This document shows, piece after piece, positions 1 to 64,000 of a DNA stretch of 64,000 nucleotides. The notes beneath the pieces are model-generated. The model searched no databases. It was given only the letters and a program-made list of their open reading frames with translations, and had not been told where the DNA came from. Source of the stretch: Gottschalkia acidurici 9a (GTDB taxonomy: Bacteria > Bacillota > Clostridia > Tissierellales > Gottschalkiaceae); assembly GCF_000299355.1 (NCBI RefSeq), contig NC_018664.1, positions 2,216,380 through 2,280,379 of the forward strand, given 5' to 3'. Each line of letters opens with the position of its first letter. Position 1 is the first letter of the stretch. Both the position numbers and the translations under genes were made by a program.

Positions 1-1263
1 TCCATGTTCGCCTGCTCTTGCGGCTTCTATCGCAGCATTAAGCGATAATAAATTAATTTGTTCTGTAATTGAATTGATTACTTCTATTACTTTTCCAATA
101 GATTCTGATTCATTGTTCAGCAAACCTACTTGATTTACCACTTTATCAGATATATCAATATTGGCTTGTACAGAATCTTCTAATTTCTTAGCGTATTCCA
201 TACCTTCTCTATTTGCTTTAGTAGTTTCTTCTATATATTGCTTTATATTATTAGAGTTATCTACAGACTCATCTATTTGCTTTGATAACAGTTCAAGCTT
301 ATTAGCTCCATCCTGAATATTTGCAGCTAGACTAGTTGCACCTTGTGCTAGTTCATCAGTAGCTTTTGCTACACCCTCAATAGAAGAGGATGTTTCTGTC
401 ATTATAGTTGAAACATTATCTGAATTATAAGTTACTCTTTCAGAGCTCTCTTTTATATCACTTACTATTTGTCTAAGATTAGATCTCATAGTATTTATCA
501 TTTCTTCTATTTCGTATACTTCATCTTCAAAGGTATTTTCATTTTTCTTATGTCCTGTTTTATTATTTTCTAATAGTTCTAGCTTAGAGATATCTTCTAT
601 TACTTCTCTAAGTTGTCCCATACGTTTTGAAAGATGTCTTCCAACGTAAACAGAAGCTATAATGCCTAAGACTACTATTATAGTAGATATTATTGCAAGT
701 TTTATCCTTGTACTATTGTAGTTAGCCTTATTTTCATTATTTTCTTTATCTGCTTCTTGATTATTCATTTCTATAAGTTGTAGCATCAAGCCATTAACTG
801 TTCTAAAATGTTCATTTGAATTTCCCATAGCTAGAGCCATAGCTTCTTCATCTTTATTAAGTATACTTAACTCTATTAGTTCATCACTAATTTTTATGTA
901 GTCTATCCACTCTTTGTTTATTTGATTTACTATATTTTTTTGTTTCTCATAGTTTATAGCTTCAGAATATTGGTTCAACATTACTTCAAAATCACTCTTT
1001 AAGTCTTTTAGCTCTTCTTCTATTTCTTTTGAATGTTCCTCATCTTGTGATATTATATGCATATACTCTCTAGCTCTATAGTCAGCTAAAATACCATCTG
1101 CTTTATAAGCTAAGTCTATACCTTTGAGCCATACATTAGTGATTTTGTCTGACCCTTGTTGAACTTTTTCTAGCGAATAGTTAGAATATATATTAACTAA
1201 TATCATAGAAATAATTATCATAGCGAGGGTACTATATATCCTCGTCTTAATTGTTAATCTCAT
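1..1263 (-). CDS. Methyl-accepting chemotaxis protein, 3' part outside window
   Basis: Transmembrane chemoreceptor that would signal to CheA/CheW. The start ATG at 1261-1263 follows a TAGGAGG ribosome binding site, and 421 codons are visible before the window edge. The order is TM1 (about residues 8-30), an extracellular mostly helical domain of the 4HB type (35-195), TM2 (about 205-228), a HAMP region, then the coiled-coil signalling domain. The last visible residues, [18 protein letters not shown], are the conserved hairpin tip, so roughly the final 130-200 residues are missing. It lies 154 bp downstream of a hybrid kinase on the same strand. The ligand cannot be read from the sequence. Confidence 0.93.
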
Positions 1264-1417
1264 AGTTTATCATCCTCCTATTAATTAAATATGAACTAAA
1301 GTCACACTGATTTTAAAATTATATTGATATACCCAGTTTTCAATATAAATTTTATCAAAATAGCTCTGAACAATTTCTGAACAGTTAATATCTAATACTT
1401 TTCTCAATATAACAAAA

Positions 1418-4400
1418 CTATCTCTCATGATTTTTGGTTTCTGGTATAATAATCTTCACTCTTGTATACTCATAAGGCTTACTCTCTAGTGTTAACTCAG
1501 CTCCTTTTAATATTTTTATTTTATTCATCACATTACTAAACCCAATTCTTTGACTTTTTCCACTCAATAATTCTCGTTGTTTTTCAAAGTCAATTCCTAT
1601 ACCATTGTCTTCAATAGTAATACTTATAAAGCCTGATCTTTCTCTATATATACTAATTTTGATTTTTCCAGCATCACTTTTATTTTTTATACCATGATTA
1701 ACCGAATTCTCTACTAAAGGTTGTAGTGTAAGTGGTGGAATCATAGCTCTTAATTCTCCTTCTATATCATACTCAACCTTTAACCTTTCTCCATATCTTA
1801 TTTGCTCAATTTCTAAATATGCAGTTACCAATTCTAGCTCTGACTCTAGTGATATAAGACATTCGCTCTGATGAACATCTAGTTTCCCTCTAAAATAGGT
1901 TGATAAGTTATTTAGTGCTTTTCTAGCTTTATTAGTATCCTTATAGCTAAGTCCAATAATAGTATTCAGTGTATTATATAAAAAGTGAGGTGATATTTGG
2001 GAATAAAAGTACTGAAACTCTTTTTTTAATCCATCTTCTACAGATTTTTTCATTAGCAATAAGGAGTTAATCCTTGTCTTTAGCTCTTCAGTATTTGATG
2101 TTTTTTTCTGAAAGTCATTGGCTCCATAGTCAAAAGCATTCATTAAGTCAATTGTTTTACCTGAGGCAGTTAATATCATTATAGGAAGCTCTGCCATGGT
2201 GTATTTTTGGCGAATCTTTTTACAAACTTCATCACCGGACATGTCTGGTAGCATAAAGTCCAAAATAATCAAGTCAACCTTGTTTTTTTCGATAATGTCT
2301 AATGTCTCAGCTCCATTATAAGCTATAAGCGTATTAAGTCCCATCTGATCTATAACATATTCTAAAACTTTCTGATTTAATGGCTCATCATCTACAATAA
2401 GCACTGTTTGTCTTTCTATATTATTCTCACTTTCTTTTTTCATATTTAAATCTAATAATGTTTCTGGTTCATAAGTATTATATTGATAGGACATTAGTTT
2501 ATCTTTTTCTTCAATTTCACCCTCATATATAGGTAGAGTAATCTTAAAGGTAGATCCTTTCTTATAAACTGATTCTACTGATATATTACCACCGTGTCCC
2601 TCTACCAATTGTTTTACTATAGACAACCCCAGTCCTAGCCCTTGATTAGATTTATCATTCTTATTTTTCTGATAAAAAGTATTAAAAACATCTTTTAAGT
2701 ATTTTTCTTCAATTCCTATTCCTGTATCAGATACTTTAATTATAGCCTGTTCATACTCTAACGATGCTGTTATACTTACTTCTCCAGATTCAGTATACTT
2801 TATTGCATTGTGAACTAAGTTATAGATAATCTGTCTAAACTTATCAGAATCCAACTTTAGTGCTGGAAACTCTTTGGGAATACGATTTTTTAATATAATT
2901 TGTTTATCCTTTGGAATTAAAATTTTCATTTCTTTTAAAATATCTTCTACAATTGTATATGGATTTATTGGACTCAATCTTAATTTTATTTCACCTTTTT
3001 TTACCTGAGAGGCATCTAATAAATCCTCCACTAGACGAGATAGTCTCTGACCTTCTTGATGTATAAAGTATAAGTCTTCTTGCTGTTTTGAGTTAAGAGA
3101 TCCCTTCCTTCCCTCTAATAAGAACTTTGTTAAATTTAGTATAATATATAGGGGCGTACGTAGTTCGTGTGAAGCTTTGGCTAGAAATTCATCTTTTAAT
3201 CTATCATACATAATAAGTTTTTCAGAAAGATTATTTACTTGTTCATAATCTAATTGAAGACGTCGATTCATTAATAAAGCAATACTTATCATTATTATAA
3301 AGATTAAAATCATAGATGTATGTCCCAAATCTATTTCAAAAAATATTTTAATAGATATTGTTATCCAATAAAGAAACATAGCATTTGTAATTACAATAAT
3401 GTACTCCAAAGAATCCACTTTATTATATATTGCTTTTAATAAGATCCAAAATATGTATCCATAACTTATAGCTAAACTAGTAAGAACTATAGCTTGTACA
3501 TACCCCATAGTAATGCTTAATGGATTTTTAGGATTATTAAAAGTTAGTATAATCATCATAAGCATGATTTTAACAATTATACCCATAGTTCTTTTATTCA
3601 CATATTCATAAAAGAAATGGTGTATAAATTTCAAAACGCAAATCATTATCATAATCATCAATAGAATCTGAATACGAATTCTAGCTATCCAGTCATAGGT
3701 ATATACTAAATCTAATAGCTGTTCATTCATAGTAGATAAATATATACCCATAAAAAAGCACATTCCACTAAAATATCCAAAATGCTTCTCCTTTTGTCTC
3801 TGAATGTACGTTAAAAGAAAGTATATTCCTAATACTAGACAGACTGAAATAATAAGTGCATCCATCGCCCTATCTTTATTGTTTGTATTCATAATAGTCT
3901 CAGAAGTTCCAAATTCAATTGATTTTAATATACCTCCAACTCTATACTCATAACTAGATACTTGAATAACTAATTCAATTTCTTTATTTGAGCTACTTCC
4001 CATTGCTATTTTATATTTACTCTCTGGATTAAAGTTTTCTCTATCTAGAGATGGATTTCCCATACTCATAACTTCTTCTCCATTAAAGTATATACGGCTT
4101 GCTGATCTTATTGTTTTAGTTTTGATACCATATACTCTGTCCTCTGGAACTTTTATTACGAGGCGATAGGTTCCAGATTCATTTATATATCCATTTGATT
4201 CCCAAGAGCTAGGAACCTCTATATATTTTTCCAATAGATTATCTTTTGTTTCTTTTTGGCTTGGATCGAGTAATGTATGCGGATAAAATCTCCACTCACC
4301 ATCTAGTTTAATATTTTCTTCTTTAGCTGGATCCCAGTTCTGAATATTTAAAATTCCATTCTCAGCTATATAGTTCGTCTCCGACTTTAAAAAGTTAAGC

Positions 4401-4537
4401 TTTAAAATATTACCTATAATTAGTAAAGTAATCATTAGTGAAATAATGACAGAAATAATATATTTAATTTTAAGATCATTTTTATTTCTAGGAAATAACT
4501 TATTTTTTATTAATATAATTTTTTTCTCAATAACCAT
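1418..4537 (-). CDS. Seven-TM hybrid sensor kinase with two kinase modules (copy A)
   Basis: Membrane sensor of 1039 aa. Visible order: TM1 (about 26-48), an extracellular beta-rich domain of the 7TMR-DISM type (60-210, with GEWRFYP and YRLVIKVPE), seven TM helices (225-425), HisKA with ASHELRTPL (His457), HATPase (565-675, GTGIG-like and GLGLGLS boxes), REC with DFMLPDMSG (Asp760), then a LytS-type module with SPHFLYNTLNT (His851) and a second HATPase. The REC domain has KKT where KP is usual. It is a full-length homologue of the kinase at 7269-10361. The IS607-like element ends just upstream: its end and this gene's ribosome binding site (about 4542-4548) are practically contiguous, so expression may have changed. 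Ligand unknown. Confidence 0.9.
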   Translation of the reverse strand: MVIEKKIILIKNKLFPRNKNDLKIKYIISVIISLMITLLIIGNILKLNFLKSETNYIAENGILNIQNWDPAKEENIKLDGEWRFYPHTLLDPSQKETKDNLLEKYIEVPSSWESNGYINESGTYRLVIKVPEDRVYGIKTKTIRSASRIYFNGEEVMSMGNPSLDRENFNPESKYKIAMGSSSNKEIELVIQVSSYEYRVGGILKSIEFGTSETIMNTNNKDRAMDALIISVCLVLGIYFLLTYIQRQKEKHFGYFSGMCFFMGIYLSTMNEQLLDLVYTYDWIARIRIQILLMIMIMICVLKFIHHFFYEYVNKRTMGIIVKIMLMMIILTFNNPKNPLSITMGYVQAIVLTSLAISYGYIFWILLKAIYNKVDSLEYIIVITNAMFLYWITISIKIFFEIDLGHTSMILIFIIMISIALLMNRRLQLDYEQVNNLSEKLIMYDRLKDEFLAKASHELRTPLYIILNLTKFLLEGRKGSLNSKQQEDLYFIHQEGQRLSRLVEDLLDASQVKKGEIKLRLSPINPYTIVEDILKEMKILIPKDKQIILKNRIPKEFPALKLDSDKFRQIIYNLVHNAIKYTESGEVSITASLEYEQAIIKVSDTGIGIEEKYLKDVFNTFYQKNKNDKSNQGLGLGLSIVKQLVEGHGGNISVESVYKKGSTFKITLPIYEGEIEEKDKLMSYQYNTYEPETLLDLNMKKESENNIERQTVLIVDDEPLNQKVLEYVIDQMGLNTLIAYNGAETLDIIEKNKVDLIILDFMLPDMSGDEVCKKIRQKYTMAELPIMILTASGKTIDLMNAFDYGANDFQKKTSNTEELKTRINSLLLMKKSVEDGLKKEFQYFYSQISPHFLYNTLNTIIGLSYKDTNKARKALNNLSTYFRGKLDVHQSECLISLESELELVTAYLEIEQIRYGERLKVEYDIEGELRAMIPPLTLQPLVENSVNHGIKNKSDAGKIKISIYRERSGFISITIEDNGIGIDFEKQRELLSGKSQRIGFSNVMNKIKILKGAELTLESKPYEYTRVKIIIPETKNHER

Positions 4538-4540
4538 TAC

Positions 4541-4695
4541 TTCCTGCTACTCAAAATATGGTCAAATGTATTCATATTGAGATTATTCTTGTTTCATAGA
4601 ACCTCTCCTTGCCTAAGCTACTACGATTTGGTATGGTTCTCCACAAGCTTTAATTCCGAAGTTAGCCCTCCGTACATATATAAGTGCTTTTCAAT
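4541..4695 (-). ncRNA. Candidate omega/reRNA and right end of the TnpB element
   Basis: The sequence after the tnpB stop, read on the minus strand, contains blocks I recognise from TnpB right ends: TACGGAGGGCTAACTTCGG, GTGGAGAACCATACC, and finally GGAGAGG followed by ATGAAACAAGAA. In known TnpB systems this region becomes the guide-carrying RNA. An imperfect hairpin (4550-4581, CTCAATATG paired with CATATTTTGAG through a bulge) follows, and the element probably ends near the GG at 4543-4544, since IS607 elements join at GG dinucleotides. The guide would then begin inside the start region of the kinase at 1418-4537. The exact end is inferred. Confidence 0.6.
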
Positions 4696-5865
4696 TTAAG
4701 CTATCCTATATTTTTTAGCATTTTTAAGATTTATACTTGCATTTAAATCTCTATCAATATTAATTCCACATTCACATCTATAAACTCTATCTTTAAGTTT
4801 CAAATCTTTCTTAATTTCTCCACACTTACTACATGTCTTTGATGATGGATAGAATCTATCAACTATTCTAAGTTCTATATTATTTTGTTTACACTTAGAG
4901 CTTAGCTTTGTTCTGAATTCAAAGAATTTTTGATTTGAAATGGACTTTGATAAATGCTTATTCTTCATCATTCCACTAACATTTAAATCTTCAATAGTTA
5001 TATAGCTTGGTTTTTGCTTAACTATTTTTGATATAGTTTTATTTATATAGTCTGTTCTTATGTTTGTTAATTTTTGATGAAGTTTTTGTACTTTGACTAC
5101 TTGCTTTTGGATATTTTGACGAGTAGCTCTCCCTTCCTTTATATTTTTATTTCTTAATTTCAAACTCTCATATTTTCTTGATAGTTTTCTTTGCTCTCTT
5201 TTTAATTTCTTTTCTATTTTCTTGATTCTTGATGTTTTATTTATATTTTTAAACTTTTTTCCATCGCTACATATAGCAAATTCTTTTAAACCAACATCTA
5301 TACCTATTCCCTCATTTGTAGGTTTTTGTGATATTTGTATATCTTCTTCAACTAATATAGATACATAATATCTATCAGCCTTTTGACTAACTGTACCACT
5401 TTTTACTATTGAGTTTGTAGATATATATCCATATTCTTTAAGTCTTACCCAACCAAGAGTAGGTATTTTAACTCTATGTCTTTCGATACTCCAGTCAGTC
5501 TTATTATTTTTAGGAAAGTATGCTTTTATATTTTGATTTTTCTTCTTTTTAAATTTAGGAAAACTCGTTTTTCCTTTAAAAAAATCCTTAAAAGCCTTAT
5601 CTGCATTCATAATAGATTGTTTTACTGCTTTTGAAGAAACTTCTTTTATCCATTTTTTATCTTGATTATTAGGTATATACTCGTTATTTAACCATTTAGA
5701 AAAATCCATTCCACTAACAAATCTTTTTTCTTTTTCATAAACTTCTTTATTATGAGCAATATAAAAATTATATATAAATCTACATATACCTATAGTCTGA
5801 TGTACTTTTATTTTTTGTTCACCAGTAGGTTTAATTTCTATCTTGTATGCTCTTTTCAACTTCAT
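4696..5865 (-). CDS. tnpB: RNA-guided endonuclease TnpB
   Basis: TnpB is an RNA-guided DNA nuclease of the RuvC fold, ancestral to Cas12, which helps retain the element at its donor site. The 389-aa frame is intact. The N-terminal HTH/wedge part (1-180) is followed by RuvC-I GIGIDVGLKEF (Asp190), RuvC-II ITIEDLNVSGM (Glu292), a zinc ribbon CSKCGE...YRCECG (Cys345, 348, 364, 366, the second pair being CxC), and RuvC-III DRDLNASINL (Asp371/373). All catalytic acids are present, so the nuclease could be active. The start ATG (5863-5865) follows AAGGAGGAT and overlaps the stop of the tnpA stub. The stub places it in the IS607 group. Confidence 0.93.
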   Translation of the reverse strand: MKLKRAYKIEIKPTGEQKIKVHQTIGICRFIYNFYIAHNKEVYEKEKRFVSGMDFSKWLNNEYIPNNQDKKWIKEVSSKAVKQSIMNADKAFKDFFKGKTSFPKFKKKKNQNIKAYFPKNNKTDWSIERHRVKIPTLGWVRLKEYGYISTNSIVKSGTVSQKADRYYVSILVEEDIQISQKPTNEGIGIDVGLKEFAICSDGKKFKNINKTSRIKKIEKKLKREQRKLSRKYESLKLRNKNIKEGRATRQNIQKQVVKVQKLHQKLTNIRTDYINKTISKIVKQKPSYITIEDLNVSGMMKNKHLSKSISNQKFFEFRTKLSSKCKQNNIELRIVDRFYPSSKTCSKCGEIKKDLKLKDRVYRCECGINIDRDLNASINLKNAKKYRIA

Positions 5866-5939
5866 AATCCTCCTTGATTTCTTTGCAAGGTTATTACCGA
5901 TACATTTAACAGTTCTGCAAATTCTTTTGATTTATAATG
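5862..5939 (-). pseudogene. tnpA: Remnant of IS607 serine recombinase TnpA (N-terminus only)
   Basis: Read in frame just ahead of tnpB, codons give HYKSKEFAELLNVSVITLQR, then NQGGL and a TGA that overlaps the tnpB ATG. IS607 TnpA proteins begin with a MerR-like helix-turn-helix of just this kind (YKSKEFAELL.VS..TLQRW). About 20 codons survive; the catalytic serine resolvase domain (about 180 residues) is gone, and no start codon remains where the initiator Met would be (a His codon stands there). This is consistent with an internal deletion from just after the first HTH helices to the end of tnpA. Confidence 0.7.
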
Positions 5940-6156
5940 TTGGCTTATGTAATAACAACTTTTCCACGATTACATAATATTACATTTGATTATGTTTGTT
6001 TATGCTTTCATTAGCTAAAGATTATGTCCTATGTCTTCTCACTACTTTCTTTATTAGAGTTCATATGTTTCTCTATGTCAAAAATGTATTCTCAATTTTA
6101 ATATGAAATTAAACTTGGTATTAGAGTTATTAAAAAATTCTCGGTATTTTTTTAGT

Positions 6157-7272
6157 CTATATATTAATATATCTGCTATAAGCTTTTAATATTTTTTCTT
6201 GTACATCTATTCCTAGTTCTTTATTCAATCTTCTTCTGAATATTTCGTACATTTCAATCATTTTTATTTTATTATTTATTTCTCCATAATACTTAATCAA
6301 TAAATAGGCATATTCTTCATCGTATGGAGATAACTCTAGCATTTTTATTAAACAATTTTCCACTAACAAAGATTTATTTTTAGAAGTTAGTTCAACTAAA
6401 TACTTTTCTAAATATTGTAAGGTTTTTCTTCTTAGTTCTTGTTGCTTATACAAGCACCAAGAATAATCTTCTTCTTCTAAATAATCTCCTCTATATAACT
6501 CTAGTATTTTCTTAACATTTTCTTTATTTACTTTTGAATCTTCTAGTATATTTTCTAATTCTATTAAGTCAATTTGAACATCAATATTCAATCTATAGTG
6601 ATTATTTTCTAGAACAATTGGATTTAGATTTACACTTATCTTTTCTCTAATAGTCTTTCTAAGCTGATATATAGTTGTGTGTAATAAAGTAGTTGCCTTA
6701 TCTATAGGAACATCATACCATAATTCTTCCACTATTTTCATTTTATGAATAGGCTGTTTTTTATGCTGAACTAAAAAAGCAAATAACTCTCTAACTTTCT
6801 GAGTTCTCCATTTAATTGGAATACACTTATAATCTAATACCTGAAGTTTTCCCATAGTGGATATGACTAATTGGCTACTTTCTTTTTCATTTAAACTATT
6901 AGTATTTCTTTTCTGTCTATGCTCTTTCAGTCTTAAAATACTCTTTCTCAACCTCTCAATTTTAACTGGTTTTAATAAGTAGTCAATTGCATTTACTTCA
7001 AAAGCCTTTATTGCATATTGAGGATATGCAGTTACAAAAACAATATCCATATCATAATTGTTTTTTTTAATTTCATTTACAAGCCCAATTCCACTTAATT
7101 CTCCCATTTCTATATCTAAAAATAAAGCATCAACCTTCATACTGGATAACTCTTTTAACGCCCTATTTGGATCTGTAAATTTTCCAACTACCTCCATACC
7201 ATCTATTTGACTTATCAAAATTTCCAATACTTCTAGTCCCAATTCCTCATCATCAACTAACAATACCTTCAA
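6157..7272 (-). CDS. Response regulator, REC + winged helix + BTAD (SARP-like)
   Basis: Cytoplasmic transcription regulator of 371 aa. The N-terminal receiver domain has the acidic pair DDEE, the phosphoacceptor in FLDIEMGE (Asp53) and the Lys in LLKPVK (Lys101). A winged-helix DNA-binding domain follows (about 145-230, KVRELFAFLVQHKK...LHTTIYQLRKTI), then a bacterial transcriptional activation (BTAD) helical domain (about 235-371, YRGDYLEEEDYSWCLYKQQEL). Its ATG overlaps the last 4 bp of the upstream kinase gene, so the two are translationally coupled and very likely partners. The second kinase (1418-4537) was probably next in the same operon before the IS607-like insertion. Target genes unknown. 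Confidence 0.9.
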   Translation of the reverse strand: MKVLLVDDEELGLEVLEILISQIDGMEVVGKFTDPNRALKELSSMKVDALFLDIEMGELSGIGLVNEIKKNNYDMDIVFVTAYPQYAIKAFEVNAIDYLLKPVKIERLRKSILRLKEHRQKRNTNSLNEKESSQLVISTMGKLQVLDYKCIPIKWRTQKVRELFAFLVQHKKQPIHKMKIVEELWYDVPIDKATTLLHTTIYQLRKTIREKISVNLNPIVLENNHYRLNIDVQIDLIELENILEDSKVNKENVKKILELYRGDYLEEEDYSWCLYKQQELRRKTLQYLEKYLVELTSKNKSLLVENCLIKMLELSPYDEEYAYLLIKYYGEINNKIKMIEMYEIFRRRLNKELGIDVQEKILKAYSRYINI

Positions 7273-10200
7273 TCACTTCTCACCTCTGATAAAATTATAG
7301 TTATTGTAGTGCCATAGCCCTCCTTACTATCTAGTAAAAATTTTGATTTTTTTATAAGCTTAAGTTTCTTAAATACATTTGAAAAACCAATACTGCCATT
7401 TTTATTTGAAAGTATTTTTTTCTGTTGTTCTTCACATATTCCAACACCATCATCTCTAACGATAATCTTTATTTCTTTATTCTGTTGTCTTTGAATAGAT
7501 ATATTTATAGTTCCATTCGAGCTTTTCTTAGCTATACCATGACGTACTGCATTTTCAACTATAGGCTGTATTGTTAAAGATGGCAGTAATATATCTATAC
7601 TCTCATCGATATCATACTCTACTTTTAATTTTTCACCGTATCTCATTTGCTCTATGGATAAATAAGCTTTAAGCAGCTCAATCTCTTTTTCTAAGGAAAT
7701 AAAATCATTATGATTATAGAAATCTAATTTTGCTCTGAAGTATGTGGCTAGGTTATGTAGTGCCTCACGTGTTTTTTCCTCATCTCTATAACTCAATCCA
7801 ATTATCGTATTTAGTGTATTATATAAGAAGTGTGGCTTTATTTGAGCTTGTAGATAATTTAACTCATGTTTTATAGCATTTTGTGCTAATAATTTCATGC
7901 ACATTAATGATTCTATATGAGCTTTTAGTTCCTCCAGGCAAATCGGTTTCTGTATAAAGTCGTTCGCCCCAATATTAAAAGAGTCTATCATATCTCGTAA
8001 TCTACCTGATGCTGTAAGTATTAAAATTGGTAATTCTACCATATGATAATGTCTTCTAATAACTTTACATACATCATAGCCTGACATATCTGGCATCATT
8101 AGATCTAAAATTACCATGTCAATTTTTTCATTTTTCAATACTTGTAAAGCGCTTTCTCCACTATCGGCTGCGATTACAGTATATTTTAAACAATTAACTG
8201 TATCCATCAGAATCTTTAAATTTGAATGTTCATCATCAACTACTAATATTGTTTTTTCTACTGTACCATGTATCTTTTTGGGCAAAGTCATACTCATACT
8301 ATCATGTTTTTCTTCAGTATATTTTCTATCGTTAATTTGGGATTCTATATCTTTCCCTTCATTAGTATCTATGCTAGTATCACTTACTACAGGAAGTGTA
8401 AAGGTAAACTCTGTGCCTTTGCCTCTTTCAGAGTTAACCCATATATCTCCGCCATGTAGTTCTACTAACTTCTTTACTATACCTAATCCAAGGCCAAGAC
8501 CTTGTGGTATATTTTTTCTATAATTTTTTCCTTGATAGAACGATGTAAATATATATTGTAATTCATTTTCTTCAATTCCTACTCCTGTATCTATTATAGA
8601 TATATATACTTTTTTATCATAAAGTTTGACTAAAACTCTTATTTCTCCATATTTTGTGAACTTTATGGCATTATGAATTAAGTTAGACATAATTTGTCTA
8701 AATCGATTTACATCCACGTAAATTAAAAGTATTTCTTCAGAAATCTCACTCTTAATATCAATATTTTTTTCCTCTGGTATTAAATATCTTATTTCATAAA
8801 TAATTTCATTTATAATCCTTATATCAACCATAGATGGAGAGATTTCTGTCACTCCATGTCTTAGTTTTGATGCATCTAATAAGTCCTCCACTATATTTGT
8901 TAATGCTTTTCCTTTATTATTTATTACCATAACACTTTTTTGTTGTTTTAAATTTAGTAATCCTTCTCTACCTTCTAATAATAGTTGCGATAAACTATTT
9001 ATTATATGGAGTGGTGTTCTTAATTCATGAGATGTCTTAGCCAAAAATTGATCCTTTAACTCATCATTAATTTTTAGTTTTTGGGATAGTTTATCTATTT
9101 GATTATATGAATCCTGCAATCTATGTGATATTAGTAATCCTAGTCCAAAAGTCATTACTAAAAGTAAGAGTATTGGTATATTTCCTATTTCAATTTCAAA
9201 CAAAAAGTTTACGCCAAGTAACAATCCATAGTAAATAAATGTTGTAGCTATAATTAAAATATAGCCTGACTCTACAGTCTTATTCCGTAAAACTTTAAAT
9301 AATGTGTATAGTATATATCCATAACTAGCTGCTAAAATAATAACTATTATAATCTGTGTAGTATATATTGAAATATTTTTTTCTATAAAGCTATCTGTAG
9401 GCTTAAAACCTAATAAAAATCCTTCTATTAATAATGAATACTTTAGAATTTTAACTATCCTTCTATTTGTATAGTTATTTAAAAAAGCATGTATAAACAT
9501 TAGAAAAAAAAGTATAACAAAATGTATCAATACCATTTGTATTCTTGTTAGAGTTTGAAAATTAACATCTAGAAAAACTATATTTATTAATCTTTCATTA
9601 AGAGTTGACACATATATAGATTGAGCTATACAGAACAAACTAAAGTATAGTAAGTAGACTAGCTTTCTCCACTGAAAAAAAGATCCTAGAAAATAAAATC
9701 CTAATATGATATATCCTGATGCTATAAGACTCTCTAACAATATTTTTGTCTCTCTTTCATGTATTACTTGGTTAAAAAGTCCAAAGTCAGTGGCTTGGAT
9801 AATTCCTCCCGTAGGATAGTAATAGTTCGATACATGTATAACTAATTCTACTAACTTATTTTCACTCATTCCAAACCCCATGTAAAAATCACTGTTAGTT
9901 TTATGATTCGTTATATCTTCAGACGGAACCCCACTAGATCCAACCTCATTACCATTTATAAAAGTTTTACTAGCATGACGTATAGTATTTATTTTAACTC
10001 CATATAGATCATCCCTTGGCACTTGTATCGTAAGTCTATAAGTTCCAAAACCTATAGGACTATTATCATCAGATATATGTTTATCCCATGTACCTGGTAC
10101 TTTTATTATCTTTTTTATATCATGGTATTGTTCAAACACATTTTCTTTACTTTTAGGTGTTATTAATTTATTAGGATAAAACTCCCACTCTCCTGTTAGT

Positions 10201-10361
10201 TTAGCTGAACCTTTCTTTTTCAGATCAACATTTTCAATCACTAATATTCCATTTTTAGATTTCACTTTATCATTCGATACAATGTTAATATAACTAACAC
10301 TTAAAATTGTGATTATACCAATTAAAATTGAAATAAATACCACTGTATATGTTCTTTTCAT
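7269..10361 (-). CDS. Seven-TM hybrid sensor kinase with two kinase modules (copy B)
   Basis: Membrane sensor of 1030 aa with the same domain order as the kinase at 1418-4537: TM1 (5-27), extracellular 7TMR-DISM-type domain (36-195, GEWEFYPNKL, FGTYRLTIQVPRD), seven TM (205-412), HisKA with TSHELRTPL (His445), HATPase (550-660, GLGLGLGIV), REC with LDLMMPDMSG (Asp753) and IQKP, then LytS-type KPHFLYNTLNT (His844) and a second HATPase. It is the first gene of the operon (ribosome binding site AGGGGTGAG) and overlaps the response regulator by 4 bp. The two kinase modules in one chain may allow both intramolecular phosphorelay and output to the BTAD regulator. Ligand unknown. Confidence 0.9.
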   Translation of the reverse strand: MKRTYTVVFISILIGIITILSVSYINIVSNDKVKSKNGILVIENVDLKKKGSAKLTGEWEFYPNKLITPKSKENVFEQYHDIKKIIKVPGTWDKHISDDNSPIGFGTYRLTIQVPRDDLYGVKINTIRHASKTFINGNEVGSSGVPSEDITNHKTNSDFYMGFGMSENKLVELVIHVSNYYYPTGGIIQATDFGLFNQVIHERETKILLESLIASGYIILGFYFLGSFFQWRKLVYLLYFSLFCIAQSIYVSTLNERLINIVFLDVNFQTLTRIQMVLIHFVILFFLMFIHAFLNNYTNRRIVKILKYSLLIEGFLLGFKPTDSFIEKNISIYTTQIIIVIILAASYGYILYTLFKVLRNKTVESGYILIIATTFIYYGLLLGVNFLFEIEIGNIPILLLLVMTFGLGLLISHRLQDSYNQIDKLSQKLKINDELKDQFLAKTSHELRTPLHIINSLSQLLLEGREGLLNLKQQKSVMVINNKGKALTNIVEDLLDASKLRHGVTEISPSMVDIRIINEIIYEIRYLIPEEKNIDIKSEISEEILLIYVDVNRFRQIMSNLIHNAIKFTKYGEIRVLVKLYDKKVYISIIDTGVGIEENELQYIFTSFYQGKNYRKNIPQGLGLGLGIVKKLVELHGGDIWVNSERGKGTEFTFTLPVVSDTSIDTNEGKDIESQINDRKYTEEKHDSMSMTLPKKIHGTVEKTILVVDDEHSNLKILMDTVNCLKYTVIAADSGESALQVLKNEKIDMVILDLMMPDMSGYDVCKVIRRHYHMVELPILILTASGRLRDMIDSFNIGANDFIQKPICLEELKAHIESLMCMKLLAQNAIKHELNYLQAQIKPHFLYNTLNTIIGLSYRDEEKTREALHNLATYFRAKLDFYNHNDFISLEKEIELLKAYLSIEQMRYGEKLKVEYDIDESIDILLPSLTIQPIVENAVRHGIAKKSSNGTINISIQRQQNKEIKIIVRDDGVGICEEQQKKILSNKNGSIGFSNVFKKLKLIKKSKFLLDSKEGYGTTITIILSEVRSD

Positions 10362-10494
10362 TTCTCACCCCTGTTGATATCTGTTTCATTTGTTCATATG
10401 TATTTTTGTTATTAACTTGTGTATTGGATCATTTCTGATATATCAATATATTTTTTCTTTGCTTGGATATAATACCCATATTAATTTTAAGTTA

Positions 10495-10540
10495 ACATAT
10501 AAAAAAGGTAGGATTCTAGAATCCTACCTTTTTTATATGT
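10495..10540 (-). terminator. 46-bp perfect palindrome terminating the fol operon
   Basis: Both arms read ACATATAAAAAAGGTAGGA... with no loop mismatch; the core GGTAGGATTCT is followed directly by its complement, and A6/T6 tracts flank it. The stop codon and the last codons of folK (ending at 10533) lie inside the palindrome. It can work in either direction. Confidence 0.9.
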
Positions 10541-11015
10541 TATATTTTTTTATTTCTTCGCCTTTTAGTTCTTCCACTATATCTTTTATATTTTTATCAT
10601 TTATTACTAAATTTTTATTAATCTCATATAGAGGAATCATCGCGAATGCTCTTTCAGTCATTCTAGGATGAGGTACAGTAAGAACCTCATCATCAGATAT
10701 AAAACCTTCGTATAAAAGTACATCTACATCTATAGTTCTAGGTCCCCATCTTATAACTCGTTCTCTCTTTAACTCATTCTCTATATATTGACAGTATTTT
10801 AGTAAATCAAATGGTTCTAAACTAGTTTTTATCTCTACAACAATATTTAAAAACCAATCTTGATCAGTATATCCTACAGGCTCAGTTTCATAAAAAGAAG
10901 ATATTTGAGTTACTTGTATTTCACTGTTCTCTTTTAGCAACTCTATAGATCTTTCTATATTGCCTCTAGTATCTCCTATATTTCCACCGATCCCAAGATA
11001 AGCCTGCTTACTCAT
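10533..11015 (-). CDS. folK: 2-amino-4-hydroxy-6-hydroxymethyldihydropteridine pyrophosphokinase
   Basis: HPPK transfers pyrophosphate from ATP to 6-hydroxymethyl-7,8-dihydropterin, the step before DHPS in folate synthesis. The 160-aa protein shows the N-terminal AYLGIGGNIGDTRGNI loop, FYETEPVGYTDQDWFLN, the signature RWGPRTIDVDVLLYEG that binds ATP/Mg, and VPHPRMTERAF. The length is normal for the family. It overlaps folB by 8 bp and is the last gene of the pab-fol operon; its stop codon is inside the terminator palindrome. Confidence 0.96.
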   Translation of the reverse strand: MSKQAYLGIGGNIGDTRGNIERSIELLKENSEIQVTQISSFYETEPVGYTDQDWFLNIVVEIKTSLEPFDLLKYCQYIENELKRERVIRWGPRTIDVDVLLYEGFISDDEVLTVPHPRMTERAFAMIPLYEINKNLVINDKNIKDIVEELKGEEIKKYNI

Positions 11016-11373
11016 TCCTACTTCTCCTTATTTCTACACCAAAGTAATCATATATGCCTGGTACTGGTGCTTCTGGTTTCTTTATTCTTACATTTATTTC
11101 TTCAACTTTACTAAAGTTATTTAGAACTGAAGCCGCTATATTTTCTGCTAACGCTTCTATAAGTTTAAACCTTTTATTTTCTACTATATCTTTTACTAGT
11201 TCATATACTTCTCCATAATGTATAGTATCTTCTACATTATCTGTTTTTCCTGCTTTACTTAAATCAGAATATATTTCTATATCAACAAAGAACTTTTGTC
11301 CTAGTGTTGTTTCTTCTGACATAACCCCATGATAACCGTAAAAACCTAGATTCTCCATTATTACTCTATCCAT
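11008..11373 (-). CDS. folB: Dihydroneopterin aldolase
   Basis: Converts 7,8-dihydroneopterin to 6-hydroxymethyl-7,8-dihydropterin plus glycolaldehyde. The 121-aa sequence has the family hallmarks ENLGFYGYHGVMSEE (catalytic/substrate region), GQKFFVDIEI, the ALAENIA segment and the conserved Lys in VRIKKPEAPVPG. It overlaps folP upstream by 13 bp and folK downstream by 8 bp, so translation is coupled. The protein forms octamers in known members. Confidence 0.95.
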   Translation of the reverse strand: MDRVIMENLGFYGYHGVMSEETTLGQKFFVDIEIYSDLSKAGKTDNVEDTIHYGEVYELVKDIVENKRFKLIEALAENIAASVLNNFSKVEEINVRIKKPEAPVPGIYDYFGVEIRRSRNE

Positions 11374-12212
11374 GGCATATTCCCTCTCACTATAGCATCT
11401 GTAACTTTTAAAGCTCTATAGTTTTCTACGACATCATGAACTCTTACTATATCTACACCTTTTATAGTTCCCATAACAGATGTAGCAATAGTACCCTCTA
11501 CCCTCTGCTCTGGCTCTAAGTCTAATATCTTACCTATCATTGACTTTCTTGAAGTTCCTAGAAGTACTGGATATCCTAAATAATTTAACTCATCTAATCT
11601 ATCCATAACCTCTATATTTTGTCCAGAAGTTTTTCCGAACCCTATACCTGGATCTAATATTATGTTTTCAGGTTTTACACCTGCTTCTAAAGCTATGCTT
11701 ATTGACTTTCTTAGAAATCTACACATTTCTTCCATTATATCTGCTTTATATTCAGTTCCATCCTGATTGTGCATTATAACTACTGGTGCATTGTGCTTTG
11801 CAATCACGTTAGCCATATTTGGATCTTTTTGAAGGCCCCATATATCATTTATCATATGTGCCCCTGCTTTAAGAGCTCCGTCAGCTACTTCAGATTTATA
11901 TGTGTCTACAGAAATAGGTGCTTCTACTTCTTTAGATAATTTCTCTATTACTGGTACTAGTCTACTTAATTCTTCTTCAACAGATATTACTGTGTGTCCT
12001 GGTCTGGTAGATTCTCCACCAATGTCTATTATATCTGCTCCTTGTTCTACCATTTCCTTAGCACGTTCTATAGCCATATCTACTTCATTATATTTTCCAC
12101 CGTCAGAAAATGAATCTGGTGTAACATTTAAGATTCCCATTATATACGTTTTAGTTCCTAGATTTAGAGTGTATTTTCCACAATCTATATCTACTTTTCT
12201 AAGATTTTTCAT
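11361..12212 (-). CDS. folP: Dihydropteroate synthase
   Basis: Condenses p-aminobenzoate with hydroxymethyldihydropterin pyrophosphate; the target of sulfonamides. The 283-aa TIM barrel shows MGILNVTPDSFSDGGKY (loop 1), IIDIGGESTRPG (loop 2), ISVDTYKSEVADGAL, HMINDIWG, ILDPGIGFGKT and the C-terminal RVHDV. A good AGGAGG site precedes the ATG and overlaps the folE stop. I see no obvious insertion in the loops where sulfonamide-resistance changes usually fall, but this was not compared with an alignment. Confidence 0.96.
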   Translation of the reverse strand: MKNLRKVDIDCGKYTLNLGTKTYIMGILNVTPDSFSDGGKYNEVDMAIERAKEMVEQGADIIDIGGESTRPGHTVISVEEELSRLVPVIEKLSKEVEAPISVDTYKSEVADGALKAGAHMINDIWGLQKDPNMANVIAKHNAPVVIMHNQDGTEYKADIMEEMCRFLRKSISIALEAGVKPENIILDPGIGFGKTSGQNIEVMDRLDELNYLGYPVLLGTSRKSMIGKILDLEPEQRVEGTIATSVMGTIKGVDIVRVHDVVENYRALKVTDAIVRGNMPWIE

Positions 12213-12221
12213 TTTGTCCTC

Positions 12222-12782
12222 CTAGAATTTTATTAGTGACATTGCTTCTGCTCTAGCTTTTGCATCTTTGTTAAATAGTCCTCTAACTGCAGATGTAACT
12301 GTTTTTGACCCTGGTTTTTTTACACCTCTCATAGTCATACACATATGTTCCGCTTCAACTACTACTATAACTCCATATGGATCTAACGCTTCTTGTACAG
12401 CATCCGCTATTGTAGATGTTATTCTTTCTTGTAGTTGTGGTCTCTTTGCTACTGTATCAACTACTCTAGCTAATTTACTTAAACCTGTTAATTTACCGTC
12501 TTTAGGTATATATCCTACATGAGCTTTCCCAAAAAAAGGTACGAAGTGATGTTCACAAACTGAATAAAATGGAATATCTTTAACTAACACTAATTCTTCG
12601 TGTCCTTCTTCTCCAAAATTAACTTTAAGATGCTCTTTAGGATCTTCTTTTAAACCTGAGAAAATTTCCTCATACATTTTAGCGATTCTTTTTGGTGTAT
12701 CTAAAAGACCCTCTCTTTCTGGGTTTTCTCCTATTGCTATAAGTATTTCTCTTACAGCTGCTTCTATTCTTGGCTTATCCAT
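12222..12782 (-). CDS. folE: GTP cyclohydrolase I (type FolE)
   Basis: Opens the pterin pathway by converting GTP to 7,8-dihydroneopterin triphosphate. Zinc ligands and the active site are in [18 protein letters not shown] and [17 protein letters not shown]; the N-terminal [18 protein letters not shown] is also typical. The reading frame is open from a TTG at 12800, but an AAGGAG site lies within those first codons and fits the ATG at 12780-12782 ([10 protein letters not shown]), so I choose that start (186 aa). It lies between the nucleotidyltransferase gene and folP in the operon. Confidence 0.95.
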
Positions 12783-12817
12783 TGATTTATCTCCTTCCAA
12801 TTACCTGTTTTTATTTT

Positions 12818-13540
12818 TTATATAAAGTCAAAAGGATATTCACCTTTTTCCCAAAGTAGTAGTGTACCTCCAAATGGTTCTATAACATGATTTAATATAC
12901 TTTCTAGTTTATCTAACTTGTCTTCAGCATGAGTATCTTTATCATTACCAGAGTAGTATTTTTCTATCATATCTATTAATTTTCTATCTTCAATAGATTT
13001 CAACATTCTTTTATCTGGAGGTATCCATATTTTGTTTAGCTTGAAGTATGAGTTTAATAATTCTTTAATAAAAATACCACTTAAAAACTCAAAGTTTACT
13101 CTATCTTCCCTTCTACTTTTAACAGTAAGATAACTTTGAGTTAATTTAAACCTTGTATAGTTAATATTATAATCATCTAGTGTAAAAGATCCCTCTTCAT
13201 ATATTGTCTTTATTTTGTCTAAATACTCTTTTAGAGTATCATTAGACTTATATAAAACTTTACTTTTAGCTAACACACATATAACAGAGGATATTCTTTT
13301 TGTCATAGATAATTGTAAAAGGTTTAACGGCATATATGATATATCAAACTCTAATCCTTCTACATTTATTACTTCTCTTTGAAACTCAGCTTTATCTACA
13401 ATTACAAATATATCTATATCTCTAGCTTTATCAATTTCTAACTCGCTCATTCTAGCTAATGAGCCTACCAGTATTATACCATATGGTTTTTCTTTTTCTA
13501 CAATTTCACTTATTTTTTTATTAAATAAGTTATTTTTCAT
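12818..13540 (-). CDS. Nucleotidyltransferase-fold protein embedded in the folate operon
   Basis: The 240-aa protein has the minimal nucleotidyltransferase motif near its N-terminus: YGIILVGSLAR followed by the metal-binding DIDIFVIVD, plus a third acidic strand LEFDISYMPL. The rest (about 100-240) is helical and resembles the accessory helical domain of MNT/HEPN-like enzymes. It overlaps pabC by 11 bp and precedes folE by 35 bp, so it is co-transcribed with folate genes. The substrate cannot be told from sequence. No FolQ-type Nudix hydrolase for dihydroneopterin triphosphate is seen in this operon, but a link to that step is pure speculation. Confidence 0.7.
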   Translation of the reverse strand: MKNNLFNKKISEIVEKEKPYGIILVGSLARMSELEIDKARDIDIFVIVDKAEFQREVINVEGLEFDISYMPLNLLQLSMTKRISSVICVLAKSKVLYKSNDTLKEYLDKIKTIYEEGSFTLDDYNINYTRFKLTQSYLTVKSRREDRVNFEFLSGIFIKELLNSYFKLNKIWIPPDKRMLKSIEDRKLIDMIEKYYSGNDKDTHAEDKLDKLESILNHVIEPFGGTLLLWEKGEYPFDFI

Positions 13541-14351
13541 TTATTTCACCTATTAATTTTATATAAGACTTTATGATATTCTTAGTTATATTATTTTCTC
13601 TTATATTATAAACCTTTTTTCCTATATTTGAAATAGGCATAATTTCCATAACTGAATTAGTTATAAAAACTTCATCTGCATCTAAAATATCTCCTTTACT
13701 AAACTTACCTATATTAATTTTTAAGTCTAATTTCTGTGAAATTAATATAACTTTATCTCTTACTATGCCAGGAAGTAATCCACATTCTGTAGAAGGTGTA
13801 AATACATTTCCACTTTTAATCCAGAATATATTAGATGCAGCACCTTCTGCTATAAAACCATCAGTATTTAAAAATATAACTTCATCATATCCATTCTCCG
13901 CACCTACTTGTTTTGCTAATAAATTTTCCATATAGTTATTTGACTTAATAAAAGCAAGTATTGAATGTTGATTTCGCTTTATATCACTAAACATCATCTT
14001 AAATCCATTTTTATAATTTTCCTCAGTATATGGATTATGTCTAGTTGTTAAAAGCAAATACTCTTTATCTCTATTTTTGCTATATAGTATCTTTAAAACT
14101 CCATTTTTAACTTGATTTAGCTCTAGCAGTTTATAGCAATCTAGTTCTATATTCTTCTTTGAGTCCTTTAAAGTTAACTTCAAAGTTTTACATCCACTTA
14201 TAAGTCTATCTATATGCTCTTCTAGGAATAGAATTTTTCCATTTAATACTTTTAAAGTTTCAAATAATCCATATCCAAACATAAAGCTTTCGCTTAATGG
14301 AGATACTGTATTTTCCTCTGTTTTATATACACTACCGTTTAAAATATACAT
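13530..14351 (-). CDS. pabC: Aminodeoxychorismate lyase (fold-type IV PLP enzyme)
   Basis: Splits 4-amino-4-deoxychorismate into p-aminobenzoate and pyruvate. At 273 aa it has the fold-type IV features FMFGYGLFETLKVLNGKILFLEEHIDRL, the region IKSNNYMENLLAKQ, EVIFLNTDGFIAEGAASNIFW and TPSTECGLLPGIVRD. The class also contains branched-chain and D-amino acid aminotransferases, but position directly after pabB in the operon supports PabC. It is 8 bp downstream of pabB and overlaps the nucleotidyltransferase gene. Confidence 0.9.
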   Translation of the reverse strand: MYILNGSVYKTEENTVSPLSESFMFGYGLFETLKVLNGKILFLEEHIDRLISGCKTLKLTLKDSKKNIELDCYKLLELNQVKNGVLKILYSKNRDKEYLLLTTRHNPYTEENYKNGFKMMFSDIKRNQHSILAFIKSNNYMENLLAKQVGAENGYDEVIFLNTDGFIAEGAASNIFWIKSGNVFTPSTECGLLPGIVRDKVILISQKLDLKINIGKFSKGDILDADEVFITNSVMEIMPISNIGKKVYNIRENNITKNIIKSYIKLIGEINEK

Positions 14352-14359
14352 TTTTTCAC

Positions 14360-15736
14360 CTATTTATTTAGCGCTTCCATTAGTGCTTTTGCTTTATCTA
14401 GTGTCTCTTGATACTCAAATTCTGGATCTGAGTCCCAAACTATACCCCCACCTACTTGGAAGTAAGCCTTATTATCTTTACATACTACCGTTCTTATTAC
14501 TATATTAATGTCCATATCTCCATTAAGTCCTATATATCCTATCGATCCTGTATATATATTTCTTTGTGTTGGTTCAAGCTCATCTATTACTTCCATAGCT
14601 CTAATTTTAGGAGCTCCTGTTATAGATCCTCCTGGGAATGTTGCTTTTATACAATCTATAGGAGTTAGTTCTTCTCTCATCTTACTTGTTACAGTAGATA
14701 CTAAGTGAAAGACAGTTGGATATTCTTCTATTACAAAAAGCTCCGTTACCTTTACAGATCCTACTTCTGAGATTTTTCCTAAATCATTTCTTTCAAGGTC
14801 TACAATCATAAGAAGTTCTGCTTTATCTTTTTCACTATTTATAAGCTCTTCTTTATTTTTCAAGTCTTCTTCTGGTGTAGCACCTCTTGGTCTAGTTCCC
14901 TTTATAGGTCTTGTTTCCAATATATTATCTTTAAGCTTTAAAAATCTTTCCGGTGAGCTACTCACTATATATCCTTCTCCAAAATCCATGTAACTTGAAA
15001 ATGGAGCTGGATTTATACTTCTTAATTTTCCGTATAGCTCATAAGGAGTTTCTTCTAAGTCACACTCAAATCTTTGAGTTAAGTTTATTATATATATATC
15101 TCCAGATTTTATATAGTCTCTTGTTTTCTGAATAGATTTTATATATTCATCTTTAGTAAAGTTTGATTTAAACTCCTTTTTAGTAGATACACTTGGTAAA
15201 TTTATTTCTATGCCTTTTTCTTCATTTTCCTTTATTCTATTTATTATTGATTCTACTACTACATCTTCTTTTTCTTTTATGCCCAATGACGCTACATAGA
15301 CTTTATCTTTATTCTCTCTATGATCTATTACTATAACTCCATCATATATTCCAAAGTGTATATCTGGTATATTCACATCATCTACAGATGTTCTTGGTAA
15401 TTTCTCTATGTGATGACATAAGTCATATGAAAGATATCCTACCAGACCACCCACAAATGGTAATTCTGATTCATAGTCCATCTTATATTTTTTATAAATT
15501 TCATCTAGTTTATCAAGCGGATTACCCTTAAATCTTGTAATCTCATCATTCTCCGTTATTTCTATATCATTATCCTTGCTTTTAAATACTAGCAATGGAT
15601 TAAATCCTATAAAAGAAAATTGACCTAGTTTTTCTCTATCCATTCCACTATCTAGAAAAAAAGGTCTATATTCATCTTTAAATATCGTAAAGATTTCAAA
15701 GCTATTCAGTTTAGTATTTATTTCTTTTATTAACAT
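14360..15736 (-). CDS. pabB: Aminodeoxychorismate synthase component I
   Basis: Uses ammonia from PabA to convert chorismate to 4-amino-4-deoxychorismate. The 458-aa chorismate-binding enzyme shows FVGGLVGYLSYD near residue 100, FKSNFTKDEYIKSIQKTRDYI, SSSPERFLKL, TRPIKGTRPRG, MIVDLERNDLGKISE and FPGGSITGAPKIRAMEVIDELE. The PIKGT motif, with Lys rather than the Ala of anthranilate synthase, and the fol context favour PabB over TrpE. It follows pabA by 10 bp; the AGGGGAAT site precedes its ATG. Confidence 0.95.
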   Translation of the reverse strand: MLIKEINTKLNSFEIFTIFKDEYRPFFLDSGMDREKLGQFSFIGFNPLLVFKSKDNDIEITENDEITRFKGNPLDKLDEIYKKYKMDYESELPFVGGLVGYLSYDLCHHIEKLPRTSVDDVNIPDIHFGIYDGVIVIDHRENKDKVYVASLGIKEKEDVVVESIINRIKENEEKGIEINLPSVSTKKEFKSNFTKDEYIKSIQKTRDYIKSGDIYIINLTQRFECDLEETPYELYGKLRSINPAPFSSYMDFGEGYIVSSSPERFLKLKDNILETRPIKGTRPRGATPEEDLKNKEELINSEKDKAELLMIVDLERNDLGKISEVGSVKVTELFVIEEYPTVFHLVSTVTSKMREELTPIDCIKATFPGGSITGAPKIRAMEVIDELEPTQRNIYTGSIGYIGLNGDMDINIVIRTVVCKDNKAYFQVGGGIVWDSDPEFEYQETLDKAKALMEALNK

Positions 15737-15746
15737 ATATATTCCC

Positions 15747-16328
15747 CTACTTTCTAAACTTCTTTGCTTCTTGTAAGAAGTTATTTAAAAGCTCCATTCC
15801 TTGCTCTGTAAGTATTGCCTCTGGATGGAATTGAACTGCTTCTATCATATATTCTTTATGCTTAAATCCCATTATTTCTCCAGCATCAGTCTCAGCAGTT
15901 ATCTCCAAGCAATCTGGAAGAGATTCTTTCTCAACTATTAGTGAGTGATATCTTGTTACCTTTAAAGGATTATTTAAGTCTTTAAACATTCCTTTATTTG
16001 TATGTTTAATAGGATACACTTTACCATGAATAGGCTCATTTGCTTTTATAACTTTTCCTCCAAAAACTTGTCCTATGGTTTGATGTCCTAAACAAATTCC
16101 CAGTATTGGAATTTCACCTTTAAACTCTTTAACAGCATCTATACATATCCCTGCCTCATTTGGAGTGCATGGACCTGGAGATAAGACTATCATATCTGGA
16201 CTTAATTCTCTTATCTCATTTAACGTTAAACTATCGTTTCTTTTAACTAGAACTTCTTCGTTTAACCCTTGTAAATACTGAACTAAATTAAATGTAAAAG
16301 AATCATAATTATCAATCATTAAAATCAA
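15747..16328 (-). CDS. pabA: Aminodeoxychorismate synthase component II (glutamine amidotransferase)
   Basis: Releases ammonia from glutamine for PabB. At 193 aa it is a class I amidotransferase: MILMIDNYDSFTFNLVQYL, SPGPCTPNEAG, the nucleophile in ILGICLGHQTIGQ, and the His-Glu pair in VQFHPEAILTEQG. AAGGAG stands 9 nt before a TTG codon (16326-16328) but 18 nt before the next ATG, so TTG is the likely start. It is the first gene of the pab-fol operon. In some bacteria the same subunit also serves anthranilate synthase. Confidence 0.94.
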   Translation of the reverse strand: MILMIDNYDSFTFNLVQYLQGLNEEVLVKRNDSLTLNEIRELSPDMIVLSPGPCTPNEAGICIDAVKEFKGEIPILGICLGHQTIGQVFGGKVIKANEPIHGKVYPIKHTNKGMFKDLNNPLKVTRYHSLIVEKESLPDCLEITAETDAGEIMGFKHKEYMIEAVQFHPEAILTEQGMELLNNFLQEAKKFRK

Positions 16329-16414
16329 TTAAAACAGCTCCTTCTAGCGCGATCATTTTAAAATAAAATCGGCAAAGAATAAATTATACTTTTATTATCC
16401 CTGAATCTATTTTT

Positions 16415-16443
16415 AGTATACTGATTATATTTCATATAGTCAA
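16415..16443 (-). promoter_or_regulatory. Sigma-A promoter of the pab-fol operon
   Basis: On the minus strand TTGACT (16438-16443) is separated by 17 bp from TATACT (16415-16420), about 90 bp upstream of pabA. No other feature is evident in the 16329-16650 spacer except the ribosome binding site for the divergent gene. Confidence 0.7.
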
Positions 16444-16650
16444 AGCAAATATTATTTTTAAACTTCAATTTTCAAGTTTATTTTTGTAAATAATATATTT
16501 TTTATTTCAACGTAAAGTATATATTAGTTTGTTATGTTTTTAAATATTATTTGTTAATTAAAATAAGGTTTAAATTGTCTTTATTAGATTTGTTATTTGT
16601 GATAACTTAAGTCTATATAAAAAGTGACTATTAAATTAGGAGGTTATTAT

Positions 16651-17484
16651 ATGAAGCTAAGTTTTACATTTGATGAGAAAATTTTAAACAAAGTATCATA
16701 TGAAAGTCTTATTGAAAAATCAAAAGATTATGGTGCATCAAGTCTTGAGGTTAGCCCTGATATTGCTATTTTACCTTTAAATATTTATAAAGGTATAGTG
16801 AGTACTTCTTCCAACTTCAATATGGATATAAATTATCATATTCCTTATTTTGCAAGTGAAGAGTATGAACTAGAAAATTTCTCTACATATGAAAGAGAAG
16901 CTAAGAAAAAATACGATTCTTTTCTACATCTATTAGAAGATTTGCAGAGTGATATTAAAAATAATCCTATTATAGTTGTTCATGGCTCAAATTATAACGA
17001 AAACGAAAAATCAGTGGGTATGGATAATACATTAAAGTTTTTAGATTGGATGTTAAATATAATATCTTCTAGGAATCTTAACTTTACTCTAGCTCTAGAA
17101 ACTTTAAGGAAAAAAGATGTACGAAATGTATGTGATAATAGAGATGATATTTTTTATATATTAAATAGATTTAATTCTGATAATTTGAAAATTTGTTGGG
17201 ATATGTGTCATGATAAGCTGAATTTTTATCCAAATGAAACTGATTTTGATGATAATTTCTTGAAGGAAGTTATTTATTGTCATATTCATGGTCATAATTT
17301 AAAATCTGATACTTCTCATATTTCTCTTGGTAAGAGTGATATAGACTATTCTAATGAAATAGAGATTCTAACTAAAAGTAACTTTAAAGGCAGTATGAAT
17401 ATTGAAATACTTTCTAATTTTTGTGAAGATACTTATCTTGAAGATTTATTTAACGATCTAAGTTTTATGAAAAAATCACTTTAA
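16651..17484 (+). CDS. Sugar phosphate isomerase/epimerase-like TIM-barrel protein
   Basis: The 277-aa protein resembles the xylose isomerase-like/AP endonuclease 2 TIM-barrel superfamily: IVVHGSNYNE, FTLALETLRKK (a metal-binding Glu position), LKICWDMCHDKLNF, YCHIHGHNL and MNIEILSNF line up with the usual metal-ligand strands. A frame is open from GTG at 16624, but TTAGGAGG directly precedes the ATG at 16651, so that start is used. It is a single gene divergent from pabA. Its substrate cannot be inferred. Confidence 0.75.
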   Translation: MKLSFTFDEKILNKVSYESLIEKSKDYGASSLEVSPDIAILPLNIYKGIVSTSSNFNMDINYHIPYFASEEYELENFSTYEREAKKKYDSFLHLLEDLQSDIKNNPIIVVHGSNYNENEKSVGMDNTLKFLDWMLNIISSRNLNFTLALETLRKKDVRNVCDNRDDIFYILNRFNSDNLKICWDMCHDKLNFYPNETDFDDNFLKEVIYCHIHGHNLKSDTSHISLGKSDIDYSNEIEILTKSNFKGSMNIEILSNFCEDTYLEDLFNDLSFMKKSL

Positions 17485-17485
17485 T

Positions 17486-17530
17486 AAGTATAAGACCTTA
17501 TATTGCTTTTTCAATAAAGGTCTTATACTT
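17486..17530. terminator. Bidirectional terminator between convergent genes
   Basis: Arms AAGTATAAGACCTT and AAGGTCTTATACTT enclose a short loop with T-rich flanks on both strands. It separates the TIM-barrel gene from the adaptor gene that ends at 17549. Confidence 0.88.
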
Positions 17531-17548
17531 TTATACACTATATATATC

Positions 17549-18616
17549 TCAGTTTAATTTTTTAGTTTGAATTGCCACGTCCACATTAAAATTTGGCATT
17601 AAAAAGCCATCGTTATTTTCAATAGAAATTTCTACTGGTATGACTGTATCTCCATTTTTTTGAATAGCTCGATGAGAAATTTGAGTTACTTTGCCTTTGT
17701 AAATCTTCTCCTTATTCGCTAAAGGAATAATTTTCACTTCTGAACCTAACTTTATATCTTTTATAAATTCTTCTGCTACTTCTGCCTCTACAACCATACT
17801 ATCTGCATTTATAATGCTCAGAAGTTTTTTAGATATATCTGTGAAATCTCCAGCCTGGTAACCTATTTCATATATTATTCCATTCGGTACGTCACAAACT
17901 ATATTATTATTACTTATATAAGTTCTTTTTAACTTATCCTTTAGTGTAGATATATTATGCTGTTCGCTAGCAATTTCACTATCTTTAATTTTAAGATCAT
18001 CTTTATTATCTGTTTTCTTCTTTTTATTAGTTTTAATTGATTCTAAGTCATACTTTGAACCTTCTAATTCTTTATGTCTTAAATCAACAACCTTTTTAGC
18101 TTCATCTAGTTGTGACTTAGGAATAGCTCCTGATTTGAACAGATCTTCTTTTGTAGTGAAGTCATTTTGTTCTTGTATATATAATTTCTCTGAAAATGCT
18201 ACTACACTTTCAGCTTTTTTTATTGCAATTTCATTTCCGTCATTTTCTACAGGGGTATTTTGAATTTTATTTTTTTCTGATTGTACAATATTTAACCTAT
18301 GCTCTTTACCTTTTAGTTCTGCTCTATATCCACTCATATCCAGTGTTACCAGAACATCTCCTTGTTTCACTTGCTGACCTTCTTTTACATGAATCTTCTC
18401 AATAGCTGTGGAAAAGTCAACTACTATATTTTTCATATCATTTGCTTTAATGGTTCCAAAAGCTTCTACCACATTTTTGTCTTTTACAGCCTCTTCTGCT
18501 TGTATACCCTTAACTTTATTTTTACTAGTATCCTCGTTTTTATCGGAACATCCTACTGTCATAATAATTAAACTTATAACTCCAAATACCTGTACTTTTT
18601 TTATTAACTTTTTCAT
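17549..18616 (-). CDS. Membrane fusion/adaptor lipoprotein of an ABC exporter (MacA-like)
   Basis: The 355-aa protein starts with a lipoprotein signal (MKKLIKKVQVFGVISLIIMTVGC, lipobox TVGC), then a lipoyl/barrel-sandwich half (VVDFSTAIEKIHVKEGQQVKQGDVLVTLD), a long coiled-coil hairpin (about 95-215), the second lipoyl half and a beta-barrel (VVEAEVAEEFIKDIKLGSEVKIIPL). It overlaps the ATPase gene by 4 bp and is the third gene of the operon. In Gram-positive bacteria such adaptors assist MacB-like permeases in exporting peptides or lipophilic compounds. The cargo is unknown. Confidence 0.88.
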   Translation of the reverse strand: MKKLIKKVQVFGVISLIIMTVGCSDKNEDTSKNKVKGIQAEEAVKDKNVVEAFGTIKANDMKNIVVDFSTAIEKIHVKEGQQVKQGDVLVTLDMSGYRAELKGKEHRLNIVQSEKNKIQNTPVENDGNEIAIKKAESVVAFSEKLYIQEQNDFTTKEDLFKSGAIPKSQLDEAKKVVDLRHKELEGSKYDLESIKTNKKKKTDNKDDLKIKDSEIASEQHNISTLKDKLKRTYISNNNIVCDVPNGIIYEIGYQAGDFTDISKKLLSIINADSMVVEAEVAEEFIKDIKLGSEVKIIPLANKEKIYKGKVTQISHRAIQKNGDTVIPVEISIENNDGFLMPNFNVDVAIQTKKLN

Positions 18617-19290
18617 TCCTCCGACACCCTCCCATCTCTTACATATATTGTTCTGTTGCCATAGTTTGCTGATTCACTTGAATGAGTAACTTGAACTATA
18701 TTTTTACCCTTTTCAAGATTTATTTTTTTCAATAATTCCATTACTTCCGTTCCAGTTTTACTATCTAAGTTTCCAATAGGCTCATCTGCTAAAATAATCT
18801 CAGGATCATTTATTAGTGCTCTAGCTATAGCTACCCTTTGTTGCTGTCCTCCTGATAGTTCTCTTGGAGTATGTCTCTTTCTATCAGATAATCCTACTAT
18901 GTCTAATATCTCATCTAGTTTTTGTCTATAATCTTTTATTTTCTTTCCATCTAGTAAAATAGGCAGCATAGTATTTTCCTCCACAGTGAGGTTTGGAATA
19001 AGATTATAAAATTGAAATACAAACCCTACATCCCTTCTTCTCATAATACTCTGTTGTTTGTCACCCATATACTCTAATTCTTTTCCCTTAATTTTAATAC
19101 TTCCTGATGTAGGTTTATCTAACCCTCCTAATAAATACAGTAGAGTACTTTTACCCGATCCAGAAGGTCCCATAATAGACACAAATTCTCCTTTATTAAT
19201 AGTTAAATTAATATTTTTTAATATCTCTACATCTATGTTTCCTAATTTAAAGCTTTTAAAAACATTTAATACTTCTATAACTGGCTTCAT
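18613..19290 (-). CDS. ABC transporter ATPase (MacB/LolD type)
   Basis: Energises the neighbouring FtsX-type permease. The 225-aa protein has Walker A GPSGSGKST, Q-loop VFQFYNLIPNLTVEEN, signature LSGGQQQRVAIARAL, Walker B IILADEP and the H-loop VTHSSESA. The length and the FQFYNLIP segment are typical of the MacB/LolD/FtsE group. It is 10 bp downstream of the permease gene and overlaps the adaptor gene by 4 bp. Confidence 0.95.
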   Translation of the reverse strand: MKPVIEVLNVFKSFKLGNIDVEILKNINLTINKGEFVSIMGPSGSGKSTLLYLLGGLDKPTSGSIKIKGKELEYMGDKQQSIMRRRDVGFVFQFYNLIPNLTVEENTMLPILLDGKKIKDYRQKLDEILDIVGLSDRKRHTPRELSGGQQQRVAIARALINDPEIILADEPIGNLDSKTGTEVMELLKKINLEKGKNIVQVTHSSESANYGNRTIYVRDGRVSEE

Positions 19291-19300
19291 TGCATCACCT

Positions 19301-21799
19301 CTACTCGTATTTAATAGACTCTATAATATTTAATCTTGTTGATTTAAAAGACGGACTAACAGAAGCAATTACAGTAATAATAATAGAACTAATAGTAGCA
19401 ACAACAAACATTGAAGGAGAGTAGTGCATCTTTATAGGTAAGTTCATGCCCATGAGAATATATGGTGATATAAAAACAAAACTTAGTCCTCCTAAGGCAC
19501 CTGTTATTCCTCCTATTATTCCTCCTGTTAAAGCTTCAATATATAACATTTTAGTAATTTGGGTTTTACTCATTCCCACAGATCTCATTACAGCCATAGA
19601 TCTTTTTCTACTTAAAAAGCTCACGACAAAGTTATTTAGTACACCAAAAATTCCTATAATCATAGACATTATTGAAAATCCTTTTAGCAAAATGAAAAGT
19701 TGATTATTCTGTTGCATATTATCTATCTGAAGTTGATTTAATGTCATTCCCCATATATTTTCTCGGTTAAATTTTTCTTTTATTTTTTTCATTACTTCTT
19801 CGGGATTGTGGCTGGATTTTAAATATATATCTGAATAATTCTGTACCTTCATATCTAATTTTAAGTATCGTTCTGGTAATAATGCTATGTTTCCGTTATA
19901 CATAAGTGTATCTACAAACCCAACAATGCGATAATTGCGACTTCCCCTTTCCATTTCTAGATTAATATAATCATCCTCTTTTACTCCTAATTTATTTTTA
20001 AGAAAACTACTTAATATAATATTTCTATCTGAATCAAAATTTTTCAAAACGCTTTTTTGGTCTTTTCCAATATTGAAGTCCCAATAATCAAAATACTTAT
20101 TTTGATCTATTCCAATAGCTGAAGATATCTCTTCTCCTTGTTCTAAAACCTTTATATTATTAGCCTCATATACTCCATATGTAGAAATAACACCCTCAAT
20201 ACTTCTAAGTCTTTGCTCCACATTCTTATTACCTTCTGGATGATAAAGCATAATATCAAATTTTCCATCACTATATACATCTAATACTTCAATTCCTACA
20301 CTGTAACTTAAAGTATTTATCATTAACAAGCTTGCAATTCCGATAGTAAGTAATGCAATATTATTCATAACACCTTTGTTATCTCTTAAATTTTTTACAG
20401 CTATAATCCCTATATTTCCAAAAGTATAAGAGTAAATCAATTCAAAAAGTAATATGAATTTATCTGTAATAAAAGGAATCAGTAATATTAATGATAGAGA
20501 AATCAAAATTAAACATATTGAATCTACAATTAGTGCCACTTTCATAGGAATGAATAAAGGTGTAATCATTGAAATTATAAATAACACCAAACCTAGCACT
20601 GTCTTTATACCTTTTCTCTCTTTTTTGTCTTCATATGTATTTAATACTATATCTCTTACAGAAACTTTAGAAACTTTTACTATTGGTAGTATTGAACTTA
20701 TAAAAGATAAAATGATAGCTCCAAAAAAAGATATTATAAACTGACCTAAAGTAATTACCATATTTACTTCCATTTTCTCTGACTGATAGGGGTCTGTAGC
20801 TAAGACATTAATCATTCCATATAGTATTAAATAGCCTAATCCACATCCTAATACTCCTCCTAATACTCCATAAACAGCACTTTCCATAAGTAATAAAAAG
20901 TCCGTTATCCGCTTTGTTGCTCCAATACTTCTAAATGTCCCTATCAGAGGCATACGTTCCATAGAAATAACTTTGAATGAAGTATATATAACGAATATAC
21001 TTATAAATATGACTAATGCTAGCATTAACATAAACGGCTTAGATATCATGTCAGTATGCTGTGTAATATCTTCTTGTGTAATAGTTTGCTTTACTTCATA
21101 TCGTCTATATTCCTCTGAGAGTTTCTCTAGCAAGTTATCAATATTGCCACTATCTTTAGTCTTAATATATATTCTTGAAGCTTTACCTTTTTCACCAAAG
21201 AGATCATTTATTGTTTCTATAGGCACTATGGCTGTGTTACTTTGGCTCCCAGGTGTTAATATTCCACTAGTAGAAGCTATAGCTGAAACGGTAAAGTTGT
21301 ATTTATGATTATCAGCCTTTACATTTAAGGTGCTACCAAGCTTCAAGTCATATTTTTCTGCTGTTTTGCTATCTATTATTATCTTTTTTCCATTAAACGG
21401 TTGTAAGTTATATTCTTCTTCTATAGTTATAGGATTCATATTTTGTAAGTCTTCAATATTAAATCCCTGAAGATCAAATACTATCTTTTCTTCTTTAGAG
21501 TGTTCAAAGGTTACCATTTCATTAGAGTTTTCAATAATATAGTCTAAATCTTCTATATACTTATATGCCTTATTAGATCTGAGTTTTGGAGAAGGAGAGT
21601 CTTTATTCGGATAAATTATTATTTCAGCAGAACCAATCTTTTTTTGCATTTGCTCAAGATACATTTCTGTAATATTCTCAGACATTCCTATAGATGCAAA
21701 TAGAAGGGCTGTAGATAATGTAATAGATAGTAAAATTAAAAACGTCCGAAATTTTTTCTCTTTGATGTTTAATAAAAGAAACTTAATGATTATTTTCAT
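19301..21799 (-). CDS. ABC transporter permease, double FtsX domain
   Basis: Membrane component of 832 aa. TM1 (about 15-38) leads to a large extracellular MacB-like domain (40-245), three TM (about 255-385), two further TM near 400-445, a second extracellular domain (about 490-690) and three terminal TM with the FtsX signature (VLNNFVVSFLSRKRSMAVMR, EALTGGIIGGITGALGG). First gene of the three-gene operon; AAGGTGGTGAT precedes the ATG. A sigma-A promoter with a PadR-like operator lies about 425 bp upstream. Export of a peptide or lipid-like toxic compound is likely from the family, not shown. Confidence 0.9.
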   Translation of the reverse strand: MKIIIKFLLLNIKEKKFRTFLILLSITLSTALLFASIGMSENITEMYLEQMQKKIGSAEIIIYPNKDSPSPKLRSNKAYKYIEDLDYIIENSNEMVTFEHSKEEKIVFDLQGFNIEDLQNMNPITIEEEYNLQPFNGKKIIIDSKTAEKYDLKLGSTLNVKADNHKYNFTVSAIASTSGILTPGSQSNTAIVPIETINDLFGEKGKASRIYIKTKDSGNIDNLLEKLSEEYRRYEVKQTITQEDITQHTDMISKPFMLMLALVIFISIFVIYTSFKVISMERMPLIGTFRSIGATKRITDFLLLMESAVYGVLGGVLGCGLGYLILYGMINVLATDPYQSEKMEVNMVITLGQFIISFFGAIILSFISSILPIVKVSKVSVRDIVLNTYEDKKERKGIKTVLGLVLFIISMITPLFIPMKVALIVDSICLILISLSLILLIPFITDKFILLFELIYSYTFGNIGIIAVKNLRDNKGVMNNIALLTIGIASLLMINTLSYSVGIEVLDVYSDGKFDIMLYHPEGNKNVEQRLRSIEGVISTYGVYEANNIKVLEQGEEISSAIGIDQNKYFDYWDFNIGKDQKSVLKNFDSDRNIILSSFLKNKLGVKEDDYINLEMERGSRNYRIVGFVDTLMYNGNIALLPERYLKLDMKVQNYSDIYLKSSHNPEEVMKKIKEKFNRENIWGMTLNQLQIDNMQQNNQLFILLKGFSIMSMIIGIFGVLNNFVVSFLSRKRSMAVMRSVGMSKTQITKMLYIEALTGGIIGGITGALGGLSFVFISPYILMGMNLPIKMHYSPSMFVVATISSIIITVIASVSPSFKSTRLNIIESIKYE

Positions 21800-22193
21800 A
21801 CTATCACCACCTTTTATAAAGTTTTAGTCTTTAAATTTATATTGACATTACTCTTCTCAAACCTAAGAAATAAAAAATTTGAAATATAACCTTACCTCTT
21901 TGATAAATAAGAGTAATGAATAGATGAGAGCAAAAGAAAATTCATCCCTTACTCTACCGATAACACATACTTACATAAAATTTGAAGAACTCTAATTCGA
22001 TACTATAAATTAAACTTCTTAATATGTTTGTAAAATAAGTTTTTTCTATACTTTAGATATTAAGATCTATACTTATATTTTCTACCTATCTACTCAGTAT
22101 TACCTGATTTTATTAAAACTTCTTCCTTGTCAGAACCTTTCTATTTCACATTGAAATCCTCTTCATAGTCTCGTATTATTTATATAATACTTA

Positions 22194-22214
22194 GTACTTT
22201 GTATTACAAGGTAC
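22194..22214. promoter_or_regulatory. PadR-like palindromic operator
   Basis: Half sites GTACTTTGTA and TACAAGGTAC form a 21-bp inverted repeat with one mismatch and a single central T. It lies roughly 10-30 nt downstream of the start expected for the promoter at 22232-22260. Palindromes of this kind (TAC-TTGTA type) are typical of PadR-family repressors of ABC exporters. No padR gene is adjacent. Confidence 0.6.
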
Positions 22215-22231
22215 CGTGCATTATAGAGACA

Positions 22232-22260
22232 AGTATACCTTCATTTGGTATATCTGTCAA
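22232..22260 (-). promoter_or_regulatory. Consensus sigma-A promoter upstream of the ABC export operon
   Basis: Minus strand TTGACA (22255-22260), 17-bp spacer, TATACT (22232-22237). It points towards the permease gene at 21799 with a leader of about 425 nt. I find no open frame in that leader; short direct and inverted copies of AAGAGTAAT near 21843-21955 could form RNA structure. Confidence 0.7.
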
Positions 22261-22593
22261 TCCCTTTTATTTAACTTTAATCTTACTATTTTGCTATAGT
22301 TATTAACTGATTTGTTTCCGACTAGTTATCTTATTCTCTAACTTACTTAATTTATTATCTATAGCTTTTATATGATAATTTAAATAATTTTAAATTATCA
22401 GGTATAAGTCAGGATAATCCTGACTAACAACATAATCTCTTTGGTAAATAAAAAACAGAGTCGACTATTTAAAATTGATATTTTATTTATTAAAGTTACA
22501 AGATTTATAGATATCCTGAATCATTCTATCTTTTATATTAATTACCTAAAATCGATTATTTGGTAAAGTAATAAGACAAAATTTAACTTAAAC
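22261..22593. other. Non-coding spacer with two palindromes
   Basis: No gene is seen here. At 22373-22400 arms TGATAATTTAAA and TTTAAATTATCA enclose a 4-nt loop with perfect pairing. At 22408-22424 GTCAGGAT and ATCCTGAC pair across one base. Their function is unknown; protein-binding sites or an RNA hairpin are possible. Confidence 0.5.
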
Positions 22594-22636
22594 AAAAAAC
22601 AGATATCATTTTTTATTAAATGATATCTGTTTTTTA
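22594..22636 (-). terminator. Terminator after the LysE-type exporter gene
   Basis: AAAAACAGATATCAT and ATGATATCTGTTTTT form a strong stem with T runs, 42 bp beyond the stop codon at 22678. Confidence 0.88.
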
Positions 22637-22677
22637 ATTTTAATAAATTTAAAATTAATTTAAAATTATTTATTTCA

Positions 22678-23325
22678 TCAAAATTTTATTACCTCTTTTA
22701 AGATACTAAATATACCAAACAAACAAATCATAAGACCTATAATTCTATCCATATATATGAAAACTTTTACGTTAAGTACTTTCTTAGTTGACTTTATTAT
22801 GGTTGTAATAATTATCCATAATATACAAGAACCTAGTAATATAGACAGTATAAATAATATATTCTGTATAATATTTTCTGGCTGTAGATCTATCCCTAGT
22901 TTTGTGAATGCTGTTACAAATACGAAAAATGTCATTGGATTTGATAATCCCATCATAAAAGTAGATGTGAAAGTGTATATAAGTTGTTCTTTTTTATTTT
23001 CGATACCTTCTCTGTCTTTTATAGTTCTATTTTTCTTTTTAGTACTTAAAATAATGCTTAAACCTACAATAAAAAATAAAATTCCCATCACTTCATTTAT
23101 AAGATAAGTATACTTTTCGAGAATATCATTAATAAAACTAGCTCCAAAGATTGCTAAAGTACAATAGATTGAATCTGATACCGAAGCACCCATTCCAGAT
23201 AATAAACCTATTAATTGCCCTTTAGACATACTTCTTTGTACAGATAAAAGTCCTAAAGGCCCTACAGGAATGCACACAATCATACCGATAATAATTCCTT
23301 TTAAAATGAGTATAGTTTCAAACAT
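22678..23325 (-). CDS. LysE/RhtB-family amino acid exporter
   Basis: Inner-membrane exporter of 215 aa with about six TM helices. The N-terminal segment ILKGIIIGMIVCIPVGPLGLLSVQRSMSKG carries the family's conserved PVGP(L) motif, followed by LLSGMGASVSDSIYCTLAIFG; the second half has TFMMGLSNPMTFFVFVTAF. A charged cytoplasmic loop (TKKKNRTIKDREGIENKKEQ) separates TM3 from TM4. Ribosome binding site GTGAGGAAAT. Members export amino acids such as lysine, threonine or homoserine lactones; the substrate cannot be assigned. Confidence 0.88.
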   Translation of the reverse strand: MFETILILKGIIIGMIVCIPVGPLGLLSVQRSMSKGQLIGLLSGMGASVSDSIYCTLAIFGASFINDILEKYTYLINEVMGILFFIVGLSIILSTKKKNRTIKDREGIENKKEQLIYTFTSTFMMGLSNPMTFFVFVTAFTKLGIDLQPENIIQNILFILSILLGSCILWIIITTIIKSTKKVLNVKVFIYMDRIIGLMICLFGIFSILKEVIKF

Positions 23326-23463
23326 TTCCTCACCTCTACTTATGATGTCAAAATACTATTATTTAAATTATACTACATATATTGACTCTATAAGGTTTAT
23401 ATTTACATCAAATATACATTTATATTATTAATTTATATAGTCATAACATATAGACTTTGAATT

Positions 23464-24797
23464 TTAACTGTTTAAGCAAGTATACTGTGTTCTTTTTAAA
23501 CTTGCACAACTAATGATTAAGCAAATTATTTCTGCAATAGCAAAAGATAGCCATAGACCAACGGTTTCTAAAATGAAAGGTAGAACGATGAAACACCCTA
23601 TTAAGAGTAAGTATCGACTTATCGCTAATACTGCTGATCTCTTTGGGTCGTTAATAGCAGTATAGAACGTGTTGATAACTACATTAGCCCCAACAAAAAT
23701 AAAGTTAAAACTATAATATACAATAATCTCCTGAGCATTTAAAAACACCTCTTGATTATCCTGAATAAAGATTGAAATCAATGGGTTCTTGAAAATCAAT
23801 AATACAATGGTACAGATAAAGCCTACTATTGTTACCGTTTTTATTGCAAGAGTAAGAGTGTGCTTCACTCGATTAAATAATCTACCGCCAAAGTTTACAC
23901 TAATAATAGCAGCTACACCGCGTGATATTCCTATAATAATAGCGTTAATAACAAGAGAAATATATTGAACAGTTGCAAATGCAGATATACCAACTTCCCC
24001 AAATTTCTTAATTAAAATCCAATTAAATAGCATAGTAGACAAGCCTCCACAAAGTTGTGTAATCGCTTCTGAAGAGCCGTTATATGCCATTTGTTTAAGT
24101 GCTTTAAAGTCAAGCTTACATTTCCCAATTTTCAAAATGCTGTTTTACGAATAAATTGAGATAAATATATTCCAAAAACAATAGTTGCACTTATTCCTGA
24201 TGCTAAAGCAGCTCCCCAAATTCCCCAGTTAAATATACAAATAAATAGTAAATCTAGTACAATGTTAATTACCATAGTGAGCATATTCCCTAGCATATAG
24301 AGTTGTGGCTTACCTATAGACTGCAACGATATACCAAGAATAATATTAAAGATAATCGGGATAACAAAAAAGCCAAATGTTTGTATATAGCTTTTTACAA
24401 GAGGAAGTAATACAGCATTTGCTCCAATACTTTTTGCTAGCATAGTTGGACATAATATGATAATTAACCATGTTGCAAAAGAAACTACGAATAATGCTGT
24501 AACAGCGTTATTAAAATAGTGATTTGCCTTTTTTACACTCTTTTCTCCCAAACTAATTCCCACAAGTGTATTTCCACCAATGGCAATTAAGATTGTTATG
24601 CACGAAATGATATTAAAAATAGGCGAAGCCATACTTACGGCTGCCATCGCATTAGAGCCTACATATCGTCCTAAGATAATTCCATCAATAATTCCATATA
24701 GGCACATAGATAGTGATGATAACAAACCTGGAATTGCAAAGTTTCGAAATAGATAGGGTATTCTATCATGTAGCAGATCTAGTTCATTTGTTTTCAT
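23464..24797 (-). pseudogene. MATE-family efflux transporter, split by one frameshift
   Basis: Two frames, 24132-24797 (N half, about 6 TM, LLSSLSMCLYGIIDGIILGRYVGSNAMAAVS) and 23464-24135 (C half, GVAAIISVNFGGRLFNR), together make one normal MATE transporter of about 444 aa. They meet at a run of four T (minus strand, about 24131-24136); one extra T would read through QFIRKTAFLKIGKCKLDF. As it stands the first frame ends in TGA and the second could start at an overlapping TTG. Codon use (more GC, CGT/GCA-rich) differs a little from neighbours, and the gene is divergent from a merR gene, as in drug-inducible cassettes. Inactive, split, or sequence error are all possible. Confidence 0.85.
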
Positions 24798-24848
24798 AAA
24801 GTTCTCTCCTTTTCTATTGTGAGTTGTTATACTCTTTGTTATAATTCA

Positions 24849-24879
24849 AGTATAAAATCTTGTGTAGCACAAGAGTCAA
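24849..24879 (-). promoter_or_regulatory. MerR-type promoter with 19-bp spacer
   Basis: On the minus strand TTGACT (24874-24879) and TATACT (24849-24854) are 19 bp apart, and the spacer holds the inverted repeat CTTGTG-CTA-CACAAG (24859-24873). The long spacer with a dyad is the classic architecture of promoters activated by MerR proteins. It drives the MATE gene; the merR gene starts on the other strand at 24895. Confidence 0.85.
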
Positions 24880-24894
24880 TAGGAGAGAAATAAA

Positions 24895-25675
24895 ATGAAA
24901 AAATTTTTTCAATAGGTGAAGCTGCTCGCTTATCTGGTTTAACAATTGAAACCTTACGACATTATGATCGCATTGGATTGCTAAAACCTGCAAAGATCAA
25001 TGAACAATCTGGCTATCGCTACTACACAGATGAAGAGCTAATATACTTGGAGGTAATTAGCTTCTGTCGTAAAAATAATATGTCTTTAACAGAAATTAAA
25101 AATATTTTTCAAGAAGATTTTGCCTACACCATATCTTTTTTAAAAGAAACAGAGCAAAAAATAGATAAAGAAATTAATCGTCTAAGACAGACAAAAAACA
25201 AATATTAAATTTGCGTAATCAACTACAACATAATCTTGTCTTACCTACTAGTGATTTTTATATAAAGTACTTCAATAGACGAGTCATAGTCTTAGCAGAT
25301 CATTTGCATGAGGCCAGTATTGAGAACTTTCGTAAGCTTCACGATGTACTTTATGCTAAACTTGACCAAAGCACACGTGAGAAGTTTTTATTTGATAATT
25401 CGGCAAATTTTCTCCTCTCACTAAAGTCAAATATGCACTTTACTAAAATGTTTTCGATATGTACGAAATTTGAGAGTAGCAAGCATCTTCAATATTTACA
25501 GGCAGGTAATTATTTATGCTATATATGTTCGGAAAACGAAAAGGAAGAAGTAATTCAAGAAATGATGTCAATAGCAAGAGAAAAGCATGGAATCGAACCT
25601 GACTATATAATATTAAATGTAAAGTTCACAGGAATGTTTCAATGGAAATATGAAGTACAGCTTTTATTAGAGTAA
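24895..25675 (+). pseudogene. MerR-family regulator with GyrI-like ligand domain, two frameshifts
   Basis: From ATG at 24895 the frame reads MKKFFQ and stops; adding one T to the T6 run at 24904-24909 gives MKKFFSIGEAARLSGLTIE, a typical MerR start. The DNA-binding part (LRHYDRIGLLKPAKINEQSG, YRYYTDEELIYLEV) is open from 24978 to 25208. A second one-base loss in the A6 run at about 25193-25198 shifts the frame again; the remainder (25211-25675) is a GyrI-like effector-binding domain ending in FQWKYEVQLLLE. The intact protein would be about 260 aa. AGGAGAG lies just before the ATG. It would activate the divergent MATE gene. Confidence 0.85.
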
Positions 25676-26019
25676 CTATAGAATAAGCTATTGTCTCTGC
25701 ACTTATGAAGTATTATTTTAGGTGAAGGAGTTTATCTTGAACAAGACTTCATCTTGATAATTATGTAAATTATTAATACAGTTAATAAATCAATATTAAC
25801 TCATAGATAGAATATTGTGAATTAATTAATATATAAATTAGCTTTTTAATAAAGTCTAAAATTAGCAGAGTATTTCTGTTCAAATCAGAAGTACTCTTTT
25901 TTTATTAAAGGATACAAAGTATATCGATAAAAATATAATATATTTTAATATATTATTATTGATATACAATAAATGTTGTGCTAAAATCAAATTAACATTA
26001 AATAAGTGAGGTGCTTTTT
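25676..26019 (+). other. Intergenic spacer
   Basis: AT-rich spacer with no credible gene. It holds the terminator at 25867-25904, a run of ATATT repeats near 25935-25965, and the ribosome binding site of the DUF2975 gene. Confidence 0.5.
25867..25904 (+). terminator. Intrinsic terminator downstream of the merR gene
   Basis: Arms AGAGTATTTCT and AGAAGTACTCT with a 9-nt loop are followed by T8. It lies about 190 bp after the merR stop. Confidence 0.75.
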
Positions 26020-26502
26020 ATGAAACAAGGTTCAACACTCTTTTTAAAGCTAGCTGTTGTTCTCATTGGAATTCCAGTTCTTGCTTTGTGCATATTATTG
26101 GTACCTGAGATAGCTAATTTTGCAGCAGAATTGTATCCAGATATCGCTTATATGAGATATCTCGTTTTAATCGATTTGTACGCAACGGCAATACCTTTTT
26201 ACTTTGCTCTGTATCAAACCTTTAAACTTTTAACCTATATTGATAAAAACAAAGCTTTCTCAGAATTATCTGTAAGAGCTTTAAAGAATATAAAATACTG
26301 TGCAGTCATAATCAGTGTCTTGTATATAATAGGCATGCCACTCTTTTATCTCATAGCAGAAATGGACGATGCACCGGGTGTTATAGTACTCGGATTGATC
26401 CTTGTTTTTGCTTCAACGGCTATCGCAGTCTTTGCTGCTGTTCTTCAAAAGCTTTTAAAAGATGCCATAGATATAAAATCAGATAATGATTTAACAATAT
26501 GA
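26020..26502 (+). CDS. DUF2975 membrane protein
   Basis: Small integral membrane protein of 160 aa with four predicted TM helices (about 8-32, 45-70, 92-115, 122-147); the segment FYFALYQTFKLLTYIDKNKAFSE is typical of DUF2975 proteins. The frame opens at GTG 26011, but AAGTGAGGTG then serves as the ribosome binding site for ATG at 26020, the chosen start. It is followed at once by a small Cro/CI-type regulator, a very common pairing in Firmicutes. The molecular role is not known; the pair may sense a membrane-related signal. Confidence 0.82.
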   Translation: MKQGSTLFLKLAVVLIGIPVLALCILLVPEIANFAAELYPDIAYMRYLVLIDLYATAIPFYFALYQTFKLLTYIDKNKAFSELSVRALKNIKYCAVIISVLYIIGMPLFYLIAEMDDAPGVIVLGLILVFASTAIAVFAAVLQKLLKDAIDIKSDNDLTI

Positions 26503-26512
26503 GGTGAATAAC

Positions 26513-26728
26513 ATGGCAATTATAGTCAATATTGATGTAATGCTAGCTAAAAGAAAAATGAGTGTTACAGAACTTTCGGAGAAAGTAGGAATAACGATGT
26601 CTAATCTTTCTATATTAAAGAATGGAAAAGCAAAAGCTATTAGATTTTCAACTTTAGAAGCAATATGCAAAGCTTTGGAGTGCCAACCAGTTGATATTCT
26701 AGAATACAAAAATGATATTATAGGGTAA
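26513..26728 (+). CDS. Small Cro/CI-type helix-turn-helix regulator (YozG-like)
   Basis: DNA-binding protein of 71 aa consisting almost wholly of an HTH domain: VNIDVMLAKRKMSVTELSEK, GITMSNLSILKNGKAKAIRF, LEAICKALECQPVDILEY. GAGGTG at 26501-26506 fits the ATG at 26513. The gene is 10 bp downstream of the DUF2975 gene and forms an operon with it. It probably autoregulates the pair, by analogy with related cassettes. Confidence 0.88.
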   Translation: MAIIVNIDVMLAKRKMSVTELSEKVGITMSNLSILKNGKAKAIRFSTLEAICKALECQPVDILEYKNDIIG

Positions 26729-26732
26729 GATT

Positions 26733-26772
26733 ATAAAAATAGACTGTAATGAAAATTACAGTCTATTTTTAT
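26733..26772. terminator. Bidirectional terminator, 18-bp stem with GAAA loop
   Basis: ATAAAAATAGACTGTAAT pairs perfectly with ATTACAGTCTATTTTTAT around a GAAA tetraloop. It lies between the convergent HTH gene and the DUF4179 gene. Confidence 0.92.
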
Positions 26773-26808
26773 AAATTACTTTTTATAGTCTTACTACTTA
26801 TTGACTTT

Positions 26809-28260
26809 TTATTTAAGCTCAATATTAAATTTAAACTCTTCTCCCAGTTCAAAATTATTGAAGTCGGTTGTGTATATAGTGTACTTATTATTTGGATCTA
26901 AGGCTTCAAATTCCATTGTAAATTCATTAGGATTTGCTTTGTCTTTTCTTATGTCATAATTTTTTACATTAACATGATTTCCTTTTTGGTCTTTTATATA
27001 AAGACTAGATCCTTGTGTATACGGTGCCTTACCTTCTGCAGTATATTTAACTATAGTAGTGCCGTTTTCTGTTTTTATATCCTTAATTATAAGCTTACCC
27101 ATTTTTCCTTGTGATAACTCTATTGGATAAGTTCCATCTATGACTTTACTTACTTCTTTAGGTTTCTTTGTTTTTATAGCAACTGGTGTTTCTTTACCAT
27201 CCTTATCTATACTTACTCCACCACCTCCTGATGGAGTAACTTTACATGGAATAATTGTTAAGTATTCAGGAATATAATCTAGTTTACCATAGTTCATTTT
27301 ACTATTAAATTTTGATTTATTAGCTTCACCGCCTCCAATGCCATTTGGAACAAGTTCTACTCCTCTGTCATCAAAAGCTATCCAATTATCATATTCAAAT
27401 ATGCCACTAATGTCTTCTATTCTCTTTCCTTCTTTATAATTACCACTTAATGAAATATAAGTTCCTATAGGAGAAAGCGTTACTTTATCTATATTTACAA
27501 TACTATTAGGAAAATCTATTGTTTTCTTTGGTTTAAATATATTAGTATTTTTAGATATCTCTTCTTTTGACACATTAAATGCAAAGTTCCATTTCCCTTG
27601 TATCTCTATATCTGTTCCAATTATATCTGTAATCTTAAAATCAACATTGAACTCCTCTGGTAGATTAAGTTTTTCTATATCTATTTCATCACTGCAAACA
27701 TAGGTATATTCATCTATATATTTTCCTATGCTAGAGCCAATAGTAGCATCCATACGCTTACCATTTATTTTTATATCATTATGAATGAACATACCCATAT
27801 TTTCTTTATCTTTTATCTTTTTATCACTCTTTATAGTATAACTTATTAAAAGCTTAGATTCATCACTTAACACTTCATTTATAGTAATTGTTACCCCCTT
27901 GTCTGTAACACTTTCACCTAGTATATGAGAGTACTTATCATATTCTCCGTTAGTTCCATACTTATCATTCAGCGTCTGTATTATCGAATTTAAAACTGGT
28001 ACATTTTTAGCTAAACTTGGATTAGTCACTCCCACCCCTATTACACAAACTACTCCTATAGCAGCTGCTGTTACACCATATTTAAAAGATTTAGAACCCT
28101 TCTTTTCTTTCATTTTTTTATTTAGATTTTTCTTAATTCTTTCTTTTTGTATACAATTTACTTTCTCGTTCATGTCTTCAAACTCACTTTCATCTATTTT
28201 TATGCCATTAAATAGCTTATATATATCTTTTTCTTCTAAATTAAACCCTTTTTTATTCAT
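26809..28260 (-). CDS. DUF4179-type membrane protein, probable anti-sigma partner
   Basis: The 483-aa protein has a cytoplasmic N-terminal segment (1-60) with the acidic/hydrophobic EEKDIYKLFNGIKIDESEFEDM, one TM (about 60-82, YGVTAAAIGVVCVIGVGV), and a large extracytoplasmic part of beta-rich repeats (DUF4179 at about 85-200 and a DUF5643-like C-terminal domain). Its ATG (28258-28260) overlaps the TGA of the ECF sigma factor gene by one base, and GGGAGAG is within the sigma gene. Family and coupling suggest that it binds and regulates the sigma factor. No SpoIVB or protease motif is seen. Confidence 0.8.
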   Translation of the reverse strand: MNKKGFNLEEKDIYKLFNGIKIDESEFEDMNEKVNCIQKERIKKNLNKKMKEKKGSKSFKYGVTAAAIGVVCVIGVGVTNPSLAKNVPVLNSIIQTLNDKYGTNGEYDKYSHILGESVTDKGVTITINEVLSDESKLLISYTIKSDKKIKDKENMGMFIHNDIKINGKRMDATIGSSIGKYIDEYTYVCSDEIDIEKLNLPEEFNVDFKITDIIGTDIEIQGKWNFAFNVSKEEISKNTNIFKPKKTIDFPNSIVNIDKVTLSPIGTYISLSGNYKEGKRIEDISGIFEYDNWIAFDDRGVELVPNGIGGGEANKSKFNSKMNYGKLDYIPEYLTIIPCKVTPSGGGGVSIDKDGKETPVAIKTKKPKEVSKVIDGTYPIELSQGKMGKLIIKDIKTENGTTIVKYTAEGKAPYTQGSSLYIKDQKGNHVNVKNYDIRKDKANPNEFTMEFEALDPNNKYTIYTTDFNNFELGEEFKFNIELK

Positions 28261-28829
28261 CAAGATATCTCTCCCTTCAAAAGTATAAGCTTTTGTTTCA
28301 AAAATTCTCGACCTCTTGAAAGTCTTTTATCTACTAAATTTCTATTTACACCAAAAGATTTAGCTATATTTTCAATCCCCTCATATAAAAAGTATCTTCT
28401 TATAAAGATCTCTTTATCTTCATCTTTCATTTTCTCTATAGCTTCTATAAGTTCTTCGCTATTTTCTTTATCTATTATCAAACTTTCTATATTATCTTCA
28501 CTAGATAACGCGTAATCATAATCATCTATAGATTCAACTACGCTGGACTTAAACAGTTTTCTTTTATAATCTATAGCTTTATATTTAGCTATCGCACTAA
28601 TCCAATGTTTAAATTCTCCTTTTTCTTCATCAAAACTCTCAATATTATTCCACGCAGACCAAAATATGTCATTCACACATTCTTCTACATTTTGAGAATG
28701 AAAGTTTGAATTTAAAACATTTCCCGTAATCTTAAATATTAAATTACTATATTCATCAACTATAAATTCTAGTGCTTTCGCATTTTTCTTTTTCATTTCT
28801 TTTATAAAGTTATTATTATCTATTTTCAT
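28260..28829 (-). CDS. ECF-type RNA polymerase sigma factor
   Basis: The 189-aa protein carries sigma region 2 (ECVNDIFWSAWNNIESFDEE, KHWISAIAKYKAIDYKRK) and region 4 (EIFIRRYFLYEGIENIAKSF, GVNRNLVDKRLSRGREFLKQ) with no region 1 or 3, as in the extracytoplasmic-function group. GAGGAGG precedes the ATG. The gene is coupled to the DUF4179 gene. In related pairs the sigma factor responds to envelope stress and activates its own operon; that is inference here. Confidence 0.92.
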   Translation of the reverse strand: MKIDNNNFIKEMKKKNAKALEFIVDEYSNLIFKITGNVLNSNFHSQNVEECVNDIFWSAWNNIESFDEEKGEFKHWISAIAKYKAIDYKRKLFKSSVVESIDDYDYALSSEDNIESLIIDKENSEELIEAIEKMKDEDKEIFIRRYFLYEGIENIAKSFGVNRNLVDKRLSRGREFLKQKLILLKGEIS

Positions 28830-29045
28830 GTTTCTTTATTTTCCTCCTCTCTTACATACTCTTTATCTATATTTTAAAAATTATCTCTTAAGAAGCTTCT
28901 CATAATCTAATACGAATCCACTCTTAATTTTCTGACATAATATTTATAAATCTACTTTTTTAGAATTTTAATTAATTTTGTGTAATGTATTCACTATATA
29001 AGTTATAATAAAGTTATATATTCTTTTAATCAGGGAGGAATATCT

Positions 29046-30224
29046 TTGGACAATGAAGAAAGTTTAAAACTCAGTAACAGTTTAATTCTTTTAATGGTAA
29101 TAACTTGCGGTGTATCCGTAGCAAACATTTACTATAATCAACCTATACTTGGTGACCTAGCAAGATATTTTAATGTTTCAACTAAAAGTATAGGATTGGT
29201 TTCTACTTTCACACAAATAGGTTATGGACTAGGAATGTTATTTATTGTTCCATTGGGAGATATTAAAGAACGTAAGTCTTTAATTATTAATATGTTATTT
29301 ATTTCAACCATTTCTTTAGTTTTATTTGGTATTTCTATGAATTTTTATTGGTTACTAGTCTCAAGCTTTTTAGTTGGTTTTTCATCAATTATAACACAAC
29401 TTATCGTTCCTTTTGCTGCTAGTTTAGCTAATCCTAATGAAAGTGGTGCTGTAATTGGTAAGGTTTTAAGCGGAGCTTTAGTAGGTATTCTTTTGGCTAG
29501 AACCATAAGTGGATTTGTTGGATCTCGCTTTGGATTTAGGATTATATTTTTTTCAGCCGCACTTCTTATGTTGCTTTTATCTTTTACTCTGAAAAAATTA
29601 TTACCTTCAAGTTTACCTACTTCTAGTGATAAATATATTAATATAATGGGATCTCTTTTTAGTATATTTAAAAATAATTCTATTGTAAGATCGTCTTCCA
29701 TAATAGGAGCTATGATGTTTGCATCCTTTAGTGTATTCTGGACTACTTTGATTTTTCATTTGGAATCTCCTTCTTATAATCTTGGTGCAAAAGAAGCTGG
29801 GTTGTTTAGCTTGGTAGGAATTACAGGCGTGCTTTTTACTCCGTTAACAGGTAAATTAAGTGATAAAAAGTCTCCTAGATTTACAGTAGGACTTTCTATA
29901 TTTGTTGTTATTCTATCTTATTTTGTTCTACTTCTCTTTGGAGAAAATATTTTCGGATTAATTTTAGGTGTAATTTTACTAGATTTAGGAATTTCTTCTG
30001 GACAAGTATCAAATCAAGCTATGATACATAGTTTGAATTCAGAAGCTAAAAATAGATTTAACACTATTTTTATGTTTCTATATTTTTCAGGTGGATCTAT
30101 CGGTTCCTTTTTAGGAACGTTTAGCTGGAATAAGTTTGGATGGGCTGGAGTATGTATAGCAGGTCTTTTATTATTATTTGTTGCTTTAATAACATACTGT
30201 ACTATGAGAAGAAAAAACAACTGA
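29046..30224 (+). CDS. MFS transporter (arabinose efflux/DHA1-like)
   Basis: Twelve-TM major facilitator of 392 aa. Recognisable segments are the TM1/TM2 region NIYYNQPILGDLARYFNVS, the loop 2-3 motif GMLFIVPLGDIKERKSL, TM5 GKVLSGALVGILLARTISGF (motif C region) and the repeat in the second half GKLSDKKSPRFTVG. GGGAGG stands 8 nt before TTG at 29046, and no in-frame ATG is nearby, so TTG is the start. It is followed by an exonuclease gene at 36 bp. Drug or metabolite efflux is likely; the substrate is unknown. Confidence 0.88.
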   Translation: MDNEESLKLSNSLILLMVITCGVSVANIYYNQPILGDLARYFNVSTKSIGLVSTFTQIGYGLGMLFIVPLGDIKERKSLIINMLFISTISLVLFGISMNFYWLLVSSFLVGFSSIITQLIVPFAASLANPNESGAVIGKVLSGALVGILLARTISGFVGSRFGFRIIFFSAALLMLLLSFTLKKLLPSSLPTSSDKYINIMGSLFSIFKNNSIVRSSSIIGAMMFASFSVFWTTLIFHLESPSYNLGAKEAGLFSLVGITGVLFTPLTGKLSDKKSPRFTVGLSIFVVILSYFVLLLFGENIFGLILGVILLDLGISSGQVSNQAMIHSLNSEAKNRFNTIFMFLYFSGGSIGSFLGTFSWNKFGWAGVCIAGLLLLFVALITYCTMRRKNN

Positions 30225-30259
30225 TAAAGAATTTGTGATTATATTTAGGAGTGAATAAT

Positions 30260-31048
30260 TTGAACTATATTATATTCGATTTAGAATTTAATCAAGGCTA
30301 TAAATATAGAAGAAAGAGCAAGCATAATAAAAGGGACTTAGTAAACCCAAGTTGTCCCTTTGAGATAATTCAAATAGGTGCAGTAAAACTTGATGATAAC
30401 TTAGAGCTAATTTCTACTCTAGATAGACTAGTTAAACCTGAAATATATACTAATATTCATCACTTTATATCAGAGATGACTGGTATAACTATAGATATGT
30501 TGGAGTATGCAAAGTCTTTCAAAGACATCTATAAAGAGTTTGTTGACTTTATAGGAACAGATAGTGTTTTATGCCCTTGGGGTGCAGGTGACATAAGGGA
30601 ACTAATTAGAAATATCAACTTTCATGGTTTAGATATATCATTAATTCCTAGCCTATATATTGATGTTCAGAAGCATGCATCTAAGCATCTTAATACTCCT
30701 AAGGGAAATTGTATAGGTCTAGAAAATGCTGCAAAGGCATTCGATATTCCTATAAAAAATGAATTTCATGATGCCTTCAATGATGCATTTTATACAGCTG
30801 AAATATTCAAAAAAATATATAGTAAAGACATTAGTCCTAGCGTTTATAATATGAGTGAAAATAGTAGCAAAAATGTTAGACCACTAAGAATTAAGTCTCA
30901 AAAGACAAAACTTGATTTTGATAGCTTGGTAAAGCAGTTTGAGAAAATGTATAATAAGAAAATGACTAAAAGAGAAAAATCTATTATAAAGTTAGCTTAT
31001 ACAATGGGAAGAACTGGTCAATTTCAGGTTGATGATTCAGAAGAATAA
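30260..31048 (+). CDS. DEDDh 3'-5' exonuclease (KapD/ERI1-like)
   Basis: The 262-aa protein has the DEDD nuclease motifs: exo I NYIIFDLEFNQGY (Asp and Glu), exo II in LCPWGAGDIRELIRN, exo III HDAFNDAFYTAEIF. A C-terminal tail (190-262) is basic. The frame opens at GTG 30251, but TAGGAGTG overlaps that codon and fits the TTG at 30260, giving MNYIIFDLEF, the usual start of the family. Related enzymes include KapD and the RNA-processing ERI1 group, so single-stranded RNA or DNA ends are the expected substrate. Confidence 0.87.
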   Translation: MNYIIFDLEFNQGYKYRRKSKHNKRDLVNPSCPFEIIQIGAVKLDDNLELISTLDRLVKPEIYTNIHHFISEMTGITIDMLEYAKSFKDIYKEFVDFIGTDSVLCPWGAGDIRELIRNINFHGLDISLIPSLYIDVQKHASKHLNTPKGNCIGLENAAKAFDIPIKNEFHDAFNDAFYTAEIFKKIYSKDISPSVYNMSENSSKNVRPLRIKSQKTKLDFDSLVKQFEKMYNKKMTKREKSIIKLAYTMGRTGQFQVDDSEE

Positions 31049-31062
31049 TTTTAATCTAAAGA

Positions 31063-31100
31063 AAAAACTGATATCCCTTATTACCGGGATATCAGTTTTT
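31063..31100. terminator. Bidirectional terminator between exonuclease gene and leuS
   Basis: Stem AAAAACTGATATCCC / GGGATATCAGTTTTT with an 8-nt loop and T runs on both strands. Confidence 0.93.
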
Positions 31101-31102
31101 AT

Positions 31103-33511
31103 CTATTTTACAACTATATTATATATTCTTCCTGCTACATAAATTTCTTTTACGATATTCTTATCTTTTAATAGTTCTGATAGCTTTTCATCTTCTAATA
31201 CTTTAGATTTTGCTAATTCTGCAGTAGCATCCTTAGGAACTAATATCTTCCCTCTTACTTTTCCATTTATCTGAACAGCCATTTCGATAGTATCATCAAC
31301 AGTTTTTGAATCATCCCATTTTGGCCACTCTGTTTCATTTAACATTCCACTATATCCCACTATTTCCCATAGTTCTTCAGTAATATGAGGTGCTGAAGGA
31401 TTTAAAAGAGTTATGAATGTTTTAAATTCAGCTTTATTAACTTTACCTATATTATTAAATTCATTTAATAATGACATTAAGCTTGCTATAGCTGTATTGA
31501 ATTTCATTGCTTCAAAATCTTGTGTAACTTTCTTTATAGTCTTATGCATACTAGTTTCTAATTCTTTAGAGTATTCTTCACCTTCGACTAGTATATCTTG
31601 TAACTTCCATACTCTCTCTAAGAATCTTCTACATCCTTTTACTCCATTATCTGACCAAGATACACTCTTCTCAAAGTCTCCAATAAACATTTCATAAGTT
31701 CTTAATGTATCTGCACCGTGTTCATCTACAACTTCATCTGGATTAATTACATTTCCTCTTGATTTAGACATCTTTTCATTATTATTTCCTAATATCATAC
31801 CATGAGAAGTTCTCTTTTGATACGGTTCTGGAGTAGGCACTATACCGTAATCGAATAAGAACTTATGCCAGAATCTAGAATATAGCAAATGAAGGGTAGT
31901 ATGCTCCATTCCTCCGTTATACCAGTCAACAGGTACCCAATAATCTAAGTTTTCTTTACTAGCTAATTCTTTATCATTATGTGGATCTGTATATCTTAAG
32001 AAATACCATGATGATCCAGCCCATTGTGGCATTGTATCCGTTTCTCTTTTTGCACTTCCTCCACATTTTGGACAAGTAGTGTTTATCCAATCAGAAATTT
32101 TTGCTAATGGTGACTCTCCGTTATCTGTTGGCTCATAGCTTTCTACTTCTGGAAGTGTTAATGGAAGCTCACTTTCTGGAAGTGGTACTATACCACATTT
32201 GTCACAGTGTACCATAGGAATAGGTTCACCCCAATATCTTTGTCTTGAGAACACCCAGTCTCTTAACTTATAGTTGGTTTTTCTTTGTCCTATTCCTTTT
32301 TCTTCTAAGTAATTAGCTATTTTCTCTTTTGCTTCATTTACTGATAACCCATCTATTATATCTGAATTTATAAGAGTACCATTTTCTGTTTCTGTAAATG
32401 GAGCTTCCTCTACATTTCCACCCGATATAACTTCAACTATAGGAAGTCCAAACTTTTTAGCAAACTCCCAGTCTCTACTATCGTGCCCTGGAACCGCCAT
32501 TATTGCACCTGTACCGTAACTCATAAGTACATAATCTGAAATCCATATAGGTATTTCTTTTCCAGTCGCAGGATTTATAGCTTTTATACCCTCTATTTCT
32601 ACTCCTGTTTTATCTTTTGCTAATTCTGTTCTTTCAAAATCTGATTTTTTACTTGCAAACTCTTGATATTCCTCAATTTTGTCCATGTTATTTATTTTAT
32701 CTTTTAGCGTTTCTATAACTGGATGCTCTGGAGATATAACCATGTAAGTTACACCATATAATGTATCTGGTCTAGTAGTGTAAATTTTCAGCTTTTCTCC
32801 TCCTGATACTTCAAAGTCAACTTCCATACCTTCTGACTTTCCTATCCAGTTTTTTTGTTGTATCTTAACTCTATCTATATAATCTACTAAGTCTAAGTCT
32901 TTTATAAGTCTCTCTGCATACTCTGTTATTTTAAGCATCCATTGAGTTTTAACTTTTCTCGTTACCTCTGTACTACAACGTTCACAAGCTCCATTTACAA
33001 CTTCCTCATTTGCTAAGCCTACTTTACAATCTGGACACCAGTTAATAGATGCTTCTTTTTTATATGCTAAGCCCTTTTCAAATAATTTTAAAAATATCCA
33101 TTGTGTCCATTTATAGTATTCAGGATGTGTTGTATTTATTTCTCTAGACCAGTCAAAAGATAATCCTAATGATTTTAATTGTGACTTAAATCTAGATACA
33201 TTTTGCTCTGTTACTATCTTAGGATGTATTTTATTTTTTATAGCATAGTTTTCTGTAGGAAGCCCAAACGCGTCCCATCCCATTGGATATAGTACATTAT
33301 ATCCTTGCATTCTTCTTTTTCTCGAAACTATGTCAAGCGCTGTATATGGTCTTGGATGACCCACATGAAGTCCTTGTCCTGAAGGATAAGGAAATTCTAT
33401 TAATGCGTAAAATTTAGGCTTTGTTTTATCTTCTAAAGCATGAAATGTTCCTTTTTCATCCCATATATCCTGCCATTTTTTTTCAATCTGTTTTGGATTA
33501 TATTCTTTCAC
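31103..33511 (-). CDS. leuS: Leucyl-tRNA synthetase
   Basis: Charges tRNA-Leu. The 802-aa class I synthetase shows the HIGH-type motif [15 protein letters not shown], a zinc-binding-like insert [16 protein letters not shown]...ACERCSTEV, the editing (CP1) domain with [21 protein letters not shown] and the acidic [21 protein letters not shown], the KMSKS motif [11 protein letters not shown], and a C-terminal tail [11 protein letters not shown]. Start is GTG (33509-33511) after AAGGAGG. A leucine T-box precedes it. Confidence 0.97.
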
Positions 33512-33582
33512 CTGAAGTTTTCCTCCTTAAATATATTAGTGTTTAAAGTTTCTAACAGTTTATATCGACATTTGCAAAAAAT

Positions 33583-33806
33583 AAAACCCTTCTACTCTTA
33601 TAGAGACGAAGGGTTTGTTCGCGGTACCACTCTATTTGACAGCAATTTTTACTATCCACTCAAAAGACTATAACGGGTCAATCCGACTAAGACTACTATA
33701 CTTTCATCCTAGTAAGCTCAGAGACGAGTTCAGATGTAGTTATTACTATTTTCCACCTATCAATAGCTCTCTATAAATAACTTTCAACCTACTATTTCTC
33801 TTCAAT
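33583..33806 (-). ncRNA. T-box riboswitch, leucine specifier
   Basis: On the minus strand the leader contains the T-box sequence AGAGTGGTACCGCGAA (about 33617-33633), directly followed by the terminator stem AACCCTTC / GAAGGGTTTT (33584-33616). Stem I begins with AGAGAGCTATTGATAGGTGG; in the specifier region GAACTCGTCTCT the codon CTC (33726-33728) specifies Leu, matching leuS downstream. Uncharged tRNA-Leu(GAG) would stabilise the antiterminator. Confidence 0.92.
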
Positions 33807-33809
33807 GCA

Positions 33810-33838
33810 AATGTATCATTTTTAATGTATTTTATCAA
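33810..33838 (-). promoter_or_regulatory. Promoter of the T-box-leuS transcript
   Basis: Minus strand TTGATA (33833-33838), 17-bp spacer, TACATT (33810-33815), immediately upstream of the T-box start. Confidence 0.65.
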
Positions 33839-33900
33839 ACTTCTTACTAAAAATCAATTTTAATATGTCTATTAATTCAATTATATCCATGTTAACAATA

Positions 33901-34470
33901 TTATATTATTTTATCATTTAGTAAAATCATATGAATGTGATCTTCCCACTTACCATTTATCTTTAAATATTTATGTGCTAGTCCTTCATTTTGGAATCCT
34001 AATTTTTCTACTACTCTTATAGATCGCTTATTTCTTGGCATTATATTTGCTTCTATTCTATGTAAGCCATATTCATTAAATATTATTTCAATTCCCTTAT
34101 TTATAGCCTCTGTTATATATCCATTATTTGTTTCATCCTTATCTAACTTATATCCTAAATTACAAGATAAGAAAACACCTCTTATAATATTACTGAAAGC
34201 TATATTTCCTATAACTCTATTATAATCATTTTTTTTAAATATCCATAATCTTAAAAGTTTGTAGTCTTTGATATCTTTTAAATCTCTAGATAATTGATTT
34301 TTTTGAAGATTTAACGAATAAAATATCTCTTTTCGCTCGGGTTCCCATTCTCTCAAAAACTCTCTATTTCTCTCATAATAATCTAATACTAGTTCTCCAT
34401 ATGACTCGTCTAGTACTTTCAACTCTAATCTTTCTGTTTCATATCCAACAGTCATCTTTACACCATCCAT
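33901..34470 (-). CDS. GNAT acetyltransferase (RimJ/RimL-like)
   Basis: The 189-aa protein matches the RimL/SpeG-like GNAT group: ETERLELKVLDESYGELVLDYYERNREFLREWEP at the N-terminus, IGNIAFSNIIRG, LGYKLDKDETNNGYITEAIN and the C-terminal LHRIEANIMPRNKRSIRVVEKLGF. The acetyl-CoA loop (GYIxEA) is conserved. Two start codons are possible (34470, or ATG at 34455, which has GGATGG before it). It probably acetylates N-terminal amines of proteins or small molecules; no specific substrate is visible. It is a single gene with its own spacing on both sides. Confidence 0.82.
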   Translation of the reverse strand: MDGVKMTVGYETERLELKVLDESYGELVLDYYERNREFLREWEPERKEIFYSLNLQKNQLSRDLKDIKDYKLLRLWIFKKNDYNRVIGNIAFSNIIRGVFLSCNLGYKLDKDETNNGYITEAINKGIEIIFNEYGLHRIEANIMPRNKRSIRVVEKLGFQNEGLAHKYLKINGKWEDHIHMILLNDKII

Positions 34471-34526
34471 AATTTTGTTTATATTGTTTGCTTGATTTAT
34501 TATATCACTAAAATTAAAAGATTATA

Positions 34527-34568
34527 AAAAAAAGATATTCACAGTTTTTAAAAGTGAATATCTTTTTT
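34527..34568 (-). terminator. Terminator of the GntR-ABC operon
   Basis: AAAAAAAGATATTCAC pairs with GTGAATATCTTTTTTT around a short loop; it lies 20 bp beyond the permease stop. Confidence 0.92.
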
Positions 34569-34590
34569 TTATATATACTTTTATGGTTTT

Positions 34591-35247
34591 CTATATCTCT
34601 TTATTCTTACATATGAAGAAAGATATTAAGTATGATATAATTCCTACTATGCTAATGATTAATAAACTCAATATTATTATAGTGATTTTACTACTCATAG
34701 CAAAGTCTAATATATTATTTAATTTTTCGATTATAAAACTGCTGCTACTTAGTAGCGAAGGTAGGAAGAATACAAGGAACGCAGGCATCATATATAATAA
34801 CATAGATAGCATTCTACCTTTTTCAACTCCAAATTTATAATACATAGGATATTGAAGAAAACAAATTATTGTTGCTAATGTCCCTGTTAAACACATAGCT
34901 CCTACTTCTAAAGTATCTATCTTGCCTATATTATAGTAATACGCTATAACACTTCCATTTATTATCCACACAATAATCATCAAACTAATTAAGTATAGAT
35001 ATCTTCCTAATACCATACTTGAGATTTTAGAAGGAAACATATAATACATCTTTTCACACTTTTCATTACTTGTAATGCTAAACGGATATGTTACCATAAT
35101 TACTAAAAGGAAAAACATATACCCTATTCCAACTGTAGGTGAATTACTCAAAAACATCATAACAGCTACGAATGGAAGCATTACATAATATCTTAGCGAT
35201 TTGTTCATAAGTCTAACATCAAGCTTAAAATAATTTATAGAATTCAC
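34591..35247 (-). CDS. ABC-2 type membrane protein (permease of the GntR-linked transporter)
   Basis: The 218-aa protein has six predicted TM helices (about 18-35, 38-55, 88-110, 125-145, 155-172, 190-213) and no further motif, like the YtrC/D-type or BcrB-type partners of small ABC systems. The start touches the end of the ATPase gene, and a GAGGAAAT site lies within it. Third and last gene of the operon. The protein is known by position more than by motif. Confidence 0.78.
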   Translation of the reverse strand: MNSINYFKLDVRLMNKSLRYYVMLPFVAVMMFLSNSPTVGIGYMFFLLVIMVTYPFSITSNEKCEKMYYMFPSKISSMVLGRYLYLISLMIIVWIINGSVIAYYYNIGKIDTLEVGAMCLTGTLATIICFLQYPMYYKFGVEKGRMLSMLLYMMPAFLVFFLPSLLSSSSFIIEKLNNILDFAMSSKITIIILSLLIISIVGIISYLISFFICKNKEI

Positions 35248-36116
35248 TATATTTCCTCCTTTACACCATTTATATGAAATACTACAATATCATCAATAGA
35301 AGGTTTTTCGTACAACATATCATTTTCTATATATTTTTTATCTTTAGAATAAATAAGTCCCTCAAATCCAACACTAGATTTTTTATATCCAACTAACTTT
35401 TCTTTTATATCTAATGTTAAGTCTTCTACTCCTCCTTTAATTAATAAGTAATTCTCTAAAATATTATCTTTTGTATCATTAAATATAATTTTTCCATCAT
35501 CTATAAAGTAAAGATAGTCCGCTATTTTTTCTAAATCACTCATTATGTGTGTAGAAAATAGTACACTGTTTTCGCCATCTGATATATATTCTTGAAGAAG
35601 TTCTAATATTTCATCTCTAATTACAGGATCAAGTCCACTTGTTGGTTCATCCAATATAAGTAATTTTGTTTCTCTAGACAGTACACTTGCAAACATTAGT
35701 CTCATTTTCATACCTTTTGAAAAGTCTTTAACTTTTTTATCATATGGTAATTTCCATTTTTCCATGTATTCCTTAAATTTCACTTCATCGAATGTTTTAT
35801 AAAATCCCTTAAAAGTATTAATTATATCTTTCGCTTTAAAAGACTCCGGAAAATAACATTCATCTGCGATAAATCCTATTATTTCTTTAAATGATATATT
35901 ATCATCTGAATACTTTTTTTCGAATACAGTTATTTCTCCACTATCTCTTTTTAATTGTTCCATTATAAGTTTTATAGTAGTAGTTTTACCCGCTCCATTT
36001 TGACCTATATATCCCAAAATATATCCTTTAGGTAATTTTAAGTTAATGTTCTGTAGACTAAAGTTACTAAATTTTTTGTTCAATTTTTTTATTTCAAGTG
36101 CATACATACTCATCAC
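35247..36116 (-). CDS. ABC transporter ATPase (YtrB/BcrA-like)
   Basis: The 289-aa protein has Walker A GQNGAGKTTTIKLIM, Q-loop region FIADECYFPES, signature FSKGMKMRLMFA, Walker B KLLILDEPTSGLDP and H-loop STHIMSDLEKIADY. A C-terminal extension (220-289) is typical of the BcrA/YtrB group. It overlaps gntR by 4 bp. Such systems protect against envelope antibiotics or export small molecules; the cargo here is unknown. Confidence 0.93.
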   Translation of the reverse strand: MMSMYALEIKKLNKKFSNFSLQNINLKLPKGYILGYIGQNGAGKTTTIKLIMEQLKRDSGEITVFEKKYSDDNISFKEIIGFIADECYFPESFKAKDIINTFKGFYKTFDEVKFKEYMEKWKLPYDKKVKDFSKGMKMRLMFASVLSRETKLLILDEPTSGLDPVIRDEILELLQEYISDGENSVLFSTHIMSDLEKIADYLYFIDDGKIIFNDTKDNILENYLLIKGGVEDLTLDIKEKLVGYKKSSVGFEGLIYSKDKKYIENDMLYEKPSIDDIVVFHINGVKEEI

Positions 36117-36484
36117 TCCCTCATTAAATTCTCTAAAATCATTATTAATTCTTCATTTGATATATTTGCTATTCTCGCATTTTCTATAGCGACGGTAAAT
36201 GAATCCTCTATACGCCTCAAGTACTGTTCTCTTACCATTTCGTTGTCCTTAGGAAGCACAAAAGTTCCCTTCCCTCTCATAGTAGAAACGAATCCTTCTT
36301 CCTCTAGATCAGAATAAGCTCTTGTAGTCGTAATAACACTTATTCCCAAATCCTTTGCAAGTTGGCGTATGGAAGGTAAAAATTCATTTTCAGCAATTTT
36401 ACCAGACATTATTTGCTCTTTAATTTGTACTTTAATTTGTTCATAAATAGGTAAATCAGATTTATTAGAAATGAGTATCTTCAA
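36113..36484 (-). CDS. GntR-family regulator, YtrA type
   Basis: The 123-aa repressor consists of a winged helix (YEQIKVQIKEQIMSGKIAEN, LPSIRQLAKDLGISVITTTR, AYSDLEEEGFVSTMRGKGTF) and a short helical dimerisation tail (85-123), with no ligand domain, as in the YtrA subfamily. It is the first gene of the ABC operon and overlaps the ATPase gene by 4 bp. A perfect 12-bp inverted repeat covers its promoter's -10 box, so it very likely represses its own operon. Confidence 0.93.
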   Translation of the reverse strand: MKILISNKSDLPIYEQIKVQIKEQIMSGKIAENEFLPSIRQLAKDLGISVITTTRAYSDLEEEGFVSTMRGKGTFVLPKDNEMVREQYLRRIEDSFTVAIENARIANISNEELIMILENLMRE

Positions 36485-36502
36485 TAGTCAATACCTCCTT
36501 GC

Positions 36503-36532
36503 CTACTGTATATATCTCATTATATACAGTAG
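36503..36532. promoter_or_regulatory. Probable GntR operator overlapping the -10 box
   Basis: CTACTGTATATA and TATATACAGTAG form a perfect inverted repeat with a 6-bp spacer. It covers the -10 TATAAT at 36519-36524 of the promoter for the operon. This fits a YtrA-type repressor dimer binding its own promoter. Confidence 0.8.
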
Positions 36533-36547
36533 TATGTTTATTGTCAA
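36519..36547 (-). promoter_or_regulatory. Consensus sigma-A promoter of the gntR-ABC operon
   Basis: Minus strand TTGACA (36542-36547), 17-bp spacer, TATAAT (36519-36524); both hexamers match the consensus fully. Confidence 0.85.
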
Positions 36548-36735
36548 TATATCTTTCATTAAAGTCTACTTAATCATATAAATAGTATTCTAACAATAAG
36601 TGCAATTTACTTAATTAGTAATAATAATAATAATTTATAGAACGTCCTACCTTTCTTTATAAAAGAGCAAAAATTTTACTATCTTTTATGTTATAATTGT
36701 TTTATTCTATATAAATCCATGCTTGGAGGTATCTT

Positions 36736-37773
36736 ATGAAAGGTAAAAAACGAATATCAATTATTTTGCTTGTACTTTTATTATTCTTAGGTTATCGTTT
36801 ATTTCCACAAATCTTTAGTTCTAATAAACAAACTAAAACTAACTTTATTATGGGAACTATAATTAACTTAACTATATATGATAAAGTTTCTGACGATGTT
36901 TTTAGTGGTGCTTTTGATGTTATTAGAGATATTGAAAATAAAATGAGTTTAAATATTGATGGAAGTGAACTTAACAGTGTAAATAAAAGTTCTGGAAAGT
37001 CTTCCGTGAGTGTATCTGATGAAACAGCTTATGTTATAAATAGAAGTTTAGAGTATTCTAAATTATCAAATGGTCACTTTGATATTACGATAGGCCCATT
37101 GGTTCAACTTTGGGGAATAGGAACTGAAAATGCTAAACTTCCTACAGAAGATGAAATTAATAATCTTCTTCCTAAGGTTGGTTATGAAAGATTATCTGTA
37201 TCTGGTAATAATGTCAAACTTGAGGATGAAGGTATGATAGTGGATTTAGGTAGCATTGCTAAGGGTTATGCTGCTGATGAAGTAGCTAGATATCTGGAGT
37301 CCAAAGGAGTTAAAAGAGCTATTGTTGATTTAGGTGGAAATATATATGTGCTAGGAAGCAAAGATGAATCTATTCCTTGGACTGTTAGTGTCCAAAATCC
37401 ATTTAGTGAAACTAGGGGAGATGTCTTAGGAATTTTAAAAGCTAGTAATAAGTCTATAGTTACTTCTGGTGTTTATGAGCGTTTTTTTGAAAAAGATGGA
37501 AAACGATATCATCATATATTAGATCCTTTTACTGGATATCCTGTTGAAAATGAACTTATGAGTGTTAGCATTGTTTCAGATAAATCTATAGATGGAGATG
37601 CTCTGTCTACTTCTATATTTTCTTTAGGTCTTAAAGATGGATATAGTTTGATAAATTCATTAAATAATGTAGATGCTATTTTTGTTACAAAAGACAAAAA
37701 CGTATATGTAACTCCTGGTATTAAAAATAATTTCGAAATTAAGGATACTAGTTTTAAGCTAAAAGAATTCTAA
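36736..37773 (+). CDS. apbE: FAD:protein FMN transferase (ApbE)
   Basis: Transfers FMN from FAD to Thr of Rnf/Nqr-type or other flavoprotein targets on the cell surface. The 345-aa protein has an N-terminal membrane anchor (about 6-24, no lipobox Cys), then NFIMGTIINLTIYD, SRSLEYSKLSNGHFDITIGPL-like substrate region, the Mg/FAD motif DLGSIAKGYAADEV, DLGGNIYVLG and SIVSDKSIDGDALSTSIFSLG. TTGGAGG precedes the ATG. Single gene between the GntR operon and a DUF3787 gene; its target is not in this window. Confidence 0.95.
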   Translation: MKGKKRISIILLVLLLFLGYRLFPQIFSSNKQTKTNFIMGTIINLTIYDKVSDDVFSGAFDVIRDIENKMSLNIDGSELNSVNKSSGKSSVSVSDETAYVINRSLEYSKLSNGHFDITIGPLVQLWGIGTENAKLPTEDEINNLLPKVGYERLSVSGNNVKLEDEGMIVDLGSIAKGYAADEVARYLESKGVKRAIVDLGGNIYVLGSKDESIPWTVSVQNPFSETRGDVLGILKASNKSIVTSGVYERFFEKDGKRYHHILDPFTGYPVENELMSVSIVSDKSIDGDALSTSIFSLGLKDGYSLINSLNNVDAIFVTKDKNVYVTPGIKNNFEIKDTSFKLKEF

Positions 37774-37791
37774 ATATTTAATACTATATAG

Positions 37792-37831
37792 GAGTATAGC
37801 ATTAAAAACTTTTTTATTTAATGTTATACTC
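37792..37831 (+). terminator. Terminator after apbE
   Basis: GAGTATAGCATTAAA pairs with TTTAATGTTATACTC (one G-U) around a T-rich loop. The downstream T tract is weak. Confidence 0.6.
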
Positions 37832-37884
37832 TTATAATAATTTTAGCTATAATTTCAAATAATACACCTTAGAGGTGATATTAT

Positions 37885-38049
37885 ATGGATAAACAAATCT
37901 ATCGCAAAAAGAAAAATACAACTATAGAAAACCATCAAACTGCAGCTTGGGCTGAAATTGTAGATGTTTTACCCGAGTCTAAAGTAACCATTCCTAGTGT
38001 TGACAATGTTGAACTTGCTAAGGAATGGGTAGAAGAAAATCAAAAATAA
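37885..38049 (+). CDS. DUF3787 microprotein (54 aa)
   Basis: AGAGGTGAT is 6-8 nt before an ATG that opens a 54-codon frame. The product contains HQTAAWAEIVDVLPESKVTI and ends VELAKEWVEENQK; I recognise this as the clostridial DUF3787 family, which has HQTAAWA and an SxVxIP block. It is soluble, with no TM or Cys. Function unknown. It has its own spacing from apbE and shares a terminator with nifJ. Confidence 0.8.
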   Translation: MDKQIYRKKKNTTIENHQTAAWAEIVDVLPESKVTIPSVDNVELAKEWVEENQK

Positions 38050-38055
38050 AGTTTT

Positions 38056-38103
38056 AAAAAACCATGAGGCTAGGATATTTCAATCCTATTCCTCATGGTT
38101 TTT
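38056..38103. terminator. Bidirectional terminator between DUF3787 gene and nifJ
   Basis: AAAAACCATGAGG and CCTCATGGTTTTT form the outer stem, with an inner TAGGAT / ATCCTA extension. Confidence 0.9.
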
Positions 38104-38114
38104 CTTTCTTCAAA

Positions 38115-41100
38115 TTAAAGTTTAGCTTCTGAAAGCATTTTATAAATATTATATTTATTTTTAGAATCTTCTTCTGCTTTTGCATATAACTCTTCTGCAA
38201 GATCAGGAGAAATTTTAGTAAGTTGAGAGAAACGTAATTCACTAAGAATAAAGTCTCTAAATGGTAGTTTTGGTTCCTTTGAATCTAATATAAATGGATT
38301 TTTACCTTCGTCTTTTAAAGCTGGATTATATCTATATAGGTGCCAATATCCTGACTCTACTGCTCTTTTTTCTTGAGATATTGATCTTTGCATTCCATTT
38401 CTTATGCCGTGATTGATACATGGCGCATAGCAAATTATTAGTGAAGGTCCTTTATATTTTTCTGCTTCAGTAACAGCTTTCATAAATTGATTCATATTAG
38501 CACCCATAGCTACTTGAGCTACATAAACATATCCGTATGTCATAGCCATTAGTCCTAAATCTTTTTTTCTGATACGTTTACCTGATGCTGCAAACTTAGC
38601 TACTGCAGATGTAGGTGTAGACTTAGATGACTGACCTCCCGTATTAGAATAAACTTCTGTGTCAAATACTAATGCGTTTATGTCTTCTCCAGAAGCTAAT
38701 ACCTGATCAAGACCTCCAAATCCAATGTCATATGCCCATCCATCTCCTCCTACTAACCATTGAGATTTTTTAGCTAGGAAATCCTTTTTAGATATTATTT
38801 CTTGAATTAATTTACTATCTTTATATTCTTCTTTTGATATTACTTTAAGAACTTCTTTACTTACAACTTTGGATTCTTGTGTGCTATGCATAGTTTCTAT
38901 CCATTTGTTAAATATAGTTTTACATTCATCATCAATATCTGTTTTTATAGCATCTTCCATAAGATCTTTTATCTTATTTCTAATTTGATTAACCCCAAGG
39001 TACATGCCATAACCATATTCTGCATTATCCTCAAATAAGGAATTAGCCCATGAAGGTCCTTTTTCTTCATTGTTTTTGCAATATGCTATAGATGGAGCAC
39101 TAGCACTCCAAATAGATGAACAACCAGTCGCATTTGCTATCATCATACTATCACCATATAGCTGAGTTACTAATTTGAGATATGCTGTTTCTCCACATCC
39201 AGGACATGCCCCTGAGAACTCTAGTAGTGGCTGTGAAAACTGACTTCCTTTGAGTGTTTCTTTGCTCATTAATTCATCTTTTATACTAATTCCTCTTCTT
39301 GCATAGTTCCAGTTTTCTATTTCCTTCGGTACCTCTTCCTCTGCATCTACCATTACTAATGCCTTTTCTGGTGCTGGACATACGTCTGCACAGTTACTAC
39401 ATCCTGTACAATCTAGCGGACTTATTTGTATTTTATATCCTAAATTCTCAAACTCACCTTTTCCTGCTGCTTTTTTAAATATAAATGTCTCAGGTGCATT
39501 TTTCATTTCTTCATCATTTAGTAGAAATGGCCTTATGACAGCATGTGGACATATAAATGAGCATTGATTACATTGAATACAGTTTTCAGGTATCCATCTA
39601 GGAACAGATGTAGCTATTCCTCTTTTTTCATAAGCAGTAGTTTGTAGCGGAAATGTACCATCTTCTCTTCCTTTGAACGCACTTACTGGTAATTTATCTC
39701 CCTCCTGCTTAGCCATAGGAATTTGTATTTTTCTTATAAACTCTGGTAAATCCATGTCTGCACTATTAGCTTGTTCTTTAGAATCTATCCAGTGTTTAGG
39801 AATTTCTACTTCAATAAGTTCTTCAGTTGCTTTATCTACTGCACTGTAGTTCATATTAACTACTTCATCACCTTTTCTACCATAAAGATCCTTGATATAC
39901 TCTTTCAAGTATTTTATGGCATCTTCAAAAGGTATTACATTTGTAAGCTTAAAGAATACTGTTTGCATAATCATGTTTATTCTATTTCCAAGACCAATTT
40001 TATTAGCTATTTCATTTGCATTTATAATATAGAACTTTATATTATTCTTTGCTAAATATCTTTTTACTCTATTTGGTAGATGTTCTTCAAGCTCTTCTAT
40101 ATTCCATGGACAATTCAATACAAAGGTACCATTTTCCTTAAGTCCATCCAATATGTTGTCATAGTGATTAATAAATGATTTGTTATTACATGATATATAA
40201 TCAGTACTATAAACTAAATAGGATGATTTTATAGGATCTTTTCCAAATCTTAAGTGAGATACTGTACTACCGCCTGACTTTTTACTATCATATGAAAAAT
40301 AACCTTGAGCATGAAGATCTGTTTTATCTCCTATTATTTTAATAGTAACTTTACTAGCTCCAACAGTTCCATCGGATCCTAATCCCCATAGTCTACAGCT
40401 TATATTTTCTTGCGGTGATGTATCAATAAATCTGTCTACTGGTAATGATGTATTTGTAACGTCATCTTCTATTCCTATAGTAAACCTATTTTTAGGAACT
40501 TCTCTTTTTAGATTTTCAAATACTGCTATTATCTGTGATGGTGTAGTATCTTTCTGACCTAGTCCATATCTTCCACCAACTACTATAGGATTATATCCAC
40601 TATCATAAAACACAGATCTTACATCTTCGTATAATGGTTCTCCTATTGATCCCGGTTCTTTTGTTCTATCTAATACAGCTATTTTTTTCACTGCTCTAGG
40701 ATATATCCTAAAAAAATGTCTTTCTGAGAAAGGCCTATACAGTCGCACTTTTATCAGTCCAACTTTTTCACCTTTATCTAGTAAGTAGTCTATAGTTTCT
40801 TCTATAGTTGTACATACCGACCCCATAGCTATAATTATTCTTTCAGCCTCGTCATGTCCATAGTAGTCAAACAAATTATACTCTCTTCCTGTAATCTTTT
40901 TTATATCATTCATATAATCCTGTACTATATCTGGCACTTTATCATAAAAAGGATTTGCTGACTCCCTTCCTTGAAAGTATATGTCTTGGTTTTGAGCTGT
41001 TCCTCTAGCTACAGGTCTTTCAGGATTAAGTGATCTATTCCTAAATTCTTTTATAGCGTTATAATCTACTATAGATTTTAAGTCATCATAGTCTATGGTC

Positions 41101-41651
41101 TCTACTCTCTGTATTTCATGAGACGTTCTGAAACCGTCAAAAAAATGTAAGAAAGGTACTCTCGATCTTATAGCTGACAAGTGCGAAATAGCTGCTAAGT
41201 CCATAGACTCTTGTGGACTATTAGATGCAAGCATAGCAAACCCTGTTTGTCTAGTTGCCATGACATCTTGGTGATCTCCAAGTATAGACAATGCATGTGC
41301 TGCAATCGCTCTAGCACTTACATGAAATACTGCTGGTAATAGCTCTCCTGCCATTTTATACATGTTTGGTATCATTAGCAGTAACCCTTGGGATGCAGTA
41401 TATGTCGTAGTCAATGCTCCCCCTTGCAATGAACCGTGAACTACTCCTGCAGCTCCTGCTTCTGATTGTAATTCAGCTACTCTAACATTTTGGTCAAATA
41501 TATTTTTCTTTCCTCCTGCTGACCATTGGTCAACTAACTCCGCCATTGGAGTAGAAGGGGTTATTGGATAAATACCTGCAACTTCAGTAAATGCATATGA
41601 TACATATGCAGCTGCTTCATTTCCATCCATCATTTTTGTTCTTACTGTCAT
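38115..41651 (-). CDS. nifJ: Pyruvate:ferredoxin (flavodoxin) oxidoreductase
   Basis: Homodimeric enzyme of anaerobic metabolism converting pyruvate and CoA to acetyl-CoA, CO2 and reduced ferredoxin. The 1178-aa chain has all fused domains: N-terminal pyrimidine-binding domain (YPITPSTPMAELVDQW), domain II (about 260-350), gamma domain (LWGLGSDGTVGASKVTIKII), ferredoxin insert with two 4Fe-4S motifs (CIQCNQCSFICPHAVIRP and CTGCSNCADVCPAPEKAL), and the C-terminal TPP-binding domain (SGACPGCGETAYLKL, NATGCSSIWSASAPS, GGDGWAYDIGFGGLDQVLAS). GGAGGAAT precedes the ATG. The length is normal for this form. Confidence 0.97.
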   Translation of the reverse strand: MTVRTKMMDGNEAAAYVSYAFTEVAGIYPITPSTPMAELVDQWSAGGKKNIFDQNVRVAELQSEAGAAGVVHGSLQGGALTTTYTASQGLLLMIPNMYKMAGELLPAVFHVSARAIAAHALSILGDHQDVMATRQTGFAMLASNSPQESMDLAAISHLSAIRSRVPFLHFFDGFRTSHEIQRVETIDYDDLKSIVDYNAIKEFRNRSLNPERPVARGTAQNQDIYFQGRESANPFYDKVPDIVQDYMNDIKKITGREYNLFDYYGHDEAERIIIAMGSVCTTIEETIDYLLDKGEKVGLIKVRLYRPFSERHFFRIYPRAVKKIAVLDRTKEPGSIGEPLYEDVRSVFYDSGYNPIVVGGRYGLGQKDTTPSQIIAVFENLKREVPKNRFTIGIEDDVTNTSLPVDRFIDTSPQENISCRLWGLGSDGTVGASKVTIKIIGDKTDLHAQGYFSYDSKKSGGSTVSHLRFGKDPIKSSYLVYSTDYISCNNKSFINHYDNILDGLKENGTFVLNCPWNIEELEEHLPNRVKRYLAKNNIKFYIINANEIANKIGLGNRINMIMQTVFFKLTNVIPFEDAIKYLKEYIKDLYGRKGDEVVNMNYSAVDKATEELIEVEIPKHWIDSKEQANSADMDLPEFIRKIQIPMAKQEGDKLPVSAFKGREDGTFPLQTTAYEKRGIATSVPRWIPENCIQCNQCSFICPHAVIRPFLLNDEEMKNAPETFIFKKAAGKGEFENLGYKIQISPLDCTGCSNCADVCPAPEKALVMVDAEEEVPKEIENWNYARRGISIKDELMSKETLKGSQFSQPLLEFSGACPGCGETAYLKLVTQLYGDSMMIANATGCSSIWSASAPSIAYCKNNEEKGPSWANSLFEDNAEYGYGMYLGVNQIRNKIKDLMEDAIKTDIDDECKTIFNKWIETMHSTQESKVVSKEVLKVISKEEYKDSKLIQEIISKKDFLAKKSQWLVGGDGWAYDIGFGGLDQVLASGEDINALVFDTEVYSNTGGQSSKSTPTSAVAKFAASGKRIRKKDLGLMAMTYGYVYVAQVAMGANMNQFMKAVTEAEKYKGPSLIICYAPCINHGIRNGMQRSISQEKRAVESGYWHLYRYNPALKDEGKNPFILDSKEPKLPFRDFILSELRFSQLTKISPDLAEELYAKAEEDSKNKYNIYKMLSEAKL

Positions 41652-42015
41652 ATTTTATATTCCTCCATGTCTATTACTTATAGTTAAACTTATTTAGTAG
41701 CTATGTACATATTAAGATTTATAGGCTACTCTATAAATTATCTATTATTATTATCTTACTTTTTAGAATTATAATTCATAATTACCTAATTATTGTTTAT
41801 TTTTTCATTGATTTTCTTATTTTTCATAATAATTTTATATTTATATAGGCTGTTGAATAATTAATTCTTTCTGAGTATAAGTTTAACTACTATAAATTCA
41901 TTCCTACTTATCCCATGGAAGTCTATTGCACTTAATCCATTGTTTTTTGTTAAGTAATTTTTCTATTAAATGGCATAGTGTTATCCACATTACATGAAAC
42001 TTATATTTACTAAAA
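41652..42015. other. Intergenic region upstream of nifJ
   Basis: Very AT-rich. I see the nifJ ribosome binding site and a small palindrome GAATTATAATTC near 41767, but no gene and no promoter convincing enough to report. Confidence 0.5.
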
Positions 42016-42880
42016 TCATTTATAGTTTTGATTGCTAACAATAAGCTTTATTTTTAAGTAAATGAATTTATTATTTGTGTACAATAAGTTCAAGTACATC
42101 TGGTCTTGAGCTACATCAAAATCTATTCTGCTCTGAACAACTTGATCTAAATTCAAGTCAGCAATTAACATTTCTTCTTTATTAAAAACAGGGTCAACTA
42201 TACAGCCACCGCTAGGACACATAATTTCAGACTGGGATTCTAATTCGTGATAGTAATTAATATCTGTTGTATATGTACTTTTTTCAACATATTGATTGCA
42301 TTAAATTACAAACCATCTTCCTTCTAAATCACATGTAAATGGCATATAATTTCCCAGCATATTAGATATCCTGTTTTGTCATAAGGAGTGTCTATAACAG
42401 TTAGTGTGCTTCTATATTCTTCTTCTTCTTCCCAAATACAACTTTCTGTACCAATAGACTTTAACTTCCTATGTTCTCTCAAAATCCTCCACTTGATTCA
42501 AAGAATAAATTTGTACAATAAAGAGTTGTATTTAATCCATCACTATCTTTTTCTGTAACTTATATGGATAGATAGACCCCTGCATCTTAAACATATTTCC
42601 CTAGAATATCTGTTACATTATTAGGAACTGTTACAGAATTCTCGTAATAACACTGCCAATTCTTGAATCCCTCCATTATTCTGCTTCCAACTACAGATCC
42701 AAAGGAAAGACCTCTAAGGTAAGAAGGTATAAAAGATTCAGGAAAAACAACTATATTAATGCTCATTTCCTTTGCTTTATTTATCAAAATTAAGATCTTC
42801 TCAAGAATAGTGGCAGGATTCATAATTATAGGTGCTGCTTGAATTACTGTTACTCTTACAGATTTATTTATACCGACCAT
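42016..42880 (-). pseudogene. Nitrilase (carbon-nitrogen hydrolase) pseudogene
   Basis: The start is intact (MVGINKSVRVTVIQAAPI, then VVFPESFIPSYLRGLSFGSV, the catalytic Glu region and VGSR typical of nitrilases). The frame stops at 42587. Further fragments on the same strand in different frames read HRKLKSIGTES (catalytic Lys), TLTVIDTPYDKTGYLICWE (catalytic Cys retained), CNQYVEKSTYTTDINYYHEL and CPSGGCIVDP ... IADLNLDQVVQSRIDFDV (C-terminus). Stop codons and frameshifts separate them, and the total is about 290 codons. So an aliphatic/aromatic nitrilase has decayed. It is divergent from the MocR-type gene. Confidence 0.88.
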
Positions 42881-42956
42881 AATAACAACTCTTTACTTTT
42901 CAAGAAAATTTCAATCTCTATTCATAGTATTTATATATCAAGAAACAAAAACAACA

Positions 42957-42966
42957 TCTGTACTAG
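42957..42966 (+). repeat. Operator-like repeat TCTGTACTAG, copy 1
   Basis: The sequence lies about 77 bp upstream of the nitrilase start, within the shared block ACAACATCTGTACTAG. Copies occur at 43041 and 45751; copies 1 and 2 are direct repeats 84 bp apart, about eight helical turns. Confidence 0.55.
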
Positions 42967-43040
42967 CATATTACACAAAAATCATTATGAATGTACTTCG
43001 ATATGTAGTATAGTTTTGTTATAATAAAACATAATAATGT

Positions 43041-43050
43041 TCTGTACTAG
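43041..43050 (+). repeat. Operator-like repeat TCTGTACTAG, copy 2
   Basis: This copy lies 27 bp upstream of the TTG start of the MocR-type gene, where it could support autoregulation. Confidence 0.55.
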
Positions 43051-43076
43051 CACAAAGTAAAAAGGAGTCGTCAAAA

Positions 43077-44414
43077 TTGTTAAAATACGAAAAAATCATT
43101 GAATATATTAAGAACGGAATTTACAATGGAGATCTTATACATAAGAGAAGATTACCTTCTATTAGATCAATTTCACAGCAATTTAATTGCAGTATTGGCA
43201 CAGTGTTAAAAGCTTATGACAAACTTGAAAAAGAGCATATTATTTATTCATTACCAAAAAGTGGATACTATGTTCTGAAAGACTCTCATGATAATAAGCA
43301 TTCTGAGGACTTTATAATTGATTTTTCATCAGGAGTTCCAGAAGTTGAGACGTTCCCTTATAAGAACTTTCAACATTGTTTGAATAAATCTATAAAATTA
43401 TATAAAGAAACTCTTTTTACTTATTCTGATCCACGTGGATTAAGTTCATTGATAAATGCACTAACAAAACATCTGCAACAATATCAAATATTCACAAAAC
43501 CAGAAAATATAATTGTTACATCTGGTACTCAACAGGCTTTGACCATATTATCAATGATGCCTTTTCCAAATGGCAAGACTAATGTTCTCGTTGAGCAGCC
43601 CACTTACTATGGTATGATAAAAACTTTAGAATTGAATGATATTTCAGTTCTCGGAATAGAGAGAGGACTTAATGGTATAAATCTTGATGAGTTAGAAAAG
43701 ATGTTTAAATACGGAAACATTAAGTTTTTCTATACTATTCCAAGGTTTCATAATCCTACTGGGAACTCCTATAGCCGACAGGAAAAAGAAGCTATTGTAA
43801 AAATGGCAGAAAAATATAACGTATATATTGTAGAGGACGATATAGCTGTAGACCTAGATCTGAATCGAAAAAATGATCCTATGTTTTCCTATGACACATC
43901 TTCGAAGGTTATTTATTTAAAAAGCTACTCAAAAATCCTTATGCCTGGATTAAGAGTTGCTGCACTTGTAGTACCAAACTTACTTGTAAGTACTTTCCTT
44001 GATTATAAAATGTGGACAGACATGAACAGCCCAATACTTTCTCAAGGTGCACTTGAAATGTATTTAAAAAATGGAATGTTTGATGTACACAAAAAAGAGG
44101 TAACTAAACTATATGCTGATAGAATGATTTGTTTAAAGGATACCTTGTCTACATTCATTACTCCAAAAATCAAATGGACTGTACCTCAGTCTGGCTATTT
44201 TGGTTGTCTGTATGCTGAAAATAATCTTGAATACAATAAAATAGTAAATTCATTAAGAGCTAAAAATATCGAATTATTTGATACCAGCTTATGTTTTTTA
44301 AAGGAATATAAAAATCACAACTATTTTAGAGTAAGCATTAGCAAAACAAGTGAAGATAAGATAAAAAAAGGTATTCCTATAGTACTTAATACTATAAAAA
44401 AATACTTAACTTAA
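43077..44414 (+). CDS. MocR-type regulator (GntR winged helix + aminotransferase fold)
   Basis: The 445-aa protein joins a GntR winged helix (1-68: IIEYIKNGIYNGDLIHKRRL, LPSIRSISQQFNCSIGTVLK) to a fold-type I PLP aminotransferase domain (95-445: VTSGTQQALTILSMMPFPNG, EQPTYYGMIKTLEL, PRFHNPTGNSYS, YIVEDDIAVDLD, and the Lys of YLKSYSKILMPGLRVAALV that would bind PLP). The start is TTG after AAAGGAG. Such proteins are transcription regulators that use PLP adducts as ligands. It is divergent from the nitrilase pseudogene, and repeated TCTGTACTAG motifs flank its promoter, suggesting regulation of itself, nitrilase and the MetF-like gene. Confidence 0.9.
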   Translation: MLKYEKIIEYIKNGIYNGDLIHKRRLPSIRSISQQFNCSIGTVLKAYDKLEKEHIIYSLPKSGYYVLKDSHDNKHSEDFIIDFSSGVPEVETFPYKNFQHCLNKSIKLYKETLFTYSDPRGLSSLINALTKHLQQYQIFTKPENIIVTSGTQQALTILSMMPFPNGKTNVLVEQPTYYGMIKTLELNDISVLGIERGLNGINLDELEKMFKYGNIKFFYTIPRFHNPTGNSYSRQEKEAIVKMAEKYNVYIVEDDIAVDLDLNRKNDPMFSYDTSSKVIYLKSYSKILMPGLRVAALVVPNLLVSTFLDYKMWTDMNSPILSQGALEMYLKNGMFDVHKKEVTKLYADRMICLKDTLSTFITPKIKWTVPQSGYFGCLYAENNLEYNKIVNSLRAKNIELFDTSLCFLKEYKNHNYFRVSISKTSEDKIKKGIPIVLNTIKKYLT

Positions 44415-44430
44415 TTCTATGTAATATAAA

Positions 44431-44466
44431 ATCCTAGTTGAATCTGACATTAGATTCAACTAGGAT
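44431..44466 (+). terminator. Terminator after the MocR-type gene
   Basis: ATCCTAGTTGAATCT pairs perfectly with AGATTCAACTAGGAT around a 6-nt loop; the following sequence is only moderately T-rich. Confidence 0.75.
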
Positions 44467-44481
44467 CTTATATATCCGAAC

Positions 44482-44715
44482 TTAACAAGCTAATTCCTTA
44501 GCAACTGCTTCAGAAATATTAATTAAATTATCTATTGCTTCAAATGAAAAGTTAAGAAATTACGAAATTCTTGTAACCTCATGACTATCACTTATCACTA
44601 AAAGTCCTTTCTCAAAACATTTATTTATAAATATTTTGACGTCAAGACTCATTTTAATCCCTATTAATAATTCACCTTTTAAAGCCTTTGCAAAACATAT
44701 AGGATCTGAAATAGC
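44482..44715 (-). pseudogene. Remnant of a class III aminotransferase (C-terminus)
   Basis: Minus-strand codons give ALKGELLIGIKMSLDVKIFI, NKCFEKGLLVISDSHEVTRIS, a TAA, then FLNFSFEAIDNLINISEAVA ending ELAC. This follows the C-terminal pattern of class III PLP aminotransferases (G-GL--GIEL, A--GLLV, R--PPLN-, EEID-AI). The stop replaces the expected Pro-Pro region, and the N-terminal 300 residues are missing. It lies just beyond the MetF-like gene on the same strand. Confidence 0.6.
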
Positions 44716-44803
44716 ATAAAATTTTTTGTGAGTAAAAAGAATCTTTTTGATACAACATCTCTTTGTCAGGAAATATCAACATACTTCAATTTGAAAATTA
44801 GAC

Positions 44804-45598
44804 TCATATATCCTCTATTATATGATATTGTGTCTTAAATCCTAGAAGTGATAAACGAACAACGTTTTCAGGGTAAATTCTATGAAGTATCTTTAGTGTT
44901 TCAACAGGATCAAATTGTATATCCTGTGGAATTTCATATTCAACTGCCTCTGAAAGAAGCTGAAGATTTTTACTCATCCATGCTTCAATAATAATAGGTA
45001 CATCTGGATATTTTTCTAAAAGTTCATCAACTACAGCGTTCTTTTCAATAATTGGCTGAGTTACTATAAATGATGCACCTGCATTTATTTTTCTCTGTAA
45101 TTTACTAAATTCATTCTCTTTTACTTGATAGGGATTAAAAGCCGCACCTAAAACGAAAGTATCAGGATATTCGTCTTTTATATATTTTAATAATTCTACA
45201 GAAGTAACTGACTCTACTACTCCGTTAACTCTTATATCTGAAGGTTGAAGTTTTGGCAGCTGATCTGATCCATCACCACTTAAAACTAGAATATCTTTAA
45301 TTCCTTTAGATTTACATGTATCAAGAATGTTGTGTAAGTCCTCCTTAGTATGAAACGTATTAAGGTGAATCATTACCTGCTCAGAATTTACATTGAGCTC
45401 TAATTCTTCTATAATTTCGGTGCCCTGAAAAGCAAGATGTCCCATTGCATTATCTGCAATACAAGCGCAATAACCACTTTTCATAACTCTATTATATTTT
45501 TCAGCGAAAAGCTCAATATCAGCCTCTAACTTTTTAGAATCTTGTTTTGGAGGAAGTATCTCAACGTGGTATATCTTATTTTTAATATAATCTTGCAT
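44804..45598 (-). CDS. Methylenetetrahydrofolate reductase-family protein (MetF-like)
   Basis: The 264-aa protein has the MetF TIM-barrel pattern: YHVEILPPKQDSKKLEADIEL (the EXXPPK active-site Glu), a central ILVLSGDGSDQLPKL (as in VLRGDP of MetF), VLGAAFNPYQVKENEFSKLQRKINAGASFIVTQPI (as in Y-E-H---E-D---LK-K-DAGADF--TQ) and IIIEAWM. It is divergent from standard MetF, with a Gly where SGDP has Pro, so folate reduction is plausible but not certain. A nitrilase 5' stub is fused just upstream; the stop of the stub (TAA) is followed at once by this ATG. Confidence 0.75.
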   Translation of the reverse strand: MQDYIKNKIYHVEILPPKQDSKKLEADIELFAEKYNRVMKSGYCACIADNAMGHLAFQGTEIIEELELNVNSEQVMIHLNTFHTKEDLHNILDTCKSKGIKDILVLSGDGSDQLPKLQPSDIRVNGVVESVTSVELLKYIKDEYPDTFVLGAAFNPYQVKENEFSKLQRKINAGASFIVTQPIIEKNAVVDELLEKYPDVPIIIEAWMSKNLQLLSEAVEYEIPQDIQFDPVETLKILHRIYPENVVRLSLLGFKTQYHIIEDI

Positions 45599-45679
45599 TT
45601 ACCTTTGCCACCTTTCAAAATAAATTACTAGTGCAACTTGAATTACTGCTACTCTTACAAATTTGCTTTCATTGGTCAT
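45599..45679 (-). pseudogene. Nitrilase 5' stub upstream of the MetF-like gene
   Basis: A 26-codon frame reads MTNESKFVRVAVIQVALVIYFERWQR. Its first part matches the nitrilase start at 42880 (SVRVTVIQAAP). Upstream DNA is also similar (ATATCAAGAAA-AAA-CAACATCTGTACTAG in both). So this promoter and gene start were copied from, or share an ancestor with, the nitrilase region, and the rest was deleted. Its last codons contain the AAAGGTGG site for the MetF-like ATG, so it may act as a leader ORF. Confidence 0.65.
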
Positions 45680-45740
45680 ATTAATTCTCTTTTTTATTAC
45701 ACATTCATATTATTATAGCTTAATTTAGATATCAAGAAAT

Positions 45741-45776
45741 AAAATCAACATCTGTACTAGTATAGATGTTGATTTT
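45741..45776. promoter_or_regulatory. 36-bp palindrome containing operator-like repeat copy 3
   Basis: AAAATCAACATCTGTACT and AGTATAGATGTTGATTTT pair with a single mismatch and no loop. It contains TCTGTACTAG (45751-45760) as one half. It lies about 62 bp upstream of the nitrilase stub start, in the place of the similar single sites near the MocR-type gene. It may be a regulator's dimer site; a hairpin role is also possible. Confidence 0.55.
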
Positions 45777-45894
45777 AACTTCAAAACTTTATTCCTATTT
45801 TTCTATAACTTATTTTCCGAATGAACATATTAAATAGTAGCAAATGGCGCAACCCTTGGCAAAGCCCTCTATGAGATAATCATGCTAAGTCCTT

Positions 45895-46200
45895 TTTGTT
45901 AACTCTTCCTCTGTTATTATCCTTTGAAGCATAAGGTGTAAAATAGTATTTTTATGATACATTCCAGGTGAATTAATTCCTAACATTACTAGATTACTTT
46001 TATACACAAGCATAAACATAACTCCTAGAATCATAGATGAACCATAAGTTATAATTATATTTGCAATCTCTTTTATAGTATTTGGGGTAAATCATCGGTA
46101 TCAACTTCCATTACACCAGAAGCCATTATAATTTCTGCTCCCTTTAAAACAATTCCAACCTTTAGGTATTTTGTAGGCTTTACATAAATAACTTTTTCCA
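45895..46200 (-). pseudogene. Unidentified decayed reading frame
   Basis: Two minus-strand stretches in different frames look protein-like: VGIVLKGAEIIMASGVMEVD (about 46090-46200) and, from 46086 to the TAG at 45895, YGSSMILGVMFMLVYKSNL then MLGINSPGMYHKNTILHLML and ITEEELTKRT. They probably belong to one broken gene. I do not recognise the family. Rest of 45777-46280 shows nothing else. Confidence 0.4.
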
Positions 46201-46280
46201 ATTTCTAATATATTGCTTCAACCTAATGTATTTATCTTTTTCAATAATTTAGAAGAATTATTTTAGAGAGTTCAATTATC

Positions 46281-48182
46281 TTATCTTTTATGCTTTCTAT
46301 TCTTTATTTCTTTGTGAATTTTCTTTATAGCTTTTTTGCTACCTCTTTTAATATCTTTTTCTAACTTTCTTTCCGTATAGTCTAAAAATAAATCATCTAT
46401 ACTATATCCTTCTGGATATAGATCCTCTGCTTTATTTCTTAAAGTAACTTTTCTATAATTTATTTTTACAAGTTCCTTATTCACATATAGTGTTATATTA
46501 TTAATCTCATCTGCACCGTCATATACTAGTATATTTTTCTTTCCATTTATGATGTCTACTGTATCACCTTTTTTAAATTCTTTAAATTTATTTTCGACTT
46601 TCTCTTTTTCTTCTCTTATACAATTATTATATAGCGGTTCGTTTAAGATTATTTCATCACCTGACAGTATTTTTCTTGCTCTATTTAATACAGATTGTTT
46701 CAAATTCATTTTTTCACATATCCATAAAGCATTACTTTCACCACTTTCCCCCATAACAAGCTTATATAAAGGGGTTAGGGTTTCTTTATCAAACTCAACA
46801 CTTGCATTTTTGAAATGTGGATGTTTTTCACTAAATTCTTTTATTCTATCGTAGTGACTAGTACTTATAACTATAGATCCCATTTGATAAAGCTCTTGTA
46901 GTATACTAATTGCAATAGTTGAACCTTCTTTAGGATCTGTACCGCTTCCTAGTTCATCTAAAAGTACTAATGTCCTTTCATTACTTTTATTTACTATATT
47001 GCTTATATTTCTTATATGAGCTGAAAAGGTACTTAGTGAATTTTCTATGCTCTGATTATCTCCTATATCTATAAATATATTTTCAAATACTGAGAATTCA
47101 CAATCCTTATTTCCCTTAATGTGGATACCACTTTGAACAGCTAGTGATAATAGTCCTATAGTTTTTAAAACTATAGTTTTTCCTCCTGCATTAGGTCCTG
47201 TTATAGTAACACATCTGAATTCTTTCCCTATCTGAAAGTCAAGTGGTACGTATTTTTCTATTAATGGATTATACACTTTCTGTAGATTTATATATCCATT
47301 TTTATTTAATTTAGGCTCAATACCATCTATATCTATAGAGTATTTAGCTTTGGCAAATATCATATCATATTCCATCATTAACTCTAGATTTATCTTAATT
47401 TCTTTTATATATGAGAGCACAAATCCAGTGAGAAAGCTTAGTATTTGATATTCTTCATTTTTTTCATCTTCCTTTAGCTTTAAAAGCTCTGAATTGAACT
47501 TTTGAACACTCTTTGGTTCAACAAATACGGTAACTCCTGTTGAAGATGTTGCTACTATTCTACCTTCTACTTTATTCTTATATTCTGACTTTATAGGTAT
47601 AGTGTAGGTATCTCCTCTTTCTGTTATTAAAAATTCTCTTATAGAATCTTTGTTCTTAGATGAGGATAAAAACCTATTTAACTCTTCTTTTATTTTAATT
47701 TCTGTATTTTCTATATATCTTCTTATCCTACTAAGTTCTTTACTTGTACTAGAACTAATCCTATTATTCTTTATAGCTGTATTTATTTCATCCTCTAGTT
47801 CCTCTATTTCATATATTGATCTTGCATAGTTACTTAGATTCAGTGCTATATACTCTTGATCTAACATAAATCTTTTTATACTTCTACAAGCCCTTAAAAA
47901 GTCTGATATAGTTATTAATTCACTTGGATTCAATATAGTTCCCATATCTATTTTTTCAATGCTATCCTCTATGTCAAATAATCCAGCTAGTGGAGGATTT
48001 CCTTGTCTTAAAATAATACTTTTCGCTTCACTAGTGTCCCTCAACATTCTTTCTACAACTTTTATATCTGTTGAAGGATTTAGTTTATCTATTAATTTTT
48101 TTCCTAAATTACTTGTACAATAGTTTTTTACTCTATCTTTAAGTTCAAAATATCCTAATTTATCCATCGTATTTAAATTCAT
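46281..48182 (-). CDS. MutS2-type ATPase without Smr domain
   Basis: The 633-aa protein has the MutS2 clamp/lever part (1-290, long helices; EFLITERGDTYTIPIKSEYK and SSTGVTVFVEP are MutS2 hallmarks), then the MutS ATPase: Walker A ITGPNAGGKTIVLKTIG, LSTFSAHIRNI, Walker B TLVLLDELGSGTDPKEG and STSHYDRIKEFS. It ends in a short basic tail (KAIKKIHKEIKNRKHKR); the usual KOW-like segment is short and the C-terminal Smr nuclease domain of about 80 residues is missing. So it is a paralogue or variant of MutS2. In B. subtilis MutS2 has been linked to rescue of collided ribosomes. AAGGAGGT precedes the ATG; see the leader upstream. Confidence 0.85.
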   Translation of the reverse strand: MNLNTMDKLGYFELKDRVKNYCTSNLGKKLIDKLNPSTDIKVVERMLRDTSEAKSIILRQGNPPLAGLFDIEDSIEKIDMGTILNPSELITISDFLRACRSIKRFMLDQEYIALNLSNYARSIYEIEELEDEINTAIKNNRISSSTSKELSRIRRYIENTEIKIKEELNRFLSSSKNKDSIREFLITERGDTYTIPIKSEYKNKVEGRIVATSSTGVTVFVEPKSVQKFNSELLKLKEDEKNEEYQILSFLTGFVLSYIKEIKINLELMMEYDMIFAKAKYSIDIDGIEPKLNKNGYINLQKVYNPLIEKYVPLDFQIGKEFRCVTITGPNAGGKTIVLKTIGLLSLAVQSGIHIKGNKDCEFSVFENIFIDIGDNQSIENSLSTFSAHIRNISNIVNKSNERTLVLLDELGSGTDPKEGSTIAISILQELYQMGSIVISTSHYDRIKEFSEKHPHFKNASVEFDKETLTPLYKLVMGESGESNALWICEKMNLKQSVLNRARKILSGDEIILNEPLYNNCIREEKEKVENKFKEFKKGDTVDIINGKKNILVYDGADEINNITLYVNKELVKINYRKVTLRNKAEDLYPEGYSIDDLFLDYTERKLEKDIKRGSKKAIKKIHKEIKNRKHKR

Positions 48183-48290
48183 TTGAATACCTCCTTATAA
48201 TAAAAGGAGAAGATTTAATAACCATCTATGAACTTAATTTAATTTGTAAGATATGAATTAAAATAAATGGTTATCTGATATTTAATTGTA

Positions 48291-48325
48291 AAAACAAAAA
48301 AACTGTGGCAGAAAATCCCACAGTT
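48291..48325 (-). terminator. Intrinsic terminator inside the mutS2-like leader
   Basis: On the minus strand AACTGTGG and CCACAGTT form a stem with a 9-nt loop, followed by T7-G-T5. It lies about 110 bp upstream of the mutS2-like ATG and about 220 nt after its promoter, so it would stop transcription before the gene unless prevented. Confidence 0.85.
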
Positions 48326-48495
48326 AGTCCTTAAAACCATACAATTGTAGTGTATAGTTAGTTTTTAGTATTTTAGCTTTAAATATAAGGACTATAAAGT
48401 TATTAAATCTTCTCTTATAAAAGACTGCACTTAAATAAGGGGTCTCTAATTTTTCCCCTAAATATAATGCAATATTTTATTTTGATTAAAAAGAT

Positions 48496-48510
48496 TTAAT
48501 AAACACTCAT
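48496..48510 (-). CDS. Putative leader peptide MSVY
   Basis: ATG AGT GTT TAT TAA, preceded by AAGGAG with a 6-nt spacing. So short an ORF with so good a ribosome binding site is rarely accidental in a leader, and its codons lie in a predicted stem. Like other stalling leaders, it may work through ribosome position, not through the peptide. Confidence 0.5.
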   Translation of the reverse strand: MSVY

Positions 48511-48548
48511 AAGCTGCTCCTTATATAACCATTAATTTTAATATAGTT

Positions 48549-48577
48549 TTATGATATTTCAACTACACTAGTTTGTC
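48549..48577 (-). promoter_or_regulatory. Promoter of the mutS2-like leader
   Basis: Minus strand TTGACA (48572-48577), 17-bp spacer, TATCAT (48549-48554). It lies about 370 bp upstream of the mutS2-like start. Confidence 0.7.
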
Positions 48578-48613
48578 AAGTGGAAAACTAATATCAGAGT
48601 TTAAATAAATAAG

Positions 48614-48650
48614 AGAGTTATAAACTCTTAAGAGTTTATAACTCTTTTTA
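48614..48650 (-). terminator. Terminator after the HesB-like gene
   Basis: AGAGTTATAAACTCT and AGAGTTTATAACTCT pair perfectly around TA, with A/T runs at both sides; 24 bp beyond the gene's stop. Confidence 0.9.
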
Positions 48651-48673
48651 AGAAAACTATATGGTATTTATTC

Positions 48674-48943
48674 TTATTTAGAATAATTTATAATGAAGTC
48701 ATCTCCCCATGGAAAATTGCCATAGTCAATATTTATATAGGGAGTTTTATTTACTGTCTTTTTATCTATAAACACGTTAACTCCTTCTACATCGAACATT
48801 TCATCATTCTCTGTAGGCTCATCCTGAACCCAATCAAAGGCAACCCCCATTCAAGATTTTCTTGATACATAAAACCTTACATTTTGTCCTGACAGTTCTT
48901 CATGAAGTTTTTCTTTTGCTTCATCTGTAATATTAAACTTCAT
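48674..48943 (-). CDS. HesB/IscA-like protein, probable selenoprotein (UGA at codon 31)
   Basis: The ATG at 48941-48943 is 8 nt from AAGGAG. The frame is 89 codons with one internal TGA (48851-48853, codon 31). Both sides are HesB-like: MKFNITDEAKEKLHEELSGQ, NVRFYVSRKS-U-MGVAFDW, then VQDEPTENDEMFDVEGVNVF and YINIDYG. Aligned on the downstream DE(P), the UGA falls exactly where IscA/HesB relatives have the Cys of GCSGP. HesB-like selenoproteins are a known family in clostridia. A 7-bp stem (48814-48832) with a 5-nt loop AGGAU begins 19 nt after the UGA. There is no Cys elsewhere. If Sec is not inserted, the gene is a pseudogene making 30 aa. Confidence 0.65.
48814..48832 (-). promoter_or_regulatory. 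Candidate bacterial SECIS stem-loop
   Basis: RNA UGGGUUC and GAGCCUA pair (two G-U) around the loop AGGAU. The loop starts 26 nt after the UGA and has G as its second base, in line with the loose bacterial SECIS rules (loop 16-37 nt from UGA, G in the first two loop bases). Confidence 0.5.
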
Positions 48944-49076
48944 TTTCATCACTCCTTAATTTTGAGTTTATTTTCTTACTTATCTTATACCCTTTTTATC
49001 ATTTTATAACCTTTTTATTTTTGTATATTTAAATATCCAAATGTTACGATGTTATTTTATCATAATAACAATATAT

Positions 49077-49967
49077 CTAAAAGTAGTTTTTTGAATATTC
49101 CTTGAGCATATCTATAAACACTCTGGCGATCGTAGACGTTTTACTACCTTTAGGATAAATATATGAAAAATCTCTTGTATACTTGTCATCCATAGGTATT
49201 AAACGTATATTGTCATATTTCAATTCTTCTTCTACTACTAGTGATGATATAAAGGTAATTCCTAAATTATTTTTTACTGTTTCTTTTATAGCATAGTTAC
49301 TTCCAAGCACTATTATGCTTTTCGGACTTATTTTATTTTTCAATAAAAAAAGATCTAGCTGTTCTCTACTTCCAGAACCTTTTTCTCTTCCTATCCATAC
49401 TTGATTCTCAATATATTCCTTTGAAATTTTATTTTTTAAAATAGGATTATTTTTACCTACTGCTAAGACTATATTATCTTCATATATACTTTCATATGTA
49501 AATTTATTTTTATTAACTGTTCCTTCTATTAATCCTAAATCCAATTCATAATTTTCTACTTTCTCACATATATGAGATGTATTTTCTATAGTAATGTACA
49601 ACTCTATATCTTTATATTTTTCCCTAAATACACCTAAAAACGATGGAATAAAATACTCTCCTAATGTAAAACTACAACCTATATGCAGTACCCCTTTCAT
49701 TTTGCTTTCATATCCACTTAATTCCTCTTTAGTTTCTTCTAGAATATTTATAATCTTTTTAGCTTTCTCATACAATAGTTTTCCTTGTTTTGTTATGAAT
49801 ATCTTTTTTTGCTTAACAGACCTTTGTATAAGAGTTGTTTCAAAGTATTGCTCAAGATTTTTTATATGAAGACTCACGCTTGGTTGTGAAAGACCGATTT
49901 TCTCCCCTGCTTTTGTGAAGTTATTGCATTCAACGACACATATAAATGTTTTTAACTCTTCTATCAT
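49077..49967 (-). CDS. LysR-family regulator (CysL/YeiE-like)
   Basis: The 296-aa regulator starts with the LysR winged helix (MIEELKTFICVVECNNFTKA, GEKIGLSQPSVSLHIKNLEQ, YFETTLIQRS) and continues with a periplasmic-binding-protein-like effector domain (about 90-296). The frame is open to 49997, but AAGGAG lies 9 nt before ATG 49965-49967, so this start is used. It is divergent from a YeiH-family transporter; LysR-YeiH pairs of this type are common and often linked to sulfur compounds, so it probably controls that gene. Confidence 0.92.
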   Translation of the reverse strand: MIEELKTFICVVECNNFTKAGEKIGLSQPSVSLHIKNLEQYFETTLIQRSVKQKKIFITKQGKLLYEKAKKIINILEETKEELSGYESKMKGVLHIGCSFTLGEYFIPSFLGVFREKYKDIELYITIENTSHICEKVENYELDLGLIEGTVNKNKFTYESIYEDNIVLAVGKNNPILKNKISKEYIENQVWIGREKGSGSREQLDLFLLKNKISPKSIIVLGSNYAIKETVKNNLGITFISSLVVEEELKYDNIRLIPMDDKYTRDFSYIYPKGSKTSTIARVFIDMLKEYSKNYF

Positions 49968-50174
49968 TAGATATCTACTCCTTCTTACACTAATCATTAG
50001 TATTCTAAATGATTATTATTAAATATATATATTTTACTTATGATTATATAATTATTATACTTTATTATGCAAATAACTTTAGTATCTCTTGTATTCCTTA
50101 AATAGCTAAACTTTTATTTCTATCTATATTTTCTTAAATCTTATTGTCATAAATAATAAAGGCAGGTGTCTTAT

Positions 50175-51173
50175 ATGAAATACATTAAAATACTCCCTGG
50201 TCTTATAGTTTGTATCTTAATAGCTTACTTAGGACAATTTCTAGGGTCATATATTCCAAGCATTGGTGGTGCATCTATTGCTATTTTTCTTGGTATTTTA
50301 TTAAAAAATACTTTATTAAATAATAAGTTATTTGAAAAAGGAAGCACATTTGCTGAATCTAATCTTTTGTCTTATTCTATAGTCCTACTTGGAGGAACTT
50401 TAAGTGCGAAAACTATTATGCAAATAGGTAATACTGGAGTAACTTTTATAGTTATCCAAATGACTATAACTATACTCGGAGCTATTTTTATAGGTAAAAA
50501 GTTAGGCTTTTCTAAAAAGTTTCGTTTTTTAATGGCAAGTGGTAACGCTGTATGTGGATCGTCAGCTATAGGGGCAACTGCTCCAGCCATAGGAGCTAGT
50601 GATGAGGATAAAAGCATAAGCATAACTATAGTAAACGTAACTGGTACTGTTTTAATGCTGTTACTTCCTTTAATAGCTAAATTTACTTTTTCATATGATA
50701 CAGTTAAAACATCTGCTCTTATAGGTGGAGTTCTTCAGTCAGTTGGACAAGTTGTTGCTAGTGGGAGCATGGTCAGTTTAGATGTAAAGGATTTATCTAC
50801 TATCTTTAAGATAGTTAGAATAATATTTTTAGTTTTTGTTGTTTTATCTTTTAGCATGTTGAATAATGATGGCCTGGACAAAAAAAATATAAAAAATAAA
50901 TCTAAATTGTCAAATATAAAAGTTCCTTGGTATGTTGTTGGCTTTTTTATAATGTGTTTTCTATTTACAGTAGGTATTATTCCTAGCGAAATATCTAGAG
51001 CATTTAAATCTATAAGCAATAGTTTTGAAATAATAGCTCTAGCTGGTATAGGTATGAGAGTTAACTTAAAGTCTCTCATAAAGCAAGGATTTAAAATTTC
51101 TGTTTATGCCATACTTATAGCACTAGTTCAAGTAGTATCTGCTCTTTCATTAATAACTCTTCTTATTTCATAA
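50175..51173 (+). CDS. YeiH/UPF0324-family transporter
   Basis: Membrane protein of 332 aa with about ten TM helices. Family features include SIGGASIAIFLGILLKNTLL, LLSYSIVLLGGTLSAKTI, MASGNAVCGSSAIGATAPAIGA, GGVLQSVGQVVASGSMVS and the C-terminal EIIALAGIGMRVNLKSL. The CGSSAI and GATAPAIGA stretch is the hallmark. The start ATG (50175) is preceded by AGGCAGGTG. Proteins of this family are annotated as putative sulfate exporters; the real substrate is not firmly known. Divergent LysR regulator. Confidence 0.9.
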   Translation: MKYIKILPGLIVCILIAYLGQFLGSYIPSIGGASIAIFLGILLKNTLLNNKLFEKGSTFAESNLLSYSIVLLGGTLSAKTIMQIGNTGVTFIVIQMTITILGAIFIGKKLGFSKKFRFLMASGNAVCGSSAIGATAPAIGASDEDKSISITIVNVTGTVLMLLLPLIAKFTFSYDTVKTSALIGGVLQSVGQVVASGSMVSLDVKDLSTIFKIVRIIFLVFVVLSFSMLNNDGLDKKNIKNKSKLSNIKVPWYVVGFFIMCFLFTVGIIPSEISRAFKSISNSFEIIALAGIGMRVNLKSLIKQGFKISVYAILIALVQVVSALSLITLLIS

Positions 51174-51189
51174 GTTTATTTACAACGAA

Positions 51190-51224
51190 AAGTCATGCAC
51201 CTAGGATTAATTAGTACATGACTT
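51190..51224. terminator. Terminator after the YeiH-family gene
   Basis: AAGTCATGCAC and GTACATGACTT pair with one mismatch around a loop of about 13 nt. It lies between convergent genes. Confidence 0.65.
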
Positions 51225-51269
51225 CTCAATGTATATATATTAAGTTTTAAGTTCTCAGAGTTTATCTAT

Positions 51270-52904
51270 TTATTTTTCATTTATTATTTCATTTGTTATT
51301 GCATTTATACTAATTTTTTTATCAAAATCTATACAATATACTAATTTAACTACATCTTGCTTATCTTTATCATTTTCTCGTAATATGTATCTTAGATCGA
51401 AATCATAATTGTTTAATAAAGCTTCATATGCTTCTTCTTTTGTTATAACATTCTGCTTATCTGGGAATTGTCCTATATCATCCCAATCGTAAACGAATGT
51501 CTCTATATCTCCCGTCTCAGGATCTACACGTATGTTAAATCCATTTTCTGCAAAGTATACGTCATTTTCTTTTCTACCAAAGGCAAATTCATGAATACCA
51601 TTGTCTAATACTCTGTCAAACTCCTCTATATAAGATATCTTTTCAAACTTATTTGGATGAACTTTTTTTATAAAGTCTGAAGCTATTTTTAACATATCTT
51701 TTTTTTGATACTTTTCTTCTCTTTTTGTTTCATACTTTCTTTTGTTAAAGGATTTAACCTCTTTAGTTTTTAAATCAATTCTTACATCAATATGATCTAA
51801 TACATAATCATTTTTATTTTCTACGTTTCTAAACCGTAATTCCAACACATGATTACTAGCATTATGTTCTTGGTACAACAAATACGCACCATATATTCTA
51901 TAATTTTTATCAATATTTACAAAATCTCTAGCTATTTTTTCTGCCTCTTTTTCACTTATCATACTATATTTTTCTTTTTGAGTTGAAGGTTCTTTATAAA
52001 AATATGCTTTACCTGTGGAAAAATTTCTATTTTTATTTTTAGTGTAATAATCTAAGGTTTCTTTAGTTTTAGCGTCTATCAATTTAGATGGATCTTTTAT
52101 AGAGTAAGATAAATAGGGATTTTGGGTCTTATAGTCTAGTTCGTATAAAAGTTGTAAATCTACATTATCTTTGAATATTTTTTTTGCTTCATCTTCTGAT
52201 AGTATGTTTGACTTATTTGGTAAAACCATATCCTTATCTGATGATTTTACCATACCTATTAAGTCTTTCATTGTTGGACCAATCTGTATCATTCCAATAT
52301 CTCCAGTATAACTGTTTAATGTAACATACATACCGTTTTCATAAAAAGGTATATTATCTTCTTTTCTTATATAACTTATATCTATATGGTCTTGATTTAT
52401 TTCTTTAATTTCATCAATTTCAATTTTTTTTAATATTCCAGGACTAACTCTTTCTATATATTTCTCAAAATTTTTAATTGCGTCTTCACTTTTTATTTCA
52501 TCTTTGTTTGCTTCTACGTTATCAATATGATTCATAACATATGAATTATAGTACTTACTTATTGTCCTGTCTTTATTAATACTTATATCCAAAGAAGCAT
52601 CGTCTTTTTCACTTTTCTTAAATGTGACAGAGTAATAGTTTTCTTTCGACCCTTCACTTACGTAGAATTTAGCGCTACTATACTCCTCACCAATACCAAA
52701 TATTGATCTTATCTCCTCTATGAGCTGTTGTTGTAACTCTTCATCTTGCTCTATTAACATATCTAATGGCTTGTCCTTCATAACTATTAATTTACTCTTT
52801 TCTATACTTTTATCTATCGCACTTGCACTGTTACAGCCTGTTGTTATACTAATTATACAGATCATTGGTACTAATGTTTTAACAACCTTTTTTCTAAATT
52901 TCAT
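51270..52904 (-). CDS. YcdB/YcdC-repeat lipoprotein (copy 1)
   Basis: The 544-aa protein has a lipoprotein signal (MKFRKKVVKTLVPMICIISI, lipobox TTGC) and two long halves, each with PepSY/YcdB-like units: ISEKEAEKIARDFVNID, EKYQKKDMLKIASDFIKKVH, and the repeated VDPETGDIETF and LNSYTGDIGMIQ type strands. It is a full-length paralogue of the gene at 53058-54722; the signal peptides align residue by residue, which also sets the start at 52904. The function is not known; the repeats occur in surface proteins and may inhibit or regulate proteases. The two are 142 bp apart in tandem. Confidence 0.78.
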   Translation of the reverse strand: MKFRKKVVKTLVPMICIISITTGCNSASAIDKSIEKSKLIVMKDKPLDMLIEQDEELQQQLIEEIRSIFGIGEEYSSAKFYVSEGSKENYYSVTFKKSEKDDASLDISINKDRTISKYYNSYVMNHIDNVEANKDEIKSEDAIKNFEKYIERVSPGILKKIEIDEIKEINQDHIDISYIRKEDNIPFYENGMYVTLNSYTGDIGMIQIGPTMKDLIGMVKSSDKDMVLPNKSNILSEDEAKKIFKDNVDLQLLYELDYKTQNPYLSYSIKDPSKLIDAKTKETLDYYTKNKNRNFSTGKAYFYKEPSTQKEKYSMISEKEAEKIARDFVNIDKNYRIYGAYLLYQEHNASNHVLELRFRNVENKNDYVLDHIDVRIDLKTKEVKSFNKRKYETKREEKYQKKDMLKIASDFIKKVHPNKFEKISYIEEFDRVLDNGIHEFAFGRKENDVYFAENGFNIRVDPETGDIETFVYDWDDIGQFPDKQNVITKEEAYEALLNNYDFDLRYILRENDKDKQDVVKLVYCIDFDKKISINAITNEIINEK

Positions 52905-53057
52905 TATCCATACCAATCCTTTCTAGACCATTTTATAATCTAAATATTTAAATGCATAAATGATAGAATAAAATAGCTAATTGTATTAATTAATGTAGCA
53001 AGAAAGTTATCTTACAATTGTTTTATCTTTTCTATTCATTCTTATTTCCTTATATTA

Positions 53058-54722
53058 TTATTTTACTTTTATTATTTTCTCATCATTTTCACCTAGTACC
53101 TCACCTGTTCTAGCATCTAGACTAATTTCTTTATAAAAATCTACCCCATATACTAGTTTAATTATATTTCTTTTACCTTTATCATCTTCTAGTATCGTAT
53201 ATCTTAAATCAAAATCATAATTGTTTAATAGAGTTTCATATGCCTCTTCTTTTGTTATGATATCCTGCTTATCTGAAAATTCATCTATATTATCCCAGTC
53301 ATAAAAAAAGCCTACTATATCTCCTGTTTGAGGGTCTACATCTACAATAAATCCATTCTCTATAAAGTGTATGCCATTTTCTATTCTACTAATTTTAAAT
53401 CTATGTATTCCATTACTTAACTCTTCATCTCCTATATAAGATGTCTTTTCAAACTTTTCTGGATGAGCCTTTTTTGTAAAGTCTTTAGCTAGTTTTAATG
53501 TATCTTTTTTATTATATTTTTCCTCTCTTTTGCCTTCATACTTTCTTTTATTGAAAGATCTAACTTCTTTAGTTCTAGCGTTAACATTTACTACAACAAT
53601 GTCTAATGCATCATCTGTATCTCCATTTCTGTCCCAAAATCTTAACTCCCATAGCCAATCATCAGTATCATATTTATTACGCAGTATGTATACATCCATA
53701 TCTTTATTTTCTATTTTATAATTTTCACCAATATCCAAATACTCTCTAGCTATCTCTTCCGCCTCTTTTTCACTTATCATACTGTCTTTTTCTTTTTGAG
53801 TTAAAGGTTCTTCATAGTAATAATAACTTTTACCCATACGTAAACTTATCCTTTCGTCCTCAGAATAATAGTCTAGAGTTTTTTTGGTTTTAGCATCGAT
53901 TAAACTAGATGGATTTTTTATAGAATAAAATAAATATGGCACCTTAGTTTTATAGTCTAGTTTATATAGCAATTCTAAACCTACTTTATCTTTAAATATC
54001 TTTTTTGCTTCATCCTTTGATATTATATTTTCTTTATCTGGTATTACCATATTATCATTTACCACCCCCGCTGTTTCTAGTAGGCTGTTAGTAGCCGAAT
54101 TAAATTGAATACTTGTAATTTCTCCAGTATTACTATTTAAAGAAGCGTACAGTGTATCGTTAAAAAATTGTACACCATTTTCTTTTCTTACATAATCTAG
54201 ACGTACATAGCTTTGATTTCCTAAATTTATTTTATCTAGTTCAACCTCGTCTAATATTCCAGGACTAATCTTTTCCATATACTGCTCAAAATTTTTAATA
54301 TATTTTTCTTGTTCATTTTTACTTATATTTGCTTTTAACTCATAAACATCTTGATTTCTATACGGATCAATATACGTATTATCATATCTAGTTATAATCA
54401 TATCTTTGTTTAAAAACACACTAATAGCTTTTGAGTCTTTTTCATTCTTTTTAAAGACTACATCATAACCTTCAAATACCTTAAATTTAGTATATTTATA
54501 TTCTTCTCCAATATCAAAAATTATTCTAAGCTTTTCTATAAGCTTTTGCTGTAGCTCTTCATCTTGTTCTATTAGGACATCTAATGGCTTGTCTTCCATA
54601 ACTATTAGTTTACTCTTCTCTATATTTTTATCTATAGCACTTACGCTGTTACATCCTGTAGTTATGCTAACTATGCACACCATCGGTATTCCTATCCTTA
54701 TGATAGTTTTTTTAAGTCTCAT
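53058..54722 (-). CDS. YcdB/YcdC-repeat lipoprotein (copy 2)
   Basis: The 554-aa protein begins MRLKKTIIRIGIPMVCIVSI and the lipobox TTGC, and shares blocks with copy 1 such as CNS-SAIDK-IEKSKLIVM-DKPL, ISEKEAEEIAREYLDIGENY and YDFDLRY. It is secreted and lipid-anchored, with beta-strands VDPQTGDIVGFFYDWD and NSNTGEITSIQFN. It is the upstream copy on the minus strand, so a tandem duplication has occurred. Function unknown. A terminator-like stem lies upstream, so both copies may be expressed from their own promoters. Confidence 0.78.
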   Translation of the reverse strand: MRLKKTIIRIGIPMVCIVSITTGCNSVSAIDKNIEKSKLIVMEDKPLDVLIEQDEELQQKLIEKLRIIFDIGEEYKYTKFKVFEGYDVVFKKNEKDSKAISVFLNKDMIITRYDNTYIDPYRNQDVYELKANISKNEQEKYIKNFEQYMEKISPGILDEVELDKINLGNQSYVRLDYVRKENGVQFFNDTLYASLNSNTGEITSIQFNSATNSLLETAGVVNDNMVIPDKENIISKDEAKKIFKDKVGLELLYKLDYKTKVPYLFYSIKNPSSLIDAKTKKTLDYYSEDERISLRMGKSYYYYEEPLTQKEKDSMISEKEAEEIAREYLDIGENYKIENKDMDVYILRNKYDTDDWLWELRFWDRNGDTDDALDIVVVNVNARTKEVRSFNKRKYEGKREEKYNKKDTLKLAKDFTKKAHPEKFEKTSYIGDEELSNGIHRFKISRIENGIHFIENGFIVDVDPQTGDIVGFFYDWDNIDEFSDKQDIITKEEAYETLLNNYDFDLRYTILEDDKGKRNIIKLVYGVDFYKEISLDARTGEVLGENDEKIIKVK

Positions 54723-55110
54723 ACTTATATCTTACCTCCTATTCTTTAGTAAAACCTTACCACTCAATTATATCTATCTTCACATCAATTATTGCCAAGA
54801 TATTGCTAAATAGATAATTTTTAATCTTAGCTCTTATGTAAGAGTTTTGTTTTTCAAAGAAAAAAACATGCATTAGTTTAGCTTAAGTGCAATGTTTTTT
54901 CTCCAAAAGTTATATTTAATTTTTAACCTTCATTTTCAAATTTATTTAATAGAAACCTTTAATTGTTTCGAAATTCTCATTGTTTTTCTTTACTTTGTAA
55001 TAAAATTAGCACCTTGCATATTTCCCAGGAAATCGACTTAATTTGTTGTATTTTTTCTCATATTATTATGTTTAAGTACATTGTAATGTTGAACTATTTC
55101 TAAATTTATA
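54723..55110. other. Intergenic spacer
   Basis: AT-rich spacer with no gene seen. It holds the hairpin at 54861-54900. Confidence 0.5.
54861..54900. terminator. Probable terminator hairpin
   Basis: AAAAAACATGCA and TGCAATGTTTTTT pair with one bulged base around a 15-nt loop; T runs on both sides. It is 210 bp beyond the histidine kinase gene on the minus strand. Confidence 0.55.
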
Positions 55111-56613
55111 TCAATTATTGCTAAATTGTTGCCATAAAGGAATCTTTATAGTAACCTTAGTTTTGTTCTCTTTGTTTTCTAAATTTATTATTCCATTATG
55201 TTCTTCTATTATATTTTTACAAATAAAAAGTCCTAAACCACTGCTTCCTTTTTCGTTAATATGATTACTCGTTATTCTAAAAAATGGGTCAAACATTTTT
55301 TCTACTTTAGATTTAGGTATGTTCTCACTACTATTCTCAATGATAATAGTACAGTGCTTTTCGTTTTCAAAAGATTTTACTTTTATTTCTGAGCTAGTTG
55401 TTCCATATTTTACGGCATTATCTATGATATTTATGAAAACTTCTTTTAATTTATTTTTATTTCCAAATACATAGCTATCCTCTAAGCCATATATTAATTT
55501 CATGTTGTATTTATTAGCTTTAAAGCTCATATCCTCACATATTGAAGTTACCAAATTTTCCAACTGTACTTTTTCAAATTTTAACTTCTCATTCAAAGTA
55601 TCCTTTTTAGATATTTCAATCAAATCAATTACCATATTATGAAGTCGTTCACTTTCTTCTTCTATTTTCTTTGATGCTCTTTTTACAAAGTTCATATCTT
55701 CAAAACCTTCCTCATTCATTATCTGAGCATAACCAGATATGGTGGTAAGAGGCGTTTTTAACTCGTGTGTAACATTGTTGAAAAATTCTGTTCTTGTTTC
55801 TTGTAATTTTAAAACTTTATCTTTTTCTTCCTCTATAGTTCTTATTTGATCTTTTATTTGATTTTTCATATTGTTAAAACTTTTAGAAAGTTGCCCTACC
55901 TCATCCTTGTTAGTTATATTTATATCTGTATTGTAGTTACCTTTACCTACCTCCTTAAGTCCCTTTGTAAGTTTTATAATAGGTCTTGTAATATTTAAAG
56001 ATAGTATATATGAAAATATGAATATAACTATAAATATAATAATGGTGGAATAAGTAAATATATCTAATATTTCTTGGCTTGAAGTAACCAAATTTGTATA
56101 GTCTTTAATTAATGTAATTATTCCAACCTTTTCTTCGCCTGAGTATAGCGGATATGATAAACTTCCTATAAGTTTATTGTTTATGTTATTTATTCTTAAC
56201 GTACTTCTATTTTTAAGTATCCAATTCAAATCTTCTTTTTCAACTTTACCTACTTTATCAAGTAAATTACGGCTAATTTTTTCAGATTCATAACTTGCTG
56301 ATATACTCTTACTAATTAATTCTCCTTTTAAGTTATGTATATAGACATCAGCGTTGTAATTTTCCACCAGTTCTCTTGATATATTATAGCTTTCATTATT
56401 TAAATTACTTTTATCTATATTTATCTCATTTATTATTAAATATTGATTTAGATACTTTATTGAACTTTTATAGATTTCTGACATATCTTCTTCCAATGTA
56501 TTTTCATTATTCTTACTTATAACATTTTTCATAAAGGTATTAAAACATATTAGTGATATAGAAAAAATTACAAAGAAACCCAGTAAGAATTTATATTTTA
56601 TTGATATTTTCAT
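55111..56613 (-). CDS. Sensor histidine kinase
   Basis: The 500-aa protein has TM1 (about 8-28), an extracellular sensor domain (30-175), TM2 (about 182-205), HAMP (ITRPIIKLTKGLKEVGKGNY), HisKA (FFNNVTHELKTPLTTISGYA with the phosphorylated His) and HATPase (KEVFINIIDNAVKYG, GSSGLGLFICKNI). The frame is open to 56694, but GGGAGAG precedes ATG 56611-56613. It is 37 bp or more downstream of the OmpR-type regulator and its partner. The signal is unknown. Confidence 0.92.
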   Translation of the reverse strand: MKISIKYKFLLGFFVIFSISLICFNTFMKNVISKNNENTLEEDMSEIYKSSIKYLNQYLIINEINIDKSNLNNESYNISRELVENYNADVYIHNLKGELISKSISASYESEKISRNLLDKVGKVEKEDLNWILKNRSTLRINNINNKLIGSLSYPLYSGEEKVGIITLIKDYTNLVTSSQEILDIFTYSTIIIFIVIFIFSYILSLNITRPIIKLTKGLKEVGKGNYNTDINITNKDEVGQLSKSFNNMKNQIKDQIRTIEEEKDKVLKLQETRTEFFNNVTHELKTPLTTISGYAQIMNEEGFEDMNFVKRASKKIEEESERLHNMVIDLIEISKKDTLNEKLKFEKVQLENLVTSICEDMSFKANKYNMKLIYGLEDSYVFGNKNKLKEVFINIIDNAVKYGTTSSEIKVKSFENEKHCTIIIENSSENIPKSKVEKMFDPFFRITSNHINEKGSSGLGLFICKNIIEEHNGIINLENKENKTKVTIKIPLWQQFSNN

Positions 56614-56730
56614 TTCTTCTCTCCCATTTTTATATAAACAATAATTATTTATTATATAATAACTTATGTTTATCTCTAGCAATATAAATCGCAACTTTAT
56701 ATTTTAAATTTTTATTTTGCAGTATATATA

Positions 56731-57417
56731 CTAGTTCATTTTATACCCTACTCCATATACTGTCTCTATAATGGATGTTGAATTCTCTTTATCTAATTTT
56801 TTTCTAAGTCTTTGAATATGTACATCTACAGTTCTTATATCTCCTTCAAAATCTATATCCCATATACTGTCTAGTAATTCTTCTCTTTCAAATACCCTTC
56901 CCTTATTCTCGCAAAAAAACGATAGTAGGTCATATTCTTTAGGCTTTAGCTTTACCTCCTCTCCATCTTTATAAATAGTTCTACTCATTCTATCAATTTT
57001 AATATATGAGCTTATATACATAGTTTCACTATCATTATAATCTTTTAAACTCTCTATTCTTCTTAATATAACTTTAATCCTAGCTATGACTTCTCTTATA
57101 TCAAACGGCTTGGTTATATAATCATCAGCCCCTAACTCTAGACCTAAAACTTTATCTACTATATCATTTCTTGCTGTAAGCATAAATATAGGTATTTTAT
57201 AGTTAACAGTTATTTTTCTACATATATCGAAACCGCTCATATCTGGTAACATAAGGTCTAATATTACTAGATTAGGACTAAAATTTTCTATAAGTTTTAG
57301 TCCATCTCTTCCATTAAAAACACATTTTACAAAATAACCTTCTTTTCTTAGCGAATATGAAAGTATGTCGCAAATAGACTCTTCATCTTCTATTATTAAT
57401 ATTTTATTTTTAAACAT
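56731..57417 (-). CDS. OmpR/PhoB-type response regulator
   Basis: The 228-aa regulator has a receiver domain (KILIIEDEESICDILSYSLR, phosphoacceptor in LVILDLMLPDMSGFD, ADDYITKPFD with Lys) and a winged helix (LKPKEYDLLSFFCENKGRVF, FEGDIRTVDVHIQRLRKKLD, ETVYGVGYKMN). TAGGAGA fits the ATG at 57415-57417 better than an upstream start at 57438. It is followed by the cognate kinase gene. Targets unknown. Confidence 0.94.
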   Translation of the reverse strand: MFKNKILIIEDEESICDILSYSLRKEGYFVKCVFNGRDGLKLIENFSPNLVILDLMLPDMSGFDICRKITVNYKIPIFMLTARNDIVDKVLGLELGADDYITKPFDIREVIARIKVILRRIESLKDYNDSETMYISSYIKIDRMSRTIYKDGEEVKLKPKEYDLLSFFCENKGRVFEREELLDSIWDIDFEGDIRTVDVHIQRLRKKLDKENSTSIIETVYGVGYKMN

Positions 57418-57606
57418 TGCTATATCTCCTACCTTCAAAAATATGTATTTAAGTAAATATAAAGTAATTTTCCACTATTATAAGATTAATCATATATTCT
57501 TGCATTTGTCTAGTCAATTTAATTTATTTGAATAGATTTATTAATATATTGTATTGTTTTGTCGATAAACATTTGGTTAATATAGTTTGTATAGGAGGGA
57601 ATATAT

Positions 57607-59316
57607 TTGACTACATTTTTAAACTTAAAGATAAGGACAAAGTTAGTATTACTTTCGTCAGCTTTTTTACTAGCTTATACCGTTATAGTATTTTTTGGTT
57701 ATCATTACGTACAGGACTCATACAAAGGTTTAGAAAAAATGTATCTTGATCAATTGAACAGTGTAGAAAAGCTTATAGACTTAAGAAATCAAACTAGAGC
57801 ATATAAGGCAGATGTCTTTGACTTTTTACTTAGTGGTGGACAAAGTGACCAGGTGTTTAATGAAATTGATACTAGAAAAAATAATATTAATGGCTTAATA
57901 AAAGAATTAGAAAAACTCAGTGATACTCCTGAAGAAAAAAATATGCTACAAAACATCATAGAAGGATTAGTATTTTTTGAAGATACAAGTAATAAAACTA
58001 TAGAAATGGCTCAAGCTGGAGATATACATGGTGCTCATGAATTCTATAAGTCTAATACCGAAAAGCTTGAAAGATTTCAGGATGATGTTAGAAGTCTTTC
58101 CGACCATAATGTAAATCTTTCAAAGGAAATGTACAGACAAAGTGAAAAAAGCAAGCATTTCGCACTTATATTTATGGCTATTATATTTATAAGTACTACT
58201 ATTCTTACATTTATAGTCTCACGTTTAATTATAAAAAGCATAGTGTCTCCAATTAATTATGTTGTAAGAATTTTAGGTAAAATGTCAGAAGGTGATTTTA
58301 GTCATGATATTAAAATAGTTAATAGTAATAATGAAGTTAGCGTTATGCTAAATTCTCTTTGTGTTATGAGTAACAGTGTAAGAGATATATTAAGATCAGT
58401 TTATAATGAATCAAAAAATGTATCTAATCTTATACAAGATGTAGAGCAAAATGTAGAAATTTTAAATAATGAAACTGAGGAAATAACTGCAAATGTTCAG
58501 GAATTATCAGCTACAGTAGAACAAACTGCTGCCTCTTCAGAAGAAATAAATGTAACGACTGGCGATGTTCAAAACAACATAGAACAAATTCATAACAAAA
58601 TAATTGAAGCCAATAATTCTATAAATGATATAGATTCAAGGGCTATAGAGTTAAAGCATGATGCCGAAGCATCTAGGAAAAGTGCTGTGGAAGTTTATTC
58701 TTCTGTAAATATAGAAATAAGCAAAGCTATTGAAGATTCTAATGGTATTGAAAAAATAAAAGTTCTTTCAGATACTATATTAGAAATCACAGAACAAACA
58801 GAACTATTAGCACTAAATGCTGCTATAGAGTCTGCAAGAGCTGGAGAAATTGGGCGTGGATTTGCAGTAGTTGCAGACGAAATAAGAAAGCTTTCTGAAG
58901 ATTCTAAAATTGCTGCCAATGAAATTAAAGATGTAGTAGAAATTGTAGTATCAATAGTGAACGGATTCACTCAAAGCTCTTATAAGATACTTAATTTTAT
59001 AGAGGAAAAAGTTATTAGTGATTATGATATGCTAGTTAATACTAGTGAAAATTATAGTAAGGATCTTTCTTACATAACTTATATTACGAAAGATTTTGAA
59101 GATACAGTCAACATTTTGAAAGAATCTATAGGAAATGTTTCTTTATCTATGAATGAAATAACTGAAGCTTCAAATGAAGAAGCTCTTAATATTTCTAGTA
59201 TAAGTGAAGCAATATCTAATGTTGCTACTGAAGTAGAAGATATTTTAAGTGGAACTGTATCAACTAAAAACAGTATGGAAAAATTACTTTCAGAAGTTGA
59301 AAAGTTTGAGATATAA
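57607..59316 (+). CDS. Methyl-accepting chemotaxis protein
   Basis: The 569-aa receptor has TM1 (about 12-33), a 4HB-type extracellular domain (35-180), TM2 (about 183-205), HAMP ([20 protein letters not shown]) and a cytoplasmic coiled coil with the hairpin tip [37 protein letters not shown]. The start is TTG after AGGAGGGA; no ATG is nearby in frame. The promoter region between it and the OmpR regulator is divergent. The tip differs from the MCP at the left edge ([13 protein letters not shown] versus [13 protein letters not shown]), so the two are separate receptors. Confidence 0.93.
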
Positions 59317-59360
59317 ATAAAAAGTACTCTCTTTAAGATTAAAGAGAGTACTTTTTATTT
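59315..59360. terminator. Bidirectional terminator after the MCP gene
   Basis: A perfect 20-bp stem (AAATAAAAAGTACTCTCTTT with its complement) encloses a 6-nt loop between convergent genes. It overlaps the last bases of the MCP stop. Confidence 0.93.
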
Positions 59361-59375
59361 ATATTCTTATATTAG

Positions 59376-60023
59376 TTATTTTAAAGATACATCTAGATAA
59401 TAATATTTTTCTTTTTCTGATATTTCTCCTATGTTAAGTTCTATTCTTTCCTTAAATATAGGTCCATCAATAACTAGTGTATGAAATTCTCCGCCTTCTC
59501 CAGAAGGATCTATCCCTCTTTCTTGCAATTTGTTCACTAGTTTTTTATCTAATATTTGTCCTAGATATTCTTTGCCCATAACTGAAGATTTCGTTGATAC
59601 TATCATTGTCTCAAATCCAAGATCTATAAATTCATTGACTAACTCTACTCTATCTCTTTGCCAAAGTGGTAACATAGGAGTTATATCTGCAATTTCACAA
59701 ACTTTATCAATCCAATCCTTATGTCCTTGGAGATCTATGTCCCCAAATACACCACCTTCTACTCCGTTTCGTTTCATTTTCTTTAAAAATTCTATGAGAA
59801 CACTTTCATATTCTCCCCAATCAGCCGTACCTATTTCTAAGGGTATATTTAAAGATTTAGCCTGAGCTTCTATTATATTTTGCTTAAGCCCATGTGCTCT
59901 TGAACGTTCTCCATTTCCTACAAAAACAGTAAAAAGAGTATCTGGTGTATTTCCTTTGACAATTGACTCATATAAAGCTAAGCAAGAGTCCTTGCCACCA
60001 CTCCATGAACAGAAAAATCTCAT
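59376..60023 (-). CDS. Dph6/MJ0570-like PP-loop ATP pyrophosphatase
   Basis: The 215-aa protein has the N-type PP-loop FCSWSGGKDSCLALY at its N-terminus, VFGDIDLQGHKDWIDKVC, PLWQRDRVELVNEFIDLGF and the family-specific GGEFHTLVIDGPIF. These are the DUF71/diphthamide synthase (ammonia ligase) motifs. Bacteria do not make diphthamide, so the bacterial enzyme must amidate or modify something else. It is 2 bp downstream of the pyrophosphatase gene and so is part of its operon. Confidence 0.87.
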   Translation of the reverse strand: MRFFCSWSGGKDSCLALYESIVKGNTPDTLFTVFVGNGERSRAHGLKQNIIEAQAKSLNIPLEIGTADWGEYESVLIEFLKKMKRNGVEGGVFGDIDLQGHKDWIDKVCEIADITPMLPLWQRDRVELVNEFIDLGFETMIVSTKSSVMGKEYLGQILDKKLVNKLQERGIDPSGEGGEFHTLVIDGPIFKERIELNIGEISEKEKYYYLDVSLK

Positions 60024-60025
60024 AA

Positions 60026-61630
60026 TTAATGATTCAAAGCTTCAGTTATATTTGGTACTACTTGTTTCTTTCTTGAAACTAGTCCTGGTATAAAAACTCC
60101 TTGCTCTTCATCCGCATTAAAAGCTTTTTGTATTAAGTTAGTCTTAGAAGATTTATATAGTATATATGATCCTTCTTTTAATATATCTGTAATAACTAAA
60201 AGAGTAATATAGTATCCACTTTCTTCATGTGTTTTATCTATAAATTCTAAAAACTTATCTTTACGATTAAATACATCATCTATATCTAGTGTAAATACTT
60301 GGCCTACTCCTATTTTTTGTCCTTCTATTTCAAACTGTTTAAAGTCCCTATAGAATATCTCTTCTATAGAATATCCTTCTAAAGAAGTTCCAGACTTAAA
60401 CATATCCATAGCGTACTTTTCTAAATCTAATTTTAGTATTTTATTTAAATTCTCAACTGCGTCTTTATCTATATCTGTAGTAGTTGGAGATTTAAATAGT
60501 AGTGTATCTGATATTATCCCAGATATAAGTACTCCCGCTATTCCATGTGGTATTTCTATGTTTGCTTGTTTAAACATAGTGTATATTATAGTACATGTGC
60601 TTCCTACAGGCATATTTCTGAAGCTTATAGGCATAGATGTAGATATATTACCTATTTTATGATGATCTACAACTTCTATTATTTCGGCTTCTTTTAACCC
60701 TTCTGCACTTTGTTCGTATTCATTATGATCTACTAGCATAACTTTCTTTCTTTGAGGACTTATGATATGACTTCTACTTACAAATCCTAAGAATACATTA
60801 TCACAATCAATTACTGGGAAGCTTCTAATATTAGTTTGTTCTATTTTTTCTTTCACATCTTCTAAATACTCATGTGTTGAAAATTTAATTATGTTTGTGT
60901 TCATAATAGAAGATATGTTATTACATTGATTAATAAGTTTTGCTGAAGTAAATGTATCTATTCCTACTGATATTACACTTACACCATTTTCTTTTGCGCT
61001 CTTTAAGTACTCTTCAGGAACTTCTACTCCTCCTGTAACTATAATAAGTTTTACTTTTAGTTTTATAGCTTCTTCAAATACATCATATCTATCTCCAGTA
61101 ATAATAATATCATCACTAGTTAATATGCCTTGAAGTGTTTCATGGTAAAGGGAAGCTATTTTTATATTTCCCTCTATGTTTTCTTGAGCTTTTACTAATA
61201 TATTTCCTTTTAAATCATTTGCTATGCTATTTAAAGTAGTGCTTAATTTATAGCCATCACTTTTTATAAGTGCCATAGCTATATCCTTCATAGTCACTAC
61301 ACCTTTTAAATGCTGCTTTGAATCTAGTATAGGTAGAACTTTTATTTGACCATCTTCCATTAATTTGAATGCAGATAGTATAGAAGTATCTTCTTTCACA
61401 CCTTCTACTTTTTCAAGTTCTAAGTCTTCTAACTGAATTTTAACATTATTTATTAATCTAGGTTCTTCTATTTTAAAGTAATCTAATACATACTTTGTTT
61501 CTTTACTTATATTTCCTAATACAGTAGCCTCAGTATTTTGTCCTAGCTTGTTATTTAAATATGAAAAAGCTATTGCAGATGAAACTGAATCTGTATCGGG
61601 ATTTTTATGTCCGAATACAAGTATACTCAT
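60026..61630 (-). CDS. ppaC: CBS domain-containing manganese-dependent inorganic pyrophosphatase
   Basis: Family II PPase that hydrolyses pyrophosphate in the cytoplasm. The 534-aa chain has the DHH domain start VFGHKNPDTDSVSSAIA, then a regulatory insert made of CBS1 (about 75-130), a DRTGG domain (about 135-245, LQGILTSDDIIITGDR) and CBS2 (245-300), then DHH motifs VDHHKIGN and the DHHA2 domain (about 400-534). This is the nucleotide-regulated form found in clostridia, normally inhibited by AMP/ADP and activated by ATP or diadenosine polyphosphates. An operon with the Dph6-like gene is likely. Confidence 0.93.
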   Translation of the reverse strand: MSILVFGHKNPDTDSVSSAIAFSYLNNKLGQNTEATVLGNISKETKYVLDYFKIEEPRLINNVKIQLEDLELEKVEGVKEDTSILSAFKLMEDGQIKVLPILDSKQHLKGVVTMKDIAMALIKSDGYKLSTTLNSIANDLKGNILVKAQENIEGNIKIASLYHETLQGILTSDDIIITGDRYDVFEEAIKLKVKLIIVTGGVEVPEEYLKSAKENGVSVISVGIDTFTSAKLINQCNNISSIMNTNIIKFSTHEYLEDVKEKIEQTNIRSFPVIDCDNVFLGFVSRSHIISPQRKKVMLVDHNEYEQSAEGLKEAEIIEVVDHHKIGNISTSMPISFRNMPVGSTCTIIYTMFKQANIEIPHGIAGVLISGIISDTLLFKSPTTTDIDKDAVENLNKILKLDLEKYAMDMFKSGTSLEGYSIEEIFYRDFKQFEIEGQKIGVGQVFTLDIDDVFNRKDKFLEFIDKTHEESGYYITLLVITDILKEGSYILYKSSKTNLIQKAFNADEEQGVFIPGLVSRKKQVVPNITEALNH

Positions 61631-61738
61631 ACTTTTCTCCTCCTATCATTTTAGTTAATGTAGTAGTTATTATACCATTTTAAACACTTTTCAACTACTT
61701 TTTAAGTCTTATGTTTGCCTATTATAGTTTATCAAAAA

Positions 61739-61772
61739 CAAAAAGGGATGTATACATTAACATCCCTTTTTG
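61739..61772 (-). terminator. Terminator after mgtE
   Basis: CAAAAAGGGATGT and ACATCCCTTTTTG form a strong stem with a short loop, 4 bp from the mgtE stop. Confidence 0.9.
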
Positions 61773-61775
61773 TTT

Positions 61776-63107
61776 TCATATTCCTAGCATTAGTTGTGCT
61801 ATCTTAAAATATGCTATAAGAGCACAAGCGTCTACTATAGTAGTTATTAATGGCCCTGCCATTATTGCAGGATCAAGTTTGAGTGCTTTTGCTAACATGG
61901 GAAGAGCACCACCAACGATTTTTGAAATTACTACTACAAAAATTAATGTCATGCTGACAGTCAACGCTACATATAAATCTATACTTTCTATATAATATAT
62001 TCTTAAAAAATTAGTAGCTGCTAGTATTATTCCGACTATTATACTTACCTTAAACTCTTTTATCATAACCTTAGTTATGTCCTTAATACTTACTTCACCT
62101 AATGCAAGACTTCTTATTATTAGTGTAGATGATTGAGATCCTGAATTTCCACCTGTATCCATAAGCATTGGGATAAAGGAGTTTAATATTATCATGGACT
62201 GAAGTGTAACTTCAAATTTTCTCAATATTCGCCCTGTGAAAGTTGCAGATATCATAAGTATAAGTAACCATGGAATTCTATGTTTGGCAAGTGTTAATGC
62301 ACTTGATCTTAAGTAGTTCTCATCGGATGGTTGCATAGCCGCCATCTTGTGAAAATCTTCTGTGTTCTCCTGTTCTATAATGTCAACAATATCATCAATA
62401 GTTATGATTCCTACTAATCTATTTTCCTTATCCACAACCGGCATAGTTGTAAAGTCATATTTTTTAAACATATCTGCTATTTCTTCTTGATCATCTGTCG
62501 TATATCCATATATTAAGTTTGTGTACATAACATCTTCAACTTTATCTTCCTCATTACTTAGTATAAGCTTTCTTATAGATATAACACCTTCTAATTTTCT
62601 CTGTCCGCTTATGACATAACAAGTATCTATAGTCTCTTTATCTATTCCCGTTTTTCTAATGTGGTCTAATGCTTTTTTTATAGTCATTTCTTTCTTTAAG
62701 TCCACATATTCAATAGTCATAATGCTTCCTGCTGAATTTTCAGGATAATTTAGAAATTGATTTATAAGATCTCTTCTCTGCTTTTCAGTATTTTGCAATA
62801 TCTTTTTTACTATATTCGCTGGAAGTTCCTCTAAAAAGTCTACTGTATCATCTAAGTATAGCTCGTCTATTATATTAGAAAGTTCTTTATCTGTTATAGA
62901 CTCTCCTATATGTCTTTGTTGATCTCTAGATATATGCGAGAATATATCTACAGCAAGATCCTTAGGTAAAATTCTAAATGCAATCAAGAGCTTTTCAGAA
63001 TCTAACTCCTCTAAAAAAAATGCTATATCTGCTGGATTTTGTTCCATCAATTTTTCCCTAGCTTTTGTTAATTTGTTCTCATTTATTAGCTCTAGTATTT
63101 CTTCCAT
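61776..63107 (-). CDS. mgtE: Magnesium transporter MgtE
   Basis: Mg2+ channel/transporter of 443 aa. The N-terminal superhelical domain (1-130, DIAFFLEELDSEKLLIAFRI, EELPANIVKKIL) is followed by two CBS domains (about 135-255, MTIEYVDLKKEMTIKKALDH, MPVVDKENRLVGIITIDDIV) and five TM helices (about 283-443, with GNSGSQSSTLIIRSLALGE, the conserved pore region). GGAGGTAT fits the ATG at 63105-63107, not the upstream frame opening at 63122. No M-box-like riboswitch was found upstream. Confidence 0.95.
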   Translation of the reverse strand: MEEILELINENKLTKAREKLMEQNPADIAFFLEELDSEKLLIAFRILPKDLAVDIFSHISRDQQRHIGESITDKELSNIIDELYLDDTVDFLEELPANIVKKILQNTEKQRRDLINQFLNYPENSAGSIMTIEYVDLKKEMTIKKALDHIRKTGIDKETIDTCYVISGQRKLEGVISIRKLILSNEEDKVEDVMYTNLIYGYTTDDQEEIADMFKKYDFTTMPVVDKENRLVGIITIDDIVDIIEQENTEDFHKMAAMQPSDENYLRSSALTLAKHRIPWLLILMISATFTGRILRKFEVTLQSMIILNSFIPMLMDTGGNSGSQSSTLIIRSLALGEVSIKDITKVMIKEFKVSIIVGIILAATNFLRIYYIESIDLYVALTVSMTLIFVVVISKIVGGALPMLAKALKLDPAIMAGPLITTIVDACALIAYFKIAQLMLGI

Positions 63108-63202
63108 TTCTATACCTCCCATATGACAATCAATTATCCATAATCACTACTCCTATCTATATCCATATAATCACCACCCAAATAAATTATTTAAAATTTA
63201 TC

Positions 63203-63234
63203 AAAAAACTAGTGTCTATTAGACACTAGTTTTG
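63203..63234 (-). terminator. Terminator after the ytaF-like gene
   Basis: AAAACTAGTGTCT and AGACACTAGTTTT form a stem with a 3-nt loop. Confidence 0.88.
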
Positions 63235-63307
63235 CTAACAATATTTTTGATGTTACTGTACTTTTATTATTACATAAGTTTGCTATATTTTCAAACATAT
63301 AAGAAGC

Positions 63308-63919
63308 TTATATAAATAGTTCATATAGTCCTAAAAATATAATAACGATTCCAGAAATTAGATCTGCATATTTCCTAAGAGATTTAGATAGATATTTTCT
63401 ACCAATCTTAACACCTATTATTATGCACAATATACTTAATATAAATGTAAATATTGTAGTTAAATATATATTTATTCCTGTTGCGCTAGCTCCCACACCT
63501 AATCCAAAATTATTAAGTGATAATGCAAGACCTAATGTAAAGGCTTCTCTTGTATCTATATATCCAGAGTTATCTTTATCAGCTTTTTGAGGTTTCTTTA
63601 GTATTTCTGTATAAGTAATATCTTCATTTTTGATATCTTTAGTTCTTTCTTCTTTATTCTTTAGTGAACTTATTATAATTGATAATCCTATTAAAATAAG
63701 AATTATACATCCTATAATACTTAATATTTCAATAGGTATAAATTTTCTTGCAAATAATCCTATAGTCATTGAAACAAAAGTTCCTATACTAGTTATTATA
63801 GCTATTAGAATATTACTTTTATAACTTATTTCTATGTCCTTTATTCCATATGCTAATCCTACAGTTAGACCGTCTATATTTGCAGAAAGTGAAAATAAAA
63901 ATACAGATAGTAGCTGCAT
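63308..63919 (-). CDS. ytaF: Sporulation membrane protein YtaF (MntP-like fold)
   Basis: Membrane protein of 203 aa with six TM helices in two halves (DUF204/MntP family). N-half: LFSLSANIDGLTVGLAYGIK; C-half: EAFTLGLALSLNNFGLGVGA, each with an Asp or Asn in the repeated position. The acidic loop DKDNSGYIDTREAF between them is EF-hand-like and typical of YtaF. AGGGGGAG fits the ATG at 63917-63919. YtaF is linked to sporulation in B. subtilis; transport of a divalent cation is plausible. Confidence 0.88.
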   Translation of the reverse strand: MQLLSVFLFSLSANIDGLTVGLAYGIKDIEISYKSNILIAIITSIGTFVSMTIGLFARKFIPIEILSIIGCIILILIGLSIIISSLKNKEERTKDIKNEDITYTEILKKPQKADKDNSGYIDTREAFTLGLALSLNNFGLGVGASATGINIYLTTIFTFILSILCIIIGVKIGRKYLSKSLRKYADLISGIVIIFLGLYELFI

Positions 63920-64000
63920 ATAAACTCCCCCTAAAGGCAACTTTCTATCTGTATTATATTCGTTCTTTATAATTTTGGTTACTTTACACTCTATCTATTT

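Follow-up and report, generated by a model that had tools for sequence, protein, structure and literature searches.

A divergent clade of HesB-fold proteins with a predicted selenocysteine residue in Gottschalkia acidurici 9a and related genomes

The window analyzed here, a stretch of 64,000 nucleotides from Gottschalkia acidurici 9a, contains a short HesB-like gene whose reading frame carries a single in-frame TGA. The locus raises the question of whether this TGA is decoded as selenocysteine (Sec), breaks the gene or separates two peptides, and what kind of HesB protein would result if it is decoded. HesB-like selenoproteins are already known from papers of 2005 and 2006 (PMC1088965, PMC1794560), and the family is given as TIGR01911 with the Sec motif UxGP in Table 1 of PMC13188914. 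An archaeal member was found in Methanococcus maripaludis by mutagenesis and 75Se labelling, and its function is described as not clear (PMC11097638). The gene and its immediate signals are as follows.

48674..48943, minus strand: HesB/IscA-fold selenoprotein gene, 89 residues, predicted Sec at residue 31 (translation; Pfam Fe-S_biosyn; UGA shared by 7/7 subfamily members)
48851..48853, minus strand: in-frame UGA, codon 31, at the N-terminal ligand Cys position of IscA/HesB (translation, alignment)
48676-48674, minus strand: stop codon TAA of the selenoprotein gene (translation)
48952..48957, minus strand: Shine-Dalgarno sequence AAGGAG, 8 nt 5' of the ATG (sequence)
48614..48645, minus strand: terminator-like hairpin directly 3' of the selenoprotein gene, 14 pairs followed by a T-rich tail (scan against shuffles)

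The frame begins with an ATG at 48943 and runs for 89 codons to the TAA, with the TGA at codon 31 as its sole interruption. The intact 89-codon gene, the good ribosome binding site and the single TGA described in an earlier sequence-only reading were thus all seen, on the minus strand, which that reading had left unstated. The whole frame including the UGA matches the Pfam family Fe-S_biosyn (PF01521; 29.9 bits against a cut-off of 26.3, E 7e-7, residues 1-65), and the HesB-type similarity noticed earlier on both sides of the TGA therefore holds across the codon. The TGA sits 10 residues ahead of D41 and 11 ahead of E42 in the DEP motif, in line with the earlier count of 11 residues upstream of DE(P). 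One terminator-like hairpin was found 3' of the gene where 0.2 were expected from shuffles, and the promoter scan did not point to a promoter of its own (3 promoter-like sites versus 5.5 expected). A scan of the window for one-TGA frames, with a minimum length of 75 codons and only slight overlap with open reading frames elsewhere, left 3 candidates, this gene among them. Another of these is a 302-codon frame (30140-31048, plus strand) with a TGA at codon 33; its exonuclease match (RNase_T, 61.9 bits) covers residues 73-223, entirely 3' of the TGA, with no match on the 5' side, and this TGA is probably a mere upstream stop.

The genome is able to decode Sec, judged on its gene content. We found a tRNA-Sec (selC) scoring 71.5 bits against a gathering score of 47, as well as SelB (356.6 bits), SelA (626.9 bits) and SelD (401.6 bits), each above its curated cut-off. 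The selA, selB and selD genes form one cluster (2068759-2073155), and selD carries one in-frame TGA of its own. Since all 14 control genomes also gave weak matches to tRNA-Sec, selB and selD, and 4 of them to selA, the family cut-offs decide here, and all four genes pass them. The genome paper of the organism, as Clostridium acidurici 9a, mentions a tRNA for selenocysteine and reports replicons of 3,105,335 and 2,913 bp (PMC3519856). A changed genetic code, in which UGA would specify an ordinary amino acid, seems an unlikely explanation, given the presence of the Sec machinery and one relative (L026) whose stop codon is apparently TGA.

Among 60 genomes searched, one of them the window's own, 30 had a match, and exactly one TGA was present in 33 of the 34 matches listed. 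Translation of 30 loci placed the TGA beside the HesB motif in 29 and a Cys there in one (L029). The seven closest members carry the UGA at one identical column (7/7), and the other members are 42-56% identical to the window protein. These seven genomes span two families of one order, namely four genomes of the window's own family (f1) and three of a second family (f10); other genomes of these families may lack the gene. When a profile of the seven was run against 249 genomes of the order, 127 genomes gave a match; the seven members scored 124-148 bits (E <= 2.1e-36), and the next match followed only at 8.4e-13. Wider draws yielded no further member, either among 391 genomes sampled from the class, where 47 gave some match and the best besides the window's own genome, G000, reached 40.8 bits, or among 398 sampled from the phylum, where 60 did and the best besides G000 reached 58.8 bits; members may exist outside these samples. 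A contig search with the subfamily alignment identified one locus, in an Andreesenia angusta metagenome-assembled genome (MAG), and the same search with the window protein alone gave no confirmed locus.

In a tree of 80 HesB-like rows the seven members form one clade with support of 99/97, on an alignment of only 99 columns that leaves the deeper branching order unsure. The rows represent loci mostly found by their likeness to the window protein or its clade, and long context regions and tRNA-Sec loci were left out of them. No member with Cys turned up in this clade, and Sec/Cys pairs occur only against more distant relatives. Compared with the window protein, the other members retain between 12/30 and 21/30 identical residues before the UGA and between 17/56 and 30/58 after it, the sharpest fall being that of G001 (21/30 to 17/56). 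The protein is thus conserved 3' of the UGA, which would not be expected of a gene that ends there.

These results bear directly on a nonsense mutation, which the sequence-only reading had kept as its alternative and according to which a Cys codon turned into TGA and left a decaying pseudogene. A single change from TGC or TGT would suffice for this. The occurrence of TGA at the same codon in all seven members from two families contradicts it, as do the conserved sequence 3' of the UGA in a frame with no further disruption and the full Sec machinery of the genome, and we regard such decay as highly improbable. Neither of the findings that would have spoken for it, a genome lacking selB or selC and a Cys codon in close relatives, was observed. 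In addition, the genome has a second HesB copy with Cys (C2:129470; L099:1471-1749, plus strand; GSKCSTGEPQ, TGT codon), which is only 28% identical to the TGA copy (22/78); the TGA copy therefore did not arise from it by a recent, failed duplication. It is just as hard to credit a second scheme, in which a 30-residue peptide ends at the UGA and coupled re-initiation at TGAATG yields a 58-residue frame (48850..48674): the window TGA is indeed directly followed by ATG, but the next codon is ATG in only three of the seven members (G000, G002, G003) and GCC in G001 or TCA in G012, G028 and G040, no Shine-Dalgarno sequence is seen by eye ahead of the inner ATG, and two peptides would have to share what is one fold.

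The second Cys-bearing copy has its own history. Six loci with the other HesB copy were read, showing TGA in G002, G012, G028 and G040 and Cys in G000 (TGT) and G001 (TGC); for G003 there was no second HesB match among the matches reported in the search of 249 genomes. If these copies are orthologous within the window's family, the other copy swapped Sec and Cys there, and the TGA copy kept Sec throughout the members found. A stable hairpin (-10.0 kcal/mol) lies 29 nt after the Cys codon of C2:129470 and is perhaps a remnant SECIS left by a Sec-to-Cys change, by analogy with the remnant described for a HesB-like protein of Desulfitobacterium hafniense (PMC1794560).

Bacterial Sec insertion at UGA is associated with a stem-loop, the bacterial SECIS (bSECIS), for which the published limits are a loop of 3-9 nt with G in one of its first two positions, a stem of 4-16 bp, a distance of 16-37 nt from the UGA and a minimum free energy of -7.5 kcal/mol or lower (PMC13188914). 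Folding of the sequence 3' of codon 31 predicted the following elements.

48809..48839, minus strand: predicted bacterial SECIS stem-loop (folding, -11.6 kcal/mol)
48832-48826 / 48820-48814, minus strand: upper stem of the SECIS, 7 bp (folding)
48825-48821, minus strand: apical loop AGGAU of the SECIS (folding)
48839-48835 / 48813-48809, minus strand: lower stem of the SECIS (folding)

The predicted hairpin lies within all of the published limits (a 7-bp upper stem and a 5-nt loop with G in its second position, at 25 nt from the UGA), as had been proposed for a stem-loop with an AGGAU loop in the SECIS range, and its energy of -11.6 kcal/mol, lower stem included, was reached by 5 of 1000 synonymous recodings. 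For the other members the corresponding numbers per 1000 were 125 (G001), 55 (G002), 15 (G003), 8 (G012), 1 (G028) and 15 (G040), so the hairpins of G001 and G002 are weak when taken singly. Summed over the seven members, the hairpin energy is -55.9 kcal/mol versus -18.5 +- 5.5 for synonymous recodings, and none of 1000 recodings was as low. As isolated hairpins, three of the seven (G000, G028, G040) are at -7.5 kcal/mol or below, and the other four range from -5.8 to -6.7. The motif [AU]GGA[UC] occurs at an equal distance from the UGA in all seven members, and the best fold in G003 and G040 closes the loop to GGA. Of the UxGP relatives tested, 12 of 14 had the loop of their best hairpin at this spacing, 25 nt.

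Several controls qualify this picture. Within the window gene, 7 of 69 other codons anchor an equally stable hairpin, and all seven of them see the same hairpin. No rival hairpin as stable exists within the gene in four members (G000, G001, G002, G028), and one or two do in G003, G012 and G040. Base-pair covariation gave no support beyond shuffles, since the stem overlaps conserved codons: 83.7% of cells are paired, a value reached by 189 of 500 shuffles, and 2 pairs are changed on both sides, which 167 of 500 shuffles equalled. The only pairing control in favour of the hairpin is the slid one, with 20-49% paired versus 83.7% at the hairpin itself. Cys-bearing controls numbered two, which makes them a poor control: the window genome's own Cys paralogue (-10.0 kcal/mol; 11 of 200 recodings as low) and another at -1.0.

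Because the UGA is conserved, the Sec machinery is present and the hairpin fits the bSECIS model, Sec is very probably inserted at codon 31 of a divergent HesB-fold protein, as far as this can be judged from sequence. By this reading, SelB with Sec-tRNA-Sec would read the UGA at codon 31, aided by the hairpin just 3' of it, and translation would continue to the TAA and yield an 89-residue selenoprotein. This product would adopt the HesB/IscA fold and carry Sec where relatives have the first conserved Cys, as the sole chalcogen ligand in six of the seven members.

The clade shares with the known HesB-like selenoproteins (TIGR01911, NF038090) the fold, a single Sec at the first conserved Cys and a similar size. 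All seven members match TIGR01911, NF038090 (IscA_HesB_Se) and TIGR00049 at E <= 0.1; however, the window protein scores 29.4 bits against TIGR01911 (cut-off 66.35) and 43.7 bits against NF038090 (cut-off 85), below both. Its Sec motif is UMGV, and the clade as a whole shows UxG[VIN] in 7/7 and UxGP in 0/7. The motif WG[DEN]D is present in all seven members, whereas WGxD occurs in none of the 73 other rows. None of the seven has a Cys among its 16 C-terminal residues, and six of them, the window protein included, have no Cys whatever (G001 has one). From the earlier proposal of a HesB-like selenoprotein, Sec decoding and the HesB fold are accordingly supported, and the standard features of that family (UxGP, a C-terminal Cys, scores above the cut-offs) are not. 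The protein is a HesB-fold member of a separate, divergent clade of HesB-like selenoproteins and not of the standard UxGP type.

Altogether the 80 rows include 65 with an in-frame TGA (the 7 of the clade and 58 others) and 15 Cys forms, of which 10 have a tail Cys. The 58 other TGA rows divide into 43 with UxGP, 41 of them with a tail Cys, and 15 without UxGP, none with a tail Cys. Loss of UxGP and loss of the tail Cys thus coincide (tail Cys in 41/43 UxGP and 0/22 non-UxGP selenoproteins) in tallies that ignore kinship; on the tree, a test for joint change had 3 independent pairs on starred branches to draw on, too few to show a link. Another group with Sec but neither UxGP nor a C-terminal Cys tail, in family f19, comprises the VGUAGY and YSUCGA proteins. 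It differs from the clade described here in forming a separate clade (12 rows, 100/97), in lacking WGxD and, for the YSUCGA members, in having an adjacent Cys. Four f19 loci (L087, L097, L030, L031) have two HesB-like genes per short locus with one in-frame TGA each, one gene of the pair being of the YSUCGA or YTUCGA type and one of the VGU[AS]G type, neither with a C-terminal Cys.

An AlphaFold model built from a two-sequence alignment of the window protein and its Andreesenia relative reached a pLDDT of 79.1; a single-sequence model (pLDDT 54.9) was dropped. The eight best structural matches of the model, at Z 9.8 to 7.9 with a tool for which middling Z values are common and clearly unrelated proteins begin at Z 3.1, include SufA, IscA, AQ_1857, HI1723, DsrR and a YneR-containing model; we take YneR to be related to IscA/HesB-fold proteins. 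In a sequence comparison with solved structures, the Sec falls on the C of CSG in AQ_1857 and E. coli IscA, in line with the placement of the TGA at the conserved Cys.

The comparison with the IscA/SufA/ErpA proteins (PF01521) shows the same fold (Z 9.8 for SufA, 8.5 for IscA) and the same first ligand position. In contrast to them, the proteins of the clade have Sec for Cys at that position and no C-terminal Cys pair, with 18-26% identity in the eight best alignments. IscA-type proteins normally have three Cys per protomer, the first Cys and a C-terminal CxC, that hold iron or a cluster. No such ligand set is available to the window protein, which has no Cys, or to the clade, given the tails described above. 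A classical Fe-S scaffold of the IscA type is unlikely for a protein whose sole chalcogen ligand is Sec, and an IscA-like scaffold role is doubtful. DsrR of Allochromatium vinosum (2k4z) also combines an IscA-like fold with the lack of the usual ligand set, and matches the model at Z 8.4 over 89 residues with 24% identity. According to Grimm et al., DsrR is reportedly an IscA-like protein that lacks iron and Fe-S binding; it differs from the window protein, we assume, in having no Sec and in its dsr-operon context. By analogy with DsrR, this suggests that the HesB/IscA fold can serve other uses.

On the basis of the fold and the position of Sec alone, we tentatively favor a metal or chalcogen role, in which the Sec-centred site would hold a soft metal, whether iron or a toxic one, or a labile chalcogen, or else react with a partner thiol. 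A second, somewhat unlikely reading assigns to the protein a metal-free selenol chemistry, such as redox or peroxide reduction with an outside thiol, or a regulatory function of the DsrR type. The lack of any resolving or tail Cys, with Sec alone in six of the seven members, would suit such a function, and so would the place of DsrR among the best structural matches. A purely structural role sits poorly with a residue as costly and invariant as Sec, which would rather argue for chemistry; no conserved partner gene hints at peroxide defence, and a ferritin-type gene upstream in two of the seven genomes (G001, G003) leans weakly to iron. Still less likely, in our view, is that the divergent protein still works as an Fe-S carrier or scaffold of the A type, as the TIGR01911 family is thought to do. 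The matches to all three families at E <= 0.1, the IscA/SufA fold and the Sec at a ligand Cys speak for this carrier function, but UxGP and the tail Cys are missing from every member of the clade, the latter being present in 41 of 43 UxGP selenoproteins, and the window protein falls well short of both family cut-offs. As for the origin of a Sec-only site, one may tentatively picture a HesB-fold lineage in which the sulfur ligands were lost and a single invariant Sec remained; an Fe-S carrier fold would thereby have taken up a new function, in the handling of metals or chalcogens or in selenol chemistry.

The gene neighborhoods do not settle the function. The genes upstream of the selenoprotein gene in the window are as follows.

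49077..49997, minus strand: LysR-type regulator, upstream of the selenoprotein gene on the same strand (Pfam)
50166-51173, divergent from the LysR gene: Cons_hypoth698 membrane protein, presumably of the YeiH type (Pfam)

No relative of the LysR-type gene is found near the other six members. We considered the LysR protein as a selenium regulator, a type of function represented by the LysR-type regulator HrsM (PMC11097638), and rejected it for lack of evidence, given the divergent membrane-protein gene next to it and the missing relatives just noted. Comparison of open reading frames of at least 70 codons (blastp, E <= 1e-8) revealed no partner family common to the seven neighborhoods. The most widespread neighbor is an ApbE-type gene, present near four of the seven (PF02424 by Pfam for the copy in G001), convergent and close in G001 and G002 and 2.7-2.8 kb off in G028 and G040. 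It is absent within about 9 kb in G000, and little sequence remains on the contigs of G003 and G012 beyond the selenoprotein gene; being convergent, the ApbE-type gene provides weak evidence of partnership. The ferritin gene upstream in G001 (by Pfam) has its relative in G003 and in no other member, and molybdenum-hydroxylase-like genes, named by eye, are likewise upstream in G001 and G003 only. At the loci L105 and L106, the region downstream of the HesB-fold gene holds a relative of the G001 ApbE gene together with three genes named by eye, namely an NADH-dehydrogenase-like and a polyprenyl-synthase-like gene and one for a small lipoprotein of FMN-binding appearance; this set recalls the loci of flavin-based extracellular electron transfer. 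Elsewhere in the window, all on the minus strand, we observed two adjoining, related YcdB/YcdC-repeat (DUF4901) proteins of 548 and 554 aa (51270-54722), likely a tandem duplication, a T-box leader (33599-33814, 151.1 bits) and a RAGATH-18 RNA (4586-4647, 58.6 bits).

None of the article titles and abstract openings on Clostridium acidurici or Gottschalkia with selenium, or on HesB-like selenoproteins, concerned this protein, in a search that covered few subscription papers and no supplements; the portion of PMC11448449 consulted names Gottschalkia and does not mention HesB. What is new here is an intact, divergent subfamily of the known HesB-like selenoproteins and not a new system. Standard gene calling would truncate or overlook such a selenoprotein gene, and the window protein, which scores under the NCBI cut-offs, may be absent from current selenoproteome counts. 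In the counts of PMC13188914 a different Sec motif makes a separate subfamily, and the present clade would add one. If the proposed change of role is true, the division by UxGP and tail Cys would mark two functional classes within one filed family. The clade sharpens the question of what HesB-like selenoproteins do, since its Sec-only members offer the most straightforward way to learn what Sec by itself adds to the HesB fold.
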